NCBI GenBank assembly: GCA_947462535.1
Contig: CANHPN010000012.1
Span: 1 to 47,099, forward strand
DNA length: 47,099 nt
From: Akkermansiaceae bacterium
GTDB taxonomy: Bacteria > Verrucomicrobiota > Verrucomicrobiia > Verrucomicrobiales > Akkermansiaceae
Direction: 5' to 3'
Below are positions 1 through 47,099 of this stretch, piece by piece. The position numbers and the translations under genes are program-made. The notes under the pieces were generated by a model. The model was not told where the DNA came from, made no database searches, and saw only the letters and a program-made list of their open reading frames with translations. Numbering within the stretch: position 1 is the first letter of the stretch; the number at the start of each line of letters is the position of its first letter.

Positions 1-13
1 TAACATCCATGCC

Positions 14-121
14 CGGACAGCGGACAGCGGACAGCGGACAGCGGACAGCGGACAGCGGACAGCGGACAGCGGACAGCGGACAGCGGACAGCGGACAGCGG
101 ACAGCGGACAGCGGACAGCGG
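14..121. repeat. 7-bp tandem repeat array, unit CGGACAG, about 15.4 copies
   Basis: The heptamer CGGACAG is repeated without visible interruption for 108 bases. Because 7 is not a multiple of 3, any reading frame through it yields a seven-residue repeat, and this explains the apparent ORF there. The array may continue a longer repeat-rich spacer beyond the left edge. No gene is attached to it. Confidence 0.95.
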
Positions 122-191
122 GCCTGCGAGGGTAGTGGCAAGTCCGGCGGGGTCAAGCCCTGCCAGCGGCGGGGTGGGAGCAAGATTTTCT

Positions 192-224
192 CACGCGAAG
201 CCACGAAGCACACGAAGGAAGAAG
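192..224. repeat. Dispersed short repeat of the CCACGAAG type
   Basis: The stretch holds CCACGAAGCACACGAAGGAA, a purine-rich word series built on CACGAAG. It resembles a class of short intergenic words seen widely in bacterial genomes, from general knowledge and not searched here. It sits in gene-free sequence and belongs with the other word repeats in this window, such as those at 5294-5330 and 8183-8265. Confidence 0.5.
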
Positions 225-290
225 CCGACGGCTTTCATTTCCACGAGGCCAGCCGCATCTTCCGCGAGGCCAACGGCCTCGTTCATGCCA

Positions 291-472
291 GCCCAGGGCA
301 AGGCCGCCTTGGGTTGCGGCCGACAAGGAACCCGCAGGCTGAAGGCCTGCCCCATCATTCCGTCAAACGACGCCTCCCTCGTGATGAAGCAGGCCGTCAG
401 CCTGCGATCGATTCTCCACCTTCCTACCTAGGGCCTTGCCCTGGGCCAGTAGGCAGCAGGCCCGAAGCCTGC
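291..472. repeat. REP/REPIN-like inverted-repeat cluster
   Basis: GCCCAGGGCAAGGCC at 291-305 is repeated as its exact reverse complement at 432-446. Inside it, the imperfect palindrome GCAGGCTGAAGGCCTGC (334-350) recurs inverted with one mismatch at 389-405, and a related hairpin, GCAGGCCCGAAGCCTGC, lies at 456-472. Two units facing each other around a short spacer is the REPIN/BIME layout. Such elements are usually mobilised by RAYT (Y1-type) transposases, but none is in this window. Confidence 0.75.
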
Positions 473-814
473 AAATCCGCCGCCCCGGCTTTTTTTACGC
501 CGGCGGTTTCCATTCAAAAATCATCAATCTCTTCCTCTTCCCTCCGACATCTCCCTCTCCCATCCAAAATTCAAAATTGCCCATCTTCCCTCCGACCTCC
601 GCCCTGCCGGCCGCTTCAGCAAGCCCCCGCCCTTCTCCACCATCTCCCCAGCCAGCCCGCCTTTGCCATTCCTGCCAGCCCAAACCACTCCCAGCCCAAA
701 CCACTCCACAATCCTGTCGTTTCCCATTTCCCGTCCCGCCAAGCACCACCAATTCCGCGACACACCAATTCCAAGATTAATCCCCGTAACCAACACCCCA
801 AGAATCCCAAGACC
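473..814. other. Gene-free, C/T-rich spacer
   Basis: The plus strand is strongly pyrimidine-rich with few G residues, and open frames here are low-complexity. It contains a 16-bp perfect tandem duplication, CCAGCCCAAACCACTC, at 675-690 and 691-706. An AT-rich word of the type AAAATTCAAAATT lies near 565-578. No convincing gene or promoter was seen. Confidence 0.6.
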
Positions 815-1169
815 ATGAACCCACGCAATTTGTTCCATCGCATCCTCGCAGGTCCCGCCTTCGCGCTGGCCGCGCTAATCATGCCCGCAGCTCCCGCCAG
901 CGCACAACTGCCCGTAACCAGCGGCCTCAAGCTCGCGCTGGATGCCTCGGCACTTACCGGACTGGCCAATGGCGCTACGGTGACCACTTGGACGGACATG
1001 TCCGGGAATAACAACCACGCCACCGCCGCCGCCACCGGCAGTGGAGCCACTTACCAGACTGACGCGCTCAATGGCAAGCCCGTGTGAGGTGCGCTTCAAC
1101 TCCAACGGCAATGCCAGCTTTAACTTTACCAGAGTTTCTCCAATACCAGACCAAACTAGTACAGATTAA
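815..1169 (+). pseudogene. Truncated, frameshifted LamG/concanavalin-like exported protein
   Basis: An ATG at 815 opens a clear signal peptide (hydrophobic core, then Ala-Ser-Ala-Gln near residue 29). The start of a LamG-like fold follows, with LALDASALTG and WTDMSGNNNHA, a sequence style typical of large exported proteins of Verrucomicrobiota. The frame stops at 1085-1087. Moving to the next frame at 1086 continues plausible family sequence (VRFNSNGNASFNF) for about 25 codons, until TAA at 1167. Full family members run for several hundred residues, so this looks like a decayed 5' remnant. The alternative is a short expressed 90-residue exported peptide. The LamG assignment is by pattern only. 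Confidence 0.55.
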
Positions 1170-1223
1170 AAATCTGAAAAATTGTATTTCTAAGACAGCC
1201 TCTAAGAAAACAAAAGCAAAACC

Positions 1224-4200
1224 ATGAAATTAATACAACGCATCCAAGCCAAATTCCTCCACGCCGCCCTCGGCTGCATGGCGATGTCCAGTCCACTTTA
1301 TGCCGCCACCAGTGCTTACACGGCAACCAACAGCGGTAGTTCCTACAGTGGTCAATTTGGTGCCATCGGCTATTATTTCACCACCGCGACACCCATCTCC
1401 GTGACCCACCTCGGAGTTCATGACTGGGAAGGTAATGGTCTGGTCGCAGCCACCCCGGTGGCGATTTACTCGACCGTCAACAATGTGCTGGCAACGGTCA
1501 CGGTTCCCATTGGCAGCGGGGCTGACATCATTGACACCGTCACCGCCGGCAAAGAGTATTTTCAAGCCTTGGCCAGCCCGGTGATTCTACCCGCCGGCAC
1601 CTATGTCATCGCCAATCGCATGGACGGGGGCGGTGGCGAAACCCTGAAGTGGAGCGTTGCCCTCACCCCTGCTTCTGGAATCACCTTCGGCGGAGGCTTG
1701 GGGATCGCGAACGACGGGGTTTTCACGGATCCACGCAGTGCGGGCGGCTTCACCAATCCCACCCCCTATATCGGTGCCACGTTCAAATTCGACGTGGTCC
1801 CCCTGTCCGTGGCACGGACTTGGGATGGCAACGGTGCCACCAACCCGAATCCAAACGGCGGCAGCGGCACCTGGGATGCCAACAACAATCTCAACTGGTG
1901 GAATGGCACCACGAATGTGACATGGCCGGCTCCCGGCGGCCTCGACGATGCGGTGTTTGCCAACACGGCGGGCACGGTGACCCTCGCCACGGGCGGCGTG
2001 ACCGCTAATAATCTCACCTTCAAAACCACCGGCTACTCTATCACGGGACAGACCCTCACGCTCAACGGCACCACGCCCACCACCACGCCCACCATCACTA
2101 CCGATCCGGCCGTCAGTGCCACCATCGGTTCGGTCATCGCCGGCACCGCCGGCCTCACCAAGGCCGGTGTCGGCACGCTCATCCTCACTGCGGAGAACAC
2201 CTACACCGGCAACACCGCAGTGAATGCCGGCACGCTGACTCTTGCCGCCGGTGCGCAGCTCAAGTTCGTCCTTGGCGCTACCAGCGGCGTCGCCAACAGC
2301 ATCACCGGCGCGGGCACGGCCATCATTAATGGCAATTTCTCAATCGATACGTCCGCCGCCGACACCCTCTCTAACGGAACATGGGCCTTGGAGAGTGTAG
2401 CCTCTCTCACCGGTGCTTATGGTGCCAATTTCAGTGTTGTCGGTTTCACCGATGTCGGCAGCAACAAGTGGACCAAACCCATCGGACCCAATCTCTACAC
2501 CTTTGACGAAACCACCGGCACCCTCACGCTGGGGCCTCCTACCACTATCGATACCGAGGCGGTCTCCAGCGAAACCGATAATGCTTACGCTGCGGATGTC
2601 AGCGCCAGCGATCTGGTCAACAATGGACAAACTTCCCTGGCTTCATTCGTCAGTTCCACAATTCCGACATTCGGTGCGGGTGGCCAAAACGACGGTGCTT
2701 ACGGCTTGGCCAGCGTTCCGTCCGCAGCTTGGTATGGTTCCTCCAATCTGCCGGCGACTCTCACCTTCGAGCTGAATGTGGCCGCCCATCCCGCAGGTTA
2801 TGAAATCAGCGCGATCCGCAGCTTCGCCGGTTGGAAGAACGCCGACACACAGACCTATGCCAACCAGAAATACACCATCGAATATCGCCCGGTGGGAAGT
2901 GTCGTCTGGGTGTTCCTCAAAAGCGTGGATTACAGCCCCTTCACAAGCCTGGTGGATACCCCGGCCAATACCAGGATCTCCCTAACAGGTCGATCCGGTG
3001 TGCTCGCCACCGGTGTGGCGGCGCTGCGCTTCAATCTGGCTCTCCCCACTCAATCCGGCGGCACCAACAACGGCACCGTGCTTCAGGAAATCGATGTCGT
3101 CGGCAATCCGGTCGGTAACCCACCGGAAGCTTTTGTGTCGGTGACCAGCCCCACGCAACGCCACATCGTTCAGCGCAGCAGCGCCAATCTCGCCTCCATT
3201 CCCATCACCGGCACCTACACCGGCACCCCGGACCGCATCGAGGCGCGCGCCGTGGTGATGGCCGGTGCTGCCAACTCCGGCACCACCACTGACTGGCAAA
3301 CCATCGCCGTCACCCCCTCGGGCGGTGCGTTCTTCGGCACCTTGGCCAACGTCGCCGCCGGAGGGTGGTATCAGGTCGAGGTCCGCGGCATGACCGGCGA
3401 AACCCCCGGCACAACGGCGGTTAGGGACAAGGTCGGAGTCGGCGATATCTACATCACCGCCGGGCAATCGAATTCCGCCAATTACGGCGGGTCGGCTTTC
3501 ACGCCTGCCGATGACCGCGTTTCCACCCGCACTTCCGTGAGCGCGGCCTCTTGGCGTCAAGGATACGATCCGCAACCTCTGGCGGAAGCCAGTGGAGGTT
3601 CGGTCTGGTCGCGACTCGGTGACCAACTCGCCGCCGCGGATAACATTCCCATCGGCTTCATCTGCGTGGGCGTGGGTGCCACTCAGGTCAGCCAGTGGGG
3701 TCCGGGCACCGCGAATTATAACAGCCTGCTCAAGCCCGCGCTTCAATCGTTAGGTGCGTCCGGCTGCCGCGCTGTGTTGTGGCATCAGGGGGAATCCGAC
3801 TCCCTTGCCAGCGTCACCGCCATCACCCACGCCGCACGGCTGAACTCGATGATCACACAAAGCCGGACGGACGCAGGCTGGACGGTGCCGTGGTATCTGG
3901 CCGAGGCCTCATTTCACCCCAGCTCGAATCTGACCCAGGAAGAACCGGTTTGCGCCGGCCAGCGCCTGGCTGCGCATGGAGATGCGAAGGTGTTCATCGG
4001 TCCGACTACCGATGCCTTCCATCTGGAGGATGCCGCAGGCGGCAAGTTGAGTGACTCGGTCCATTTCAATGCCGCCGGATTGTTGGATTTCGCCACTCAG
4101 TGGCGTGACATCCTGCGCGGGACCACCACCGCGACTCCGCGCAATGGCGACTTCGAAGACAACCGTAACCCCGCCATTACCGGTCTCATCGCGCTCGCGG

Positions 4201-5204
4201 ATGGTGCCAGCCATGTTGTTGACCTATCAAACTTCGATTCGCCGTCGGTGCTCGGCTGGCGCGTTCTCTCCGCCAATGGCCAAACCGCGGCGGATGGCAG
4301 CAACGGCTTCCACAATCCCACCACCGGCACCTATGCCGCCGCGATCGACACCATCAACGCCGGCGTGCTGCCCCACATGGACGGGCGCCATGTTGCGGTC
4401 CTTGATGGTGGCACCGCAAACAATTGCTTCCTGCACACGACCCGTGCGACGCTCGCTCCAAACACCCGCTACACCCTGACCGTCGCCCTTGGCGTGAGAA
4501 ATATCGCAAGCACTTTCGGCAACTCGCGTCTCGACATTCTGGCGGACGGAGTCGTCGTTGCCACTGCGACCTATGATAAAACCGCTCTTGACGCACTCCA
4601 TGGCGGCGATGCCTCCGGCAGTTTCAACGACGCCACCCTTAGCTACGTGACCGGAGCCTCCGTCACCCCGAATCAATCGCTCGCGCTCCGCATCGCCAAA
4701 GTCGGCGGAGTTTCGACCGTGCTCGATTTCGACAATGTCCGCTTCACCGCCCACACCGGCTATGAGGCCCATCAGATGCGTTACTGGGGCAGCACCACAC
4801 ATCCCGACTCCTCCCGATCCCTGGACCCCGACAACGACGGCCTCACCAACCAACAGGAATTCGCCTTCGGCACCCAGCCGACGGTTTCCACCGGGGAAAT
4901 CGCCTATTCCGGCGCAAGCCTCACCACGCCGGGCGCGCCCAAAGTCGTCGCGGCAAGCGGGAACTATTCCATGGTGTTCGGCCGCCGGGCCGACAACGTG
5001 GCCGCCGGGCTGACCTACACGGTGCAGTTCAGCACCGCCTTGGAGGCCTGGGTGGACAACAACGACGGGACCAATCCGCCCGTGCAGGTGGCCACCGATA
5101 ATACGATCAACGTCATGAGCGTGCCGTATCCCAATATCATCGACACCCCGAGCGGCCCGCGCAAACCGACGTTCTCCCGCGTGAAAGTCGTGCTTGCTCC
5201 CTGA
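1224..5204 (+). CDS. Large exported SASA-type (sialate O-acetylesterase-like) esterase with beta-strand repeat
   Basis: The 1326-residue protein starts with a signal peptide (residues 1 to about 28). An N-terminal beta-rich domain follows, then an autotransporter-associated beta-strand repeat (about 308-350, GVGTLILTAENTYTGNT) and a probable jelly-roll domain (about 450-640). The SGNH/SASA catalytic domain has GQSNS with the Ser at 749, WHQGES at 853-858 and DSVHF with Asp 944 and His 947, which give the nucleophile, oxyanion block and Asp/His pair. A second binding-like domain begins near NGDFED. A calcium-type DPDNDG motif sits at 1201-1206 before the C-terminal domain. Known SASA enzymes remove acetyl esters from sialic acids or xylan. 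The substrate here is unknown. No Shine-Dalgarno sequence is seen. Confidence 0.82.
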   Translation: MKLIQRIQAKFLHAALGCMAMSSPLYAATSAYTATNSGSSYSGQFGAIGYYFTTATPISVTHLGVHDWEGNGLVAATPVAIYSTVNNVLATVTVPIGSGADIIDTVTAGKEYFQALASPVILPAGTYVIANRMDGGGGETLKWSVALTPASGITFGGGLGIANDGVFTDPRSAGGFTNPTPYIGATFKFDVVPLSVARTWDGNGATNPNPNGGSGTWDANNNLNWWNGTTNVTWPAPGGLDDAVFANTAGTVTLATGGVTANNLTFKTTGYSITGQTLTLNGTTPTTTPTITTDPAVSATIGSVIAGTAGLTKAGVGTLILTAENTYTGNTAVNAGTLTLAAGAQLKFVLGATSGVANSITGAGTAIINGNFSIDTSAADTLSNGTWALESVASLTGAYGANFSVVGFTDVGSNKWTKPIGPNLYTFDETTGTLTLGPPTTIDTEAVSSETDNAYAADVSASDLVNNGQTSLASFVSSTIPTFGAGGQNDGAYGLASVPSAAWYGSSNLPATLTFELNVAAHPAGYEISAIRSFAGWKNADTQTYANQKYTIEYRPVGSVVWVFLKSVDYSPFTSLVDTPANTRISLTGRSGVLATGVAALRFNLALPTQSGGTNNGTVLQEIDVVGNPVGNPPEAFVSVTSPTQRHIVQRSSANLASIPITGTYTGTPDRIEARAVVMAGAANSGTTTDWQTIAVTPSGGAFFGTLANVAAGGWYQVEVRGMTGETPGTTAVRDKVGVGDIYITAGQSNSANYGGSAFTPADDRVSTRTSVSAASWRQGYDPQPLAEASGGSVWSRLGDQLAAADNIPIGFICVGVGATQVSQWGPGTANYNSLLKPALQSLGASGCRAVLWHQGESDSLASVTAITHAARLNSMITQSRTDAGWTVPWYLAEASFHPSSNLTQEEPVCAGQRLAAHGDAKVFIGPTTDAFHLEDAAGGKLSDSVHFNAAGLLDFATQWRDILRGTTTATPRNGDFEDNRNPAITGLIALADGASHVVDLSNFDSPSVLGWRVLSANGQTAADGSNGFHNPTTGTYAAAIDTINAGVLPHMDGRHVAVLDGGTANNCFLHTTRATLAPNTRYTLTVALGVRNIASTFGNSRLDILADGVVVATATYDKTALDALHGGDASGSFNDATLSYVTGASVTPNQSLALRIAKVGGVSTVLDFDNVRFTAHTGYEAHQMRYWGSTTHPDSSRSLDPDNDGLTNQQEFAFGTQPTVSTGEIAYSGASLTTPGAPKVVAASGNYSMVFGRRADNVAAGLTYTVQFSTALEAWVDNNDGTNPPVQVATDNTINVMSVPYPNIIDTPSGPRKPTFSRVKVVLAP

Positions 5205-5217
5205 GCCGGTTCTGAAA

Positions 5218-5249
5218 CCGGTGACCGGTCATGAGTGCCCGGTCACCGG
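5218..5249 (+). terminator. Perfect 11-bp hairpin after the esterase gene
   Basis: CCGGTGACCGG (5218-5228) pairs perfectly with CCGGTCACCGG (5239-5249) around a 10-base loop, 13 bases after the stop codon. No U-run follows, so it may act as a mRNA 3'-end protector or a factor-assisted terminator, not a classic intrinsic one. Confidence 0.5.
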
Positions 5250-5293
5250 CAATCAGTCATCCTAACAACCAATAAGCCGAAGGAGGAAAACAG

Positions 5294-5330
5294 AACCGCA
5301 GATCCAGACGGATTAACGCAGATGATCAAA
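5294..5330. repeat. Dispersed word repeat (ACCGCAGAT / GATTAACGCAGAT)
   Basis: The stretch carries ACCGCAGATCC and GGATTAACGCAGATGATC, a pattern of GCAGAT and ATTAACGC words that recurs in intergenic sequence of many bacteria (general knowledge, not searched). No function is apparent. Confidence 0.5.
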
Positions 5331-5471
5331 GAGTGGCATCAATCGCTAGTGTCGTGTAAGGTTGAATTTGGCGGACGATGCCCCGGGAACGCCAACGTCC
5401 CCGTTGGCTGGCGAATGAAGTGTCAACAGGGTGTCGCTTACGGCTTTTTCGTTGGCTTTCTCATTCGCCGT

Positions 5472-5495
5472 GCCGACGAGGACGTCTGCGCTCCC
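5472..5495 (+). repeat. GC-rich dispersed repeat, copy 1
   Basis: This 24-base element begins GCCGACGAGGACG and ends GCGCTCCC. Its reverse complement matches 20213-20236 at 19 of 24 positions by hand alignment. It lies just upstream of the PEP-CTERM gene. Confidence 0.6.
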
Positions 5496-5544
5496 GGATG
5501 AGAGCAACCGCGCACGTTTACAAAAAATCTTCGTAACATATACA

Positions 5545-6813
5545 ATGAAAGCAAAAACCCTGATTGTTCTCGCATCCGGCGCGCCTTGGCTGGTGGTGTC
5601 CGCCCCGGCGGATATCATCTACAAGAACCTGCAGGACATTGCGATTCCCACCACCTTCGACGGGCTCTACCTGAACCTGGAGACCGGCGCATGGAACACC
5701 AACATGGCGGCCCCGGCCGCCGGTTGGGACATCAATCCGTATTACGGCGGGAAGTTTTTTGCCAACAGCCCGGACTTCCAACCGGTGCGCAGCGGCACGG
5801 GAAGTTCCTCCGCCATCCTCAACCTGGCGGCAGGCACCAGCGTCGGCAGCGGCAGCGTGTTTTCCACCTTTGTGCAGGGAGCCAGCGGTGAAACCCCCGG
5901 TGCCCCGGGCTACGGGTACTCACAGATGCTAACCGGATCTGGCGGTAACTTCACTGCCGGCCAGGAAGGCTACGTCGGCTTCCGGCTCAATGGCACGAGC
6001 TACGGCTCGATGCGCGTCGTCCTCACCAACAACGCCGGCGGCGCGCTGATCAAGGACTGGACCTACGACACCAGCGGCGCTCCGGTCACGGTCGGCGCGA
6101 TCCAACAGGTCGGCCGGGATATGGTCCTGTCGTCGGATTTTACCCTCGCCTCGGCGCTCACCGACTCCGGCGGCGCCACCAACCTGGTCAAAAACGGCAG
6201 CGGCACCAACGTCCTCTCAGTCAACAGCAGCTACACCGGCACGACGACGGTCAACGCGGGCAAGCTGGTTGTGAATGCCAACATCTCCACTAGCTCGCTC
6301 ACCACCGTGGCCTCGGGAGCCACCATCGGCGGCAGCGGAACCACCGGCGCGCTAACCATCCTTGCCGGCGGGAACATCGCCCCCGGCAACAGCCCCGGTA
6401 TCTTCAATACAGGCGATTACACCCAGTCGGGCCTCTACACCGCGGAGATCAACGGCCTCACCGCCGGTACCCAGCACGATCAGATCAACGTCACCGGCAC
6501 CGTGAACATCACCGGCGGCAGCCTTACGGCTCTGTTCTCCGGTGCTTATGCGCTCAACAACATGATCTTCATCCTGCTCAATGACGGGGTGGATGCCATC
6601 ACCGGCACTTACGCCGACTACTCGCAGGGAGCCGTGGTCGCCAGCTACGGTGGCTTCGACTGGGCGATCAGCTACAACGCGGACTCGGTAGCCAACACCT
6701 TTACCGGGACCCCGAACGGCAACGACATCGCGCTGATTGCCATCCCCGAGCCCCGCGCTGCGCTGCTCGGCGGCCTCGGCATGCTCATGCTGCTGCGCCG
6801 CCGGAGGGGGTGA
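5545..6813 (+). CDS. Exported beta-strand-repeat protein with PEP-CTERM sorting tail
   Basis: ATG 5545 gives 422 residues with an N-terminal signal peptide (MKAKTLIVLASGAPWLVVSA). The middle is low-complexity and rich in Gly, Thr, Ser and Asn. It has an autotransporter-associated beta-strand repeat near residues 205-290 (TNLVKNGSGTNVLSVNSSYT, then VNAGKLVV). The C-terminus is a textbook PEP-CTERM signal: Pro-Glu-Pro at 401-403, a short hydrophobic segment and an Arg cluster at 417-420. PEP-CTERM proteins are processed by exosortase during export in bacteria that make exopolysaccharide. No exosortase is in the window. The longer in-frame ORF from 5431 is rejected because it reads through repeat sequence and displaces the signal peptide. 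The role may be surface or matrix binding. Confidence 0.8.
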   Translation: MKAKTLIVLASGAPWLVVSAPADIIYKNLQDIAIPTTFDGLYLNLETGAWNTNMAAPAAGWDINPYYGGKFFANSPDFQPVRSGTGSSSAILNLAAGTSVGSGSVFSTFVQGASGETPGAPGYGYSQMLTGSGGNFTAGQEGYVGFRLNGTSYGSMRVVLTNNAGGALIKDWTYDTSGAPVTVGAIQQVGRDMVLSSDFTLASALTDSGGATNLVKNGSGTNVLSVNSSYTGTTTVNAGKLVVNANISTSSLTTVASGATIGGSGTTGALTILAGGNIAPGNSPGIFNTGDYTQSGLYTAEINGLTAGTQHDQINVTGTVNITGGSLTALFSGAYALNNMIFILLNDGVDAITGTYADYSQGAVVASYGGFDWAISYNADSVANTFTGTPNGNDIALIAIPEPRAALLGGLGMLMLLRRRRG

Positions 6814-7010
6814 AGAAATGTGGAATGGTGAATGGAAGATCCTGGAATTTCAGGGAAAGTGATGCGGCTGGGTGACGCGTATCTTTTCACCCCCTCCAGC
6901 GAACAAGGAAAAAGTAAGCTTGTTAATAAATTGCTTGTGGAGTGAAGGCCGCTGAGAGAGCCAGTGGCCGGACCGTCCTTTTCCACCGCACCCGCCCATT
7001 TACCCCCCCA

Positions 7011-7110
7011 GCATTTGGGTAGAGCAGCAATGCTGAAAACTGAAGTGCTGAAGGTGGTGTGGACTTAGGGCCTTATCTTTATTCCGCACTCGCTATTCCG
7101 CACTCCACAC
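7011..7110. repeat. Two short word repeats before uvrA
   Basis: Around 7011-7052 lies a CAGCA-T/GCTGAAAACTGAAGTGCTGAAG series, and around 7082-7107 ATTCCGCACT occurs twice (ATTCCGCACTCGCTATTCCGC). Both are degenerate word repeats like those in other spacers of this window. An in-frame ATG at 7059 lies between them, which argues that uvrA starts later. Confidence 0.4.
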
Positions 7111-7124
7111 TTCTTCCTGATGGG

Positions 7125-9809
7125 GTGGACGCGATCCGAATCCGTGGGGCACGGCAGCATAATTTGAAGAATATCGACGTGGATATTCCGCGGGGGAAGC
7201 TTGTGGTGATCACGGGGCCCAGTGGCTCGGGGAAATCGTCGCTGGCATTTCACACGCTGTATGCGGAGGGGCAGCGGCGGTATGTGGAATCGCTGTCGGT
7301 CTATGCGCGGCAGTTTTTGGATCAGTTGGAAAAGCCGGATGTGGATTCGATCGAGGGGCTGAGTCCGGCGATCGCGATCGAGCAGCGGGGCGGCGGGCTG
7401 AACCCGCGCTCGACGGTGGCGACGGCGACGGAGATTTACGATTACCTGCGGGTGCTGTGGGCGGCGGCGGGGATTCCGCACGATCCGGAGACGGGCGAGC
7501 GGTTGGAGCGGATGAGCGCGGCGGACATCGTGAACGTGCTGGCGGTGATGGCGGAGGGGACGAAGGTGGTTTTGTTAGCACCGCTGCCTAAGGAGGAGCT
7601 GGGCGAGCCGGCGCGGTTGTTGGGGGATTTGCAACGGCAGGGATATATCAGGGTGCGGGTGGACGGGGAGGTGTTGGAAATCGAGGAGGCGGCGGCGAAA
7701 TGGCCGGAGTTTCCGGCGGCGGTGGAGATCGTGGTGGACCGGTTTGTGATCCGGCCGGGGGTGGAATCGCGGCTGGCGGATTCGGTGGAAACGGCGCTGC
7801 GGCTGTGCGGGGCGGAGGCGCGGGCGGCGGTACAGGAGCCGGGTGGAGACGTGTGGCGGGATCTGGCGTTTCAGACGAGCTATCGGAATCCGCGGACGGG
7901 GTTTGTGGTGGAGGAGCTTTCGCCGAAGCATTTTTCGTTTAACTCGCACCTCGGGGCATGTGAGGCGTGCGAGGGGCTGGGGACGGAGATGTTTTGCGAT
8001 CCAGAGTTGTTGGGGGAGGGCGAGGATGCGGAAAAGACGCTATTAAGATACCGCGAGGCGAAGTCGGAGATCACGCGGCGGAAGCTGGCAAAGTTCATGG
8101 CGCATCGGGCTTGTGGGGTTTGTGGGGGGAAGAGGTTGAAGCCGGAGTGGCTGGCGGTGAAAATTTTTGGGAATGGGGAAGAGTTTACCGCAAAGGCGCA
8201 AAGGTCGCAAAGGGACGCGGAGGAAGAGGGGGAGAGTTTAGGGACCACCAAGACGCCAAGGGGAGGTGAGGGAGGGGTTTGGCTGGGGATTCAAGATTTT
8301 TGCGAGCTGGGGGTGGCGGATGCGATGCGGTGGATGGAGGGGATCGCGTTTGAGGCGGGCAAGGCGGAGGTTTGCAAGCGGCTGGCAAGCGATGTGCGGG
8401 CGCGGTTGGCGTTCCTGGTGGAGGTGGGGCTGGATTATCTGACGCTGCAACGGACGAGCGGGACGCTTTCCGGCGGCGAGGCGCAGCGAATCCGGCTGGC
8501 GACGCAGCTGGGCGCGGGGCTTTCCGGGGTGATTTACGTGCTGGACGAGCCGAGCATCGGGCTGCACGCGGCGGACACGGCGCGGTTGATCGGGGCGCTG
8601 ACGCGGTTGCGGGATTTGGGAAATACGGTGGTGGTGGTGGAGCACGACGAGGAGATCATCCGTGCGGCGGATTGGCTGATTGACATCGGGCCGGGCGCGG
8701 GTGCGGCGGGCGGGGAGTTGTTGGCGGCGGGGGTGCCGGGGGAGATTGATTCGCCGACGGGGGAGTGGTTGAGGATGAGAAACCAGAGGCAAGAATCCAG
8801 ACTCAAGAAGGAGAAGAGCGGGGAGTTGGTGATCCGGGGCGCTCGCGGGCATAATTTGAGGAATCTGGACGTGGTGATTCCGTTGGGGCGGCTGGTTTGT
8901 CTGAGCGGGCCGAGCGGGAGCGGAAAATCGACGCTGGCGGATGATATTCTGCGGCGGGCGCTGGCGCGGCATTTCAACGGCGCGGGCGCGGCTCCAGGGA
9001 AACATGATGGGATCGACGGGCTGGAGTTGATCGAGAAATTCGTGGTGGCGGACCAGTCGCCGATCGGGAGAAGTCCGCGGTCGAATCCGGCGACGTTCAC
9101 CGGGGTGTTCGATCTGGTGCGGGATCTTTTCACGAAGCTGAATTTATCGAAACAACGCGGCTACGGGCCGGGGCGCTTCAGTTTCAACGCGGCGGGCGGG
9201 CGCTGCGAGCGCTGCCAGGGGAACGGGCGGCTGAAGATCGAGATGCATTTCCTGCCGGACGCGTGGGTGCCATGTCCGGCGTGCGACGGGCGGCGGTTCA
9301 ATCGCGAGACGCTGGAAGTGACTTACAAAGGGAAATCCATCGCCGAGGTACTTGCGCTTTCGGTGCACGAGGCGCGGGCATTTTTCCGGCCGATTCCGAA
9401 AATCCACCGGATTTTGGAAACGCTGGAGGATCTTGGGCTCGGCTATTTGCAGCTCGGGCAGCCGGCGAACACGCTTTCCGGCGGTGAAGCGCAGCGACTG
9501 AAGCTGGCGGTGGAATTGGCGAAACCGCAGGCACCGCACACGTTATATCTCTTCGACGAACCGACAACCGGGCTGCATTTCGGCGATGTCGAGAAGCTGC
9601 TGGCTGCGTTTCTCCGGCTGCGCGACGCTGGGCACAGCGTGCTGGTGGTGGAGCACCATCTGGACGTGATTGCCGCGTCCGACTGGGTGATCGAGCTCGG
9701 GCCGGGCGGAGGAATCCACGGCGGGCTTCTTGTCGCAGAAGGGCCGCCGGAAGTGATCCGGAAGAATCCAAAGTCACCCACCGGTCGAGCTTTGGCCGCT
9801 CGTCATTGA
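7125..9809 (+). CDS. uvrA: UvrABC excinuclease subunit A
   Basis: UvrA is the damage-recognising ATPase dimer of nucleotide excision repair. Two ABC modules are visible: Walker [10 protein letters not shown] near the N-terminus, a first LSGGEAQR with [11 protein letters not shown], a second Walker [10 protein letters not shown], and a second LSGGEAQR with [10 protein letters not shown]. Zinc module 1 is CEAC...CGVC and is shorter than in E. coli. Zinc module 2 is CERC...CPAC. The UvrB-binding region ([22 protein letters not shown]) is present. GTG 7125 (894 residues) is preferred because the frame from ATG 7059 adds 22 residues encoded partly by a repeat. After [15 protein letters not shown] about 30 residues are encoded by an inserted repeat (8183-8265). 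It is monocistronic, with the next gene a tRNA. Confidence 0.93.
8183..8265 (+). repeat. Dispersed repeat inserted in frame within uvrA
   Basis: The DNA reads ACCGCAAAGGCGCAAAGG followed by a third CGCAAAGG word, a 9-base period. A second word motif follows, GGGACCACCAAGACGCCAAG. Both are of the intergenic word-repeat kind. The translation ([17 protein letters not shown], then [12 protein letters not shown]) has no counterpart in E. coli UvrA, where the zinc module runs straight on to the next helix. The reading frame is kept. Confidence 0.65.
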
Positions 9810-9936
9810 AGGAAATTTCCTGGATGCTGCTCGCAGAAGAAGCATCGGATGATTTTTCAAATTTCCGGTGGACAATTCTCGTGATGACCGTTACCGACCT
9901 CGCCTCCTGACGGGGCATCCGCCCCTGAAGAACCTA

Positions 9937-10011
<75 letters not shown>

Positions 10012-10260
10012 GGTTTTTCAAACAATCGCCGCTTCTGATGTAAAATTAGAAGAAAATTTCAAAATAGGGCTTGTCAGGTCGGGTTTGGCTCCTAGAGTCG
10101 CCCCCCCCACAGCGAGAGCCGCTGACGAATAGGATTCGAAGCAGCTCAAATTACAGGGAAAATTTATCGGGTCCAGCTCCGGAAAAAAGCTACTACAAGG
10201 TCGCCTTGTCGTCGCTCCGGTTTGTCCCCATGGGAAAATCAGAACCACCGCAAGGAAATC
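10012..10260 (+). promoter_or_regulatory. Promoter and long leader of the ribosomal-protein run
   Basis: A sigma70-like pair is visible: -35 TTGTCA (10071-10076), a 16-base spacer and -10 TAGAGT (10093-10098), followed by a run of eight C. Transcription from it would leave a leader of roughly 155 bases before rpsL, including a small CAAGG-TCG-CCTTG hairpin (10198-10210). The -35 block CTTGTCAGGTCGGG resembles that upstream of rpmB. The leader is long enough for autoregulation, but no known binding structure was recognised. Confidence 0.55.
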
Positions 10261-10674
10261 ATGCCGACCATCAATCAGCTCGTTCGCAAGGGACGCCTCA
10301 CTCCGGCCGAAAAGTCGAAGTCACCCGCTCTTGTCAACTGCCCACAGCGCCGCGGAGTATGTCTTCAAGTCATGACTCGCACGCCCAAGAAGCCTAACTC
10401 GGCTCTCCGTAAGGTCGCCAAGGTGCGCCTCACCAACGGATTCGAAGTCATCGCCTACATCGGCGGTGAAGGCCACAACCTCCAGGAACACTCCATCGTC
10501 CTCGTTCGCGGCGGACGGGTGAAGGACCTTCCCGGTGTGCGCTACCACATCGTCCGTGGTTCGCTCGATACCCTCGGTGTCGATAAGCGCCGCCAAAGCC
10601 GCTCCAAATACGGTGCGAAGCGTCCGAAACCCGGCGCTGTCGCCGCTCCTGCCAAAAAAGGCGGGAAGAAGTAA
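10261..10674 (+). CDS. rpsL: 30S ribosomal protein S12
   Basis: S12 lies at the decoding site and controls accuracy. The 137 residues match the family throughout: [40 protein letters not shown]-like [14 protein letters not shown] and [13 protein letters not shown], the last with the Asp that is methylthiolated in many bacteria. The Lys residues in PKKPNSA are the common streptomycin-sensitive type. ATG 10261 is chosen because MPTI is the universal start and AAGGAAATC before it is one of the few Shine-Dalgarno-like sites in this run. It heads the str part, with rpsG 33 bases downstream. Confidence 0.98.
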
Positions 10675-10707
10675 TTCCCAATCCAACTAACACACCATCC
10701 CAACGCC

Positions 10708-11181
10708 ATGCCACGCCGCAAGCGCATCTTTACCAAGCCCGACCGTCGCGATCCTCGCTACGACAGCGCTCTCGTTGGTCACCTTATTACCAAGGTGATG
10801 GAATCCGGAAAACGTTCGCTCGCCCAGCGCATCGTTTACGCCGCAATTGATCGCGCCAATGAAGGCGTCGATACCATCGATCCACTCGAAGTCATCACCC
10901 GCGCCGTCGAGAACACCAAACCACGCGTGGAAGTGAAATCCCGCCGCGTCGGTGGTGCGACCTATCAAGTGCCGCTCGAGGTGGCCGCGGACCGCTCCGA
11001 GTCGCTCTCCATGCGCTGGCTCGTCAACTACGCCCGCAACCGCAAGGGCACTCCGATGCACGTCGCTCTGGCCAACGAGATCAAGGACGCCGCTAATAAT
11101 CAAGGCAGCGCCGTCCGCAAACGCGACGACGTGCACAAGATGGCGCAAGCCAACCGTGCCTTCGCTCACTTCCGTTTCTAA
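10708..11181 (+). CDS. rpsG: 30S ribosomal protein S7
   Basis: S7 nucleates assembly of the 30S head and contacts the E-site tRNA. At 157 residues it has normal length. It starts MPRRK, with DPRYDSALVGHLITKVMESGKR and PLEVITRAVENTKPRVEVKSRRVGG-type blocks, and ends in the helix with NRAFAHFRF. It lies between rpsL and fusA as in the classical str operon. There is no Shine-Dalgarno sequence, and the start is preceded by C. Confidence 0.98.
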   Translation: MPRRKRIFTKPDRRDPRYDSALVGHLITKVMESGKRSLAQRIVYAAIDRANEGVDTIDPLEVITRAVENTKPRVEVKSRRVGGATYQVPLEVAADRSESLSMRWLVNYARNRKGTPMHVALANEIKDAANNQGSAVRKRDDVHKMAQANRAFAHFRF

Positions 11182-11210
11182 TATAGATACGCGCTCCAGC
11201 AATTCCGTCC

Positions 11211-13352
11211 GTGAATCCAAACAGTCCAAACCGCCAATACGTGCTCGAGCGCACCCGAAATATCGGGATCGCCGCGCACATTGACGCGGGCAAGACGACG
11301 CTCACCGAGCGGATCCTGTTCTATACAGGCATGATTCACAAAATCGGCGAAGTCCACGATGGTGGTGCGACGACCGACTGGATGGAGCAAGAGCGCGAGC
11401 GCGGCATCACCATCACTTCCGCCGCCATTACCACCGAGTGGTGGCAGCACGAGGAAGAGGGGATGACCAAGCTTTTCCCAGGCCAGAAACAACGGATCAA
11501 CATCATCGATACCCCGGGACACGTTGACTTCACTGCTGAAGTCGAGCGGTCCCTTCGCGTGTTGGATGGTTGCATCGTCGTCTTCTGCGGTGTCGCCGGC
11601 GTGCAACCGCAAACCGAAACCGTCTGGCGGCAAGCCTCGAAATACCACGTTCCGCGGATCGTGTTCGTCAACAAGATGGACCGCACCGGCGCGAATTTCG
11701 ACAGCGTCTTTCACGAGGTGAAGGATAAGTTAGGCGCCAATGCCGTCCGCATCCTGATCCCGATCGGTGCCGAAGACCAGTTGATCGGCCAGATCGACGT
11801 GGTGAACCAAAAGGCGATCTATTACTCCGACGACGACAAGTTCGGTTCCACCTACACGGTGAAGGAACTCGAAGGCGACCTCATCGATCTCTGTAAAGAA
11901 GCCCACGACGAACTCGTCAACGCCGTTGCAGACGTCGATGATGTGGTGGGTGAAAAATTCCTCAACGAGCAGCCGATCACTCTTGAAGAACTGAAGCAAG
12001 GCATCCGCCGCGCTACGATCAACAACCTGCTGGTGCCCGTCGCCGGTGGCTCCGCTTTCAAAAACAAGGGTGTTCAGTATCTGCTTGATGCGGTTCTCGA
12101 CTATCTCCCGAGCCCGCTCGACATTCCCGCGGCGCTTGGCATGGACCCCGACGACCACGAGAAACACATCGAAGTCGTTACCTCGGACAACGAAAAGTTC
12201 GTTTCCCTCGCATTCAAACTCTGGGCCGACAAGTTCGTTGGCAAACTCGTTTTCTTCCGCGTGTATTCCGGGGTCATCCGCAAGGGCGACACCGTTTATA
12301 ATCCCCGCACCCGCCGCTCCGAGCGCGTCGGCCGTTTGATTCAAATCCAGGCGAACGAGCACAAAGACATCGACGCCTGCTACTCCGGTGACATCGCCGC
12401 CATGGTTGGCATCAAGAATGTCACCACCGGCGACACGCTCGCCGCCGAAAACCACGACGTGGTTCTGGAACCCCCGACTTTCCCGGAACCGGTCATTTCG
12501 ATGGCCGTCGAGCCTCGCACCAAAGCCGACCAGGAAAAACTCGGCATGGCACTCGGTCGTCTCTCCGAAGAGGATCCTACCTTCATGGTCAAGACGGACG
12601 AGGAAACCGGCCAGACCATCATTTCCGGAATGGGTGAGCTTCACCTGGAAATCATCATCGACCGCATCCGCCGCGAGTTCAAAGTCGAGGCGAACACCGG
12701 TGCTCCCCAAATCGCCTACCGCGAGACGATCACCCAAGCCGCTGGCGGCGAAGGCAAGCTGATCAAGCAGTCCGGCGGCCGCGGCCAATACGGACACGTC
12801 ATCATCGCCATCAAGCCTAATGAAAAGGGCAAGGGACTGACCATAGAGAACAAGGTGATCGGTGGCACGATTCCCAAAGAATATATCAACGCGGTTTACA
12901 AAGGCATCAACGAGTCGATGACCAACGGCATCATCGCCGGCTACCCGGTCATCGATGTGCATGTTGAAATCCTCGACGGTTCCTACCACGACGTGGATTC
13001 CAACGAAAACGCTTTCACCATGGCGGCCATTTTCGCCATGAAGGACGGCTTTAAGAAAGCAAAGTCCATTCTCCTTGAGCCCATCATGTCGGTCGAAGTC
13101 TCCACTCCTGACGATTACCAAGGTGACGTCATGGGCGACCTCAGCCGGCGCCGCGGGCAGATCCAAAACACCGAGTCCAAAGGCAAGCTCTCCATCGTAC
13201 ATGCCAATGTGCCTCTCAAAGAAATGTTCGGCTACTCCACCGCCGTCCGCACCCTCTCCTCGGGACGCGCCTCGTATGCGATGACTCCATCGCACTTCGA
13301 GCAAGTCCCAACCAATATCGTCGAAGAAATCGTCAGCGACCGCTTAGGCTAA
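11211..13352 (+). CDS. fusA: Translation elongation factor G
   Basis: EF-G is the GTPase that drives translocation. The 713-residue protein starts at GTG 11211. GTPase motifs are AHIDAGKT (22-29), DTPGH (100-104) and NKMD (154-157). Domains II to V follow, with GMGELHLEIIIDRIRREFKVEANTG-type sequence and the RRRGQIQ block of domain V. A short insertion (WWQHEEEGMTKLFPGQKQ) lies between the switch I region and G3, within the range of the family. rpsG is upstream by 29 bases and rpsJ downstream by 60. tuf, which usually follows fusA, is absent here. Confidence 0.98.
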   Translation: MNPNSPNRQYVLERTRNIGIAAHIDAGKTTLTERILFYTGMIHKIGEVHDGGATTDWMEQERERGITITSAAITTEWWQHEEEGMTKLFPGQKQRINIIDTPGHVDFTAEVERSLRVLDGCIVVFCGVAGVQPQTETVWRQASKYHVPRIVFVNKMDRTGANFDSVFHEVKDKLGANAVRILIPIGAEDQLIGQIDVVNQKAIYYSDDDKFGSTYTVKELEGDLIDLCKEAHDELVNAVADVDDVVGEKFLNEQPITLEELKQGIRRATINNLLVPVAGGSAFKNKGVQYLLDAVLDYLPSPLDIPAALGMDPDDHEKHIEVVTSDNEKFVSLAFKLWADKFVGKLVFFRVYSGVIRKGDTVYNPRTRRSERVGRLIQIQANEHKDIDACYSGDIAAMVGIKNVTTGDTLAAENHDVVLEPPTFPEPVISMAVEPRTKADQEKLGMALGRLSEEDPTFMVKTDEETGQTIISGMGELHLEIIIDRIRREFKVEANTGAPQIAYRETITQAAGGEGKLIKQSGGRGQYGHVIIAIKPNEKGKGLTIENKVIGGTIPKEYINAVYKGINESMTNGIIAGYPVIDVHVEILDGSYHDVDSNENAFTMAAIFAMKDGFKKAKSILLEPIMSVEVSTPDDYQGDVMGDLSRRRGQIQNTESKGKLSIVHANVPLKEMFGYSTAVRTLSSGRASYAMTPSHFEQVPTNIVEEIVSDRLG

Positions 13353-13412
13353 CTGATCCTGATTTCTCGCCCTGTAGCCCAACCACGTAGACCGTCAAAC
13401 AACCTCTCCACC

Positions 13413-13721
13413 ATGGAAAATCAGAAAATACGCATCCGCCTGCGCGCCTTCGATCATCGCGCGATCGACCGCTCCGCCCAAGAAATCGTGGAGACCGCGA
13501 AGCGCACCGGCGCCCGCGTCGCCGGTCCGATCCCGCTTCCGACCCGCATCGAAAAGTTCACGGTTAACCGCTCGGTTCACGTGAACAAGAAGTCGATGGA
13601 GCAGTTCGAAATCCGGACCCATAAGCGCCTTCTCGATATCGTCGATCCAACCGCCCGCACCGTGGACGAGCTCAAGAAGCTCAATCTTCCTGCCGGTGTC
13701 GATATCACCATCCGTATCTAA
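13413..13721 (+). CDS. rpsJ: 30S ribosomal protein S10
   Basis: S10 is a 30S head protein that also acts as NusE in antitermination. The 102 residues show [13 protein letters not shown], the conserved [17 protein letters not shown] loop, [14 protein letters not shown] and a C-terminal [10 protein letters not shown]. It opens the S10 segment directly after fusA, so the str and S10 operons are joined here. No Shine-Dalgarno sequence is seen. Confidence 0.98.
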
Positions 13722-13737
13722 GTTCAGGAGCGTCTGT

Positions 13738-13771
13738 TACTTAAATTTCAAATCTTAAATCTCAAATCTCT
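13738..13771. repeat. A/T word repeat in the rpsJ-rplC spacer
   Basis: The spacer reads as a series of AAATTTCAAATCTTAAATCTC words, ending just before the rplC start. It is one of several such degenerate word series in this window (compare 565-578 and 25790-25816). Its place between two cotranscribed ribosomal genes means it is transcribed as leader RNA. Confidence 0.5.
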
Positions 13772-13777
13772 CTAGCC

Positions 13778-14413
13778 ATGTCACTCGGCCTCCTCGGCAA
13801 AAAAATCGGTATGACCCGCCTGTTCGACCAACAGGCCGGCATCATGATCCCTGTTACTGTTATCGACGTTTCCGGTAACACGATTCTCCAGTCCAAGACT
13901 CCTGAAACCGACGGTTACACCGCGGTCCAAGTCGGCTATGGTGATCAAAAGGAACAACGCGCCAGCAAGCCTGCCCTCGGCATCGCCAAGAAAGCCGGTT
14001 GCGCTCCCAAGCGTTTCATCCAGGAATTCCGCGTCGAAAACGGCGTCGAGCTTCCAGCAGTTCATCCCGGTCTCGAAACCTTCACGGAGGGCCAATGGGT
14101 CGACGTGATCGGCGAATCCAAGGGCCGCGGTTTCCAAGGTGCGGTCAAGCGCCACGGATTCGGTGGTTTGAAGATGACTCACGGCTCCATGATGCACCGC
14201 CGGACCGGCGCCATCGGTTGCCGCTCGACTCCAGGTCGCGTTTGGAAAAACCAAAAGATGCCCGGCCACATGGGAACCACCCGTGCCACCGTGCAAAATC
14301 TCAAGATCGTCGCCGTTCGCAAAGAAGACGGCGTGATCCTCGTCTCTGGTGCGGTTCCCGGTTCAAACGGCAACTACGTCACCGTCCGCCCAGCCAAGAA
14401 GAAGTCCGCCTGA
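13778..14413 (+). CDS. rplC: 50S ribosomal protein L3
   Basis: L3 binds near the peptidyl transferase centre and starts 50S assembly. The 211-residue protein begins MSLGLLGKKIGMTRLF, the family signature, and carries the central loop with GVVKRHGF-like GAVKRHGFGGLKMTHGSMMHR and GRVWKNQKMPGHMG. The Gln in the LKMTHG-to-PGHMG region that is often methylated is not assessed. It lies 57 bases after rpsJ and 38 bases before rplD. Confidence 0.98.
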   Translation: MSLGLLGKKIGMTRLFDQQAGIMIPVTVIDVSGNTILQSKTPETDGYTAVQVGYGDQKEQRASKPALGIAKKAGCAPKRFIQEFRVENGVELPAVHPGLETFTEGQWVDVIGESKGRGFQGAVKRHGFGGLKMTHGSMMHRRTGAIGCRSTPGRVWKNQKMPGHMGTTRATVQNLKIVAVRKEDGVILVSGAVPGSNGNYVTVRPAKKKSA

Positions 14414-14451
14414 TCCGGTGGCATTTTTGAAACCTCTCACGATTCCCAGTC

Positions 14452-15060
14452 ATGTCCGCTAAGACTTTCACCGCAGAAGACGCTCAAGCCTCCAACCTCG
14501 TGTTGGTAGGTGCAGAGAAAGGTCGCCAAGCCGTCCACGATCTCGTGGTCGCCTATCGCGCCAACCGCCGCACCGGCTCCGCTTGCACCAAGACCCGGGG
14601 CGAGGTCTCCGGTAACAACCGCAAGATCTACAAACAAAAAGGCACCGGTGGTGCCCGTCACGGCGACAAGCGCGCCCCGATCTTCGTCGGTGGTGGTGTT
14701 GTATTCGGACCACGCCCCCGCGACTATTCCAAGAAGGTCCCGAAGACCGTCCGCAAGCTCGCACTTCGCCGCACCCTGGGTGACCTTGTTAGCGCCGGCA
14801 AAGTCCTCACCGTTCCTTCGTTCTCCGTCGCCGATGGCAAGACCAAGTCCTTTGTGGCTGCTCTCGATGCCATCGCGCCTCTCGGCAAGATCCTCGTGGT
14901 TGGAAATTCCTTCGACGACTCCACCTACCTCGCCGCCCGCAACGTCGCTTACGCCCAACTCGTCACGGGTTCGGACGTCAACGTCGAGCAGCTCCTCCTC
15001 GCCAACACCATCATCCTCGTGGGTGATGCCGTGCAAACCCTCGCGGCTCGCACCGCCTGA
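14452..15060 (+). CDS. rplD: 50S ribosomal protein L4
   Basis: L4 lines the exit tunnel and is the S10-operon autoregulator in enterobacteria. Length is 202 residues. The conserved loop is clear: HDLVVAYRANRRTGSACTKTRGEVSGNN, then KIYKQKGTGGARHGDKRAPIFVGGG, then FGPRPRDYSKKVPKTVRKLALR. Whether L4 autoregulation operates here is unknown, since this run has no separate S10 leader. Confidence 0.98.
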   Translation: MSAKTFTAEDAQASNLVLVGAEKGRQAVHDLVVAYRANRRTGSACTKTRGEVSGNNRKIYKQKGTGGARHGDKRAPIFVGGGVVFGPRPRDYSKKVPKTVRKLALRRTLGDLVSAGKVLTVPSFSVADGKTKSFVAALDAIAPLGKILVVGNSFDDSTYLAARNVAYAQLVTGSDVNVEQLLLANTIILVGDAVQTLAARTA

Positions 15061-15083
15061 ACCCCGGACCTAACACCGAGATC

Positions 15084-15368
15084 ATGAAAGACATTTACCA
15101 GGTCATTAAAAACGTCCGCCTCTCCGAGAAAGCCACCATGCTTCAGGAGAACAACAACGAGGTCACCCTCGAAGTGGACCGCAAGGCCAACAAGCTTGAA
15201 ATCAAGCAGGCCGTCGAACAACTCTTCGGAAAAACCGTTCTGGCAGTCCGCACTGCCAACTACGACGGCAAACTCAAGCGCCAGCGTCGTGCCGACGCCG
15301 GTCGTACCAACCACTGGAAAAAAGCCATCGTCCGCCTCAAGGAAGGCGAATCGCTTGATCTCGTCTAA
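15084..15368 (+). CDS. rplW: 50S ribosomal protein L23
   Basis: L23 sits at the tunnel exit and docks trigger factor and SRP. The 94 residues contain VIKNVRLSEKATMLQENN, VDRKANKLEIKQAVEQLFGKTVLAVRTAN and KLKRQRR-type basic sequence. It follows rplD by 23 bases, in the standard order L4-L23-L2. Confidence 0.97.
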   Translation: MKDIYQVIKNVRLSEKATMLQENNNEVTLEVDRKANKLEIKQAVEQLFGKTVLAVRTANYDGKLKRQRRADAGRTNHWKKAIVRLKEGESLDLV

Positions 15369-15415
15369 GCGATTTACCGCAGCTCCAAACGTAACACTCT
15401 AACGTTCCGATTGTC

Positions 15416-16261
15416 ATGCCCCTGAAAACTTTCAAGCCAATCACACCCTCCGCTCGCTACAAGAATCTCCCGTCCTTCGACGAGATTACCAAGAGCAAGC
15501 CTGAGAAGAGCCTTCTCACGCCTCTCAAGCGCAGCGGCGGCCGTAACAACACCGGCCGCATCACCACCCGTCACATCGGCGGTGGCCACAAGCGCCACTA
15601 CCGTCTCATCGACTTCAAGCGCGGCAAGCACGATGCCCCGGCAACCGTCGTCGGCATCGAATACGATCCGAACCGCACCTGCCGCATCGCCCTCATCCAG
15701 TATGAAGACGGCCAGAAGTCCTACATCCTCGCCCCGCTCGGCCTGGAAGTCGGAACCACCGTCGTCGCCGGCCAGAACGTCGCTCCGAAAACGGGCAACG
15801 CCATGCCACTCAGCGCCGTGCCGCTCGGGACATCGATCCACAACATTGAGCTCATCCCGGGCAACGGTGGCAAAGTCGCCCGCGCCGCCGGCCAGCTCGC
15901 CGTGCTCTCTAACCGCGATGGCGGCTGGGCACTGGTGAAAATGCCTTCCGGTGAAATCCGCCGCTTCAACGACCGCTGCTTCTGCACGATCGGCCAAGTC
16001 GGAAATCGCGACCACATGAACGAAACCTCGGGCAAGGCCGGCCGCACCCGCTGGCAGGGCGTTCGCCCGACCGTCCGCGGTATGACGATGAACCCCGTTG
16101 ACCACCCGAACGGTGGTGGCGAAGGCAAGTCGAAGTCCGGTGGTGGTCGCCAGCACCTTACCAGCCCATGGGGCCACGCGAAGGGTCAGAAGACTCGCAA
16201 CAAGCGCAAGACCACCAGCGTCTTCATCGTCGAGTCCCGCCACAAAGCGAAGAAGAAGTAA
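15416..16261 (+). CDS. rplB: 50S ribosomal protein L2
   Basis: L2 is needed for subunit joining and peptidyl transferase activity. Length is 281 residues. It has KSGGRNN-like [32 protein letters not shown], the C-terminal [20 protein letters not shown] containing the conserved His, and [14 protein letters not shown]. The standard neighbours rplW and rpsS flank it. Confidence 0.98.
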
Positions 16262-16290
16262 TCTAGCAAAATCTTTACCTCACTCCTCTC

Positions 16291-16563
16291 ATGCCACGCT
16301 CACTTAAAAAAGGCCCTTACGTCGATCAAAAGCTTCTCGCGAAGATCGACGCCGTCGCCGAAGCTGGATCCGACCGCAAGCCCATCAAGACATGGAGCCG
16401 CAAGTCGATGATCACCCCGGATTTCGTCAGCCACAACTTCGCCGTCCACAACGGCAAGACCTTCGTTCCCGTTTACGTGACCGAAAACATGGTTGGCCAC
16501 AAACTCGGCGAATTCTCCCCGACGCGGATCTTCAAGACCCACGGCGGCATCGGTAAGAAATAA
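16291..16563 (+). CDS. rpsS: 30S ribosomal protein S19
   Basis: S19 forms the 30S head with S13 and contacts the A-site finger. The 90-residue protein begins [16 protein letters not shown] and has [39 protein letters not shown] and KLGEFSPTR, all family blocks. Normally rplV follows at once. Here an unrelated exported protein gene begins 22 bases after the stop. Confidence 0.98.
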
Positions 16564-16584
16564 TTCACCTCGGTTCACTCCTCT

Positions 16585-17316
16585 ATGTTCATGCGTTCTA
16601 CCTTCCATCTCTCAGCATTTGCCGCCGCCCTCGGGTCGCTGGCCGTTGCCGGGGTGTGTGCGGGCCAAGCGCCTAACTCTGGGGAGCTTCAGGAAATCAT
16701 CGTCGATCTCCAGGAGCAGAACCGCTCCCTTCAGCGCAGCCTTGCCGAGGCCAATAGCGGCGAGAAGCAAGCGTCCCGCCAATTGGCCCAGGTCCGCGAG
16801 CGTCTCGAAGCACTCGGCAAGAACCTGCTCGACGGGGGAGACGACCGTCTCGTCCAGGCCGCCGCAGACTTGCAACTCGCAAGCGAGCGCACCACCAACC
16901 TTGAAAACTCCGTCACGCGTCTTTCCGCCGCCGTCACTGATTACCTCCGCCTCGCGGTGGTATCCGACCCGGATGCGAGACTTCGTGTGGAAACTTCACT
17001 AAGAGAGCTTGACGCTGTCCTCGGACTGCGCCAGAAGCCCCGCCCCGATATTCGGACCGGCTCATTGCAGCAGGCCCGGATTGTCAGTCTCGATCAAGAA
17101 AGCGGCATGATGGTTTTGAATCTTGGCGAAAGCCAAGGCGCTAAAATCGGCATGACCTTTCGCCTCACCCGCGGGCAACAGCCCTACGGTAACGCCATTC
17201 TCGCTGACGTCCGCAAGGGCGTCAGTGGTGCCTTTGTCGAATACCTCGACAATGTCGCCGAATCCCCACGCCCCGGCGATCTCGCCGTTCTCGAAACACA
17301 AGCATCCGCGCAGTAA
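16585..17316 (+). CDS. Unknown exported coiled-coil protein inside the S10 operon
   Basis: The 243-residue protein is not a ribosomal protein. Residues 1-27 form a signal peptide with a hydrophobic stretch from about residue 10 (LSAFAAALGSLAVAG). The only Cys is at a poor lipobox position. Residues about 33-100 are heptad-like coiled coil (LQEIIVDLQEQNRSLQRSLA, then QLAQVRERLEAL). Residues about 160-238 form a beta-rich domain, ARIVSLDQESGMMVLNLGES followed by QGAKIGMTFRL and DVRKGVSGAFVEYL, resembling FlgT C-terminal-like small beta-barrels by pattern. It starts 22 bases after rpsS and ends 20 bases before rplV, so it should be cotranscribed. ATG 16585 or ATG 16591 can be the start. The role is probably periplasmic and is not known. 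Confidence 0.88.
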   Translation: MFMRSTFHLSAFAAALGSLAVAGVCAGQAPNSGELQEIIVDLQEQNRSLQRSLAEANSGEKQASRQLAQVRERLEALGKNLLDGGDDRLVQAAADLQLASERTTNLENSVTRLSAAVTDYLRLAVVSDPDARLRVETSLRELDAVLGLRQKPRPDIRTGSLQQARIVSLDQESGMMVLNLGESQGAKIGMTFRLTRGQQPYGNAILADVRKGVSGAFVEYLDNVAESPRPGDLAVLETQASAQ

Positions 17317-17336
17317 CCACTCACGTCCGACGTTCC

Positions 17337-17762
17337 ATGGAAGTCAAAAGCACCACTAAATTCGTTCGCCTCTCGCCTAAAAAGGCGCGGGACGTCGCCC
17401 GCGAAATTCAAGGTCTCGCCGTATCGAGCGCCCTTGATATTCTGACCTTCACTCCCAAGAAAGCCGCACAGCTGATTGGCAAGACGCTCAAGACCGCCAT
17501 CGCGGACGCCGAAAACAATTTCTCGCTCGATGCCTCGACGCTCGTGATCAAGGAAGCCGTCATCGGCGCCGGTCCGACGCTCCGCCGCTTCAAGCCGCGC
17601 GCCAAGGGTTCCGCCGGTCCGATCCTCAAGCGCACCAGCCATATTTCCATCACTCTCGTCGGCTCCGCTCCCGAGAAGAAAAAGAAGGCCGCCCGCAAGG
17701 CCGCTGCCAAAAAAACCGAAGAAGCTCCCGCCGCTGCCGCAGCTGCTGAAGAACAAGCCTGA
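17337..17762 (+). CDS. rplV: 50S ribosomal protein L22 with Lys/Ala-rich tail
   Basis: L22 lines the exit tunnel with L4. The core (about 110 residues) has TTKFVRLSPKKARDVAREIQG, the loop with GPTLRRFKPRAKGSAGPILKR and the end HISITLVG. The beta-hairpin motif is intact. The total of 141 residues includes a C-terminal tail of about 27 residues made of Lys, Ala and Glu (KKKKAARKAAAKK, then EEAPAAAAAAEEQA), longer than in E. coli. Confidence 0.97.
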   Translation: MEVKSTTKFVRLSPKKARDVAREIQGLAVSSALDILTFTPKKAAQLIGKTLKTAIADAENNFSLDASTLVIKEAVIGAGPTLRRFKPRAKGSAGPILKRTSHISITLVGSAPEKKKKAARKAAAKKTEEAPAAAAAAEEQA

Positions 17763-17792
17763 TACACCTCTTAATTTCATCCCTCACCGAAT

Positions 17793-18530
17793 ATGGGCCA
17801 AAAAGTAAATCCGATCGCATTCCGTCTCGCAGTCAACAAGGACTGGCGCTCCAAGTGGTATGCCAAAGGCAAAGACTACACTGATAAGCTCCACGAAGAT
17901 CTCGCGATCCGTGGCTATCTCAGGAACAAGCTGGTGAACGCCGGACTGGCCCGCGTGGTCATCGAGCGCGCATGGAACAGCGTTCGCGTCACTCTTCACA
18001 CCTCCCGTCCCGGCCTGATCATCGGTCGCCAAGGCAAGGAAATCGAAGTGATGACCAAGGAGATCGGCGACATCTGCAAAGGTGCTCAGGTCAAGATCGA
18101 CATCATCGAAATCCGTAAGCCGGAGCTCGATGCCCAATTGGTCGCCGAGCAAATCGCCGTGCAACTTGAGCGCCGGATTTCTTTCCGCCGCGCCATGAAG
18201 CGCGCGCTTCAAACCGCCATGGAATTCGGTGCCGAAGGCATCCGTCTCCGTTGCGCCGGCCGCCTCGGTGGTGCGGACATCGCCCGCGCCGAAGGTTACC
18301 GCGAAGGAAAAGTGCCTCTTCAAACTCTCCGTGTTCCTCTCGACTACGGCTTTGCCGAAGCCCGCACCTTGTATGGCATCATCGGCATCAAGTGCTGGGT
18401 CAACAAGAAGGAAGACGACGGCACCGGCAAGCAACCGCAAGGTCGCGGCGACCGTGGTGACCGCGGCGGCGATCGTCGTGGCGGTGGTGGTGATCGCGGC
18501 GGCGACCGTCGTCCGAATCCACGCAACTGA
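17793..18530 (+). CDS. rpsC: 30S ribosomal protein S3 with RGD/RGG-like tail
   Basis: S3 lies at the mRNA entry tunnel and has helicase activity with S4 and S5. The core contains MGQKVNPIAFRLAVNKDWRS, the KH motif VIIGRQGKEIE-like LIIGRQGKEIEVMTKEIGD and RISFRRAMKRALQTAMEFGAEGI-type sequence. After residue about 205 comes a tail rich in Arg, Gly and Asp (GRGDRGDRGGDRRGGGGDRG), giving 245 residues. Such tails often bind RNA. Here this is inferred from composition alone. Confidence 0.97.
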   Translation: MGQKVNPIAFRLAVNKDWRSKWYAKGKDYTDKLHEDLAIRGYLRNKLVNAGLARVVIERAWNSVRVTLHTSRPGLIIGRQGKEIEVMTKEIGDICKGAQVKIDIIEIRKPELDAQLVAEQIAVQLERRISFRRAMKRALQTAMEFGAEGIRLRCAGRLGGADIARAEGYREGKVPLQTLRVPLDYGFAEARTLYGIIGIKCWVNKKEDDGTGKQPQGRGDRGDRGGDRRGGGGDRGGDRRPNPRN

Positions 18531-18581
18531 TATTCAAATCTCCCAATTCCCAAACAACACTTTTCATAGAAGGACCGAGTT

Positions 18582-19001
18582 ATGCCTTTGATGCCCAAAC
18601 GAACCAAGTTCCGCAAAAGCCACCGCGGAAGCCGCTCCGGTAACGCCCAGCGCGGAACCACCGTCGCCTTCGGTGACTTCGGTCTGCAAACCCTCGACCG
18701 CGGATGGATGACCAACCGCCAGATCGAAGCTTGTCGGATCGCGATCAACCGCTCGCTCAAACGGAAAGGAAAAGTCTGGATCCGGATTTTCCCACACAAG
18801 TCAATCACCTCGCGTCCTCCTGAAACACGGATGGGTAAAGGTAAAGGCGCTGTCGAAGGTTGGGTGGCAGTCATCCGTCCGGGCAACATGCTCTTCGAAA
18901 TCGGCGGTGTTCCTGAATCCGCAGCCAAAGAGGCCATGCGTCTCGCATCCTACAAGCTCGGCATCCGCACCCGCCTCGTCGCCCGCAATCCGCACGCTTG
19001 A
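18582..19001 (+). CDS. rplP: 50S ribosomal protein L16
   Basis: L16 organises the A-site tRNA position on the 50S. The 139 residues begin [16 protein letters not shown]. They contain [47 protein letters not shown] and [19 protein letters not shown]. An AGAAGGACC before the ATG at 18582 is one of the few Shine-Dalgarno-like sites in this run. Confidence 0.98.
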
Positions 19002-19037
19002 TCCGCTAGATCAATTCAATCTAATACCGTCTGAACC

Positions 19038-19232
19038 ATGGCCAAAGCCAAAACTACCAGCGAACTTTCCTCCACCGAACTCGAAGTCCGTCTTCGGGAA
19101 CTCAAACAGGAAGCTCTCAACCTTCGTCTCCAACGCGCTACCGGCACATTGGAAAATCCTGCCCGCATCCGCCAGGTGCGTCGCGAAACCGCGCAAGTGC
19201 TCACGGCGGTCACCGCCAAGTCGCTCGCCTAA
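19038..19232 (+). CDS. rpmC: 50S ribosomal protein L29
   Basis: L29 is a small two-helix protein near the tunnel exit, next to L23. The 64 residues show the family helix ELEVRLRELKQEALNLRLQ and ENPARIRQVRRETAQVLT. It is correctly placed between rplP and rpsQ. No Shine-Dalgarno sequence is seen. Confidence 0.96.
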   Translation: MAKAKTTSELSSTELEVRLRELKQEALNLRLQRATGTLENPARIRQVRRETAQVLTAVTAKSLA

Positions 19233-19256
19233 ACCAAGTTCCAACCTATTCTTCCC

Positions 19257-19526
19257 ATGAGCGAGACTCCTTCGGACACACAAGTCCACCTCCGTAAAAC
19301 CCGCGTCGGCGTAGTCATCTCCAACAAGATGGACAAGACCCTCGTCGTCGAACACGTCGCCCGGGTTCCCCACCCGAAATTCAACAAGATCGTCAAGCGG
19401 TCCAAGAAATACTACGTGCACGACGAGAGCAACCAAGCCCAGATCGGTGACCGCGTTCGCATCGTCGAGACCCGTCCGCTTTCGAAACTGAAATGCTGGA
19501 CGCTCGCCGAGGTCATTTCGCACTAA
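19257..19526 (+). CDS. rpsQ: 30S ribosomal protein S17
   Basis: S17 is an OB-fold primary binder of 16S rRNA. The 89-residue protein has [38 protein letters not shown] and [20 protein letters not shown], which match the family end to end. It starts 24 bases after rpmC. Confidence 0.98.
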
Positions 19527-19530
19527 TCAA

Positions 19531-19567
19531 TTTCAGCTTCTCAGTTTTTCAGCATTTCAGCTTTTAC
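19531..19567. repeat. CAGC/TTTCAGC word repeat in the rpsQ-rplN spacer
   Basis: The spacer contains TTTCAGCTTCTCAGTTTTTC followed by AGCATTTCAGCTTTT, a word series on TTCAGC. A related series in the opposite sense lies at 7031-7052 (GCTGAAAACTGAAGTGCTGAA). It is transcribed as part of the ribosomal run. Confidence 0.5.
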
Positions 19568-19580
19568 CTAATTTATTGTC

Positions 19581-19946
19581 ATGATCCAGATGGAAACCAT
19601 GCTCGTCGTCGCCGACAACACCGGCGCGCGCAGCGCAAAAATGATCGGCGTGCTCGGCAAGCGCAGTCGCACCGCATGCATCGGTGACGTGATCACCTGC
19701 CACATCCGCGATTCCATCCCGACCGCCGCCGTCAAAAAAGGCAGCGTCGTGAAGGCCGTGGTCGTCCGCACCGCCTATCCGATCCGCCGCGCCGACGGTT
19801 CGATCCTCCGCTTTGACTCCAACGCGGTCGTCATCATCGACAAGGACAACAACCCGCGCGGCACCCGGATCTTCGGACCCGTCGCCCGTGAACTCCGCGA
19901 GCGCGCGTTCATGAAAATCGTTTCTCTCGCACCCGAAGTTCTCTGA
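19581..19946 (+). CDS. rplN: 50S ribosomal protein L14
   Basis: L14 forms intersubunit bridges. Length is 121 residues. [64 protein letters not shown] and [22 protein letters not shown] are canonical. Standard order with rpsQ and rplX. Confidence 0.98.
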
Positions 19947-19980
19947 GCCTCGGCACTAACTCCTCACCCATTCCAATTTC

Positions 19981-20211
19981 ATGAGCCGCATCAAGACCCA
20001 CGTCAAAAAAGGCGATCAAGTCGAAATCATCGCAGGCAATCACAAAGGCAAGCGCGGCACCGTGCTGCTTGTGAACGCCGCCAAGGGCAAGGTCACCGTC
20101 GAAGGTGGCCGTCCGATCATCAAGGCTGTCAAAGCCACCGAAGCCGACTCCGGCGGTCTCAAGACCATCGACGGCCCGGTCCATATCTCCAATGTCAAAA
20201 AAGTGGGCTGA
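19981..20211 (+). CDS. rplX: 50S ribosomal protein L24
   Basis: L24 initiates 50S assembly. The 76-residue protein has the KOW motif [20 protein letters not shown] and continues with [13 protein letters not shown]. It is at the short end of the family (E. coli has 104). The end [16 protein letters not shown] retains the usual P-x-H-x-SNV element, so it looks complete. A repeat and a hairpin follow before rplE. Confidence 0.96.
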
Positions 20212-20212
20212 G

Positions 20213-20236
20213 GGGAGCGTCGGCGCCCTCGCCGGC
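20213..20236 (-). repeat. GC-rich dispersed repeat, copy 2, in the rplX-rplE spacer
   Basis: The reverse complement of these 24 bases begins GCCGGCGAGGGCG and ends ACGCTCCC. It matches the element at 5472-5495 at 19 of 24 positions. It begins two bases after the rplX stop codon. Confidence 0.6.
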
Positions 20237-20237
20237 T

Positions 20238-20264
20238 GAAATTGGCAACTTGCCAGTTTCTTTT
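20238..20264 (+). terminator. Hairpin plus T-run in the rplX-rplE spacer (possible attenuator)
   Basis: GAAATTGGC (20238-20246) pairs with GCCAGTTTC (20252-20260), including one G-U, around a five-base loop. TTTT follows. The stem is AT-rich at its base and the T-run short, so termination would be partial at most. Confidence 0.4.
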
Positions 20265-20316
20265 CCCTACCGCCCGCGCTTAAGCGCCTGAGCAATCAGC
20301 GCTGACCCGCAAAAAA

Positions 20317-20901
20317 ATGAGCACACCAGCACTACAACAACATTATAAGGACAAGGTCGTCCCCGCGCTCAAGAAGAGCCTCGGATACACCAACCTCCAT
20401 CAGGTTCCACGTCTTGAAAAGATCGTGGTCACTTCTTGCATGGGCAAGGCACCGGACCGCAAGGTCGCCGTTGACGACGCCGTCAACGAGATCCAAAAGA
20501 TCACCGGCCAGCGCCCGTCCATCACGTTCTCGAAGAAGGCCGTCGCCAACTTCAAGCTCCGCGAAGGTGAAGCACTCGGTGCCCGCGTCACCCTCCGTGG
20601 CCCGCGCATGTGGGAGTTCCTTCATCGCTTCATCAACGTCACCGCTCCGAACATCCGGGACTTCCGCGGGATTTCCTCGAAGTCGTTCGACGGGCGCGGC
20701 AACTACGCCTGCGGCATCAGCGATCAATCCATCTTCCCGGAAATCGAAATCGACCAGATCAAGCGCACCATCGGCTTCGACCTGATCTTCGTCACCTCCG
20801 CACCGACCGACGCCGAAGGCCGCGCCCTGCTCATGGAGCTTGGCCTGCCTTTCCGCGACATGAAAAAGGCCAACGAGCTCGAGGCCGTCGCTGCCAACTA
20901 A
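20317..20901 (+). CDS. rplE: 50S ribosomal protein L5
   Basis: L5 binds 5S rRNA and bridges to the 30S head. The 194 residues include VVPALKKSLGYTNLHQVPRLEKIVV, ITGQRPSITFSKKAVANFKLREG, the loop with RVTLRG..MWEFLHRFINVT and IFPEIEIDQIKRTIGFDLIF-type sequence. It is preceded by an unusually long spacer of 105 bases. rpsN, which normally follows rplE, is absent. Confidence 0.98.
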   Translation: MSTPALQQHYKDKVVPALKKSLGYTNLHQVPRLEKIVVTSCMGKAPDRKVAVDDAVNEIQKITGQRPSITFSKKAVANFKLREGEALGARVTLRGPRMWEFLHRFINVTAPNIRDFRGISSKSFDGRGNYACGISDQSIFPEIEIDQIKRTIGFDLIFVTSAPTDAEGRALLMELGLPFRDMKKANELEAVAAN

Positions 20902-20934
20902 AACACCGGACACACTCAAAAAAGGAATCCTATT

Positions 20935-21330
20935 ATGGCAGTTCTCACCGATCCAATTTCCGACTTCCTCACGCGTTTCAAAAACGCCGCCCGTGCTGGC
21001 AATGAGGAATTCTCCGCTCCTTACTCCAAGATCAAGGCGGACATCGCCCGCATTCTCCAGGAAGAAGGCTACCTCTGGAACTACGAAGTCGTCACTGGCG
21101 ACCGCACGACGATCAAGGCCAAGCCGAAGTTCATCGACGGCCGTTCCATCTTGACTGACCTCAAGCGCGTCTCCACTCCCGGCCGCCGCCACTACATCGG
21201 CGCGGGTGAAGTGCCACGCGTCATGTCCGGCCTCGGCATCTCGATCCTTTCCACTTCGAAAGGCGTCATGTCCGGCGGCTCCGCCAAGAAGCAGAACCTC
21301 GGCGGCGAGCTCCTCGCCAACGTCTGGTAA
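20935..21330 (+). CDS. rpsH: 30S ribosomal protein S8
   Basis: S8 is a primary 16S rRNA binder and the spc-operon autoregulator in E. coli. The 131 residues show DPISDFLTRFKNAARAGNEE, ILQEEGYLWNYEV and the C-terminal RVMSGLGISILSTSKGVMSG signature. AAAAAAGGAATCC before the ATG at 20935 is a clear Shine-Dalgarno-like site. It follows rplE by 33 bases, with no room for rpsN between them. Confidence 0.98.
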   Translation: MAVLTDPISDFLTRFKNAARAGNEEFSAPYSKIKADIARILQEEGYLWNYEVVTGDRTTIKAKPKFIDGRSILTDLKRVSTPGRRHYIGAGEVPRVMSGLGISILSTSKGVMSGGSAKKQNLGGELLANVW

Positions 21331-21359
21331 ACCCTAACTCGTCAAAGGAAAACACTACC

Positions 21360-21899
21360 ATGTCACGAGTCGGACTCAAACCAATCTCTGTCCCCGCGAA
21401 GGTCGCCGTCAAACTTGACGGCCGCACGGTGATCGTCGAGGGCCCCAAGGGCAAACTCGACTTCCCGCTTCCGGAAGGCATCTCGCTCACTAGCGAAGAC
21501 GGCACCGTTGTCGTCTCCCGCGCCAGCGAACTCCGTCAGCATCGCGCCCTCCACGGCACCGCCCGCAGCCTCGTTCAGAACATGATCGTCGGCGTTTCGG
21601 AAGGTTTCGTGAAGGATCTTGAAATCATCGGCGTCGGTCTCCGCGCCGCAGTCAAAGGCGCGGACCTCGACCTCTCGCTGGGTCGTTCGCACCCGCTGCT
21701 TCACCCCATTCCTTCCGGTCTCAACGTCACTGTCGTTGAGAACACCAAGATCAAGGTCGAAGGAATCGACAAGCAGCTCGTCGGTCAGTTCGCTGCCGAA
21801 GTCCGCGGCTTCTATCCACCCGAGCCTTACAAGGGCAAAGGCGTTCGCTACGTCGGTGAGAAAGTTCGCCGCAAGGAAGGCAAGAGCGTCGGCAAATAA
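21360..21899 (+). CDS. rplF: 50S ribosomal protein L6
   Basis: L6 lies near the factor-binding site. The 179 residues start [20 protein letters not shown] and have [16 protein letters not shown] and the C-terminal [33 protein letters not shown] before the start is a weak Shine-Dalgarno-like site. Standard place before rplR. Confidence 0.98.
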
Positions 21900-21940
21900 T
21901 CCATTATCGTCGCCCGCTACCTCAAAACAATTACGGCACC

Positions 21941-22297
21941 ATGAGCACCATCAATCGCAAGTCGATCCGTCGCAAGATCCACAACCGCATCCGCCGGAAA
22001 GTCTCCGGCACTGCCGAACGTCCACGTCTGGCCGTTCACTACTCGAACCAACACATCTACGCCCAAGTCATCGACGACGCGGCCGGCAAGACCCTGGTCT
22101 CCGCCTCCACGCTCGACAAGTCTTTCGAAAACGCCTCCTCGAACGTCGAGAGCGCCCAGAAAGTCGGAGCACTCCTCGCGGAGCGCGCCAAGGGCTCGAA
22201 CATCAGCGCCGTCGTCTTCGACCGCGGCGGTCACCTCTACCACGGTAAAGTCAAAGCACTCGCCGACGCGGCGCGTGAAGCCGGCCTCCAATTCTAA
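21941..22297 (+). CDS. rplR: 50S ribosomal protein L18
   Basis: L18 binds 5S rRNA. Length is 118 residues. [41 protein letters not shown] and the end [22 protein letters not shown] are family blocks. No Shine-Dalgarno sequence is seen. Confidence 0.98.
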
Positions 22298-22318
22298 CGC
22301 CCTGACCAGACACATATC

Positions 22319-23026
22319 ATGGTAACAATTCCAGAAAACGAAACGCCGGAAACTCCGGCAGCAGCAACTCCAGCAGCATTGCCTCTCGGTCCTGTCGCCG
22401 GCTCCGGCTATCAAGGCAACCGCGGTCAAGGCGGCGGCTATCAGGGTGGCGGCGGTGGCGGCTACCAAGGCGGTGGCCAAGGTGGCGGCGGTCGCGGTCG
22501 CGGCGGCCCGCGTCGTGAAGAGCGCGCAGCCCCGACCGATGCCGAAGGCAACGAGCTTTCCGAAAAGGTCGTCTTCATCAACCGATGCGCCAAGGTCGTC
22601 AAGGGTGGTCGTCGCTTCAGCTTCTCCGCTCTCGTCGTCACCGGCAACAAGCTCGGCAAGGTCGGGCTCGGCTACGGCAAGGCGAACGAAGTGGCTGATG
22701 CAATCAAGAAGGCCAGCGAGGGAGCCCGCAAGGTGCTCGTCTCGATGAGCGTCGTCGATGGCACCATCCCCCACGAAATTTACGCCGAGTTCGGCGGTGG
22801 CAAGGTCCTCCTCAAGCCGGCTTCTCCGGGAACGGGCATTATTGCCGGTGGCGGTGTGCGCGCTGTTTGCGAAGCTGTCGGCATCCGCGACATCCTGGCG
22901 AAATCGATGGGTTCCTCCAACCACGCTAACGTGGTGAAAGCCACTCTCAAGGCGCTCTCCCAGCTCCGCACCCGTGATCAGGTTCTCGGTGGGCGCGGCA
23001 AGAAAAAGCGCGAAAAGGCGATCTGA
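22319..23026 (+). CDS. rpsE: 30S ribosomal protein S5 with Gly-rich N-terminal extension
   Basis: S5 affects decoding accuracy and mRNA unwinding. Residues from about 80 onward are canonical: [38 protein letters not shown] and [20 protein letters not shown]. coli S5 is about 167 residues, while this protein has 235. About 70 extra N-terminal residues are made of a Pro/Ala/Glu leader (1-27) and a Gly/Tyr/Gln/Arg-rich block (28-64, [20 protein letters not shown]). ATG 22319 is favoured because it directly follows rplR by 21 bases and no other plausible start lies at the core boundary. rpmD (L30), which usually comes next, is absent. Confidence 0.96.
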
Positions 23027-23067
23027 TCGACCGTTTCCCACTTCATCACCAACGAAACATTTAGATT

Positions 23068-23520
23068 ATGGAACTTCATTCATTCAGCCCGAATCCGGGA
23101 TCCAAGCACCGGAACAAGCGTCTCGGTTGCGGCGAAAGCTCCGGCCACGGCAAGACTTCCTGCAAAGGCAACAAGGGCCAGAAAGCCCGCTCCGGCTCCG
23201 GCACCCGTGTCGGTTTCGAAGGCGGCCAGATGCCACTTCACCGTCGTCTTCCAAAGCGTGGGTTCAACAACTACGACTTCCGCGACAAGTTCTGCGTCTT
23301 CAACGTCGGCGAGCTCGACGATCTGTTTGACGCCGGCACCACCATAGACGAAGCCGCCCTCAAGGGTCAAGGCCTCGTCAACGGCACCTACGACAAGATC
23401 AAGGTCCTCGGCGTGGGCGAAATCACCAAGGCGTTCCACCTCGTGGTGAACAATGCCAGTGCTTCCGCTCGTGAAAAGATCGAAAAAGCGGGCGGCACGG
23501 TCACCGAACCTGCCGCTTGA
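23068..23520 (+). CDS. rplO: 50S ribosomal protein L15
   Basis: L15 is a late 50S assembly protein. The 150 residues start MELHSFSPNPGSKHRNKRLG and have the Gly-rich GESSGHGKTSCKGNKGQKAR, GGQMPLHRRLPKRGFNN and the C-terminal HLVVNNASASAREKIEKAGG. It follows rpsE by 41 bases. A strong hairpin separates it from secY. Confidence 0.97.
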   Translation: MELHSFSPNPGSKHRNKRLGCGESSGHGKTSCKGNKGQKARSGSGTRVGFEGGQMPLHRRLPKRGFNNYDFRDKFCVFNVGELDDLFDAGTTIDEAALKGQGLVNGTYDKIKVLGVGEITKAFHLVVNNASASAREKIEKAGGTVTEPAA

Positions 23521-23545
23521 TCACTTCATTAGATCTCTGAATTCC

Positions 23546-23580
23546 GATGAGGAAGCGCACCCGCGCTTCCTCATCGTGTT
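23546..23580 (+). terminator. Perfect 13-bp hairpin between rplO and secY
   Basis: GATGAGGAAGCGC (23546-23558) pairs perfectly with GCGCTTCCTCATC (23563-23575) around ACCC. GTGTTTAT follows, only a short T-run. It may be a partial terminator or attenuator that lowers secY-adk-map relative to ribosomal genes, or a processing site. Confidence 0.6.
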
Positions 23581-23615
23581 TATAGCCCAAGCTTCACTCT
23601 TCCCATCACTCAGCC

Positions 23616-25127
23616 ATGATTTCAGCGTTTGCCAACACTTGGAAAATCCCCGAATTACGGGACCGGATTCTTTTCACTCTCGCCCTGATCGTCATCATCC
23701 GCCTGGGTGTCCACATCACGCTTCCCGGGGTCGATGCCACGATTATCAAGACGTGGTTGGACAGCATGAAGAACGCGGATCCGAAGAGCCCGGCAGGCGG
23801 CATCACCGCCTTGCTCACGGTGTTCTCCGGTGGCGGTCTCCAACAGGCGGGTATCTTCGCGCTGGGAATCATGCCTTACATTTCCGCTTCGATCATGGTG
23901 CAGTTGATGACCGCGGTCGTGCCGAAGCTTTCGCGCCTCGCCCGCGAGGACGGTGGCCGCCAGAAGATCACGCAATACACCCGTTATATCACCATCGGCA
24001 TCGCCGTCGTCCAGGGGTTCTTCGTTGCGAAATCACTCACCAATCCCGAGAACATTCCTTACATGCAGGGGATTGAGAAATTCGGTACCCTGGTTCCCGA
24101 CCCCTCCTATACCTGGATGGCTCTCACCGTTGTCACCATCGTGGCGGGCACGGTTCTCCTGATGTGGATCGGCGACCAGATCACTGAAAAAGGAATCGGC
24201 AACGGCACTTCCATCATCATTACGGTCAACATCATTTCCGCGCTGCCGGGCGCGTTGGTTCAGGCCTGGAATTACTTTGTTCCCTCGCAAGGAACCGTGG
24301 AGCCGTTCAAAGCCATGTGGATGGTGGTCATGATCGGGCTGTTGCTCGTCGTCATAGCCGCGACCATCGCGATCACCCAGGCCCAGCGCCGGATCGCCGT
24401 GCAATACGCCAAGCGCGTCGTCGGTCGCAAACAGTTCGGCGGCCAGACCCAGTATCTGCCGCTCAAGGTCAACTACGCCGGCGTCATGCCGATCATTTTC
24501 GCCTCCGCAGTGCTTTCACTTCCGCCGCTGATGCTGCAATGGATTCCCGGAGTCTCCGGCCAGCCATGGGCGGTGAAACTTTACGGACAGCTTTCCCAGG
24601 GCGGGATGTGGTTCTATATTCTCGGCGGTATCGGCATTTTCCTCTTCTCGTATTTCTGGGTGGCCATGATGTTCCAACCCTCGCAGATCGCCGAGGATCT
24701 CAAGCGCAACGGCGGCTATATTCCCGGCATCCGTCCTGGCAAGCCGACGGCGGATTTCCTCGATTTCACCATGACGCGCCTCACCTTCGCCGGTGCCTTC
24801 TTCATGGTCGCGTTGTTCGTTCTGCCGGTAATAACTGGCAAAGCCGTCGGGCTTCCTCCGGGTTCGCTCGTCCTCCAGTTTTTCGGCGGTACTTCGCTGT
24901 TGATCATGGTCGGGGTGGTGCTCGACGTGATGCGCCAGGTCGAAACCCAGCTCCTTCAGAAGCACTATGACGGTTTCCTCCGCAAAGGAAAACTCAAGGG
25001 TCGCTACGACCGGCTCAGCCAGACCAGCGGTGCCGCTCCCCGCACGGCGATTGTCTATCTGTGGACCGTGATCGGTATCCTGATCGTGATCGGAAGCGCG
25101 GCCTACATTTACAACAGCGCCCGTTGA
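23616..25127 (+). CDS. secY: Preprotein translocase subunit SecY
   Basis: SecY is the channel of the Sec translocon in the inner membrane. The 503-residue protein shows ten hydrophobic segments by eye. Family motifs are LGIMPYISASIMVQLMTAVVPK in TM2, GIGNGTSIIITVNIIS, the cytosolic loop QRRIAVQYAKRVVGR, YLPLKVNYAGVMPIIFASAV and GTSLLIMVGVVLD. It is about 60 residues longer than E. coli SecY, partly through a loop after TM2 (SLTNPENIPYMQGIEKFGTL). Its TGA overlaps the adk start as TTGA. Confidence 0.98.
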   Translation: MISAFANTWKIPELRDRILFTLALIVIIRLGVHITLPGVDATIIKTWLDSMKNADPKSPAGGITALLTVFSGGGLQQAGIFALGIMPYISASIMVQLMTAVVPKLSRLAREDGGRQKITQYTRYITIGIAVVQGFFVAKSLTNPENIPYMQGIEKFGTLVPDPSYTWMALTVVTIVAGTVLLMWIGDQITEKGIGNGTSIIITVNIISALPGALVQAWNYFVPSQGTVEPFKAMWMVVMIGLLLVVIAATIAITQAQRRIAVQYAKRVVGRKQFGGQTQYLPLKVNYAGVMPIIFASAVLSLPPLMLQWIPGVSGQPWAVKLYGQLSQGGMWFYILGGIGIFLFSYFWVAMMFQPSQIAEDLKRNGGYIPGIRPGKPTADFLDFTMTRLTFAGAFFMVALFVLPVITGKAVGLPPGSLVLQFFGGTSLLIMVGVVLDVMRQVETQLLQKHYDGFLRKGKLKGRYDRLSQTSGAAPRTAIVYLWTVIGILIVIGSAAYIYNSAR

Positions 25128-25789
25128 TCGCTCCCGCCGCCAAGCCGCTCCGCGTTGTCCTGCTAGGGCCTCCGGCCTCCGGTAAAGGCACCCAGGGACG
25201 ACGGCTCGCGGCGAGTCTCGGTCTCGGCTACCTCAGCACCGGCGCGCTGCTCCGGGAGCAAATGGAGATGGAAACCGATCTTGGCAAACAAGCCGAGCCC
25301 ATCCTCGCCCGCGGCGAATATCTGCCGGATGACCTGATGTGTCCCATCCTCGCCGACTGGCTCGCCCGCCAGTCCGGCGGCTGGGTGCTCGATGGCTTTC
25401 CCCGCAGCCTGCCACAGGCGGTTTTCCTCGACGACTGGCTGGCGCGGCACGGATTGAAACTCGACGCGGCGGTTTCCTTGGAAGTTCCGTTCGACCAGCT
25501 TCTCGCCCGCATTCAAAACCGCGTGGAGTGCCCCGAGTGCCGATGGTCCGGCCAGCGCGACCAGCTAACAAGTGGCGGCAAGTGCCCGGTTTGCGGCAGT
25601 TCCGCCGGCCCGCGCGCCGACGACAGCGAGGAGAATTTCCGCAGCCGCCACGCGGAGTTTGTGAATCTCACCCAACCGGTGATCGGTCACTATCGGCAAG
25701 CGGGTCTTCTTTCTTCTTGCGATGCGACGGCCCCCGAGAGTGAAGTAGCTGCCCGGCTACTCCAACTTTTCCCGGTCCGTCCCGCTTGA
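25124..25789 (+). CDS. adk: Adenylate kinase with zinc-type LID
   Basis: Adenylate kinase makes 2 ADP from ATP and AMP in the cytoplasm. TTG 25124 overlaps the secY stop (TTGA) and gives 221 residues, placing the P-loop GPPASGKGT at 15-23, as expected. The AMP-site motif DGFPR is at 90-94. The LID holds C-x2-C (136, 139) and C-x2-C (154, 157), the zinc-binding form seen in Gram-positive and other lineages. The longer frame from 25061 lies within secY and is not needed. Its stop again overlaps a TTG of the map frame. Confidence 0.95.
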   Translation: MIAPAAKPLRVVLLGPPASGKGTQGRRLAASLGLGYLSTGALLREQMEMETDLGKQAEPILARGEYLPDDLMCPILADWLARQSGGWVLDGFPRSLPQAVFLDDWLARHGLKLDAAVSLEVPFDQLLARIQNRVECPECRWSGQRDQLTSGGKCPVCGSSAGPRADDSEENFRSRHAEFVNLTQPVIGHYRQAGLLSSCDATAPESEVAARLLQLFPVRPA

Positions 25790-25816
25790 AATCCTCAATT
25801 CTCAATTTCTGTTTCA
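25788..25816. repeat. CTCAATT word repeat at the adk-map junction
   Basis: AAATCCTCAATTCTCAATTTC directly follows the adk stop and lies inside the frame opened by TTG 25786. It looks like the AT-rich words at 13738-13771 and argues for a later map start. Confidence 0.4.
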
Positions 25817-25821
25817 ACATC

Positions 25822-26625
25822 GTGTCCCGCAGAACCCGTATCCCGATCAAGTCGCCGCGTGAAATCGAGTTCATGCGCAAGGCCGGCGCCATCGCTTCCA
25901 CCATCTTGCAGGCGCTCGCCAAGGAGGTCGCGCCGGGCCGCACCACCGGCGAGATCGACCAGCTGGCCGCGGAGATGATGCGCGAGCTCGATTGCAAAAG
26001 CGCGTTTCTCGGCTACCGCGGCTTCCCCGGCTACACCTGCATTTCCGTCAACGAGGAAGTCGTTCACGGCATCGGCGGAGCCCGCAAGATCCTGCCCGGC
26101 GACATCGTGAAGATCGATGTCGGCATCGTGAAAAGCGGCTTCATCGGCGACAACGCGACCACCGTGGCGGCAGGCGATATTCCGCTAGAAACGAAGCGGC
26201 TTCTCGCCGTCACCGAGCAATCGTTGTTCGAAGCGATCAGTCACGCCCGCGCTGGCAGAAAGCTCGCCGATCTTTGTGGATCGGTGGAGGAATTCACCAA
26301 ACCCCATGGTTTCACGATTGTCCGCGAGTTCGTGGGTCACGGGGTGGGCCGCCGTCTGCACGAGGAGCCGCAAGTTCCCAACTACCGCCCGCAAGGCAAG
26401 TCGCCCACGCTGATGCCCGGCATGACTTTGGCCATCGAGCCGATGGTCAACGCCGGCGTGCCATCTGTCAGGATCCTGGACGACGGCTGGACGGTCATCA
26501 CCGAGGACCGGAAACCTTCCGCCCATTTCGAGCATACCGTCCTGATCACTTCCGGAGACCCCGAGATTTTGACTTGGCGGCCAAGAGAGGCCCTGCCGGA
26601 AATGCTGGGCCTGCCGCCTTGGTAA
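25822..26625 (+). CDS. map: Methionine aminopeptidase, type I
   Basis: This enzyme removes the N-terminal Met from new proteins. GTG 25822 (267 residues) gives the usual start SRRTRIPIKSPREIEFMRKAG. Metal ligands are visible as D99 (KIDVG), D110 (GDN), H173 (FVGHGVG), E206 (AIEPMV) and E237 (HFEHTVL), with His 82 in VVHGIG. The alternative TTG 25786 overlaps the adk stop, but its 12 extra residues come from a word repeat. It ends the ribosomal run. The next gene points the other way, so infA and rpmJ do not follow as they do in many genomes. Confidence 0.95.
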   Translation: MSRRTRIPIKSPREIEFMRKAGAIASTILQALAKEVAPGRTTGEIDQLAAEMMRELDCKSAFLGYRGFPGYTCISVNEEVVHGIGGARKILPGDIVKIDVGIVKSGFIGDNATTVAAGDIPLETKRLLAVTEQSLFEAISHARAGRKLADLCGSVEEFTKPHGFTIVREFVGHGVGRRLHEEPQVPNYRPQGKSPTLMPGMTLAIEPMVNAGVPSVRILDDGWTVITEDRKPSAHFEHTVLITSGDPEILTWRPREALPEMLGLPPW

Positions 26626-26658
26626 AACTGGCGGGGCGGAACCGATTCTGGCCGGCTG

Positions 26659-27039
26659 TCAGAACGGGCTCTCGTCGTCGAAATCGTCGTCGCCGCGGAG
26701 ATCAGAGGGGGATGGCTCGCTGCTGGAAACATTGTTGGTTTGGCGTGGCGAAGGCTCTTTAGCCGAACCGCCCGCTTGCGCCGCCTGGATTTTCCAACAG
26801 GCCAGATTGACGAAATATTTTCCGTTGTATTCGTTGCCGCGGATGTCGAAGTTGACTTGCACGTCCTGGCCGAGCTCGAAGGGATCGAGCAGCGGGCACT
26901 TGTCCTTCACGACCTCGAACTTGAGATCCTGCGGGTATTTGTCGGCCGCCGTGGTGACGACGAACTCGCGTTTGGTAAAGCCACTCGCAAAACTCTGGGT
27001 GGTGCCGATCCATTTTAATTTGCCTGCGGTTTCGTACAT
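26659..27039 (-). CDS. DUF3127 family OB-fold protein with SSB-like acidic tail
   Basis: The 126-residue protein matches the DUF3127 pattern: GKLKWIGTTQSFASGFTKRE, FVVTTAADKYPQDLKFEVV, then FELGQDVQVNFDIRGNEYNG and YFVNLACWKIQ. This is a small OB-like beta fold. After a linker rich in Ser and Pro it ends GDDDFDDESPF, like the acidic tip by which SSB recruits repair proteins. A role on single-stranded DNA is inferred from fold and tail, with no direct proof. It lies 38 bases after the foldase gene on the same strand and may be the last gene of that transcript. It is convergent with map. Confidence 0.8.
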   Translation of the reverse strand: MYETAGKLKWIGTTQSFASGFTKREFVVTTAADKYPQDLKFEVVKDKCPLLDPFELGQDVQVNFDIRGNEYNGKYFVNLACWKIQAAQAGGSAKEPSPRQTNNVSSSEPSPSDLRGDDDFDDESPF

Positions 27040-27077
27040 GACCGGAGTGTCTGAAACCGGGCCGCGATGTCAAACGC

Positions 27078-28223
27078 TCAGGGCCGGCTTTTGGACTGCC
27101 GTCTCGCCAGCGCCCAGCCGGCGAAAAGCGGGCTGAGGATCAAGGCTGCCGCGACCAGCAAAGTGCGCCAATCGACCGGCTCGCTTTTCGGGGCAATCTG
27201 GGAAACTTGAGTTAGATTCCCGGCTGACACCTCGATCTCGGCGGCGTGTGCCTGGCGCAGCGACTTGCGGAAATCTTCGGTGGCCTTGCGGCGTTTGATC
27301 GCTTCGAGGGCGGCGAGGATTTCGGGTTTCGCCTGCTCGAAACCTCGCGGTTCGGCGGGTTTGCGGGCGGTCACTTCGACGAGGTGCCAGCCGAGCTTGG
27401 TGCGGACGAGCGCGGGCTGGTTGGTTTCTAGCGAAAAAACAGGTGCGGCGAAATCGGCGGGCAGGCGCTCGCGGGTCATCCAGCCGAGCGCGCCGCCGCT
27501 GTCTTTGGTAGCGGGGTCCTCGCTGATTTCTTTGGCGAGAGAGTCGAAGTCCTTCTTCTTTTCGGTGAGTTCGACGAGCGCCGCATGGAGCTTCTGCTTC
27601 GCCTCCTCTGGCGGGTGATCGAGCGTGGGGATGAAAATGTGGCGGGCTTCGACGCGCTCGGGCAGGGCGATGGATTGCTGGTTTGCATCGAACCATTTGC
27701 GGGCGTCCTCGTCGGTGACCTTGATGGACTCGCCGACGCGCAGGGCGACGAGCTTTTCCCGCCGGATTCTAGCAGCGAGGCGGTCGCGGAGACCCCGCTC
27801 GTTGGGAATGCCTTGGGATTTCATCGCGGTTTCGAGCTCGCCCTTGCTCTCGAACCGTCCGACGAGGCGGCGCAGGCGCTCGTTGATCTCCTCGTCGCTC
27901 ACGGTGAGCGGCGGGTCGAGTTCCTTGACTTGGAGGCGCAGCAACTCGTGGTCGATGAGTTCTTCCAGCGCGGCGGCGCGGATGGTCGCGGGATCCGCGG
28001 CCGGATTTCCTTCGAGCCAGAGTTTCTCGCTTACCGCGCGATCGAGCTGGCTGCGGGTGATCGGGTGGCCGGCGACGCGGGCGACGATGTCCGGCCTCGG
28101 CTGCCTGATAGCCTCGATGGATTGGCGGAGCGGCCCGTTGAAAATGAGAAGGTCTGCAACCAGATAGGCGAGGACCGCGCCATAGATGGCGAGCCGGAGA
28201 CTGGATCTACCGAGTGGGAACAT
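27078..28223 (-). CDS. Membrane-anchored parvulin-type peptidyl-prolyl isomerase
   Basis: ATG at 28223 gives 381 residues. An N-terminal anchor lies at about 10-28 (RLAIYGAVLAYLVADLLIF). A SurA-N-like helical region (about 45-185) begins VARVAGHPITRSQLDRAV. The parvulin domain (about 191-288) has EARHIFIP, DFDSLAKEISEDPATKDSGG, LGWMTRERLPADF and KLGWHLVEV, the usual conserved blocks. A second hydrophobic segment lies near the C-terminus (about 353-373, LLVAAALILSPLFAGWALA), followed by Arg/Lys. It should fold exported proteins. It starts 22 bases after the macroglobulin gene, so the two are probably cotranscribed. Confidence 0.87.
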   Translation of the reverse strand: MFPLGRSSLRLAIYGAVLAYLVADLLIFNGPLRQSIEAIRQPRPDIVARVAGHPITRSQLDRAVSEKLWLEGNPAADPATIRAAALEELIDHELLRLQVKELDPPLTVSDEEINERLRRLVGRFESKGELETAMKSQGIPNERGLRDRLAARIRREKLVALRVGESIKVTDEDARKWFDANQQSIALPERVEARHIFIPTLDHPPEEAKQKLHAALVELTEKKKDFDSLAKEISEDPATKDSGGALGWMTRERLPADFAAPVFSLETNQPALVRTKLGWHLVEVTARKPAEPRGFEQAKPEILAALEAIKRRKATEDFRKSLRQAHAAEIEVSAGNLTQVSQIAPKSEPVDWRTLLVAAALILSPLFAGWALARRQSKSRP

Positions 28224-28245
28224 GGAAGGTGAGACGGGATTCGGG

Positions 28246-31200
28246 CTATTTCGTGGTGAATACCCGTGAGGCGGAGAGGGCGAAGTTTTCCGGGTCATAC
28301 ATCGACTCGACCTTGGCGGGCGGGGCAGTGGCTTGGCCGGCGACGGTGCAGCGGGCGAGGTAGGTGAGGGTATAGGTGCCTTTCCGCCAGACTTCATCGA
28401 GGAAAAACGAGGCGCGGTCGCTGCGGAGTTCGGAGTGGCTGACGTTCCAATCGTTCTCGCTGGTGCGGATCCCGACAGCGGCGCGTTGGGATTTGAAGTC
28501 GGTGTTGACGGTTTCAAAAACGGCGGGCAGCGGGTCCTCGATGACGAGATAGCGCGTGTTGTCCTTGGGCAGGGTGACGCGGAGCGAGACGCGGATGAGG
28601 TCGCCGACCCGTGGTTCTATCAGGATTTGCGCGGAGCCGTCGGCGTTGACCCGCTCGTAGATGCGGTCGATGGAAAGGCCGTTAGTCGCGACAGGCTGGA
28701 TCGGCGCGATCTGCGGTTTGGCGGCGATTTTCAGCCGGACGAAGGCGCTTTGGTCGGCGGTGAGGTCGAGTTTGAGATCGGGGGTGAGCTTGAAGGAGCG
28801 CGCGGCGGCGGGCTGATCCCGGGTGAGGGAAATCGTTTCCGTGCCGGTCGCGGTTTCGAAGGTTAGATTGACAGGCTGGTCGCTGAGTTGCTGTTTTCCG
28901 GCGTATCCGGCCATGGCGAGGAGGCTCCAGCCGTTCGCCCAGGTCGTGCGCCAGTGGCCGTAGGGGTTGCGCTCGTTGAGCATGCGGTCGAGGGCTTTGG
29001 TGGGTTCCGGGCCTTTGGGATCGACGGCGAGCCAGGCGATGAGGTTGTAGGCGTCGGCGGCGGACCAAGGCATCCAGTCGTCGTTCCTGAGCTTGAAGGC
29101 GACGTTGGAGGTGAGGACGGATTTCGCGATGGAGAGATTGGCTGGGTTGTCTTTCTCCTCGGCGGCGATGGCGGTGGCGAGCAGGCAGCGGGCGCTGGGT
29201 GTTAGCTCGGCGATGCGGTCGACGAGTGAATTCCGATAGGCGGGCTGCGGCGATCCGCCGAGCGCGAGGACGAGCAGGGCGCGGGCGTGGGTTTCGAGCG
29301 CTTGGGCGGACTTCTCAGCGGCGATACCGCGCAGGCTTTCGATGAGGTTCTTCTTGAGCGACTCAATGGCGGAGTCCGGGACGTCCGCGCCCTTTTCAGC
29401 GGCTAACATCAGTCCCATGCCGGCATAGGCGGTGGCCCATGGCGCGGAATCGGTGCCGTCGGGCCAGTAGCTAAACGCGCCGTCGGGTAGCTGCATCGAT
29501 AGCAGGCGATCGGCTCCGGCCTGGATGGCGGCTTGGACTTTTTTCTCCGGGATTTTTGCGAAGCCCGGGATGACCGGGCTGAGTTCCTTCACGGTGAGCC
29601 ACGGGATCAGCGAGGAGGTGGATTGCTCGATGCAACCGTAGGGATAGTGGAGCAGGAAATCGACGGAGCCGCCGGCTTCGACGAGCGGGGAGCGGGAGAA
29701 TTCGAGGTCGATCTCGCCGCTGCCGTCTAGCAAGTTCCCGTCGAGCTGGCTGCGGAGGTTTTGTTTCGCGCCGGGTTTGTCGAGATTGACGAGCTTCATC
29801 TGGCGGAGCAGCGGCATCGGGTATTGGACGGGGAAGCGGGATTCGACGGCGTCTGACAGATTGCGTTTCAGGACGGGTGTTAGCTCGCCGCTACTCAGGG
29901 AAACCGGGGTGGCTTGGAAGGTGAGGATGGCTTCGCCGGTGGTCTCGGCGCGTGTCGGGAAGATGACGGTGGTCGATGCGCCGGGTGCGAGCGTGACGGT
30001 CTCGGCGGTGGAGCCGGTTGCGACGGCGCAGGGAGTTTCCGGACCGTTGGCGGTGCTGAATTTGATTTCCCAGGTGCCGGTGAAGGTGGAGGCGTTCTGG
30101 ACGAGGACCTGGGTATTGAAGGTGTCCGCTTGGTTGGCGAAGCGCGGGGTTTTCGGCTCCAGCATGAGGTCTTTTTTCACGACGATGGACGACTCGGCGT
30201 GGCCAAATCTAGCGGAATTCTGATGGGCGACGGCGATCAGGCGGTAGCGGGTGAGCGTGTCGGGAAGCTTGAAGCTGTGGCTGAATTTCCCGGCGGCATT
30301 GGTGACGAGCGCGGGTGCCCAAGTGGCGCAAGGATTGAAGTTTTTCCGCAGGAGATCGGCGAGTTTGTCGAGGTTGCCGCCGCCACCGATGAAGAATCCC
30401 TTGTTGGAGAAGGATTGTTTTTCCGGGTCTTCGGAGATGAAGGTCTGGAAGGACGTGCCGGAATCCACGGTGAGGATGCGGGGCGTGTAAAAGTAGTCCA
30501 TGGGCTTCGGCGTCTCGTAGCCCATGACGGCGAGCGTGCCTTCGTCTTCGGCGTAAAAGGTGACCTCAGCTCCGGCGGCGGGCTTGCCGTCGGCGAGGGT
30601 GATGCTTCCTGTTAGCGTGACTTCGTCGCCGGGGCGGTAGGATGGCGCGGGTGTTTCGAGGTGCACGGCGAGCTTGTCACGGAGGTTTTCCACGATGAGC
30701 TCGCAGTAGCCGAGTCGGAGCTGGGGCTCCTTGAGCTCGCGGGCGGATTCCTTCGCGCCCTTTACGATGAGGACCGAAATGTAGGCGTTAGGCGCGTCGT
30801 CGGCGGTGAGCGGAACTTCGATGACCGGCTTGTCGGCCTTGAGCTGGACGGAGAAGGTGCGGAGGACTTTCTCGCGCTCCACGGTGACGAGGGCGGTGCC
30901 TTCGATGGGCGTTAGGACGAGCACGCGCGCGGTCTCGCCGGGCTTGTAGGATTTTTTCTCGGCGACCATTTTCACGCGCAGGCCGTCTTCGTAGAGCCAT
31001 GGGAATTCATTGGTTCCATAGACATGAAAATAGGTGACGGTGGCGAAGGCGCGGCCATCGGGGTCGGTGCCGCGGAGGGTCAGGAAATGGCGGCCGTTGG
31101 ACTTCGGCGTGACTGTGAAGGCGGTGCCTTGACCAGCGGAAGCGGCGGGGTCGAGGGTGAGCTCCTCGCTGCTGACGGATTCCTCCTCGACGTTGTTTCG

Positions 31201-33972
31201 GGTGGTGGTCGCGCCGGAGTCGGTGCGGGATTTCACCGCGGAATTCACCTCGCGGGCGAGGGTGGCGGTGACTTTCACGGCTCCGGGGAAGGGCTCGCCG
31301 TTAGGATCGGTGGCGACGATTTTCAGCGGCACCGCGTCGCCCGCGCGGACGAGGCGGTCGATTCTGGAAACACCGACGTAAACGGTCGCGGGATGCACCG
31401 TGGTGGTGGCGGCGGAAGTCAGGGTCTCGTTGTTCGCATCAGTGACCTCGGTGGAAATGACGACTTCGCGGGAGGTGGGGAATTCCGCCTGCGGGATGGC
31501 GACGGATAGAGTGGCCTTGCCGTTGGGGGAGAGCAGAGTCTCACCCTCGGCCTGGGAGATCTCGGTTGCGGAGCCTTCGTCATCGCGGTAGCCGAAGTAG
31601 TGATACCAGTAGGCCCAGTCGTTGGTGCGGTGGTTTCCGAAGAGGAAATCCCGGAAGCGCTCGGGGTAGGGGTTTTGCGCGGTGACGCGGCTGAAATATT
31701 TCACCTTGCCGGCGGCGACCGGCTGGCCCTGGTAGTATTTCGCGGTGAGGTCCGCGGAAATGCGAGTGGCGCCGGGCGCCGGTGTGACCACGGTTTGCTC
31801 GACCTCGAAGGCGTTACGGCGGAATTCCTCGACGCGCAGCGGAATCTCGAAGCGGGCGCTTGCGAGGAGGGCTTCCTGCTTTTCCCATTGGTCTTCGAGT
31901 TCCGCGGCTTGGGCGAGTTCCTCGGGGTATTCGAGGCGGATCATATGGGTGCCGGTTTTTCCGGAAAGCAGGGAGTAGGTGAAATCGAAGGAGCCGTTTT
32001 CCGAGATCGTGACGGGGCGGGTGTGGATTTCCTTGTCGGTGGGGTCGGTGATGACGATGCGCGCCGGGCCGGGTTTCGCGGGCTCGATGGCGTTGCCGCG
32101 CTGGGTGCGGACGATGCCCTTCATGCGGACGGTTTCGCCGGGGCGATAGAGCGAGCGGTCGGTGAAGAGGAACGCCTTGCGCGGGGCTTCGGCGGGTTTG
32201 TTCCAAGAATAGCGGACCGGGAAATGCCAGAGGCCGACGGTGTCGAGCGACGAGTCGAAGGCGGTTAGGTAGCTGTCCGCGCCGAGCGTCGCGTGGAGGT
32301 GGCGGATGGCTTCGGAGCGGGGAATCGTGGCGAGCCCGGAGGCATCGGTGCTGGCGGACTGGAGCGCGACGGCGTCCTCGCCATAAAGCTGGAGTTTCAC
32401 GCCGGGAAGCGGCGCGCCGGTGTCGCAGGAAAACGCGTAGATCATGGCTTCGTGCGGGGTCAGCTTCCAGGCGAGGCCGATGTCGGTAAGCTGGAGGATC
32501 GCCTGGGTCGTCGGGCGGTTCTCGGTGTCGCAAGTCGCGTGGCATTTTCCCGAGGCCTCGACGAAAAGCACGCCGTAGCGCGTGTCTTTGGGGAGGACTT
32601 CATCCCAATTCAAGGTGATGATTTTGGTGGTGTCGATCGGGTTGCCGAGGGGAATCTCCAGATCCGCGACGGGCGTGCCGACGATCAACGGATAGGGAAC
32701 CGGGGCGGTGGGGCGGATCGACTTTTTGTTAGGTCCGTTGCCGGTGAAATGGCGGTAGCCTTGGAAGGCGCGGATGAGGTCGGTGCCGGCGAGTTTCTTG
32801 ATGCGGATGCGGGCGCTTTCGAGATTGAGGGTGAGCATCCGGTATTTGCGGTTGCCGTTAGCGAGCTGGCCGACGTCTTCGGAGGGAAAGGCGATGTGCG
32901 GCTTGAGGTGCTCGAAGGTGATTTTCCGGGTCAGCGCTTCGGCGAGTGCGAGGCCGCCCCTGGATGTGAAGGGGGGCTTGAGAGTGACCGTGTAGGTGTC
33001 GTTGTCGGAGAAGTTTCCGGAAAGTTGGATCTCCCGTCCGTCGGCCTCAGCCCGGAGGTTTTCCGGGCGCGGGGAGATCTCTATGCAGGTTTCCAGAAAG
33101 TTCGATGGCAGTTTTTCCGGAGCGGGCTGGTTGAGGTGGATGATGACCTGGCGGGGCTTGTCGGCGACGACTCGCGGTTTGATGTCGGCGGTTTTGAACG
33201 GCTCAATTTTGCCGATTCCGTAGCCGCTGTCTTCGGCGAGGCGGACGTTGGCGGATAGATTGGGCAGGCCCTTGAGCACGGAGACTTCCCAGCCGTCGCC
33301 GACGGGAAGCGGTGAGACGGGCGTGGCGACGATGATGTTGGGCACCGGGCTGTCGGGCGTGGTTTCCGGAGCTTTGGTGTTAGAAAATCTCGCTGCCCAC
33401 GGCTTGTATTGATTCGCGTAATAATTCGCGCGCTCGACGGTGGCGCGCTCGAGGCGGGCGGCGACGCGCTGGCCGGAATTCGAGCAGAACGAGACGAACT
33501 CCGCGGCGGCCGCAGGATCGACGGCGTCGTTGAAAACGATCAGCCACGCGCCGGTGGAGGGCGAGTAGTCCGATGACCAGCGGTTAGGAGAATTCGCGGT
33601 AATGACGCGGAATGGCTCGCTGGAGAGGGTGGCGAATTTTCCGGCGGGGACGGCGGATTGATCGAGATGGGTGTGGTTTAGCGAAATCGAGAACGTGTAG
33701 GTCGCGCCGATCGCCGGAGCTTGCGCGGGAATGAACCGCGCGATGTTCTGCGCCTTCCAAAGCAGCTTGCCGGGGAGCGCGGGTTGGATTTCCAGCAAGC
33801 TGTTATCGACGGTTTTTCCGAGTTCCGAAATGGCGACGGCCGGCGAGTCGAGGACGAGGTCGATTTGCGATTCCGGGACCAGCGACGGAGTGGACACGAC
33901 CAGTCGGGGAGCGGCGGCAACGGTCAGCGGAATGGACAGGATCGCGGCGATGACGGGAAGGTGGTTTTTCAT
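28246..33972 (-). CDS. Bacterial alpha-2-macroglobulin with thioester motif
   Basis: The 1908-residue protein has a signal peptide (1-21) without a lipobox Cys, so it is periplasmic or exported and not a lipoprotein like E. coli YfhM. MG-type beta domains fill the N-terminal two thirds, with LYRPGETVRMKGIVRTQRG near residue 608. The thioester motif is YGCIEQSTSS with Cys 1447 to Gln 1450 (C-x-E-Q intact), at the start of the alpha-helical thioester domain. Such proteins trap proteases covalently in the periplasm. In many Proteobacteria pbpC (PBP1C) is the partner gene. Here the next gene is a parvulin foldase instead. Confidence 0.92.
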   Translation of the reverse strand: MKNHLPVIAAILSIPLTVAAAPRLVVSTPSLVPESQIDLVLDSPAVAISELGKTVDNSLLEIQPALPGKLLWKAQNIARFIPAQAPAIGATYTFSISLNHTHLDQSAVPAGKFATLSSEPFRVITANSPNRWSSDYSPSTGAWLIVFNDAVDPAAAAEFVSFCSNSGQRVAARLERATVERANYYANQYKPWAARFSNTKAPETTPDSPVPNIIVATPVSPLPVGDGWEVSVLKGLPNLSANVRLAEDSGYGIGKIEPFKTADIKPRVVADKPRQVIIHLNQPAPEKLPSNFLETCIEISPRPENLRAEADGREIQLSGNFSDNDTYTVTLKPPFTSRGGLALAEALTRKITFEHLKPHIAFPSEDVGQLANGNRKYRMLTLNLESARIRIKKLAGTDLIRAFQGYRHFTGNGPNKKSIRPTAPVPYPLIVGTPVADLEIPLGNPIDTTKIITLNWDEVLPKDTRYGVLFVEASGKCHATCDTENRPTTQAILQLTDIGLAWKLTPHEAMIYAFSCDTGAPLPGVKLQLYGEDAVALQSASTDASGLATIPRSEAIRHLHATLGADSYLTAFDSSLDTVGLWHFPVRYSWNKPAEAPRKAFLFTDRSLYRPGETVRMKGIVRTQRGNAIEPAKPGPARIVITDPTDKEIHTRPVTISENGSFDFTYSLLSGKTGTHMIRLEYPEELAQAAELEDQWEKQEALLASARFEIPLRVEEFRRNAFEVEQTVVTPAPGATRISADLTAKYYQGQPVAAGKVKYFSRVTAQNPYPERFRDFLFGNHRTNDWAYWYHYFGYRDDEGSATEISQAEGETLLSPNGKATLSVAIPQAEFPTSREVVISTEVTDANNETLTSAATTTVHPATVYVGVSRIDRLVRAGDAVPLKIVATDPNGEPFPGAVKVTATLAREVNSAVKSRTDSGATTTRNNVEEESVSSEELTLDPAASAGQGTAFTVTPKSNGRHFLTLRGTDPDGRAFATVTYFHVYGTNEFPWLYEDGLRVKMVAEKKSYKPGETARVLVLTPIEGTALVTVEREKVLRTFSVQLKADKPVIEVPLTADDAPNAYISVLIVKGAKESARELKEPQLRLGYCELIVENLRDKLAVHLETPAPSYRPGDEVTLTGSITLADGKPAAGAEVTFYAEDEGTLAVMGYETPKPMDYFYTPRILTVDSGTSFQTFISEDPEKQSFSNKGFFIGGGGNLDKLADLLRKNFNPCATWAPALVTNAAGKFSHSFKLPDTLTRYRLIAVAHQNSARFGHAESSIVVKKDLMLEPKTPRFANQADTFNTQVLVQNASTFTGTWEIKFSTANGPETPCAVATGSTAETVTLAPGASTTVIFPTRAETTGEAILTFQATPVSLSSGELTPVLKRNLSDAVESRFPVQYPMPLLRQMKLVNLDKPGAKQNLRSQLDGNLLDGSGEIDLEFSRSPLVEAGGSVDFLLHYPYGCIEQSTSSLIPWLTVKELSPVIPGFAKIPEKKVQAAIQAGADRLLSMQLPDGAFSYWPDGTDSAPWATAYAGMGLMLAAEKGADVPDSAIESLKKNLIESLRGIAAEKSAQALETHARALLVLALGGSPQPAYRNSLVDRIAELTPSARCLLATAIAAEEKDNPANLSIAKSVLTSNVAFKLRNDDWMPWSAADAYNLIAWLAVDPKGPEPTKALDRMLNERNPYGHWRTTWANGWSLLAMAGYAGKQQLSDQPVNLTFETATGTETISLTRDQPAAARSFKLTPDLKLDLTADQSAFVRLKIAAKPQIAPIQPVATNGLSIDRIYERVNADGSAQILIEPRVGDLIRVSLRVTLPKDNTRYLVIEDPLPAVFETVNTDFKSQRAAVGIRTSENDWNVSHSELRSDRASFFLDEVWRKGTYTLTYLARCTVAGQATAPPAKVESMYDPENFALSASRVFTTK

Positions 33973-34106
33973 AAAAACAGGGGATTAGGCCGATCGCATG
34001 CATACACGAAATCGCGCGGGAGGGAATTCAATTTATTGCGCGGAGCGATCCAAATTACGGTGGCTTGCGGCATTGCGCTTTCGTTGGATTCTGCGAAATT
34101 CCGGAC

Positions 34107-35102
34107 GTGTTACGATTCGCGGTTCTCAAAATCGGCGGGCTCGCCGTCTGCGTGGTGGCGCTTTTCGCGGCCGCGTGCGCTCCCCAATACACGCTGGTGA
34201 ACCACCAGAAGTCATCGGGAGCCAAGTCCGCGCACGAGGCGAAAGTCGATCGCTTCGGTTATCGCAAGTGGATTTCCGAAACTGCCGAGCCCGACGTGGT
34301 GCTCATCGGGATTCACGGTTTCAGCGGTGCTTCCAGCGACTACGCCAACCTCGGCAACCATCTTCTCCAATACCAGCCCCGCACCGGGCTTTATGCTTAC
34401 GAAGTGCGCGGACAGGGCAGCGATCCGATCCGCGAGCGGCGCGGCGACATCGGTGATCCGAAGGACTGGTATCACGATTTGTTCGCCTTTACCCAGCTCG
34501 TGCAGGAGCAGCATCCGGATGCGAAAATCGTGTGGTTTGGCGAAAGCATGGGCGCGCTCATCGCCGCGCATGCCTGGCGTGAGTCACCCGTCGGCGATCC
34601 GCCTTGCGACGGCCTGATCCTGTCCTCGCCGATCGTTCGCTTCCGCGACGACATTCCCGCTTGGACGCCGGGCTTGGTGCAAATCGCGGCGACCACGCTG
34701 CCGCTCGCCCGGATTTCCCTGGAAACCCTCGCCGGCGGCCAAGACGTGCAAATGACGCAGACCTCCCATCACACCGAGCAGAGCAAAAAGAACCCCTACG
34801 CCATCGAGCAATACACCTTGCGGATGATCGGCGCGCTTGCCGGGCTGATTGAAAATATGAATGCCTGCGCGTCCACTTTTCGCTCGCCGATCCTCGTCCT
34901 GCACGGTGGAAACGACTATTTCAACAACGATTCCGACGTCCGCGGCTTCGTCGCCCGGATTCCCCCGGGGGCTTCGAGAACCTACCACGACTACCCGCAG
35001 GCCTACCATTTGCTGATGTATGACGAAAAAAAGGAGGTGATTTTCAAGGACATCGAGCACTGGCTGAATTTGCTGCGGAAAAAACGTCTCAAGCAACTTT
35101 AA
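34107..35102 (+). CDS. Lipoprotein-like alpha/beta hydrolase (lysophospholipase/monoacylglycerol lipase type)
   Basis: GTG 34107 gives 331 residues with a hydrophobic start and a possible lipobox FAAAC (Cys 24). The fold matches serine hydrolases of the Hydrolase_4 group: VVLIGIHGFSGASSDY (oxyanion region), YEVRGQGSD, GESMG with Ser 147, LHGGNDYF with Asp 270 and AYHLLMYD with His 301. This triad fits lysophospholipases and monoacylglycerol lipases, but the substrate is not shown. The longer frame from 34065 lacks a better signal. It is divergent from the macroglobulin gene, 134 bases apart, and rpmB follows. Confidence 0.83.
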   Translation: MLRFAVLKIGGLAVCVVALFAAACAPQYTLVNHQKSSGAKSAHEAKVDRFGYRKWISETAEPDVVLIGIHGFSGASSDYANLGNHLLQYQPRTGLYAYEVRGQGSDPIRERRGDIGDPKDWYHDLFAFTQLVQEQHPDAKIVWFGESMGALIAAHAWRESPVGDPPCDGLILSSPIVRFRDDIPAWTPGLVQIAATTLPLARISLETLAGGQDVQMTQTSHHTEQSKKNPYAIEQYTLRMIGALAGLIENMNACASTFRSPILVLHGGNDYFNNDSDVRGFVARIPPGASRTYHDYPQAYHLLMYDEKKEVIFKDIEHWLNLLRKKRLKQL

Positions 35103-35124
35103 GCGGAAATTGGCAGAATTCGTC

Positions 35125-35152
35125 TTGACGGGTCGGGCCTCGTGGCCATTCT
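35125..35152 (+). promoter_or_regulatory. Candidate promoter of rpmB
   Basis: TTGACG (35125-35130) is followed by GGTCGGG, the same extended block found at the rpsL promoter (TTGTCAGGTCGGG). The -10, CATTCT after 16 bases, is poor. It lies in the spacer before rpmB. Confidence 0.45.
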
Positions 35153-35183
35153 CCGCGTCCCGCAACTCCAACCAATTTTTTTT

Positions 35184-35447
35184 ATGGCACGTATCTGCAG
35201 TATTCGAGGAACCCGCGTCCGCTCCGGCGGCAAAATCCACCGTTCAGGTTTGGCCAAGAAAAAGGGCGGTATCGGCCGTCACGTCACCAAGGTGGTGAAG
35301 CGCACGATTTCCCCGAACCTTCAAAACAAGCGCATCTGGGTTCCGGAGCTCGGCAAGTTCGTCCGCATCAAGCTGAGCTGCCGCGCGCTGAAGACCATCA
35401 ACAAGAATGGTGCCTTCGTGACGCTCAAGAAGGCCGGGATCATCTGA
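35184..35447 (+). CDS. rpmB: 50S ribosomal protein L28
   Basis: L28 sits near the E site of the 50S. ATG 35184 gives 87 residues starting MARICSIRGTRVRSGGKIHR. The family block is RTISPNLQNKRIWVPELGKFV, ending in the C-terminal helix region LKTINKNGAFVTLKKAGII. The longer frame from 35142 adds non-family residues. The gene stands alone, away from rpmG, with its own candidate promoter and a strong terminator. Confidence 0.95.
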   Translation: MARICSIRGTRVRSGGKIHRSGLAKKKGGIGRHVTKVVKRTISPNLQNKRIWVPELGKFVRIKLSCRALKTINKNGAFVTLKKAGII

Positions 35448-35468
35448 TCGCCCGTTGATATAATTTTC

Positions 35469-35499
35469 AAAAAGCCCGGTGGAAACACCGGGCTTTTTT
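35469..35499. terminator. Bidirectional intrinsic terminator
   Basis: GCCCGGTG (35474-35481) and CACCGGGC (35486-35493) form a perfect stem around the tetraloop GAAA, flanked by A-run and T-run. It serves rpmB on the plus strand and can also stop the glycosidase transcript arriving on the minus strand. Confidence 0.93.
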
Positions 35500-35575
35500 A
35501 GTGGACCTGAAACGGGTGCTCGGTGACGCAGGGAACCGGCTCGATTTGCAATCCACTTTTGCTCAGTCGCCGACA

Positions 35576-38026
35576 CTACGGCAGTATGATCAGGACGGAT
35601 TCACCGTTTGCCAGATCTTGGCCGACGACGGCCCTTCCGTCTTGGGTCACTGTCAGGTACAGCTTTTCACCACGGCGTTCCACCACCACGTCGAAGTTGC
35701 GGTTGAAGGCACGCACCGAGCGCAGTGCCATGCGTGGCCAGCCATCCGGCAGGCGCGGCGTGCAGCGGAAACGATCAAGTCCGGTTGGCTTCATGCCGAA
35801 CAAGCCCTCGGTGAAAATCCGGCAATACAGTCCACTCTCGGACGACAGGTGTCGTTGGTCGCCCTCAGGCCAGGCCTCGACCGGGTATGGAACGTGATCG
35901 CCTAACAAGCGCCGCCGCGTGTAATTTGTCAGATAGCGCAAGCCGGCGGCGGTTTCCCCCGCCTGCAAGACACCGCGCAGTCCGTAGAGAGTCGAGCGGT
36001 CCCAAAACGCAAGATCTCCCGCTTGGGACGCGAGTCCGTCGGCAGTCCATAACCGTGGCGAGAATAGTGCGGCGACGGTGCCTTCACGTCGATCCGTTAG
36101 TCCCATGCAAAGCGGCAGGCAGATCCAGGAGCGCAGCACGTCGTTGCCATCATAATAGCGGTAGGTGTCGAAGCCCTCGACCTTGGAACCGAAATACTTG
36201 TCGATGGCCGTGGCGAGGGTGTCGGCTTGTTGGTCGTAGGCGCGGGCCTCTGCCTCCTTGCCGAGGGTGCGGCCGAGATCGGCGGCGGAGCGCAGCCCGC
36301 CATAGCAGAGCGAGGAGGTGGATAAATTCGCTTTGCCGGTGGGCAGGCGGCCTTCGAGTTCATCGGAGTCTGATGCGATGACTCCGTCAGAAGTGATTTG
36401 GCGTCGGCAGTATTCCAGGCTCCAGACGATGGCGGGCCACAACTCCTCGGCGAGCGCCTTGTCGCCGCGCGCCAGGCAGAAGCGGGCGCAGCCGTAAGCA
36501 TACATGGCTGCGTCGCCGCGGTCGCCGCCCGTGAGTGCGGTCTTGACGCCTTCGGAGCACAGCGAGGGTGGTATGGTCTTGTAGTCCGGCGTCATGTACT
36601 TTTGGAACAACCGATAGGTATCGAGCGACGCCTGGTTGCCGTTGGCATCACCGAGGAAGGGGAAAAACGGTCCGGCATATTCGACGTTGTCGTTGCACCA
36701 TGCGGCGGCGTAGTAGGCCAGCCCGCCGGGAGCGAGCATCATGCCGCCGCGGGTAGCGTTGATGGCTTCGGCAACGCGCAGTTTGCAGAAAGCGAAAGCG
36801 CGGTCGAGTTCCGGATTGGGTGTTTCCAATCGGAGATCGCGCTGGAGTCCCGCGACATAGGCGCGCCTGGCTTGTTCTTCGGCGACGATGTCAATGGTCG
36901 CGGCTGATTCCTTCTCAAGACGGCCGCCGAACAACACCGCGAAGACCAATTCTTTGCCGGGGGCGAGCAAGGTGGAGGCTGGTGCCGTGCAGCTGACCTC
37001 CGTGACGTTGAGACCATAGGGTCCTTGCACCTGGTGCCGGAGTGACAATGGCGCGACGGCCACCGTGCGCGCCTCCTTGCCGGTATTGCGCAGCGTCCAG
37101 CGGTCGATGGCCGTGGGCAAAGTCGTGCTGGGGAAAGCGCAGCGGGTGATACTGAGTTCTTGGCCAGACCGCCCCTCGATGGTGAGAGTGCCATCCAACA
37201 ACACCCGCTCCACCGTGATGGGGCCAAGCGGGACACCATCGATGGTGATGACGGGTTCGGCCACCTTCGAGTCATAATGCTGGATGACGCCGTCAAACAG
37301 TCCGTTTTCACCTTTGCGCAGGCCGGGCCAGACCACGCTGCGCCGCATCGAAAGATTTCGTTCGGCACCGACCCGATAGCGAACCACCTGACCGACGCGC
37401 AGCCCTCCTTGCTCGATGAAGTCCGCATGTGGCAGTCGCTGATCGGCGGCTACCGGCCACTCGGTCGTGAGATCCTTGCCCAAAACCCAGCGCGGAGGAG
37501 TGGTTGGCGCGGCCACGGTGATCGGCTTGGCTCCCGTCACATGAAACGTCGCCTCCGCCCAGTCCGCCTCATCATGGCCGGTCCCGTCAAATCCATCGCT
37601 GACTCGCAATGTGAGCATCCTCACTCCTGATAGATCGAGGTCGACGGCTTGCGCAGGCATGCCACCGCGCATCAGCGGGCTGCACCACAGGACTTTGCCG
37701 TCGCCCTCGATGACAAACTCGACGCTACCGTTTTTCTTGATGGCTTGGCCGTCGTCATTGACGCCGACGTGGGCGCTGAAGCGGCTACTGCCTCTTTGCA
37801 AGTCGAGATGAAGCACGCTCGGTGCCTGGGTGCCGAGACCGTGGGTGTACGTGCGGGCGGCGATACTGAGCGGCTTGCCTTTCGCCGAAAGATCCACTTT
37901 TGGTTTCCCTTCGCCCTGCTGCACGTGACTTAGGTTCAAAGACGAGAGGCGGACCTCCTCAGCCGCAGACAAGGTCACGGCGAGTGGCAACAGCGAGACA
38001 AAGAGCGACAGCAGATCCACCCGCAT
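35576..38026 (-). CDS. Exported NPCBM-domain six-hairpin glycosidase
   Basis: ATG at 38026 gives 816 residues with a signal peptide (MRVDLLSLFVSLLPLAVTLSAA). The NPCBM carbohydrate-binding domain (about 25-165) shows YTHGLGTQAPSVLHLDL, FSAHVGVNDDG, GSVEFVIEGDGKVLW and DEADWAEATF. A beta-sandwich linker follows. The C-terminal half looks like an (alpha/alpha)6 glycosidase: GLAYYAAAWCNDNVEYAGP, DSDELEGRLPTGKANLSTSS and ESGLYCRIFTEGLFGMKP. This resembles alpha-L-rhamnosidase or glucosidase clans, but the family number and substrate cannot be fixed by eye. ATG 38080 would add 18 residues and bury the signal peptide. No partner gene is adjacent. Confidence 0.8.
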   Translation of the reverse strand: MRVDLLSLFVSLLPLAVTLSAAEEVRLSSLNLSHVQQGEGKPKVDLSAKGKPLSIAARTYTHGLGTQAPSVLHLDLQRGSSRFSAHVGVNDDGQAIKKNGSVEFVIEGDGKVLWCSPLMRGGMPAQAVDLDLSGVRMLTLRVSDGFDGTGHDEADWAEATFHVTGAKPITVAAPTTPPRWVLGKDLTTEWPVAADQRLPHADFIEQGGLRVGQVVRYRVGAERNLSMRRSVVWPGLRKGENGLFDGVIQHYDSKVAEPVITIDGVPLGPITVERVLLDGTLTIEGRSGQELSITRCAFPSTTLPTAIDRWTLRNTGKEARTVAVAPLSLRHQVQGPYGLNVTEVSCTAPASTLLAPGKELVFAVLFGGRLEKESAATIDIVAEEQARRAYVAGLQRDLRLETPNPELDRAFAFCKLRVAEAINATRGGMMLAPGGLAYYAAAWCNDNVEYAGPFFPFLGDANGNQASLDTYRLFQKYMTPDYKTIPPSLCSEGVKTALTGGDRGDAAMYAYGCARFCLARGDKALAEELWPAIVWSLEYCRRQITSDGVIASDSDELEGRLPTGKANLSTSSLCYGGLRSAADLGRTLGKEAEARAYDQQADTLATAIDKYFGSKVEGFDTYRYYDGNDVLRSWICLPLCMGLTDRREGTVAALFSPRLWTADGLASQAGDLAFWDRSTLYGLRGVLQAGETAAGLRYLTNYTRRRLLGDHVPYPVEAWPEGDQRHLSSESGLYCRIFTEGLFGMKPTGLDRFRCTPRLPDGWPRMALRSVRAFNRNFDVVVERRGEKLYLTVTQDGRAVVGQDLANGESVLIILP

Positions 38027-38298
38027 CCGGCCTTTCCGGTGGAGGAGGCGGCAGATGGTAACCTGAGGAATATTAGTCATGAGCCGGTTTACAAAAGGGG
38101 GATAAGAAAAGCACCTCTTTTCCCGCAACTCGTCAAAAGTAATTTTAAGAAGTCAGTCGCGGCCTGTTGTAGTGACTCAAACAGGTGGACTTTTCAAAAA
38201 TGAGACGACGCGCAGCGGGCCGGAGCTTCCTTGGGTGGATGATGGATGTTTTGGCTTTGTGGAAGAGGCGGACTGAAGTCCTGGACTACATTTAATGG

Positions 38299-40668
38299 CT
38301 AATCCCGCGCTTTCAGGACGCCGACCATGTCGAGCTTGCCGATCATCCGGCTGACGAGGGCGAAAGAGAGAACGGACGCCGTTAGCACGACGAGGATGGC
38401 AATGGAGTAGGTGGACGGGTTGATCACAATGGGCAGGCGGACGGTCTCGGTGCTGAAGGACGACATGATGAACAAGGCCAGCCCGCGGCCGAAGAGCAGG
38501 CCGGCGGGCAGCGCGACAAGCACCAGGATCGCCAGCTCGCCGACGAGCACGCCGCGGACTTCCGCCAGGTTGAAGCCGACGACGCGCAGGGTGGCGAGCT
38601 CGCGGCTGCGCTCGGACAGGGCGATGCGGGCGCTGTTATAAACCACCCCGAAGGCGACGATGGTGGCGAGCACGAAGTAGAGCTTGCGGATGATGCCGAT
38701 GCTCTTGCCGGTGGTCTCGCGAAAGGCGGCGAGCTGGTCGCGCTTGACCATCACCACGGCGGCGCGCGGCGTGTCCTTGAGGGTGCGCATGAACTCATCC
38801 CAGCGCTTGTGATCGAGCGCCAGATAGGCGCCGTTGACCGTGTCGCCCTCCTTCATCAAGCGCCGCAGCGCGGAAATATCCATGTAGGCGGCGACTCCCG
38901 CGAAGTCGGTGACGAGGCCGCGAATCGGGACGTGGAGCACCGGACGACGGCCTTCCAACACCTCGATCTCCACCTCGTCGCCGACGCGCGCGCCGATGAC
39001 TTTAGCCAGCATTTCGGACATCAACAGGCCGTCTTCCGGCATGGTGATGGCTTGGCCCTGGTCGTCTAGCAAGCGGTTCAGATTCGCGTCCGGGGCGATG
39101 CCGGTGACCGAGAGTTTCCGCTCGCGGTGGCCGAATTTCAACCGCGCCTGCACGCTGCGGATCGGCTCGGCGCGGATCACGCCGGGCAGGTGTTCGAGAT
39201 CGTGGAAGCCGCGGCCGGAGCCGGGTTCTGTCAGAAAAATCGCTACGTCCTGGCGCTGCTGGCTGTTCCACTGGAAGGTGAGCAGGTAGTCGATGCTGTC
39301 GGCCATCGCGCCGGGCAGCACCATCAGTCCGGTGGCGAGCGCGAGTCCGGACGCGGTGAAAACCGCCTGCCACGGCCGCCGCTCTATGTTGCGCACCGCC
39401 ATCCGGAAGGTGGGGCTGGAAAACCGCGTCAGGCCGAGGCGCTCGAACAAGGCGGGCTTGAAATCCGCGGGTGGCTCCGGCCGCATCGCCTCCGCGGGTG
39501 GGAGCTTCACCGCCTGCCAGACGACGGTCAGCACGCCGAGCACCGAGGCACCGAGGCTAATGAAAAGCGCCAGCCCGAGCGCGCCGTAGTCCATGGTGAA
39601 GACCAGTGACGGGAAGCGGAAGAACATCGTGTAGAGATCCACCAGCGCCGCGCCTAGCAGCCTGCCGCCGATGCCGCCCATCAGCGTGCCGAGCGTGCCG
39701 ATGACCCACACGAATTTCAAATAATGCACGCCGACCTGCCGCGATGAATAACCGAGCGCCTTCATCTGGGCGATCTGCTCGCGCTGCAAGCGGACGATCC
39801 GGGCGAGCACCGCGTTGACCATGAACGCGGCCACGCTGAGGAACACCAGCGGATAGGCGACCGACAACGAGTGCAGCACCCGCAGCTCGTCATCCAACCG
39901 TTGGGCGGATGCTTGCTCCTTGCGGAGGAACGCGCCGCCCGCGCCGTATTGGGCGAGCACGCGGTCCATTTCCTCGATCACCGGCTCGGGCGAGGCGCCG
40001 GGAGCCAGGTCGATGCAGACGTCGTTGAAAGCGCCGTCGAGATTGTAGGCCACGGCGAGCGCGCGGTAGTTCATCCAGATCACGCTGAAGCGCTTGTGGT
40101 CCGGCAGGGTTTCGCCCGCCCGCGCTTCGAACACGAATTCCGGCGACAGGCCGATGCCGCAGATCTTCAAGGTTTCGCGGCGGCCGTTGATCACGGCGGC
40201 GAGCGAGTCGCCGGGCTGCAGGCCGTTGGCGTTCGCGAAGGATTCTCCCAGCACGATCTCGCGGCGTTCGTCGGCGCGGGGGAAACGGCCGCTGCGGAGA
40301 AACAGGCGGTTGAGCTTCTGCGGACCGCCGTCGTCCGGCAGGGAAATGATGTGGCCGGTGGCGGGTTCTGACAGGCCGGGCAGGTCCAGCGTCACGTCCA
40401 CTGCCACGCGGGTCTCGACGGTGGCCACGCCGGGCAGCGAGGCGAGCTGGTCGGCGACGGCCAGCGGCGCGCGCTTGAGCGTGGCGAAGATGTCGGCCAT
40501 CGCGTAGCGCTGATAGTAAGTGGAGCGCGTCGTTTCCAGCGTGAAGATCAGGCTGCGCGTCATAATCATCATCGCAAGGCCGCAAGCCATCACCAGACTG
40601 ACCGCGAAGACCTGGCCCTTCATCTTGGCGAGGTCTCGCAGCAGTTTGCGGTCGAGCGGGGAGATCAT
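38299..40668 (-). CDS. ABC transporter permease, MacB/FtsX type
   Basis: The 789-residue inner-membrane protein has a first TM at about 20-40 and an extracytoplasmic domain (about 55-260). Three TMs lie at about 270-290, 318-345 and 362-385. A second half repeats the plan: TM about 435-455, a large external domain and three TMs near the C-terminus. [20 protein letters not shown] and [20 protein letters not shown] are the FtsX cytoplasmic coupling loops. This family exports or extracts lipids, lipoproteins or drugs. The ATPase gene lies 45 bases upstream on the same strand. Confidence 0.88.
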
Positions 40669-40676
40669 GGCAAGAG

Positions 40677-40712
40677 ATGGGACTTATAGGTCTTATAAGT
40701 CATATGGGTTCT
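40677..40712. repeat. GGGACTTATAGG word repeat in the ABC operon
   Basis: GATGGGACTTATAGGTCTTA and TAAGTCATATGGG make up a word repeat on ACTTATAGG/CTTAT. It fills the gap between the ATPase stop and the permease start. Similar strings are common in intergenic DNA of some bacterial groups (general knowledge, not searched). Confidence 0.55.
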
Positions 40713-40713
40713 A

Positions 40714-41451
40714 TCACCACTTCAGCTGCGACGCGGGCAGGCGCACCTCATTCCGGTGCGAGCTCACGATCTTTCCATCAGAAAGATGCAGCACGCGGTC
40801 GGCCATTTCCGCCATCACGGCGTTGTGGGTGATGATGACGGTGAGCGTGCCGAGCTCGCGGTTGATGCGCTCCACGGCTTCGAGCACGACGACGCCGGTG
40901 GTGACGTCGAGCGCACCGGTGGGCTCGTCGCAGAGCAGGACTTCCGGGCGCTTGGCGATGGCGCGGGCGATGGCGACGCGCTGCTGCTCGCCGCCGGATA
41001 GTTGTGAGGGGAAATGGTCCATCCGCCCGCTCAGGCCGACCATGTCGAGCGCTTCTTCCGGCGTCATCGGGTCGCGGGAAATGGCGGTGATAAGCGCGAC
41101 GTTCTCGCGGGCGGTGAGGCTGGGGATGAGGTTGTAGAATTGGAACACGAAGCCTACGCAGTTGCGCCGGAAGAGCGTGAGCGTGTTCTCGTCCGAGCCG
41201 TCGAGCGGCCAGCCTTTGTAGATCAAATTTCCGGATGTCGGCACGTCGAGGCCGCCGAGGATGTTGAGCAGGGTGGATTTCCCGCTGCCGGACGCGCCGA
41301 GCAGGCAGACGAGCTCGCCGGCGTTGAGCTCCAGGTCCACGCCGCCGAGCGCGACCACGTCGAGCTCGCCGGTGTGGTAGATTTTCCGCAAGTCACGGGC
41401 CTCGAAAACGACGCCCGTGGAAACCTGCGATGGGGAGAGTGCGGCATTCAT
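40714..41451 (-). CDS. ABC transporter ATPase, LolD/MacB type
   Basis: ATG at 41451 gives 245 residues. Walker [10 protein letters not shown] is at 52-60, the Q-loop in [11 protein letters not shown], the signature LSGGEQQR at 151-158, Walker [12 protein letters not shown] and the H-loop [17 protein letters not shown] and NILGGLD are typical of the LolD/MacB branch, which powers FtsX-type permeases. The frame extends upstream to 41607, but that part reads through the ilvC terminator and is rejected. It is the first gene of the exporter pair. Confidence 0.92.
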
Positions 41452-41515
41452 CGGTCTGCGGGATGATAGCGGACTTCCGGGCGGGCACAACGTTTTGCAG
41501 CTGAGGCGTGGACGC

Positions 41516-41553
41516 GAAAACGCCCGCCTCCCTCGCGGGAGACGGGCGTTTTC
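41516..41553 (-). terminator. Intrinsic terminator of ilvC
   Basis: GAAAACGCCCG (41516-41526) pairs with CGGGCGTTTTC (41543-41553), and inside it CTCCC with GGGAG around TCGC, with one C-A mismatch. The minus-strand copy ends in TTTTC. It lies 16 bases beyond the ilvC stop codon. Confidence 0.9.
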
Positions 41554-41569
41554 AGACAGATGTCGCGGA

Positions 41570-42616
41570 TTACTTCGAGGAAGAAGTGAAGCTTGCTTGG
41601 CTGGCACCTTTCTTGATCTTGCTCGACTTGATCCAGCTCATGGTGGAGCGGAGCTTTTCGCCGACCTTCTCGATCGGGTGCTGCGCTTCGGCCTTGCGGA
41701 TCGCGTTGAAGTTCTTGTTGCCGTCCGCGTATTCGGCGGTCCATTCCTTGGCGAACTTGCCGTTCTCGATGTTCTTGAGCTGGGCGATCATCCGCTTCTT
41801 GACGGAGCCGTCGATGATTTTCGGACCGACGGTGACGTCGCCGTATTCCGCGGTCTCGGAGATGGAGAAGCGCATGCCCGCGATGCCTTGCTCGTTCATG
41901 AGGTCAACGATGAGCTTGAGCTCGTGAAGGCACTCGAAGTAGGCCATTTCTGGCTGATAGCCAGCCTCGACGAGCACTTCGAAACCGGCTTTCACCAGCG
42001 CCGTGGTGCCGCCGCAAAGGACGACTTGTTCGCCGAAGAGGTCGGTGACGGTTTCCTCGCGGAAGTTGGTTTCGAACACGCCGGCACGGGCGCAGCCGAT
42101 GCCACCGGCCCATGCGAGCGCGGTTTGCTTGGCCTTGCCGGAGACGTCCTGATCGATGGCGATGAGGCCGGGAACGCCTTTACCGGCGACGAATTGCGAG
42201 CGCACGGTGTGGCCCGGGCCTTTCGGCGCGACGAGGATAACGTCCACGTCTTTCGGGCAGGTGATGGTCTTGAAGTGAACGGCGAAACCGTGGGAGAAGA
42301 GCAGGGTCTTGCCCTTGGTGAGGTTCGGCGCGATGTCCTTGTTATAAACGGAAGGAATCACGGTGTCTGGAGTGGCTACGAAGATCACGTCGGCAGCCTT
42401 GACGGCCTCGGCGGTGTCCATGACCGCGAAGCCGAGCTTCTTGGCGACTTCGCGCGACTTCGACTTCGGATAGAGACCGATGATGACCTTGAGGCCGCTG
42501 TCCTTGAGATTGAGCGCGTGGGCATGGCCTTGCGAGCCGAAGCCGATCACGGCGAGTGTTTTCTTCTTGAGAGGAGCAATCGGAGCGTCCTTGGTGGTGT
42601 AGATCTTCGCGGCCAT
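41570..42616 (-). CDS. ilvC: Ketol-acid reductoisomerase (NADP+), class I
   Basis: This enzyme converts acetolactate or acetohydroxybutyrate in valine, leucine and isoleucine synthesis. The 348-residue protein has the nucleotide-binding [19 protein letters not shown], a cofactor loop with [40 protein letters not shown], and the Mg-binding region [20 protein letters not shown] with [20 protein letters not shown]. Length suits class I. It stands alone with its own terminator. ilvB/N are not in the window. Confidence 0.97.
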
Positions 42617-42943
42617 GGCTGATCGTTAGGTTGGTTCTATTAGGGCACGCCGCTGCCATCGGGGCTGCGGCGGGGCGGCACACTGGCGGGATGAAAAGTC
42701 CGGGTCAAGTCACAACAAGGGAAAATGGCAACTTCCCGATGCCGCCCCCGTGAAGAGGACGCCCAAGCCGGCGGGTCTCGCCGGACTCATCCGCAACCCC
42801 TTTCATCCAGCCATCGAAAGTGTTGATCGTCCTGCTCGCGTCGCACGTGTTCTGGGCGGGCGGGATTTCGTTAGCAGTGATGTGATTTGCAGACACGTCG
42901 GTGACTACCGGCTGGATCGTCGGCGGCGCGCTGGGTGCCGCCA
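42617..42943. other. Spacer between lptB and ilvC
   Basis: About 327 bases without a supported gene. A minus-strand frame (42705-42947) opens with GTG overlapping the lptB stop but shows no family pattern or Shine-Dalgarno sequence. A plus-strand frame encodes two short hydrophobic pieces interrupted by a stop near 42880. The region must carry the ilvC promoter on the minus strand, but none was recognised with confidence. Confidence 0.5.
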
Positions 42944-43708
42944 TCACATCCTGAAATCCTCGCCCAGGTAATGCTTGCGGGCGATGGGGTCGTTGACGAG
43001 CTCGTCGGACGCGCCTTCGAGGATGACGCGGCCGTCGTGAATGAGGAAGGCGCGGTCGGTGATGCTGAGGGTTTCACGGACCGAGTGGTCGGTGATTAGA
43101 ATGGCGAGCCCGTCGCGGTCGCGCAGCTCGCGGACGATGCGCTGGATGTCCTCCACGGCGATGGGGTCGATACCAGCGAACGGCTCGTCGAGCATCAGCA
43201 GCGTCGGGTCCGAGCAGAGCGAGCGGGCGATGGCGAGGCGGCGTTTCTCCCCGCCTGACAGGGTGATGGCGAGCGACTTGACGAGCTTGCCGATGCCGAA
43301 GCGCTCCAACAAATCATGGGCGCGTTCATGGCGCTCGGCGCGGTTGAGGTTCGGCCGGGTTTCGAGAATGGCGAGCAGGTTGTCGAGCACCGAGAGCTTG
43401 CGGAAGACCGACTCTTCCTGCGGCAGGTAGCCGAGGCCGAGGCGGGCGCGGCGGTGCATCGGCATGCGCGACATGTCATGGCCGTTGAAACAAACCGAAC
43501 CGGCGTCTGCGGGGATCAGGCCGGCGATCATGTAGAACGAGGTTGTCTTGCCCGCGCCGTTAGGGCCGAGCAGGCCGACGATTTCCCGTGGCTGGACGGT
43601 GATGGAAACTCCGTCCACCACGGCGCGGCCGTTGTAGGTCTTGCGGAGTCCGTTAGCAAAGAGAACGGCGGATTCCGTGTGGGAGCAGGTGGAGCCGGGG
43701 TGGTGCAT
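42944..43708 (-). CDS. lptB: LPS export ABC transporter ATP-binding protein LptB
   Basis: LptB powers extraction of LPS from the inner membrane with LptF and LptG. Length is 254 residues. Walker A GPNGAGKTT is at 48-56, then LGYLPQEESVFRKLSVLDNL (the LptB-specific Q-loop region), the signature LSGGEKRR at 150-157, LLMLDEPFAGIDPIAVEDIQ and ITDHSVRETL. These match LptB closely. It lies 33 bases after the LptC/LptA gene on the same strand. lptF and lptG are not in the window. Confidence 0.96.
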   Translation of the reverse strand: MHHPGSTCSHTESAVLFANGLRKTYNGRAVVDGVSITVQPREIVGLLGPNGAGKTTSFYMIAGLIPADAGSVCFNGHDMSRMPMHRRARLGLGYLPQEESVFRKLSVLDNLLAILETRPNLNRAERHERAHDLLERFGIGKLVKSLAITLSGGEKRRLAIARSLCSDPTLLMLDEPFAGIDPIAVEDIQRIVRELRDRDGLAILITDHSVRETLSITDRAFLIHDGRVILEGASDELVNDPIARKHYLGEDFRM

Positions 43709-43741
43709 CGTTAAAAGAGTGTCGATCAGGGCGGGGAACGC

Positions 43742-45115
43742 CTATTTTTTGGATTCGAGATTTCCGCCCATATCCCAAATTCCTTCGGTGACGAAGCTGC
43801 CTGTCTTGGGAAACATCCGGATGGTGAGGTTCGGCTCTCTCGCCCGCATGAAGGTCGTTCCTTGGGTGTACCACGGGTAGCCGCCGCTGAGAATGATCTG
43901 GTCGGCTTTGACGTTGTAGGTGAAAACAGCGCCGCTGGCGTGGATGGGGTCCTTGCCGGCCTCGACTTTCTGTTCGATCAGCACCGCGCCGGTGGCCACG
44001 ATGCGCTCGACGTCGCCGAAGCCCGCGCCGGGTCTTTCTTTGGTGCCGGGCTTGGCTTTTCCGGGGGTTTTGTCCGGTGGAACGCTTGGCGGAGTCGCCG
44101 GCTTCGCCGTGTCCTCCGGCGATTCCTTGGACTCGTCTTTTGCGACTTTGGCGGGCTTTTTCCCGAAGAAAATCTTTAGTTCGTTAGCTCCGGAAAGATT
44201 GAAGCGGGGGTCCTTGACGGTGACGTTTTTCAGGTAAACCATGACTCCCTCGTCCGTATCGTAATACATGCCGCCCTCGCAGTGGATCAAGGTGTCGTTA
44301 GGACCGGTCTGGATTTCGAGCGGCTTCGCGGGAGCGGGCACGGCGTCCGTGGCGACGGCCGGGAGGTCGGCCTGGGTGAGAAAGCTGGCGGCGGCTTGCG
44401 AGGCAGCGGCGGCATCCGCCACATCGGTTTTCAGACTGGCGCGGGCGGCGGTTAGGGCGGCTGCGGCGGCGGAAGCCTTGGATGCGGCATCCGCCTGGAT
44501 CGCGGCGGTTTCTGCGGCGGTGAGCGGCTTGGGTGGCGCGGCGACCAGCGACTGGGTGAGGAGTGAAACGCCGAGAAGGGCGGTGGCGCGGAGCGGTGAT
44601 TTGGGAGCGTGCATGGTCGTCTCGGTGGGAGGAGCTTGGATGGTGGTGGTCACGGGGCCGAGCATAAAACCCTTGCCGAGCTCGATGGCGTAATAAAGTC
44701 CGGTGCCGCGGATGCTCATCCGGTCGGATCGCATGTGGACGGGCTCCTTGGTGGTTAGAAGGCCTTTCTGCTGGTTTAGAACCGCCTTCGCGAGATCGAC
44801 GCGCCCGCGCTGGGTTTGGTCGGAATTGTAAAACCACACGGAAATCGTCTTGCCGGCGATCTCCCCCGCGCCAACGAGAGTCATCGCCTCCGCGCTCACG
44901 ACGCTGACCAGGCGGCGGTTTTCATCGTAACGCGGGAGGATCACGTGCTTGAGCTCGCTGCCGTCGGGAAGCAGCCCGAAGGCCGGGAGTTTTTCCACCG
45001 GCGGCGGCGTTGCGGGCACGTCCCCCGCCAAGCTGGCGGCGGGGAAGACGAGAGCGAGTGCTGTAAGAATGCGGCGCAAGGATGGGCGGGATCGATGGAA
45101 GACGCGCGGCCTCAA
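43742..45115 (-). CDS. LptC-like and LptA-like (OstA) domains in one reading frame
   Basis: The 457-residue frame starts at TTG 45115, overlapping the kdsA stop as TTGA. An alternative start is TTG a dozen codons later (LRRILTALALV), which gives a neat signal peptide. Residues about 45-165 form an LptC-like beta domain (HVILPRYDENRRLVSVVSAE, then EPVHMRSDRMSIRGTGLYY). At Met 168 (44614) a second signal peptide begins (MHAPKSPLRATALLGVSLLT), then an Ala-rich stretch. An OstA/LptA-like domain follows (about 270-457, LIHCEGGMYYDTDEGVMVYL, AVFTYNVKADQIILSGGYPW) with a Pro/Lys insert. It is either a fusion or two proteins from nested starts. Both parts bridge LPS across the periplasm. Confidence 0.8.
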   Translation of the reverse strand: MRPRVFHRSRPSLRRILTALALVFPAASLAGDVPATPPPVEKLPAFGLLPDGSELKHVILPRYDENRRLVSVVSAEAMTLVGAGEIAGKTISVWFYNSDQTQRGRVDLAKAVLNQQKGLLTTKEPVHMRSDRMSIRGTGLYYAIELGKGFMLGPVTTTIQAPPTETTMHAPKSPLRATALLGVSLLTQSLVAAPPKPLTAAETAAIQADAASKASAAAAALTAARASLKTDVADAAAASQAAASFLTQADLPAVATDAVPAPAKPLEIQTGPNDTLIHCEGGMYYDTDEGVMVYLKNVTVKDPRFNLSGANELKIFFGKKPAKVAKDESKESPEDTAKPATPPSVPPDKTPGKAKPGTKERPGAGFGDVERIVATGAVLIEQKVEAGKDPIHASGAVFTYNVKADQIILSGGYPWYTQGTTFMRAREPNLTIRMFPKTGSFVTEGIWDMGGNLESKK

Positions 45116-45930
45116 TGCGAGGCGTGATGGATTGCTACCAGTTTGACGAGAAGGTCCTCGATGAATTCGAGCGGGATTTGGTTAGGTCCGTCCGACACGG
45201 CGTTGGCGGGGTCCGAGTGGACTTCCATGAACAAGCCTTCGAGGCCCGTGGCGACTGCGGCGCGGGCGAGGACCGGAGCGAGCTCGCCATCGCCGCCGGT
45301 GGCACCGCCGAGTCCGCCGGGACGCTGGACGGAGTGGGTGGCGTCGAAGATAACAGGTAGGCCCTCCTTGCGCATCCAGTAGAGCGAGCGCATGTCCACG
45401 ACGAGGTTGTTATAGCCGAAGGTGGTGCCGCGCTCGGTGATGAGGAAGCGCTCGCAGCCGAAAGCGCGCATTTTTCCGGCGATGTTGACGGTGTCGAGCG
45501 GGGCGAGGAACTGGCCTTTTTTGACGTTCACGGCGCGGCCGGTCTTGGCGGCGGCTTCGAGGAGGTCGGTCTGGCGGCAGAGGAAGGCGGGGATTTGGAG
45601 CAGATCGACGTGCTCGGCGGCGATTTCCGCCTGCTCGGCGGTGTGGATGTCGGTGGTGACTGGGACGCCGAGCTCCTTGCCGATTTCACCGAGGATGCGG
45701 CAGCCCTCTCTCACGCCGGGGCCGCGGAAGGCGTCCACGGAGGTGCGGTTCGCCTTGTCGAAGGAGGCTTTGAAAATGAAATGAATGCAGGTGCGGTCGG
45801 CGATTTCCTTGAGCGAGCGCGCCATTTCCCAGGCGAACGCCTCGGATTCGAGGGCGCAGGGGCCGAGAATGAAAAACGGCACCGGCCCGCCGACGGGGAC
45901 TTTGCCAATGTTGAAGGGGTCGAAATTCAT
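45112..45930 (-). CDS. kdsA: 3-deoxy-8-phosphooctulonate (KDO-8-P) synthase
   Basis: KdsA condenses phosphoenolpyruvate with arabinose-5-phosphate to make KDO-8-phosphate for lipid A-core. The 272-residue protein has FILGPCALES, KASFDKANRTS, RGPGVREG, PAFLCRQTDLLEAAAKTG, VNVKKGQFLAP and FMEVHSDP. Cys 25 in GPCALES, with H, E and D in DATHS, EVHSD and NAVSDG, marks the metal-dependent class (E. coli has Asn instead of Cys). It follows the DUF1844 gene by 15 bases and overlaps the next gene by four. Confidence 0.96.
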   Translation of the reverse strand: MNFDPFNIGKVPVGGPVPFFILGPCALESEAFAWEMARSLKEIADRTCIHFIFKASFDKANRTSVDAFRGPGVREGCRILGEIGKELGVPVTTDIHTAEQAEIAAEHVDLLQIPAFLCRQTDLLEAAAKTGRAVNVKKGQFLAPLDTVNIAGKMRAFGCERFLITERGTTFGYNNLVVDMRSLYWMRKEGLPVIFDATHSVQRPGGLGGATGGDGELAPVLARAAVATGLEGLFMEVHSDPANAVSDGPNQIPLEFIEDLLVKLVAIHHASH

Positions 45931-45945
45931 GGGAGTTGGAAGGGA

Positions 45946-46218
45946 TCAATGTTCGGTGGAGCCCTGGGCGGCTTGGAACAGCGGATGGAGATTATCGAGC
46001 GCGGTGGTGAGGAGTTTCTGCTCGGAAGGTGTGAGATTCCCGCGGGTTTTGGAAGCGAGCATTTCGAGTGAATCCATCACGGATTTGGCGGCGCGCAGGT
46101 TGATTTGTTTCTCCCCGCTGTGGGGGTTCGGAATCTGGCCGAGAAACAGCCCGGCGTTCTGGGCTTGGAGGATGATGAACTCGTTGAACCGGGGATCGGC
46201 GTCGGGCACTGCGGGCAT
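45946..46218 (-). CDS. DUF1844 family protein
   Basis: ATG at 46218 gives 90 residues that match DUF1844 throughout: DPRFNEFIILQAQNAGLFLG, NLRAAKSVMDSLEMLASKT and GNLTPSEQKLLTTALDNLHP. The family is small, helical and of unknown function. Its position as the first gene of the KDO/Lpt operon, 15 bases before kdsA, suggests a link to envelope biogenesis, which is inference. The frame extends to 46311 but this adds residues unlike the family. Confidence 0.85.
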   Translation of the reverse strand: MPAVPDADPRFNEFIILQAQNAGLFLGQIPNPHSGEKQINLRAAKSVMDSLEMLASKTRGNLTPSEQKLLTTALDNLHPLFQAAQGSTEH

Positions 46219-46384
46219 GTCGCGAGAGTCCGGGCTGCGGAGGAAATTTACAAGTGGGAAGACGGGAATCGCCGCCGCCCGGCTCGCCTTTTGCCTTGCA
46301 GGGGCGAGCACCGCCGCTAGGCTCGCGGCTCGATGGCATGCGTTTCATGGCATCGCCCCACCAAAAACCACCTCATAGCCAATC

Positions 46385-46489
46385 ATGAAACTTGCCTTCA
46401 TCGCCGCCGCTGTCGCCCTCTTCGCGGCCTCATGCTGCCCCAGCGCTCCCGCTAACAGTCGCCCGGTTTATGTGACTCCATCCAAGTGA
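46385..46489 (+). CDS. Tiny lipoprotein, copy A
   Basis: A 34-residue protein: MKLAFIAAAVALFAASCCPS, then a short tail ending RPVYVTPSK. A signal peptide with a lipobox-like AASC (Cys 17) followed by a second Cys suggests a lipid-anchored peptide of about 18 residues. Another gene of the same design lies 51 bases downstream. Function unknown. No Shine-Dalgarno sequence is seen, and the ATG is preceded by C. Confidence 0.6.
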   Translation: MKLAFIAAAVALFAASCCPSAPANSRPVYVTPSK

Positions 46490-46540
46490 TTTTCCTCTCC
46501 GGCCTTCCCTTTCCTTCTAAAACCTCCTGATTCCATTCCC

Positions 46541-46705
46541 ATGATCCGCATCGTCACATCTCTCGCCGCTTCCGTTTTCGCACTTTTGGCCGCTTCCTGC
46601 TGCTGCACCAGTGATCAAAAGGCACCCGGCCTGCGTCCGCTTCCCCAGTTCCAGGAAATCCCGTCGGCTCCTGCTCCTGCTCCTGAAGTGCATTACTCCA
46701 AGTAA
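46541..46705 (+). CDS. Tiny lipoprotein, copy B
   Basis: A 54-residue protein: MIRIVTSLAASVFALLAASC is the signal with lipobox-like LAASC (Cys 20), followed by two more Cys. The mature part is Pro-rich (LRPLPQFQEIPSAPAPAPEV) and ends HYSK. It shares the AASCC and Y..SK ends with copy A, so they look like related or convergently built genes. Function unknown. Confidence 0.62.
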   Translation: MIRIVTSLAASVFALLAASCCCTSDQKAPGLRPLPQFQEIPSAPAPAPEVHYSK

Positions 46706-46768
46706 TTCGGGCATTTCGGGGTCGTTTATCGCCTCCGATCAAGGGTCCCCCGCCAAGCGAGAAGCCTT

Positions 46769-47014
46769 TTGCCAATTACTTTTGTGCCTTTTACGAAACG
46801 TCGCCATCCGCTCGACAAACCTTCCAAGTTCAGCGGCAATTTGCGTCACTATCACCGCTCCACCCCTCAGAGGCAAAGAACCTGGGATGAGTGGGTCAAG
46901 GGTCCGTCTTCCAAGCCTGGTCATTCCAGGAACTGGTTTGAAATCGTCGGAATCATCGTGAGCGTCCTTGCCCTGATAGGAATCATCGCCGGACTGGTCA
47001 TCGAGCTCAGTTGA
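46769..47014 (+). CDS. Small membrane protein with one C-terminal TM
   Basis: TTG 46769 gives 81 residues; GTG 46784 is an alternative start. The N-terminal 55 residues are basic and rich in His, Arg and Trp (FTKRRHPLDKPSKFSGNLRH, then QRTWDEWVKG). Residues about 58-80 form a TM helix (VGIIVSVLALIGIIAGLVIEL). Third-position GC is moderate and no database family was recognised. It would sit in the inner membrane with the basic part in the cytoplasm. It is not clear that it is cotranscribed with the lipoproteins. Confidence 0.55.
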   Translation: MPITFVPFTKRRHPLDKPSKFSGNLRHYHRSTPQRQRTWDEWVKGPSSKPGHSRNWFEIVGIIVSVLALIGIIAGLVIELS

Positions 47015-47099
47015 AACTGCCGGTTTCTTTCCTCAGGATTTGCATGCGGCTTTGACATTCTGAAACTCCATGGGCAGTTTTCCCGCCCGTTGCCAACCA

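Follow-up and report, generated by a model that had tools for sequence, protein, structure and literature searches.

The S10 operon is among the most conserved strings of genes in bacteria, and the proteins most similar to the one described here belong to the cell envelope. TsaP and MreC are periplasmic ring or scaffold proteins. TsaP has a LysM domain and associates physically with a secretin, and the order of parts in MreC is a membrane segment, a coil, and a beta barrel. FlgT, likewise periplasmic, is a protein of the flagellar H ring in Vibrio, according to the accessible part of the source (PMC7693769).

In the window (the whole 47,099-nucleotide stretch of DNA that was analyzed), the ORF list places an open reading frame of 243 codons, at positions 16,585–17,316 of the + strand, between rpsS and rplV. 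This gene is referred to below as X, as is its product. X is like the C-terminal domain of FlgT (PF16538, 3w1e) in its predicted small beta barrel within what is predicted to be a periplasmic protein, but differs in carrying a coiled coil before the barrel, in being encoded in a ribosomal operon, and in that the window protein has no FlgT_C match. TsaP (a LysM domain protein, PDB 3jc8) is the best PDB sequence match of the X beta-domain profile; however, no LysM domain was found in X, and X and secretins can occur apart. With MreC (PF04085), X shares a membrane or signal segment, a coil, a beta barrel, and a weak profile similarity, yet the genome possesses a separate MreC, and X is present where MreC is absent.

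The preliminary description of this DNA regarded the gene as an undescribed unit, and the open literature, a scope that leaves subscription papers and preprints outside, indeed yielded no description of X, its insertion, or its Akkermansia copy. The PVC signature protein is a different and short protein of ~53 to over 80 aa, as given in the available portion of PMC3444138. As far as could be seen, the beta-domain type is known, while the X family and its place in the operon are undescribed.

Gene X and Its Surroundings

The ribosomal cluster of the window presumably encodes S12, S7, EF-G, S10, L3, L4, L23, L2, S19, X, L22, and S3, and then continues with what we take to be L16, L29, S17, L14, L24, L5, and S8, on to SecY. 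These names, including rpsS, are our assignments from sequence and gene order, with the exception of L22, which was identified via PF00237. Coordinates are collected in Table 1.

The spacer between rpsS and X is 21 bases if translation starts at 16,585, or 27 bases if it starts at the ATG at 16,591, and the spacer between X and rplV is 20 bases. Of the two spacers given in the preliminary description (22 and 20 bases), the downstream value is correct and the upstream one is really 21. Because the homologues begin at the equivalent of the second in-frame ATG (16,591), and two codons before it the nearest relative (L032, at 97% identity) lacks an ATG in frame, 16,591 appears a likelier start than 16,585. 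The length of 243 residues first proposed for X thus holds as the number of codons in the ORF, but the protein itself is likelier to have 241.

A simple consensus scan, with other promoter types outside its scope, detected no promoter-like or terminator-like sites on the + strand in either junction of X, and the sole promoter-like site it returned (17,995) is at chance level. By eye, no AGGAGG-like Shine-Dalgarno sequence precedes rpsS, X, rplV, or rpsC between positions 16,250 and 17,800 of the window; in the same interval, CACTCCTCT is found upstream of both rpsS and X.

Table 1. Features of the X locus and of its product, in window coordinates.
Feature	Position	Strand	Basis
rpsS (taken to be ribosomal protein S19), upstream neighbour	16291..16563	+	ORF list; translation matches gene in relatives' loci
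Gene X, 241 aa, with predicted signal, coiled coil, and beta barrel	16591..17316	+	Start inferred from homologues
Putative Sec-type signal peptide, perhaps cleaved after VCA (residue 24)	16591..16662	+	Sequence reading and hydrophobicity screen
Long helix (residues 30-143), probably a coiled coil	16678..17019	+	AlphaFold2, block-mean pLDDT 63-89
C-terminal small beta barrel, FlgT_C-like, constant part of X family	17059..17301	+	AlphaFold2, alignment, fold matches
rplV (ribosomal protein L22), downstream neighbour	17337..17762	+	PF00237 above cut-off

Architecture of the X Protein

The signal peptide was called by eye and with a simple hydrophobicity screen. When the screen was applied to 107 X proteins (L193, L197, L199, and L202 being excluded), 93 passed its strict rule, and judged from sequence almost every screened protein has a signal-like N-terminus. 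Among the 14 failures, seven are hydrophobic at the N-terminus but carry no net positive charge there, and four are short forms for which the screen settled on a segment further along. The start of L067 is too early, and a clear signal is lacking in L192 and in L201, the latter at a contig start. In the excluded L199, no clear signal was seen by eye.

In AlphaFold2 models of full-length X, only the long helix is reliable; the beta domain is poor (pTM 0.24), since the alignment comprised the window sequence and related loci only. Modelled alone, the beta domain forms six strands, with a pLDDT of 77 and a pTM of 0.68 in the best of five models; the other four have pLDDT values of 70, 55, 44, and 39. 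The three parts named in the preliminary description, a signal peptide, a coiled coil, and a C-terminal beta domain, are therefore all recovered as predictions, the last as a six-strand barrel through the structure prediction that was proposed there as a check.

No family in Pfam or NCBIfam matches the window protein above cut-off. The helix region gives weak matches to coiled-coil families in Pfam, all under cut-off, and assignment to a phage scaffold or to PspA was rejected as the weak Pfam matches concerned are below cut-off and lie within the coil. FlgT_C (PF16538) is not listed for the full-length window protein at E ≤ 10, and its beta domain retrieves no family at E ≤ 1. Eleven of the 32 beta domains compared across the family do give a weak FlgT_C match (best E 8.5e-5), the window protein not being among them. 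The top fold match of the beta domain in the PDB is a chain from a flagellar LPHT-ring entry (8z5n; Z 10.4 over 75 residues, rmsd 2.2), and the N-terminal barrels of F1-ATPase follow with Z 9.8, less than 1 below. Such near-tied values mean that the match names a fold and not a family. Foldseek returned no match for the beta domain at E ≤ 0.001, and the FlgT structure 3w1e ranked 20th with E 0.029. Comparison of the beta-domain profile with PDB sequences retrieved TsaP (E 0.0043), MreC (0.18), and ribosomal protein S1 (7.1), and no others.

Conservation among Close Relatives

Counting the source genome itself, 56 of 59 relatives have a match to X, as do all 42 genomes of good quality; the three misses (G002, G019, and G026) are assemblies that have no L22 match either. 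The gene lies between rpsS and rplV in 55 of the 56 loci, and in the remaining one (L067), at the start of a contig, the sequence shows the rplV side alone. For five loci (L064, L069, L073, L074, and L075), plain tblastn missed X although the search of the relatives' genomes had matched it, and the ORF was set by position and alignment. The order S19-X-L22 is found in 22/22 named contigs, which are titled Akkermansia, Akkermansiaceae, Prosthecobacter, Luteolibacter, Verrucomicrobiaceae, or Verrucomicrobia MAGs.

The median pairwise dN/dS of X is 0.17 (Nei-Gojobori, 23 genus-level sequences), based for the whole protein on 223 of 253 pairs after those with dS ≤ 0.05 or pS ≥ 0.7 were dropped. 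By part, it is 0.41 for the signal, 0.17 for the coil, and 0.14 for the beta domain. X changes more quickly than S19, L22, and S3 (mean p-distance 0.58 vs 0.20–0.36). The preliminary description named a gene unique to one genome and unexpressed, or a dN/dS near 1, as outcomes that would count against it; what was found is a widespread gene with the low median given above. A spurious or overlapping ORF is ruled out by the homologues, the dN/dS, and the position.

Distribution in the Class and Phylum

Of 188 class genomes, 145 have a match to the X profile and 181 have one to L22. As the 145 include paralogues elsewhere in the genome, only X beside L22 was counted; of the 181 genomes matching rplV, this covers the 150 for which the place of L22 was listed. 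By profile, X is directly upstream of L22 in 104 of these 150. Reading the junctions of the remaining 46 revealed four short-form copies, 41 without X, and one contig that ends too early (G194, which is left outside the classification into long, short, and none). The gene thus occurs beside rplV in 108 of the 150 class genomes listed, 91 with a long and 17 with a short form, and in 31 of 43 families among the genomes with a listed rplV. The adjacency count omitted weak matches away from rplV (G081, G108, G121, G126, G131, G137, and G154) and second X matches of other genomes, and adjacency is unaffected by this. Since X is absent from 41 of the 150, neither the protein nor any coupling that it provides is indispensable.

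Long forms consist of a signal, a coil, and a beta domain. Short forms, of ~110–130 aa, keep the signal and the beta domain, lack the coil, and occur in families f13, f17, f39, f44, f47, and f50. Fourteen of the 17 were read directly, and three (G091, G160, and G192) were assigned from the match range and the length of the open frame. Conservation of the short form despite loss of the coil suggests that a function has been kept.

The 41 X-negative junctions comprise 39 plain gaps of 14–160 bases and two larger gaps of 325 and 564 bases, neither of which contains a convincing X. In family f19, S19 and L22 are separated in two 0.9-Mb genomes without X (G075 and G084; L092 and L094) by 160 and 325 bases, which are perhaps remnants, and a 2.5-Mb genome of the same genus (G151) retains the gene. 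The 564-base gap, in L096 (G117), has no convincing X ORF and is possibly a decayed copy.

Outside the class, X adjoins L22 by profile in 39 of 99 phylum genomes listed, and reading 40 of the other 60 junctions added four more, for a total of at least 43. A search of Verrucomicrobiota for conservation of place, as the preliminary description recommended, accordingly shows X at rplV in 108 of the 150 class genomes listed and in a minimum of 43 of the 99 listed from elsewhere in the phylum. In profile-profile comparisons, the class family matches two distant groups with a probability of 99.5 (E 3.9e-22 and 1.8e-22), and in the second of these the C-terminal half of X alone aligns.

The upstream neighbour is less constant than the downstream one in these distant loci. 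For example, S19-X-L22 is intact in nine of 20 X-positive loci fetched from outside the class, whereas no rpsS was detected within ~2 kb or less upstream of X in the other 11 (L185, L187, L189, L190, L193, L195, L197, L198, L199, L201, and L202), nor in the four X loci found by reading (L155, L160, L170, and L172). In all of these, X still adjoins rplV, and rpsC lies downstream except in L201, whose stretch ends. The next long ORF upstream of X in L155 is on the opposite strand. In at least three of these loci (L193, L197, and L202), a non-ribosomal ORF on the same strand precedes X, so that X may be transcribed there with other genes. Because the upstream content differs between loci, X is not claimed to be the start of a transcript.

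Expression

Codon adaptation of X is 0.48, compared with a mean of 0.67 and a lowest value of 0.57 for the window cluster, EF-G included; the other ORFs of the window, not all of which are verified genes, average 0.55. In 21 of 24 loci compared (L037 having been skipped for too few genes), X ranks last in its cluster for codon adaptation. Being less codon-adapted than the cluster genes, X is expected to be translated less, and translation at the level of ribosomal proteins is contradicted by its codon usage. Judged from sequence features, X is probably part of the same transcript as the cluster, with less protein made.

In the accessible text of PMC11480725, the ribosomal cluster Amuc_0294-0308 of A. 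muciniphila is reported to be up as a complete cluster on GlcNAc versus mucin. The gene numbers given for this species in the available part of PMC7671984 are gene335 for L16 and gene344 for S10. From these numbers and the gene order in G157, we infer that the Akkermansia X falls inside Amuc_0294-0308.

Possible Functions of X

The reading tentatively favoured here, which we consider a real possibility somewhat short of an even chance, is that X is a periplasmic envelope scaffold whose gene took its place ahead of rplV early in the history of the phylum. The scaffold role is proposed on the basis of the architecture and weak domain similarity only. Under this model, the Sec signal would export X, the coiled coil of variable length would oligomerise it and span part of the periplasm, and the constant beta barrel would dock on an envelope machine or a wall-bound partner. 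The gene spacing, together with the absence of recognisable promoters or terminators, suggests that X lies within the S10 transcript, in which case its mRNA would rise and fall with ribosome production, and non-optimal codons may hold its translation below that of the ribosomal proteins. In favour of this reading are the shared position in the class and phylum, the profile links to the distant groups, the signs of vertical descent, the low dN/dS with its minimum in the beta domain, the short forms, the persistence of X beside rplV where rpsS is not upstream, the paralogous nature of the weak matches in nine genomes without a seen X at rplV, the lack of a plasmid match, and the Akkermansia cluster. 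Against it are the low codon adaptation, the 41 class genomes without X, the lack of a Foldseek match at E ≤ 0.001, the near tie with F1-ATPase barrels, and the loci in which a non-ribosomal ORF precedes X. The tie between envelope growth and ribosome synthesis suggested in the preliminary description is a conjecture at this stage. A more specific version, in which X is a phylum-specific envelope-assembly protein with its output set by the S10 transcript, the barrel doing the work and the coil acting as an adjustable spacer, absent from some lineages, is rather unlikely as it stands.

A second explanation, doubtful but to be taken seriously, is that the position is a frozen accident: an ordinary envelope gene landed once beside rplV in an ancestor and stayed since rearrangement of the operon is costly, the position providing transcription but no functional link between envelope and ribosome. 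The pattern of descent is in keeping with this. Pairwise distances between X proteins rise and fall with those of S19, L22, and S3 (Spearman 0.77, 53 loci; the pairs are not independent, and the p-value therefore carries no meaning), as vertical inheritance predicts. Low codon adaptation and loss in several families also agree with an accident of position, as does the existence of paralogues of the same build outside ribosomal operons (L076-L079 and L209-L220). These paralogues resemble X in an N-terminal hydrophobic segment, a coil, and a beta domain homologous to its own (hhalign probability 97.9), but unlike X they are encoded away from rplV; tandem pairs are seen in L076-L079, L217, and L218.

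Other observations weigh against an accident of position. Many X-negative class genomes have a weak X-profile match elsewhere, yet in all 12 loci of L209-L220 the ORF scores better with the tandem-paralogue profile than with the X profile, from 117 vs 33 bits in L209 to 45 vs 28 bits in L215, the least clear case. The 12 derive from three X-positive genomes (G060, G143, and G148) and nine without a seen X at rplV (G072, G081, G082, G108, G115, G121, G126, G128, and G137, the junctions of G108 and G128 being unread). For these nine genomes, the idea that X has moved elsewhere was rejected on these grounds, as their weak matches are paralogues. Against the accident, then, are the lack of a moved X in these nine, the association of X with rplV where rpsS is not upstream, and the retained function suggested by the short form. 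As for an orphan or mobile insertion, it was rejected in view of the wide distribution, of distances that track the neighbours, and of the lack of any plasmid match for X. A control blastn of rplV against E. coli gave no match.

A third explanation, which we regard as improbable, casts X as a collar- or pilotin-like accessory of a type IV pilus or type II secretin, as TsaP is, or of an outer-membrane ring, as FlgT is. The weak FlgT_C matches in part of the family, TsaP as the best PDB sequence match, and the LPHT-ring chain as the top fold match all point in this direction. So does the occurrence of secretins, which are missing from one of 108 X-positive and 10 of 41 X-negative class genomes. 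However, all ten of the secretin-less X-negative genomes belong to family f12, 31 of the 41 X-negative genomes do have secretins, G199 (98% complete) has X without one, and neither Pfam nor NCBIfam places a LysM domain in X at E ≤ 10. An obligatory secretin partner was rejected in view of this distribution. Within f12 (G065, G072, G081, and others), a secretin match is absent from 11 of 12 sampled members and X is absent from the junction in all 11 members read, an association within one lineage.

Two further proposals are very improbable. In the first, export of nascent X would tether the S10 transcript to the membrane (transertion), or the output of X would feed back on the operon. The signal-like N-terminus of almost all screened proteins, in a gene at a ribosomal operon, speaks for this, but conservation is strongest in the beta domain and weakest in the signal peptide, and X is missing from many relatives. 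In the second, X would be an MreC-like elongation factor in the rod complex, a reading prompted by the shared order of parts and weak MreC profile matches (2 of 32 beta domains, best 0.014 and below cut-off, PF04085 being unlisted for the window protein) but, going by the genomes compared, already largely refuted by distribution: the PF04085 match of this genome that is above cut-off is at G000:C83 and is not X, all 20 sampled genomes of genus g18, which is probably Akkermansia (e.g., G060, G077, and G157), have X and no MreC match, against 162 of 168 other class genomes with one, and X-negative G064, G065, and G073 have MreC. Replacement of MreC by X was likewise rejected in view of the genomic MreC elsewhere and of the joint distribution of the two.

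Significance

It is unexpected for the S10 operon to have kept, through much of a phylum, a gene for an exported-looking protein that is under purifying selection, and the presence of X beside rplV where its rpsS neighbour is gone adds to the surprise. Genetic tools exist within the phylum; the accessible part of PMC12283558 describes targeted mutagenesis and a saturated transposon library for Verrucomicrobium spinosum. X offers a natural case in which a coupling of envelope and ribosome synthesis through gene position could be put to a direct test. If the more specific version of the scaffold reading is true, the supply of an envelope scaffold would scale with growth rate through operon architecture alone.
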